A stretch of 13,894 nt of DNA, taken from NCBI GenBank assembly GCA_025455205.1, contig JALOMZ010000012.1:1-13894 (forward strand). The letters are read 5' to 3'. Source of the stretch: Chitinophagaceae bacterium. GTDB taxonomy: Bacteria; Bacteroidota; Bacteroidia; Chitinophagales; Chitinophagaceae. The notes below the pieces were generated by a model, which searched no databases, was not told the origin of the DNA, and saw only the letters and a list, made by a program, of their open reading frames with translations. Shown here piece after piece: positions 1 to 13,894 of this stretch; position 1 is the first letter of the stretch, and the number at the start of each line of letters is the position of its first letter. Both the position numbers and the translations under genes were made by a program.

Positions 1-1435
1 CCGACCTGCGCCAGTTGCTCCAGGCTTCGGCAAAATTCATCAGCGCACCGGTGGTAGCCCAATACTGCTCATTGATCATTTTCAGCTGGTCTGCCTGGGC
101 AGCAGGGAATACCACGGCGGCGAGGTAGGTATTGATGTCAGTTTGTGAAATGGTAGCAGCTGCGTTGAATGTAGCCAGCGACTTCATTCCGGCTTCGCAA
201 CCTGCCTTGTAGTAATCAGCCGCGGAGGTGCTGCCCACATTCCAGCCACGTGCTTTGGCTTCTGCCAGGAGCAGGGCTGTTTCTGCATAGGACAACATAA
301 ACACAGGTCCGCTCAGGTTGGTATACACGGCTGTGCGGGGCCTGGAGTATTTTCCGATGGGTGTGGCATCACCCCCCGAACCGGTAGATCCGGGCCAGCC
401 GGGCGCCTTGGTGATGTCTGTGGCCCCGCCGGCCAGGTCGTAACCATTGGGCATGCCCAGCTGTTTGCTGGCCGTATTGTCGCCAGTGAGGTTGGGATTC
501 TGGTTGTTGGCCAGTCCGTCTTGCGGCACTTCAGCAATGGCGCTCACCCTGGGATCATTGGAAGCCATCAGGAAATCGATCAGCTTCTTGCTCCACCTCA
601 CCTGGTAGTAATCGGCAGGGGTGATCAGTGCGCGGGCATTGGGGCTGGTATAGCCATTGGGCTGGTCTCCCCGCAGGAAGCAATCATCGGCCACAGAGGA
701 CATAACACCGCCGGCAAATGCCTTTTCTGCATAGGTCTTTGCAGTGGCAGCGTCGCGCTTGGTCAGGCGCATGGCTATGCGCAGCATCAGGGAATAGCCC
801 AGCTTTTTCCATTTGGCTATATCTCCAGCATAATACAGATCTGCAGAAGGTTTGGCCTTTGATGCATCAAACTTGGACAGTGCACCATCCAGATCGGAGA
901 GCATGGCTTTGATTGCGGTTTCCTGCTTGTCGTACTTGGGATAATTCAAGCCGGTTTCTCCCTGGAAAGCTTCACTGTACGGGAGGTCGCCATAGGTATC
1001 AGCGGCATAAGAAAGCGCCAGCACCTTCATTACAATGCCTGCACTCACGGAGTTGACCTTGGCGGGATCGCTGCCCAGGTCCTTTACAATCTGCTGGGCC
1101 AAGCTGGCTGCCCGGTAGCAGTTGCTCCAGCTGCTGGCCGTGTATGACATGGTATTGGAAGACTGCACATACTTATCCATGTTGCTGTAGTAGTTGGCAC
1201 CACCGGTAGTGGTAGAAGCCAGTATCTGCACCCAGCCCGCCTGGAACAAAATGGGCCCCTGGTATCCGGCAATGCTTTCCTTGAATGTGTTTTGTGCATT
1301 CGAGAGGAAATAGTTGGGGTCGAAATTGGCCGGCGTGGCCCGCGTAGGATCGGTGTTTATTTCGGCAAAATCCTTGGTGCAACTCGTTTGAATCAGCAAG
1401 GACAATAGCAAGGGAACGGTGAATATTCTTTTCAT
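1..1435 (-). CDS. SusD/RagB-type outer-membrane glycan-binding lipoprotein (3' end cut by window)
   Basis: This encodes a surface lipoprotein that captures oligosaccharides for the SusC-type receptor encoded just upstream. Translation from the ATG at 1435 gives 478 residues before the window edge. The N-terminus MKRIFTVPLLLSLLIQTSC is a lipoprotein signal with Cys19 as the lipid site. It is followed by TKDFAEINTDPT, the NTDP signature of the SusD-like_2 subfamily. Near the edge it reads EAWSNWRR, a conserved motif close to the end of these proteins, so probably only a few tens of residues are missing. The start lies 41 nt after the SusC stop, so the two genes are almost certainly cotranscribed. 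The lipobox is slightly odd, with Gln rather than Leu/Val/Ile at -3. No Shine-Dalgarno is seen; the leader is A/T-rich, as is normal in this phylum. The ligand cannot be read from the sequence. Confidence 0.95.
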   Translation of the reverse strand, partial: MKRIFTVPLLLSLLIQTSCTKDFAEINTDPTRATPANFDPNYFLSNAQNTFKESIAGYQGPILFQAGWVQILASTTTGGANYYSNMDKYVQSSNTMSYTASSWSNCYRAASLAQQIVKDLGSDPAKVNSVSAGIVMKVLALSYAADTYGDLPYSEAFQGETGLNYPKYDKQETAIKAMLSDLDGALSKFDASKAKPSADLYYAGDIAKWKKLGYSLMLRIAMRLTKRDAATAKTYAEKAFAGGVMSSVADDCFLRGDQPNGYTSPNARALITPADYYQVRWSKKLIDFLMASNDPRVSAIAEVPQDGLANNQNPNLTGDNTASKQLGMPNGYDLAGGATDITKAPGWPGSTGSGGDATPIGKYSRPRTAVYTNLSGPVFMLSYAETALLLAEAKARGWNVGSTSAADYYKAGCEAGMKSLATFNAAATISQTDINTYLAAVVFPAAQADQLKMINEQYWATTGALMNFAEAWSNWRRS

Positions 1436-1476
1436 AATAATTTCATTTGAATGGATCAAAACAAGCTTTCGTCCGG

Positions 1477-4400
1477 TCATTTTTTGAACTTGATGTTCAC
1501 ATTCACCCCATAGGCCCTGGTGGAAGGCAGGCTGGTGCCTTCTATGCCATAGTAGCGTACGTTGGAACCAAAAGTGGATTCGGGATCTATGTTGTCGGTT
1601 TTCTTCATCAGTACAGCCAAATTGCGGGCAACCAGCGAAATATTCAGTGCCTGAATAATTTTCAGCGACTTCAGTATTGAAGCCGGGAAATTATAGCCAA
1701 GCGTCAACTGGCGAAGCTTGATGAAATCGCCATCCATTACATGCAGCTTGGTCACGTTCTGGGCCAAAGCGGTGTAATACCCCTGGGGCGTGGCTGCCAC
1801 GGTATTGGGAGTACCATTTTCATACACACCTGTTGTAATGCCCGTTTCACGTCCTTCCAGGGTCATCTGGTGCAGACCGCGGATCATGGCATAGTAATTG
1901 GTGGCCGACAGAATATTGTTGCCGTAGTTGTAATCGATCAGGAAAGAGAAGGTCAGGTTCTTGTAGCGCAGATCGTTGTTGATGCCACCATAGAGTGTGG
2001 GAAGCACACTGCCCATGGGCACCAGGTCGCCACGCACCGGATGACCGGAGGAGTTCACAATAACCTGTCCTTTGGAATCATACTTGTAGTCGTAAGCCAT
2101 GATCTGCGGACCCGCCATGCCTTTTACATAGGCGGTGATAGCGTTGCCCAGGGTGGCCCTGTTCTGGCCCAGGTTTACGCGGTTACCGGCAGGATCCGTT
2201 TCCAGTACCTTGTTGCTAACATTGGTCATGTTGAAAGTGAGATCCCAGCTGAAATTGTTCTTCCGGATAATACCGCCGGTAATCTGCAATTCCAGACCCT
2301 TGTTTTCAGTAGAACCGTTCGGGAGGAAGCCGCTGGTAAAGCCTGTGGCAATGCTGTAGGAAGCCGCCATGATCTCATTCTTTGTCTTCTTCTGGAAATA
2401 GGCCAGGTCTATGCCGAGCCTGTTACCAAACATTTTCATTTCCAGACCAAACTCCAGTTCGGTGGTGGTAAAGGGCTTCAGCAAACCACTCGGAAGCGAA
2501 GTGGGGAAGCTGCCCACCGGAACACCCAGGTAAGAGTTGTTCAGGGAGTAATACACATCGGTTTGATAGGGCGTCGTCAACTCGTTGCTGGTTTGCGCAA
2601 AAGCTGCCCGCAACTTGCCGAAGTTGAGGTTCTTCATGTTCAGCAATTCGGAGAAAATGAAGCTTCCGAAAACAGAAGGTACAAAAATGGAGTTGTTACC
2701 TTCCGGCAGTGTCGAATAGGCATCATAACGGCCGGTAGTACCCAGGGTCAGGAAGTTCTTGTAACTGAAGTCTGCCGTGTAATAGCCGGAGTTCACCTGC
2801 GTCTTGGAGAACCCGTAGCTGGTATTCCTGTTCTGGGTATTGGAAATGGTGTACAGATAAGGCAGGATAAAGGGACCACCGGAAATGCTTACCGCCTCAT
2901 ATTCATTCTTGCGGAGATTGCCACCCACCGCCACATCTACGGTGAGGTCTTTTGTGATGGATTGACTGGCGCCCACCAGCACATCGGCATTCAGCTCATA
3001 GGACTGCGACTTGCCCTGGCTGCCCAGACCACCACGACGCTGCTGAGAATAAGCAGTACCCCAGGGTGTTACGTTGAGGTTTTCATCGTTCATGAGGTCG
3101 TAACCAAAACGACCCTGTGCGTACAACCATTTGGTAAAGTTGTATTTGAGGGTGGTAGCGGAGGTGAGGCGCTTACGGCCCACATTGTTCACAAACTGGT
3201 TCACTACAAACCAGGGATTGCTCACGTATTCATCATCACTGAACTGAATCTCGTAACCGGTTGCCGGATCATAGCCGGGGGAAAGAATTTGCTGATTGAT
3301 GTTAGTGGCCAGGAACATACCGTTGTTGGCGTTCAGCGGACCATCGCTCAGGTAAGGCACATTCTTGTTATTCTGGTCTATATAGGTACCAAAGAAACTG
3401 AGCTGCAGCTTGTTGGTGATATCCTGTTGTACGTTCAGGTTCACGGTATTGCGGGTTACCCCACTGTTACGGAGGATGGCTTCATTCTGAAGATTGGAGT
3501 AAGACATCCGGAATGAACCGTTGGAACCACCCTTCGACAACGCAACCGTGTTGGTGAGTGATGGACCATTGCGATAGAAGTTCTTGATATTGTCCTGTAC
3601 GGCAGAATACGGATAGGATTTGCCATCATACTGTATTACCGACGAGCCATCCAGTTTGGCACCCCAGCTTTGGCGGCCGGTTTGCTGCGCCAGCGCGGCG
3701 GTGGTTGGCTTGGCGCCGTTCAGGCCCTGGCCGTACACATACTGGAAATCGGTGAAGTCAATGGCCTGCTCCACCATGTAGTTCATATTGTAGTCTACAG
3801 AGAAGTCGTTGCGCTTACCTGATTTGGTAGTAATGAGGATAACGCCGTTGGAGGCACGGGCTCCATAGAGGGCGGAGGCCGACTGCCCTTTCAACACGGT
3901 CATATTCTCAATGTCATCGGGGTTGAGGTTACCAATACCGTCGCCGTTATCGCCACCGCCCCATTCGCCGGCACTGCCCCGCTGGGTGTTATCCATCGGG
4001 ATGCCATTGATAACGATCAGCGGCGTACCGGGACTGTTCATGCTGGGCAACCCACGCAACAACATTTTCACGGTGCCCTGCGGACCACTGCTGGTGCCTG
4101 CCACTTTCAAACCAGCCACCCGGCCGGAAAGGGAGTTACCGATGTTGTTTTCGCGGGCCTTGTTCATAAGGTCGCCATTCACGGAGGTAACCGCGTAGCC
4201 CACCTTCCTGGCCTGCTTGGTGATCCCAAGTGCTGTAACCACCACATCGGTGAGCTGCGACACTTCAGCTGCCAGCGAAACGGTGATGTTGTTTTCATCA
4301 GCGCCCACGGCCACCTCGCGCGTTACAAAGCCAATGGAAGAAACTTCCAGTGACAGGTTTCCTGTGGGCACAGCAAGGCTGAATATGCCTTCCGCATTGG

Positions 4401-4557
4401 CTACGGTGACGGCTGTGCCGCCTTTTACTTTTACGGTGGCGGAAACTACCCCCTGGTTATCGGGGCCTACAACCTTTCCGGTTAGTTGTCTTGTTTGTGC
4501 AAGCGCCACATTCAACAGGCACAAAAAGCCTGTCAGAGCAAGCAGAGTTCTTCTCAT
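1477..4557 (-). CDS. SusC/RagA-family TonB-dependent outer-membrane receptor
   Basis: This is a 1026-residue outer-membrane beta-barrel that imports glycan fragments with energy from TonB, working as a lidded complex with the SusD protein encoded next. Residues 1-20 are a signal peptide ending in NVALA. Residues about 22-108 form a carboxypeptidase-regulatory-like (CarboxypepD_reg) domain starting QLTGKVVGPDNQGV, which is typical of SusC. A TonB-box-like stretch TDVVVTALG follows at 103-111. The plug spans about 112-248 and contains the SusC hallmark ASALYGARASNGVILITTK at 227-245. The remainder is the barrel, ending in NVNIKFKK, a typical terminal strand. The length is normal for the family and the frame is intact. 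No ECF sigma/anti-sigma gene or hybrid two-component regulator is visible beside it. A long antisense open frame lies inside it and is judged spurious. Confidence 0.97.
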   Translation of the reverse strand: MRRTLLALTGFLCLLNVALAQTRQLTGKVVGPDNQGVVSATVKVKGGTAVTVANAEGIFSLAVPTGNLSLEVSSIGFVTREVAVGADENNITVSLAAEVSQLTDVVVTALGITKQARKVGYAVTSVNGDLMNKARENNIGNSLSGRVAGLKVAGTSSGPQGTVKMLLRGLPSMNSPGTPLIVINGIPMDNTQRGSAGEWGGGDNGDGIGNLNPDDIENMTVLKGQSASALYGARASNGVILITTKSGKRNDFSVDYNMNYMVEQAIDFTDFQYVYGQGLNGAKPTTAALAQQTGRQSWGAKLDGSSVIQYDGKSYPYSAVQDNIKNFYRNGPSLTNTVALSKGGSNGSFRMSYSNLQNEAILRNSGVTRNTVNLNVQQDITNKLQLSFFGTYIDQNNKNVPYLSDGPLNANNGMFLATNINQQILSPGYDPATGYEIQFSDDEYVSNPWFVVNQFVNNVGRKRLTSATTLKYNFTKWLYAQGRFGYDLMNDENLNVTPWGTAYSQQRRGGLGSQGKSQSYELNADVLVGASQSITKDLTVDVAVGGNLRKNEYEAVSISGGPFILPYLYTISNTQNRNTSYGFSKTQVNSGYYTADFSYKNFLTLGTTGRYDAYSTLPEGNNSIFVPSVFGSFIFSELLNMKNLNFGKLRAAFAQTSNELTTPYQTDVYYSLNNSYLGVPVGSFPTSLPSGLLKPFTTTELEFGLEMKMFGNRLGIDLAYFQKKTKNEIMAASYSIATGFTSGFLPNGSTENKGLELQITGGIIRKNNFSWDLTFNMTNVSNKVLETDPAGNRVNLGQNRATLGNAITAYVKGMAGPQIMAYDYKYDSKGQVIVNSSGHPVRGDLVPMGSVLPTLYGGINNDLRYKNLTFSFLIDYNYGNNILSATNYYAMIRGLHQMTLEGRETGITTGVYENGTPNTVAATPQGYYTALAQNVTKLHVMDGDFIKLRQLTLGYNFPASILKSLKIIQALNISLVARNLAVLMKKTDNIDPESTFGSNVRYYGIEGTSLPSTRAYGVNVNIKFKK

Positions 4558-4952
4558 AAGTGAAGCGTTTTTCTAAAAAGGGTTAATCAACCATGAAACA
4601 TGGCAGAACCAAACTATAATAATTTCCTAAAAGATTCCTAATTATTTATTAATTTATTAATTAGAATGCGGCCTTTTGTGGATCGTTTGTTATAAAAGCA
4701 CTGCTTTATTTCAAATTTCAATCGTTTCCGGTTAGCAAAAAGATTAAACAAACACCTGGCACCTCGTAGCAACTGGATCTTCCTTACCCAAACCTGAGTC
4801 CCTGTTTGGCCCCAGTAAACATAGGGGCAACATCAACCATATAGTATAAAGAATAAAGACCCAAAGTGGAGGCGCATGGCCGGCCCGGCTGCCATTTTTT
4901 GGCTGCTTGTCAAATAATTACATCCTGATGTGTTATGGGCTTAATGTATCGT
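4558..4952. other. 395-nt non-coding gap upstream of the SusC gene
   Basis: I see no gene here. It separates the GH92 stop from the SusC start and must hold the SusC promoter if that gene is not read through from GH92. Nearest the SusC gene is a perfect small hairpin, CCATG-AAA-CATGG, at 4591-4603. Next is a minus-strand TATAGTTTG (4618-4610), which resembles the Bacteroidota -7 box TAnnTTTG but has a 3-nt spacer and no TTG at the right distance. Then comes a 25-nt run of only A and T (4639-4663). Farther out are two adjoining inverted repeats: CCAAAC/GTTTGG (4788-4809) and GCCCC/GGGGC (4809-4828). A hairpin-like GC block at 4876-4895 is followed by T6 on the plus strand only. No clear minus-strand terminator for GH92 was found. 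Confidence 0.6.
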
Positions 4953-7235
4953 TCAGCGGGGCTGCAGATTGCTCATGCTATAGGGTTGTTTTAGCTCGGA
5001 GCCCTTCACCTCAGCAGGGGGATTTGCCCCCATCGTGAATTCCCATTTGCCGCCTTCCTGCAAATCGGCATGCCTTACAAACCTGTTGGGGTACCCTTTA
5101 CCGTTATGCATAAGCTGCTGTACGAAAACATTGTCCGGTCCATTTCCCCTGGCGTCAATTTGCGTCTTTTTTCCGCCGGGCATGGTCAATATTACCCGAT
5201 CGAACAGGGGACTGCCCAGCACATATTCATCTGTACCAGGGCAAACCGGATAGAAGCCCATGGCTGAAAAAACATACCAGGCGCTGGTTTGGCCATTGTC
5301 CTCATCACCGCAGTAACCATCAGGCCCCGGGTGATAGAGGCGGTCCATTACCTGGCGCACCCGCTGTTGTGTTTTCCAGGGCTGGCTGGTGTAATTGTAT
5401 AAATAGGGCATGTGCTGAATGGGTTGGTTGCCGTGGGCATATTGTCCCATATTCATGATTTGCATTTCACGGATCTCATGGATCACGAAGCCGTAATAGG
5501 ACTCATCATAATCAGGCGGCAGGTTGAATACAGAGTCCAGCATACTAATGAAGCCTTTGTCGCCACCCATTTTTTGTTTGAGGCCTTCCACGTCGTGAAA
5601 CACACTCCAGGAATAATGCCAGCTGTTGCCTTCGGTGAAGGCATCCCCCCATTTGAAGGGGTTGAAGGGATAAGCAAAACGCCCATCGGCTTTGCGGCCG
5701 CGCATGAGGCGGGTGGTATCATCAAACAGCAAGCGATAATTCTGGCTGCGCTGTTTGAACACATCGGTTTCGGCTTTGGGGCGCCCAAGCGATTCGCCCA
5801 GTTTCCACAGGCAGAAATCGGCATAGGCGTATTCCAGTGAGCGGGCAGCTGATTCATTGATACCCACATCACTGGGCACATAGCCCAGCCGGTTATAATG
5901 CTGCACACCACGCCTTCCTACGCTGGATACCGGTCCTTCGTTATTGGCGTTTTTCACCAGGGCTTCCCATAGCAGATTGATATCATAACCCCGAATGCCT
6001 TTGAGCCAGGCATCGGCAATAAGGGAAGCGGAATTGCTTCCGATCATACAATCACGGTGGCCTGGACTGGCCCATTCAGGCAGCCAGCCACTCTCTTTGT
6101 AGGTGTTAACCAGGCCCTGCATGATTTGCGCATTCAGATCGGGATACATCAGCGTGAAGAAGGGGAACACCGCGCGGAACGTATCCCAGAAACCATTATC
6201 GGTGAACATATACCCTGGCAGCACCTGTCCGTTATACGGGCTGTAATGCACCACCTGGTTCTTTTCATCCAGCTCATAAAATTTCCGGGGGAAAAGGAGC
6301 ACCCGGTACAGGCAGCTGTAGAAAGTGCGGCGCTGTGCCTCTGTACCGCCCTGCACTTCTATGCGCTTTAATTCGTTCTGCCAGGCCTCCCAGCCTTTCC
6401 GGCGGGTGGTGGCAAAATCATCCTGGCCAATTTCCCGGCGCAGGTTGAGCCAAGCCTGCTGCTCGCTGATGAAGCTGGAAGCTACCCGGATGTTCAGCTT
6501 CTCCCCTTTGCGGGTCTTGAATCCAAGCACTGCCATGCTGTGGTTGCCGCTGGCGGCCTTGTCTTTGGACAGCACATCATTATTGACGGTATACATCAGC
6601 TGGGCGGGCCGGCTGAGTTGCATCACAAAGTAATTGCGGAAGTTTTCCGGTACGCCCCCACTGTTGCGGCTGCTGTAGCCGGTAACGGTAAGGCCGTCTG
6701 CGCTGATGGTAACGGCAGATCCTTTGTCATAGGCATCTATCACCACCCAGGCACTGTCGGCCTGTGGCCAGGTAAACTGCAGTTGCGCAGCTCGATCAGT
6801 GGGCGTCAATTCCGCCACCACATTGTGATCGGCCAGGTATACCTGGTAATAATGCGGAGACGCTGTTTCTGCCTTGTGGCTGAACCAGCTGGCCCTCTCC
6901 TTTTCGCGCCAGCGAAGCTTACCCGTGAGAGGCATGATGCTGAATGCACCATAATCGTTGATCCATGGCGAAGGCTGGTGGGTCTGCTTCAACCCTACTA
7001 TTTTCTCTGCCCCATACTGATACTGCCAGCCATCACCCATGGCACCGGTTTGGGGTGTCCAGGCATGCATGCCCCAGGGCATAGCTATGGCGGGATAGGT
7101 ATTGCCATTGCTGAGGGAGTGTTTACTATCGGAGCCCATTAGCGGATTCACGAGGGCTACCAGGTCGGTTGTTTGGGCAGGGAGGCTGTAAACCATCAAT
7201 ACAGATGGAATGATAGCAAGCAGTCGAAATTTCAT
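4953..7235 (-). CDS. GH92 family exo-alpha-mannosidase, secreted
   Basis: GH92 enzymes are calcium-dependent inverting exo-alpha-mannosidases that trim mannose from N-glycans and mannans. From the ATG at 7235 the product has 760 residues, with a type I signal peptide (MKFRLLAIIPSVLMVYSLPAQ). Family motifs appear in order: GNTYPAIAMPWGMHAWTP near the N-terminus, GLKQTHQPSPW, GFWDTFR (348-354), GHRDCMIG, TEGNSWHYSW with the likely general acid Glu535, and GDEDNGQTSAWY with Asp644 and Asp646, the likely general-base pair. It ends normally with VCPGTDEYVLGSPLF and a short beta domain. These positions nearly match those I recall for Bacteroides BT3990. A His-Glu pair at 586-587 may indicate alpha-1,2 preference, which is tentative. 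The frame can be extended 10 codons to a TTG at 7265, or to an ATG at 7253, but both put extra residues before the signal peptide. No lipobox is present. Confidence 0.95.
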   Translation of the reverse strand: MKFRLLAIIPSVLMVYSLPAQTTDLVALVNPLMGSDSKHSLSNGNTYPAIAMPWGMHAWTPQTGAMGDGWQYQYGAEKIVGLKQTHQPSPWINDYGAFSIMPLTGKLRWREKERASWFSHKAETASPHYYQVYLADHNVVAELTPTDRAAQLQFTWPQADSAWVVIDAYDKGSAVTISADGLTVTGYSSRNSGGVPENFRNYFVMQLSRPAQLMYTVNNDVLSKDKAASGNHSMAVLGFKTRKGEKLNIRVASSFISEQQAWLNLRREIGQDDFATTRRKGWEAWQNELKRIEVQGGTEAQRRTFYSCLYRVLLFPRKFYELDEKNQVVHYSPYNGQVLPGYMFTDNGFWDTFRAVFPFFTLMYPDLNAQIMQGLVNTYKESGWLPEWASPGHRDCMIGSNSASLIADAWLKGIRGYDINLLWEALVKNANNEGPVSSVGRRGVQHYNRLGYVPSDVGINESAARSLEYAYADFCLWKLGESLGRPKAETDVFKQRSQNYRLLFDDTTRLMRGRKADGRFAYPFNPFKWGDAFTEGNSWHYSWSVFHDVEGLKQKMGGDKGFISMLDSVFNLPPDYDESYYGFVIHEIREMQIMNMGQYAHGNQPIQHMPYLYNYTSQPWKTQQRVRQVMDRLYHPGPDGYCGDEDNGQTSAWYVFSAMGFYPVCPGTDEYVLGSPLFDRVILTMPGGKKTQIDARGNGPDNVFVQQLMHNGKGYPNRFVRHADLQEGGKWEFTMGANPPAEVKGSELKQPYSMSNLQPR

Positions 7236-7308
7236 GTAACAAATATGCTGCATTATTGAACGCAAACATTTACCGTGGCAGCCTTGAGGCGGTAGCCCGG
7301 TTCCTCCA

Positions 7309-7340
7309 TTTTGTCAAAAATCCAACCTTCAGTAAATTTG
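7309..7340 (+). promoter_or_regulatory. Bacteroidota-type promoter for tRNA-Arg
   Basis: The -33 element TTG (within TTTTG, 7309-7313) and the -7 element TAAATTTG (7333-7340) match the Bacteroidota primary sigma consensus TTG / TAnnTTTG, with a 19-nt spacer. Transcription would begin a few bases after 7340, leaving a leader of roughly ten bases before the tRNA at 7359. This is the only consensus-quality promoter I found in the window. It also supports the phylum assignment. Confidence 0.8.
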
Positions 7341-7358
7341 TGATGCAGTTTATGCAGC

Positions 7359-7432
7359 GGCTCCGTAGCTCAACTGAATAGAGCATCTGACTACGGATCA
7401 GAAGGTTTCAGGTTTGAATCCTGACGGAGTCA
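7359..7432 (+). tRNA. tRNA-Arg (anticodon ACG)
   Basis: A full 74-nt cloverleaf can be folded. The acceptor is GGCUCCG (7359-7365) with CGGAGUC (7425-7431), containing one G-U pair, and the discriminator is A7432. The D-stem is GCUC/GAGC with loop AACUGAAUA. The anticodon stem is UCUGA/UCAGA with loop CUACGGA, so the anticodon ACG is at 7393-7395. The variable loop is AGGUU. The T-stem is UCAGG/CCUGA with loop UUUGAAU. CCA is not encoded. With A34 modified to inosine it would read CGU, CGC and CGA. Two normally invariant tertiary positions are changed together: G19 is A (7377) and C56 is U (7415), which keeps a Watson-Crick pair. A15 also fits U48. It is the only plus-strand gene here, has a consensus promoter upstream, and is followed by a terminator 5 nt after its 3' end. 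Confidence 0.95.
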
Positions 7433-7437
7433 CATGA

Positions 7438-7470
7438 AAAAGAGGCTGTCTCAGAAGGGCAGCCTCTTTT
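7438..7470 (+). terminator. Intrinsic terminator of tRNA-Arg (hairpin 1)
   Basis: An 11-bp perfect stem, AAAAGAGGCTG (7438-7448) with CAGCCTCTTTT (7460-7470), encloses an 11-nt loop and starts 5 nt after the tRNA 3' end. On the plus strand the T-run is part of the stem. Read on the minus strand the hairpin is followed by T-rich sequence, so it could act in both directions. Confidence 0.8.
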
Positions 7471-7480
7471 CGGTTTCAGG

Positions 7481-7521
7481 CAGCGGCGATTAATGCCGCG
7501 GTGCCGGCCACAGCGCCGGCA
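7481..7521. repeat. 41-nt GC-rich double hairpin splitting a tRNA T-arm repeat
   Basis: The segment lies exactly between TCAGG (5' T-stem, 7476-7480) and the T-loop/3' T-stem copy starting at 7522. It contains two adjacent inverted repeats: GCGGC/GCCGC (7483-7487 and 7495-7499, loop GATTAAT) and TGCCGGC/GCCGGCA (7502-7508 and 7515-7521, loop CACAGC). The flanking TCAGG and CCTGA could still pair and close both hairpins. It resembles a REP/MITE-like palindromic insert, but no second full copy occurs in the window, so the class is inference. Confidence 0.6.
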
Positions 7522-7546
7522 TTTGAATCCTGACGGAGTCACATAA

Positions 7547-7577
7547 AAAAGGGTCATCCTAATTGGATGACTCTTTT
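7547..7577 (+). terminator. Terminator-type hairpin 2 in the tRNA-end repeat
   Basis: The stem is 13 bp including one G-U pair: AAAAGGGTCATCC (7547-7559) with GGATGACTCTTTT (7565-7577), and the loop is TAATT. Its core sequence differs from hairpin 1, but the flanks are those of the repeat unit. It could be a back-up terminator for tRNA read-through or end a small RNA formed from repeat 2. Confidence 0.7.
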
Positions 7578-7618
7578 CGGTTTCAGGCAGCGGCGATCAT
7601 CATTCCATGCAACATAAA

Positions 7619-7653
7619 AAGAGCAATCCCGACAAAATGCCAGGATTGCTCTT
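7619..7653 (-). terminator. Terminator of the T9SS-protein gene (hairpin 3)
   Basis: An 11-bp perfect stem, AAGAGCAATCC (7619-7629) with GGATTGCTCTT (7643-7653), lies 26 nt past the stop of the T9SS-protein gene. On the minus strand it is followed by a T5 run (GCTCTTTTTATG). The plus-strand side lacks a T-run, so its main role should be to end the minus-strand gene. Its plus-strand 5' flank, ACATAAAAAGAG, matches the repeat units after the tRNA. Confidence 0.82.
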
Positions 7654-7679
7654 GCAAAATCATTCCGATTCCCGGAAGA

Positions 7680-8972
7680 CTATTGTTTCATGAATTTCGA
7701 CCATGACTGGGCCTGGCCATCGGCCAGCAACACATGATATATGCCGGCTGGAAGGTCGCCAACGGGCACTGAGGTTTGCAGGCCCTGCTGCTGAACGGGC
7801 CAGGTCTTTACCATACGGCCATCGGCAGTATACAGCCGCAATTGCGCAGCTTCCGATGCAGGAGCGTATCGCACCATCAATTGACTGCCTGCGGGATTCG
7901 GGAAGAGCGAAAGGCTGGATTTGGAGATGCGGTGCACCAAAACAACAGGGCTGTAGTTAAAGCTCCCATCCTCCTCCACCATCTTCAACCGGTACCAGGT
8001 AGTGGCACCCAGACGAAGGCCGTCGTTGAAAGTGTAGGTATTTACTGTGGGCAGATTGCGGGCAGCCACCCTTCCAGCTGCTACAAATTGCTGGCCATCG
8101 GAACTGCGCTCTATTTCAAAATGACTCATATGGCTTTCCTGCAGGGTTTGCCAGTTGGCGGTAACTCTGCCGGAAGCGTTGGCAGACACCTGAAAATTCC
8201 GGAGTTGCAGTGGAAGTATATAGGTAGACAGGGCCGCCCAGGAGGTGGCCACCGCCATGTTGTCTACACTGCCGGCAGGCGCGCTCGAAGAGGTACCCTG
8301 CCGAATGGAAACCGCCGCAATGCTGGTGGCATCCGAATTCAGGTCGTGCCGTACCAGGGAACTGGCGGGTTCAACCACCGGCAAACCCTCTGCGGCTTTA
8401 AAAACATACAGGTCTGCGGCATCATCGCTGGTGGATGCCAGCGTGTTGAAGGCATATTTAAGCACCAGGCAATAGGTAGTGTTCAGGTCAAACAATTCGT
8501 TAGCATAATTAGGACTCCCACCAGCATTCTTCATAAGCCCAAACTGGATATTGGATCCACTTGATCGCACGAATACGCGCCCATAGAACTGAGTGGCTCC
8601 TGCCGACTGCGTGAAATGGGCAAAATAGTCGCCCGTGGCATTGGCGGAAGAAATGGACACCAGCATGACCAGATACAGCGCACCAGAGTTTACGGCACCG
8701 GGCAATGGCGCTACAATATCCTGGCCGGTATTGGTGAACACCAGCTTTCCGCCAAGGTCAGACATGCCCGGGAAAGAGAGATTTCCCGAGGCATCATACT
8801 GAACCGGATTGGTGGCCGTGGACCCTGTTTGTGTCCATGGCGAGCCCGGCAATCCAGCCAGGCTGCCGGAAACGGCACCATAGTTGAAGGCTTCATAAAA
8901 GACCGGTTGGGCCGAGGTAGCCCATGCTACCGCCACACCCAGCAGCGGGAGCACACTGAATTTTCGAATCAT
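7680..8972 (-). CDS. Secreted protein with T9SS type A sorting domain, function unknown
   Basis: The 430-residue product has a signal peptide (residues 1-21, ending ATSAQ) and a C-terminal type IX secretion signal at about 352-430. The signal contains LSLFPNP, LRLYTADGRMVKT, DLPAGIYHVLL and a terminal KFMKQ. It should pass the outer membrane and be anchored to the surface or released. Residues about 24-250 start VFYEAFNYGAVSGSLAG, a lectin/LamG-like beta-sandwich style common in such proteins. I recognise no catalytic motif. Residues about 253-347 look like a fibronectin-III-like linker (LPLQLRNFQVSANASGRVTANW). It sits downstream of the GH3 gene on the same strand and has its own strong terminator. 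A glycan-binding or adhesive role is inference only. The A/T-rich leader holds a perfect 7-bp hairpin and no Shine-Dalgarno. Confidence 0.88.
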   Translation of the reverse strand: MIRKFSVLPLLGVAVAWATSAQPVFYEAFNYGAVSGSLAGLPGSPWTQTGSTATNPVQYDASGNLSFPGMSDLGGKLVFTNTGQDIVAPLPGAVNSGALYLVMLVSISSANATGDYFAHFTQSAGATQFYGRVFVRSSGSNIQFGLMKNAGGSPNYANELFDLNTTYCLVLKYAFNTLASTSDDAADLYVFKAAEGLPVVEPASSLVRHDLNSDATSIAAVSIRQGTSSSAPAGSVDNMAVATSWAALSTYILPLQLRNFQVSANASGRVTANWQTLQESHMSHFEIERSSDGQQFVAAGRVAARNLPTVNTYTFNDGLRLGATTWYRLKMVEEDGSFNYSPVVLVHRISKSSLSLFPNPAGSQLMVRYAPASEAAQLRLYTADGRMVKTWPVQQQGLQTSVPVGDLPAGIYHVLLADGQAQSWSKFMKQ

Positions 8973-8990
8973 AAAAAGGAAAGGTTGGTT

Positions 8991-9015
8991 ATGGCCTTAA
9001 AATAAAACAGGCCAT
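8991..9015 (-). promoter_or_regulatory. Hairpin in the leader of the T9SS-protein gene
   Basis: A perfect 7-bp inverted repeat, ATGGCCT/AGGCCAT, with an 11-nt A/T-rich loop lies 18 nt before the start codon. The nucleotides between it and the ATG are pyrimidine-rich on the coding strand. It may protect or gate the 5' end of the mRNA, or it may be the remains of a terminator for the upstream GH3 gene. No sigma consensus was found in the 208-nt gap around it. Confidence 0.35.
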
Positions 9016-9180
9016 CGAAATATGCAATACCCCTGCCACCCCGGTGTAAACCGCGTTCGATTTGTCGGCCCAAAGGCCAGCTGCATTAGGTTATACGGTA
9101 ATGGGTATAGCAAAGGCAACCAACTCTTCCGCCTGTCTATGGCAGAGACTGAAGCATGGGGCATGGCTGTGGCGCCCACA

Positions 9181-11889
9181 TTATCTGGCTGCTGCGTTGA
9201 TTGTTGTTTTCAACCTGATGTCTTTGCTGGATGCCCCCACCATAATCCGGAATTCTCCGGGCTCCACCACCCGCTTACCTTCCGCATTGAACATGCTGAG
9301 CATATCGGGGGTAATACGAAACACCACCTGCCGGCTTTCGCCTTTCTTCAAGGATATACGCTGGAACCCTTTCAATTCCATCACAGGCCGTGCCAGGGTA
9401 GCTATTTCATCGCGTATATACAGTTGTATCACTTCATCGCCTTCAAGTGGTCCGGTATTGGTAACCGTGAACCTCAGGGTGGCACTTTCACCCGGCCGGA
9501 TAACCGTATTCTCCAGTTGCAGATTGCTGTAGGCAAAGCGGGTATAACTCAGCCCAAAGCCAAAGGGGAACAAAGGCTCCCCGCTCAGGTTATGGTAATC
9601 ATCCCCCCGACCGGTGGGCAGGTGCCAGTAGCTGAGTGGAAGCTGGGCCTCGTGTACAGGGAAGGTAATGGGCAGGCGACCAGCGGGGTTCACTTTCCCA
9701 AGCAGCACATCCGCCACTGCATGGCCACCTTCCTCGCCAGGATACCATACCATCATAACAGCATTTACTTTATTCAGCCAGCGGCTCATGGTGATGGCGC
9801 TGCCGCCCACCAGCAGCACCGTCACGGGCTTTCCGGTGGCCGCCACTGCCTCAATCAGTTCCTCCTGGTGATAATCAAGGTTCAGCAGGGCCCGGTCCTG
9901 GAATTCCCCTTCGTGGATGCCCGCCACCAGCACCACGGCATCGCTGGTCCGGGCCAGTTGCACGGCCTCCTGCTGCATTTGCTGCCAGGGATCACGCACC
10001 CCTTTGTCCCAGATCAGGCGGACGCGCGCATTGCCCACGGGCTCGCGGAATTCAACGCGTATGCGGTACGACTCCCCCTTCTTAAATGAATAAGGCTTCA
10101 TGATGGTGCTGTAGCTTTTCTTTTCCCAGGCATTTACCAGCAGGCTGTCGTTTATAAACAAACGAAAGCCATCGTTCCCATCCAGGCCGATATTGAATAC
10201 ACCGCTGGAATCGGGCGTAAGCAGGCCAGTCCACCGCACGGCATAGAAATCGCGCGGAAGCCTTTCATCGGGGGAATAAAGCGTCCAGTGAAAATCTACC
10301 CGGCCATCGGCCCGCGTGAATACCGGTTCGCCGGCAAGATCCATGTTGTTATGGTAGGCACCCAACAGTCCGTTGTTCTTTTTACCGTTCAACTCATGCG
10401 ACAGGTACCTGGCTGGTATGGTTTCCCATGCACGGTTCTTACGGGAGTAACCGGCGGCAAAAGATATACTTGTTCCGGGCAGGGCCTCCTGCAATCCCTG
10501 CAGGATATTGACGGTTCCATTGCCCGGTCCGCTGTAGCCTCCCAGCCGGCCCAGCTGTGCGTCCTCTCCTATCACGGCCAGCTTTTTAATGCCCGCCGGC
10601 TGCAAAGGCAACATGCCCTGGTTGCGCAGCAATACCATGCTTTTTGCCGCCGCCATCCGGGCCATAGACTTCTGCTGCTGCACGTTGATCAGCCTTTCAA
10701 TATCCTCCACGGCCACATAGGGTTTTTCAAAGAGCCCCAATTCAAACTTGGCCCGCAGCACGCGGCCCACGGCATCGTTGAGCCGGGCACTGTCAATGCC
10801 GCCGTTGAGGAAGGGTTCTATGAATAGTTTATGGTGGTTATAGTCTGTTTGAAAGATCACATCCAGGCCGCCGTTGATGGACTGTTTTCCGCTTTCGGCG
10901 TAATCACGGCCGGTCATATGCAGCACATTGGCGCCGCCTACGGCACTGGCATCAGAAATCACGAAGCCTTTGAAGCCCTGCTCCTTGCGGAGCCAGTTAA
11001 GCAACAAAGAGGCGCTGGCACTGGAAGGCACCCCATTCACGCTGTTGTATGCGGTCATCAGGCTGCGCGAACCCGCTTGGTGTATGGCCGCTTCAAAAGG
11101 CAGCAGGTGCGTTTGCCGCAGGTACCAATCGCTCCAGTGGATGGGATAGCTGTCGCGACCGCCTTCGCCCACATTGGCAATGAAATGCTTGGGGGTGGTA
11201 ACAATGCCTGACAGTTCAAAAGGACGCATGAAGGCCACGCCCATGGCAGACGTAAGAAAAGGATCTTCTCCATAGGTCTCTTCTGTTCTGCCCCAGCGCA
11301 CATCGCTGGCCAGGTTGATCACCGGCGACAGGATCTGCCGTATGCCGCGACTGCGGGTTTCCAGCGCAATGGCCCGTGCCACATTGGATACGGTAGCAGT
11401 ATCCCAGGTAGCTGCCAGCGCTATGGCCTGCGGAAAGGCCGTGGCCCCCTGACGCACCAGGCCATGCAGGGCTTCGTCGAAAGGAATGATGGGAATGCCA
11501 AGCCGGGTTTGGGTAACAAAATACTGTTGCAGGCGGTTGATCTTTAATGCCAGTTCCCGGGCATTGTCCGTTGCATTATACTGCAGCATTTGCCCGGCCG
11601 CATGGCCGCTGGCCCCTGCCGCACTCACCTGAAACCCGAACAACCCGTTGCGGTAGAGCGGCTCCTCTCCCGGCCGGATCTCCCCGGGTATCATAAATAA
11701 CTGCCAGAACTTTTCTTCCGGCGTCATACGCTGCAGCAGGTCCTGCACCCGCTGATCTATGGGCAGTGAGGAATTTTTGTAAGGGAAATTTTCCTGGGAT
11801 AATGCCAGGGCGGAACTGGCTAACAGGGCAGCAACAAGGATACAGCCACGAACGGACGTTGCATTAAGCAAGGCAGTAAAAGCAGACAT
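9181..11889 (-). CDS. GH3 family beta-glycosidase with PA14 insert, secreted
   Basis: This is a 902-residue retaining exo-beta-glycosidase of the beta-glucosidase/xylosidase class. Residues 1-31 form a signal peptide with a hydrophobic core CILVAALLASSALAL. The (beta/alpha)8 domain spans about 40-385. It has GRTEETYGEDP (200-210), KHF (234-236), and the nucleophile Asp313 in GFVISDASAVGG. The second GH3 domain is interrupted at about 505-630 by a PA14 module (GLLGAYHNNMDLAG to RVRLIWDKG), which in other GH3 enzymes shapes the sugar subsites. It resumes with HEGEFQDR (659-666), which carries the probable acid/base Glu660 or Glu662. A fibronectin-III-like domain (about 785-895) closes the protein. 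The length suits the PA14-bearing type. It follows the symporter gene after a terminator, so it needs its own promoter, which I could not identify. Exact substrate unknown. Confidence 0.95.
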   Translation of the reverse strand: MSAFTALLNATSVRGCILVAALLASSALALSQENFPYKNSSLPIDQRVQDLLQRMTPEEKFWQLFMIPGEIRPGEEPLYRNGLFGFQVSAAGASGHAAGQMLQYNATDNARELALKINRLQQYFVTQTRLGIPIIPFDEALHGLVRQGATAFPQAIALAATWDTATVSNVARAIALETRSRGIRQILSPVINLASDVRWGRTEETYGEDPFLTSAMGVAFMRPFELSGIVTTPKHFIANVGEGGRDSYPIHWSDWYLRQTHLLPFEAAIHQAGSRSLMTAYNSVNGVPSSASASLLLNWLRKEQGFKGFVISDASAVGGANVLHMTGRDYAESGKQSINGGLDVIFQTDYNHHKLFIEPFLNGGIDSARLNDAVGRVLRAKFELGLFEKPYVAVEDIERLINVQQQKSMARMAAAKSMVLLRNQGMLPLQPAGIKKLAVIGEDAQLGRLGGYSGPGNGTVNILQGLQEALPGTSISFAAGYSRKNRAWETIPARYLSHELNGKKNNGLLGAYHNNMDLAGEPVFTRADGRVDFHWTLYSPDERLPRDFYAVRWTGLLTPDSSGVFNIGLDGNDGFRLFINDSLLVNAWEKKSYSTIMKPYSFKKGESYRIRVEFREPVGNARVRLIWDKGVRDPWQQMQQEAVQLARTSDAVVLVAGIHEGEFQDRALLNLDYHQEELIEAVAATGKPVTVLLVGGSAITMSRWLNKVNAVMMVWYPGEEGGHAVADVLLGKVNPAGRLPITFPVHEAQLPLSYWHLPTGRGDDYHNLSGEPLFPFGFGLSYTRFAYSNLQLENTVIRPGESATLRFTVTNTGPLEGDEVIQLYIRDEIATLARPVMELKGFQRISLKKGESRQVVFRITPDMLSMFNAEGKRVVEPGEFRIMVGASSKDIRLKTTINAAAR

Positions 11890-11936
11890 ACGCTAAAATT
11901 AGGCATTTGGGGCCAAGGCCCTTTAGGATCCATTAC

Positions 11937-11970
11937 AAAAGAGCCGCGGCTTTGCATGCTCAGCCGCGGC
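11937..11970 (-). terminator. Intrinsic terminator of the symporter gene
   Basis: A perfect 8-bp GC stem, GCCGCGGC at 11943-11950 and 11963-11970, gains a ninth pair from T11951/A11962. On the minus strand it is followed by TCTTTT. It begins 25 nt after the symporter stop. It separates the symporter transcript from the GH3 gene, whose ATG is 47 nt farther on. Confidence 0.88.
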
Positions 11971-11995
11971 CCTGTTTATCGGTTCGGAACAACTG

Positions 11996-13669
11996 TTACC
12001 AGAACATCATATACAAGGCGGCCAGGATACCGCAAATGATCAGTGAACCGGCCACAAAGCCCGGGTTTAGTTTGAACATTTTGGTATCCACTTCCAGGCC
12101 ATGGGGTTCTACACCCTTCTTCTGATCGCGCAGGCTGATGATTACCATGGCTACTATGCAGATCACAAACACAAAGCCCATGCGGTCTATGAAGGGGATC
12201 TCAAAGATGCCCTGGGCATTGCGCACCGCAAAACCCGAAGCTTCCAGGAAGCCCAGGTCCATGAATCCCGGCAGAAATTTGAAGATTACGGACAACACAA
12301 AACCACCGATGGTGGCAAACAGCGCTGCATTGGAAGTGGTCTTCTTCCAGAAGAAACCCAGGATGAACATGGCAAAGATGCCGGGCGACACAAAGCCGGT
12401 ATATTCCTGGATATACTGGAAGCCGCCTTTCTTATCCATGCCCAGGAAGGGGGAAATCACCACGGCCAGGATCATGGATACGATGATGGTGATCTTGCCC
12501 ACATTTACCAGTTGTTTTTCGGTAGCATCCTTGTTGATCACTTTCTTGTAAACGTCGAGGGAGAAGATGGTGGCAATGCTGTTGGCTTTGCCTGCCAGTG
12601 AAGCCACCACCGCAGCGGTGAGGGCAGCAAAGGAAAGGCCCTTCAATCCAACAGGCAGCAGGTTCAGCAACACGGGATAAGCGCGGTCTGGATTGAGTTC
12701 ACCATCCTGCATCATCTCTGCCTGGAAATTGCCCTCCTGGTGCAGCACAAAAGCAGCAATGCCGGGCAATACCACAATCACCGGCATGAGGAGCTTCAGG
12801 AAGGCCGCAAACATGATACCGTTGCGCGCCGTTTTGAGGTCGGCGCCCAGAGCCCGCGGGGTGATGTACTGGTTGCAGCCCCAGTAGTTGAGGTTTACGA
12901 TCCACATGCCGCCAATCAGCACCGACAGGCCGGGCAAATCGAGGTAGTTGGGATTATCTGTTTTCAGGATCATGTGGAAATGATCATCGGCTTTTTCGGT
13001 CATCCATTTGAAGCCTTTTACAATGCCATTGTCACCAAAATGGGCAGCCACCAGGTCGAGGGCGAGGTAGGTGGTAACCAGGCCGCCCAGGATGAGCACC
13101 AACACCTGGATAACACTGGTATACCCTATCACCTTCATACCGCCCAGGGTAATCACCACCCCGAAAATGGCCAGCAACGCAATGCAGGTGAAGAGGTTGA
13201 GGCCCGACACGCTGCTTACGGCCAGGGCGCCGAGGTACAGGATAGAGGTAAGGTTCACTACGACATACAGCAGCAACCAGAAGATGGCCATGATCCAGGC
13301 CACGGTGCTGTTGTAGCGCGTGTGCAGGAACTGGGGCATGGTGTATATCTTGTTCTTCAGGTATACCGGAATGAAGAAGATGGCCACAATAAGGAGCGAT
13401 GCGGCCGCCATCCATTCATAGGTGGCAATGGCCAGGCCCATTTTTAAACCTGAACCACTCATGCCAATGAACTGTTCGGCAGAAATATTGGAGGCGATCA
13501 GCGATGCCCCAATGGCCCACCAGGTGAGTGAACCTTCTGCCAAAAAGTAATCGTGCGAAGCGGAAACATCTGTCCGCTTTTTCTTGATGTAGATCCAGTA
13601 ACCGTAGCCGGCTACAATTACAAAATAGATCAGGAATACGAGGTAGTCGTAGAGTTGAAGCGCCTGCAT
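11996..13669 (-). CDS. SSS-family sodium/sugar symporter (SGLT-like)
   Basis: This 557-residue inner-membrane protein has about 13-14 hydrophobic segments and uses the sodium gradient to import a sugar. It has the SGLT-type motifs LIASNISAEQFIGMSGSG (57-74), YEWMAA (84-89), NLNYWGCNQYITPRALGA (259-276) and FQYIQEYTGFVSPG (417-430). Gln66, Glu85, Asn259, Lys292 and Gln421 appear to match the galactose-binding Gln, Glu, Asn, Lys and Gln of Vibrio vSGLT, an alignment made from memory. A monosaccharide substrate such as glucose, galactose or mannose is therefore more likely than a carboxylate or amino acid. The start at 13669 gives a normal N-terminus (MQALQLYDYLVFLIYF). The gene is bounded by terminators on both sides and is probably monocistronic. 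It could supply the last uptake step for sugars freed by GH92 and GH3. Confidence 0.95.
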   Translation of the reverse strand: MQALQLYDYLVFLIYFVIVAGYGYWIYIKKKRTDVSASHDYFLAEGSLTWWAIGASLIASNISAEQFIGMSGSGLKMGLAIATYEWMAAASLLIVAIFFIPVYLKNKIYTMPQFLHTRYNSTVAWIMAIFWLLLYVVVNLTSILYLGALAVSSVSGLNLFTCIALLAIFGVVITLGGMKVIGYTSVIQVLVLILGGLVTTYLALDLVAAHFGDNGIVKGFKWMTEKADDHFHMILKTDNPNYLDLPGLSVLIGGMWIVNLNYWGCNQYITPRALGADLKTARNGIMFAAFLKLLMPVIVVLPGIAAFVLHQEGNFQAEMMQDGELNPDRAYPVLLNLLPVGLKGLSFAALTAAVVASLAGKANSIATIFSLDVYKKVINKDATEKQLVNVGKITIIVSMILAVVISPFLGMDKKGGFQYIQEYTGFVSPGIFAMFILGFFWKKTTSNAALFATIGGFVLSVIFKFLPGFMDLGFLEASGFAVRNAQGIFEIPFIDRMGFVFVICIVAMVIISLRDQKKGVEPHGLEVDTKMFKLNPGFVAGSLIICGILAALYMMFW

Positions 13670-13750
13670 GGATAAGCAATTATTGAGGGGACTATATTAC
13701 GAAGAAGTTGCCTGCGCAACCACGTGAATCATTCAACTAAATACACTGAT

Positions 13751-13762
13751 TATTGTACAATA
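13751..13762. promoter_or_regulatory. 12-bp perfect palindrome upstream of the symporter gene
   Basis: TATTGTACAATA reads the same on both strands and lies about 80 nt before the symporter start, in the only gap that can hold its promoter. It could be an operator for a dimeric repressor or activator. There is no second copy and no regulator gene in the window, and the A/T-rich context makes chance possible. Confidence 0.35.
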
Positions 13763-13801
13763 TTGCCACCACCTCTATGCGGAAGTGGCTGCAGCAAACA
13801 G

Positions 13802-13829
13802 TACCGGCCAGGAACTGTCCTGGCCGGTA
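13802..13829 (-). terminator. Hairpin terminator of the upstream partial gene
   Basis: A 12-bp perfect stem, TACCGGCCAGGA (13802-13813) with TCCTGGCCGGTA (13818-13829), has a 4-nt loop. It lies 10 nt after the stop of the partial gene at the right edge. The following minus-strand sequence (CTGTTTGCTG) is only weakly T-rich, but the stem is the strongest in the window. Confidence 0.75.
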
Positions 13830-13839
13830 TGTATGCCGT

Positions 13840-13894
13840 TTATTTTCCGGGTGTTACCGGAATGATCTGGTAACTGTAACGGTAGTTCTTATAT
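13840..13894 (-). CDS. C-terminal tail of an unidentified protein (cut by window)
   Basis: The minus strand reads through to a TAA at 13842-13840 and gives the last 17 residues YKNYRYSYQIIPVTPGK. Support is the open frame to the edge, a plausible composition, and the strong hairpin just after the stop. The fragment is too short to name a family. Its terminator suggests a transcription unit separate from the symporter. Confidence 0.6.
   Translation of the reverse strand, partial: YKNYRYSYQIIPVTPGK

Follow-up and report, generated by a model that had tools for sequence, protein, structure and literature searches.

The tandem repeats directly 3' of a tRNA-Arg(ACG) gene in a Chitinophagaceae bacterium are probably the ORF-less remains of a mobile element that targets tRNA genes. 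Such an element would be small and mobile, would reside at the 3' ends of tRNA genes and would be carried elsewhere by the gene of a single-domain GIY-YIG nuclease. The window, i.e., the whole stretch of DNA analysed, comprises 13,894 nt of contig JALOMZ010000012.1 in assembly GCA_025455205.1 (genome G000), a fragmented metagenome-assembled genome of 397 contigs that is 61.7% complete. The tRNA-Arg gene is the only tRNA gene in the window, and it is followed by the features collected in Table 1.

Table 1. Features of the tRNA-Arg(ACG) locus, in window coordinates
Feature	Position	Strand	Evidence
tRNA-Arg(ACG), intact	7359-7433	+	ARAGORN; RF00005 62.3 bits
Hairpin 1, A/T-rich flanks, terminator-like, directly 3' of the tRNA	7438-7470	+	Fold -21 kcal/mol, z -4.74; unflagged by consensus scan
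Copy of the T-stem 5' strand (GGTTTCAGG; tRNA positions 49-53 at 7476-7480)	7472-7480	+	Sequence; standard tRNA numbering
HP1 of unit 2 (CAGCGGC-GATTAAT-GCCGCGG), starting right after T-stem position 53	7481-7501	+	R1 match 7475-7534, 41.2 bits; fold
HP2 of unit 2 (TGCCGGC-CACAGC-GCCGGCA), flush against T-loop position 54	7502-7521	+	R1 match 7475-7534; R2 58.5 bits (R2 training set includes this unit)
Copy of tRNA-Arg from T-loop to 3' end, plus AT	7522-7544	+	23 nt identical to 7413-7435
Hairpin 2, terminator-like, stem sequence unrelated to hairpin 1	7547-7577	+	z -7.51; consensus scan passed on - strand only
Unit 3, decayed: T-stem copy and start of HP1 left (to 7597)	7579-7613	+	7571-7597 identical to 7464-7490; z +1.12; no R1/R2 match
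Hairpin 3, terminator-like, between the array and a convergent gene (7680-8972, - strand)	7619-7653	+	z -5.25; scan passed on - strand

The first-pass annotation had described three units carrying their own terminator hairpins, and the repeats themselves are real: they begin at 7404, 7472 and 7579 with GGTTTCAGG, and the direct repeats of 23 nt (exact, extending to 30 nt at 97%) and 27 nt (100%) are as it claimed. Exact matches of these lengths within 250 nt would be expected by chance with an estimated probability below 1e-8. The second unit is well preserved, whereas the third is partial, as it keeps only its left 19-20 nt and has lost the T-loop and the tRNA 3' end. Copy 2 (7472-7544) repeats tRNA-Arg from the T-arm to the 3' end, with a split at tRNA positions 53/54, and it ends as the local tRNA-Arg does. 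What had been noted simply as an insert in this unit is present, and consists of two abutting hairpins (HP1 and HP2) that sit precisely at the junction of T-stem 5' strand and T-loop. The three A/T-flanked hairpins are strong folds whose stems are unrelated in sequence; on the + strand, however, a consensus terminator scan passed none of them (two passed on the - strand), and the name terminator is therefore putative here. Folded alone, unit 2 is moderate (z -2.08) and unit 3 shows nothing unusual.

Only 38 nt, without a GIY-YIG ORF, separate the tRNA from unit 2, and unit 2 contains no ORF remnant. The array was therefore assigned to an ORF-less form, like loci L163, L175, L176 and L189. The five large ORFs of the window encode a TonB-dependent receptor, GH92, a protein with a T9SS tail, GH3 and an SSF (sodium:solute symporter) transporter, and there is no integrase or nuclease among them. 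The TonB-dependent receptor, GH92, GH3 and sodium:solute symporter genes occupy 1477-13669 on the - strand and are likely a glycan-use locus unrelated to the array. Searches with PF01541 and with the two nuclease types described below (A and B) found no nuclease gene on the window's contig; the one PF01541 match of G000 lies on another contig. Neither the A-type protein nor the B-type profile had a match in G000, a result that is weak for the whole genome given that the assembly is 61.7% complete.

A covariance model, R1, was built from an alignment (A3) of four Gly-type units, three from G000 and one from its sister genome G008; the Arg unit was left out because MAFFT misplaced HP1 when it was aligned with the Gly units. 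Searched against the window with filters off, R1 recovered the Arg unit at 7475-7534 (41.2 bits, E 1.5e-8, E-values of R1 and of a second model, R2, being rough), and the runner-up scored 9.6 bits. The window unit thus has the full B-type architecture of T-stem 5' copy, HP1, HP2 and T-loop, with the insert at 53/54. At E <= 0.05, R1 matches occur in 17 of 314 family genomes and 12 of 101 genera, a lower bound because the strict filters missed the window unit itself. The occurrence of such repeats in relatives, which the first-pass annotation had made a touchstone of its proposal, is borne out by these counts; yet within the genus an R2 search located a B-type unit in just two of ten genomes, G000 and G008. 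The tRNA-Arg stretch had matches in 54 of 59 relatives, mostly to the tRNA itself, and in eight of the ten genus genomes, several of these being weak matches to other tRNAs. Among 29 relative loci inspected there was no further B-type Arg array.

The R1 matches were aligned (A4; 65 rows, 44 distinct). In this alignment 97.1% of cells pair and 25 of 28 pairs show two-sided changes, counts that favour the model, as A4 was fitted to it and many rows come from the same arrays and are related. None of 500 shuffles reached the observed value on any of five measures, and slid controls were 30-49% paired. The two parts of the structure differ in their pairs: HP1 and HP2 together contain 832 Watson-Crick, 11 G-U and 20 mismatched cells, the T-stem 156, 35 and 11, respectively (94.6% paired). 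The scarcity of G-U pairs in HP1 and HP2 suggests that selection may act on the hairpins as DNA rather than as RNA.

The unit mostly shares its 3' end with the tRNA beside it. From R1 and R2 hits, 47 units at 35 loci were picked for comparison, and the two units of L195 were dropped because no tRNA lies upstream of them. The 3' end of the unit agreed with that of the local tRNA at 18 or more of 20 bases in 34 of the remaining 45 (mean 17.0/20, vs 11.1/20 for other isotypes). The 11 units below 18/20 comprise five Val units with a one-base slice offset and the unmatched units of L164 (2), L211 (2), L207 and L204. The T-stem copy agreed with the tRNA at five or more of six bases in 34 of 45 units. 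The 12 bases that precede it were mostly unlike the tRNA (exceptions: L203, 12/12, and L189, 9/12), so that the copy is for the most part the T-stem strand alone. Units stand directly 3' of tRNA-Arg(CCG), Ser(GGA), Gly(TCC) and Gly(CCC) in the ORF-less form (L163, L175, L176, L189), and arrays have spacings of 90, 109, 116 and 173 nt. Double-hairpin units also occur with no recognised tRNA nearby, in L166 and L181 (G098), L186 (G237) and L172 (G186); in G098 they lie at several places, and such units are perhaps dispersed copies. Upstream of the unit in L183, a stretch of about 190 nt (1310-1495) that was missed by ARAGORN and Rfam contains a T-arm and 3' end, and is perhaps an odd or interrupted tRNA-like gene.

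G000 contains a second array. A survey of the 13 tRNA genes found in this genome, in which a 3'-end copy was defined as at least 17 of 24 bases within at most 1200 nt, identified two with copies of their own 3' ends downstream: Arg and Gly(CCC). Behind tRNA-Gly(CCC) are four extra copies of its 3' end at 90-nt spacing (L089 1150-1572, - strand, G000:C378). The main spacer between them consists of TCGCGGG (the T-stem 5' strand) and the hairpins CCGAGAC..GTCTCGG and TGCAGAC..GTCTGC, and the first spacer has one fused hairpin instead. The insert again falls at 53/54, and the HP1/HP2 junction, CGG/TGC, is shared with the Arg unit. A Gly unit is predicted to fold into a T-stem that encloses both hairpins and leaves the T-loop open (z -4.66).

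In G008 a homologous hairpin pair lies within the T-arm of the tRNA-Gly(CCC) gene itself, and there is no intact copy (L157 1417-1552, - strand). ARAGORN finds no tRNA in this split gene; the Rfam tRNA model aligns across the insert with 46.5 bits. G001 and G005 have a plain tRNA-Gly(CCC) gene without the insert. The downstream sequence is collinear in G001, G005 and G008, but upstream G008 resembles G000 and differs from G001 and G005, and the empty site is therefore demonstrated on one side only.

The unit is found behind nuclease genes in other genomes. R1 units adjoin ORFs of the B subtype of GIY-YIG nucleases at tRNA-Asp, Leu, Pro, Val, Lys and Gly genes, with one to three ORF-unit repeats, and the ORF precedes the unit in L164, L165, L168-L171, L173, L174, L179 and L188. 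The order in this fuller form is tRNA, terminator-like hairpin, GIY-YIG ORF, T-stem 5' copy, HP1, HP2, the local tRNA from T-loop to 3' end, and a terminator-like hairpin. Apart from the missing ORF, the window follows this order twice: unit 2 is complete and unit 3 decayed.

A profile scan of genome contigs with an alignment of B-type nucleases (A5) returned 334 relatives, the best 80 of which were kept. Most of these 80 are from Bacteroidota (Chitinophagaceae, Sphingobacteriales, Flavobacteriales, Cyclobacterium, Saprospiraceae and others); Moranbacteria, Marinamargulisbacteria, Neomarinimicrobiota and Chlorobiota each appear in the title of one record, and a record titled Spirochaetaceae has the same contig number and size as a Bacteroidales record. 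Among the 73 untruncated loci of the best 80, 56 are preceded at no more than 400 nt by a same-strand tRNA; these tRNAs belong to 12 amino-acid classes, and such proximity is estimated at below 1% for a random gene. Within 600 nt after the ORF start, 35 of these 56 contain a copy of that tRNA's 3' end of at least 18/22, and by this criterion 21 contain none. The other 17 of the 73 have no upstream tRNA, and seven of them have one just downstream.

A unit lies at the ORF stop (-25 to +80 nt) in 27 of the best 80 loci by R1 and in 32 by R2, leaving 53 without a counted R1 unit at the ORF end. The input to this count was one hit each from 30 (R1) and 38 (R2) loci; L204, L210, L212 and L215 (minus strand only) and L264 (weak, before the ORF) were counted as R1 misses, and L240 and L264 (minus strand only) as R2 misses. 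L191, L192, L211, L221, L222 and L225 are apparently the same loci as L174, L165, L164, L173, L179 and L171, respectively, as their R1 scores are identical, and the scan loci and the family-genome loci are therefore not independent. The B-type nuclease belongs to PF01541, and its nearest solved relatives by sequence are PDB 1zg2 and 1ywl (E 5.8e-11 and 1.4e-8). These are UPF0213 GIY-YIG proteins, which share PF01541 with it but were solved as hypothetical proteins. A tree of 53 B-type proteins contains 35 changes of tRNA isotype over its 53 rows; it is poorly resolved and cannot date them.

Nucleases of another type are associated with relics of another form. At tRNA-Arg loci of the genus, a small GIY-YIG ORF lies directly 3' of the tRNA in G004 (L012) and tRNA-like relics are present in G009 (L016). 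The G004 protein (P0001, PF01541, A type) has matches in 172 of 294 family genomes. In a set of 32 A-type loci (L048, L049 and L058-L087), 30 have a same-strand tRNA within 400 nt upstream and 20 a 3'-end copy of at least 18/22; the weaker genus loci L050-L057, 4/8 with an upstream tRNA, were left out of this set. In many A-type relics a hairpin such as TCCCGATTTATAATCGGGA replaces the anticodon arm, and in L058, L060, L064, L068 and L078 the T-arm is also altered or replaced by a hairpin. A hairpin of at least 6 bp was present in 26 of 30 A-type loci, a figure that is not a count of anticodon-arm hairpins, as several of the longest are terminators. The Arg arrays of G009 and G004 are of another kind than that of the window, being made of A-type relics. 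R2 (E <= 0.05, default filters) had no hit in 27 G005 tRNA loci and 29 A-type loci, L061 being left out of this control. Across the loci examined, hairpin type corresponds to nuclease subtype.

A further nuclease type occurs at tRNA-Leu(CAG), where a hairpin at 56/57 interrupts the T-loop of the relic. G005 has one copy of this element (L300) and G008 three identical 347-nt copies (L301, - strand; tRNA at 1376-1460 after turning), and the two genomes agree at 335 of 347 positions. Such units have therefore multiplied in tandem or been lost between close relatives. Three side observations were made at other loci. In L167 (218-628), three repeats at 173-nt spacing comprise a relic with both an anticodon-arm hairpin and a T-loop double hairpin, i.e., a mixture of A and B forms. 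The tRNA-Pro(TGG) locus L285 of G005 (1388-2150) has two tandem GIY-YIG ORFs, and its relic hairpins replace the anticodon arm and the T-arm. Whole tRNA-Arg(ACG) genes stand in tandem in L025 of G003 (1501-1711) and L016 of G009 (1501-1798, where the pair spans a run of N).

The observations to be explained are therefore the anatomy of the array, the homology of units across genera and isotypes, their covariation, their position behind an ORF, sites with and without the unit, and differences in copy number. Cutting and movement of the element are inferred from these sequence comparisons, and may proceed as follows. The nuclease would cut tRNA genes in the T-loop, and recombinational repair would then copy the element in, duplicating the 3' end of the tRNA; the host tRNA would be left intact because the element carries a copy of that end. 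The hairpin pair at 53/54 would disrupt the target site of the displaced copy, and the nuclease might also bind it in the form of hairpin DNA. Cutting, together with recombination between 3'-end copies, could make an array grow or shrink and could remove the ORF. Plain homing is not an explanation for the changes of isotype, since each of these requires that the new tRNA's 3' end be duplicated at some step. The window array is probably now inert, or else non-autonomous and movable in trans. The suggestion in the first-pass annotation that the repeats are scars of repeated integration at the tRNA comes near to this account; the agent, however, would be a GIY-YIG element instead of an integrase.

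The same annotation had offered small RNAs, tRNA-end decoys or alternative 3' ends, and a functional RNA has also been proposed for rtT; read-through from the tRNA would then yield small RNAs or decoys with a split T-arm. The orientation of the unit, which is always that of the tRNA, the retention of a pairing T-stem, the fold of the Gly unit as predicted and the strong covariation are what speak for this idea, which is nevertheless unlikely. In HP1 and HP2, G-U pairs are outnumbered by mismatches, which is unexpected for a selected RNA and leaves these proposals with little support. In the window a strong hairpin stands between tRNA and unit, though without a + strand terminator call; the window unit folds moderately and unit 3 has decayed; and the unit turned up in just two of the ten genus genomes, with nothing in Rfam above threshold in the window except tRNA. 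Duplication of the tRNA tail by replication slippage or unequal crossing-over, with the hairpins as chance palindromes that arose or were inserted, would account for the 23-nt and 27-nt blocks as local duplications and for the array spacings as tandem growth. As an origin this is largely refuted by homologous hairpin pairs at 53/54 across isotypes, directly behind GIY-YIG ORFs and in other genera, and as a whole it is decidedly improbable; as a means by which copy number has grown, slippage or crossing-over is likely.

Blocks of identity that run from T-loop to 3' end are typical of the tRNA attachment sites of integrating islands, and the 23-nt block of the window has this extent. The units could accordingly be scars of islands or phages whose tyrosine recombinases use the tRNA 3' end as attachment site. 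Distant tRNA-Arg 3'-end copies do exist in G016 (C21:184097-184146, about 1.5 kb downstream) and G025 (C121:12628-12678, on another contig), and they resemble the leavings of ordinary tRNA-integrated islands. For the window array such an origin is nonetheless very improbable: no integrase is among its five large ORFs, inserts at the loci inspected are tens of nucleotides or one GIY-YIG ORF, and a covarying hairpin pair has no role in it. A viral origin of the nuclease was rejected, as a scan of 2.9 million viral contigs returned just three distant relatives of the B-type nuclease (31-39% identity). An assembly artefact might be suspected in so fragmented and incomplete a metagenome-assembled genome, but unit 2 departs from the tRNA in a structured and conserved manner and a homologous unit is present in G008, a single-contig genome, which makes this reading extremely unlikely.

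The GIY-YIG element remains the preferred explanation of the array, and a wider proposal, more tentative than that explanation, can be built on it. The loci described here may represent an undescribed, widespread class of tRNA-parasitic elements in Bacteroidota, in which single-domain GIY-YIG nucleases invade tRNA genes of many isotypes via the T-loop, spare the host tRNA, whose 3' end they carry, and label the displaced copy with a subtype-specific DNA hairpin (double at 53/54, at 56/57, or substituting for the anticodon arm). The window array and the tRNA-Gly array would be non-autonomous derivatives mobilised in trans, and rtT of E. coli may be a distant case. If so, the class would explain in general how tandem repeats of tRNA 3' ends like those of rtT arise, would account for broken or repeated tRNA sequences such as the split tRNA-Gly(CCC) of G008, and would extend the link between GIY-YIG nucleases and tRNA genes known from phage SegB to bacterial chromosomes. 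The proposal pairs nuclease subtype with a particular hairpin and a particular tRNA site, and so could be tested with one protein and a few DNA substrates.

The first-pass annotation had named rtT as a counterpart of the array, and the likeness holds for layout only. Behind tyrV of E. coli K-12 the tRNA-Tyr 3' end occurs three times at 178-nt spacing (L279 810-1345, - strand), each unit consisting of AAGGTTCGA (a T-stem/T-loop fragment), hairpin-rich sequence and AATCCTTCCCCCACCACCA. As in the window, tRNA 3' ends are repeated in tandem behind a tRNA gene, the T-arm is split within the loop and part of the unit is hairpin-rich. In rtT, however, the split is at about 58/59, later in the T-loop, and the units are 178 nt long. 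Membership of a common unit family was considered and rejected: the window has no match to the Rfam RtT family at E <= 1, and R2, the double-hairpin model, misses the rtT units, its best score being 11 bits at intact tRNA T-arms. Of 5426 E. coli genomes, 4695 contain matches to a 91-nt piece of the rtT unit, 1-14 of them per genome, and the fold of the piece that was examined is unexceptional (z -0.93). No GIY-YIG gene is annotated near tyrV in the K-12 stretch examined.

REP/REPIN sequences are short hairpin doublets that are spread in trans by a RAYT transposase encoded elsewhere. The window unit is likewise a hairpin doublet, but is tied to tRNA T-arms and to a GIY-YIG nuclease, not to a Y1 transposase.

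A search of the open-licence literature found no recognisable description of GIY-YIG elements of this kind at bacterial tRNA genes; in the portion of PMC1564403 that was consulted, tRNA appears three times, for one fusion protein and in two references. Phage T4/T6 SegB, as far as the cited accounts describe it, is a free-standing GIY-YIG homing endonuclease located among tRNA genes (PMC13096335; PMC2988022). The cuts fall inside tRNA genes, and tandem amplification depends on the nuclease activity of SegB (PMC13096335). The motif RAWTSGAAC, present at 23 of 83 sites, enhances cutting and is not required for it (PMC13096335). On the other strand this motif reads GTTCSAWTY, which we take to be the T-loop; the GTTTGAATC of the window differs from the motif by one base, and a split at 53/54 would alter only its first base. 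As a mark of targeted tRNAs the motif was rejected, since it is not enriched among them (21 of 56 targeted, vs 16 of 31 in G005). SegB is borne by a phage, the window has no nuclease gene, and a duplicated tRNA 3' end with a hairpin pair is absent from the descriptions of SegB cited here. In placing a GIY-YIG nuclease next to tRNA genes, in its T-loop-like motif and in tandem amplification driven by recombination, SegB is, on those descriptions, the nearest precedent for the tRNA-tail elements.
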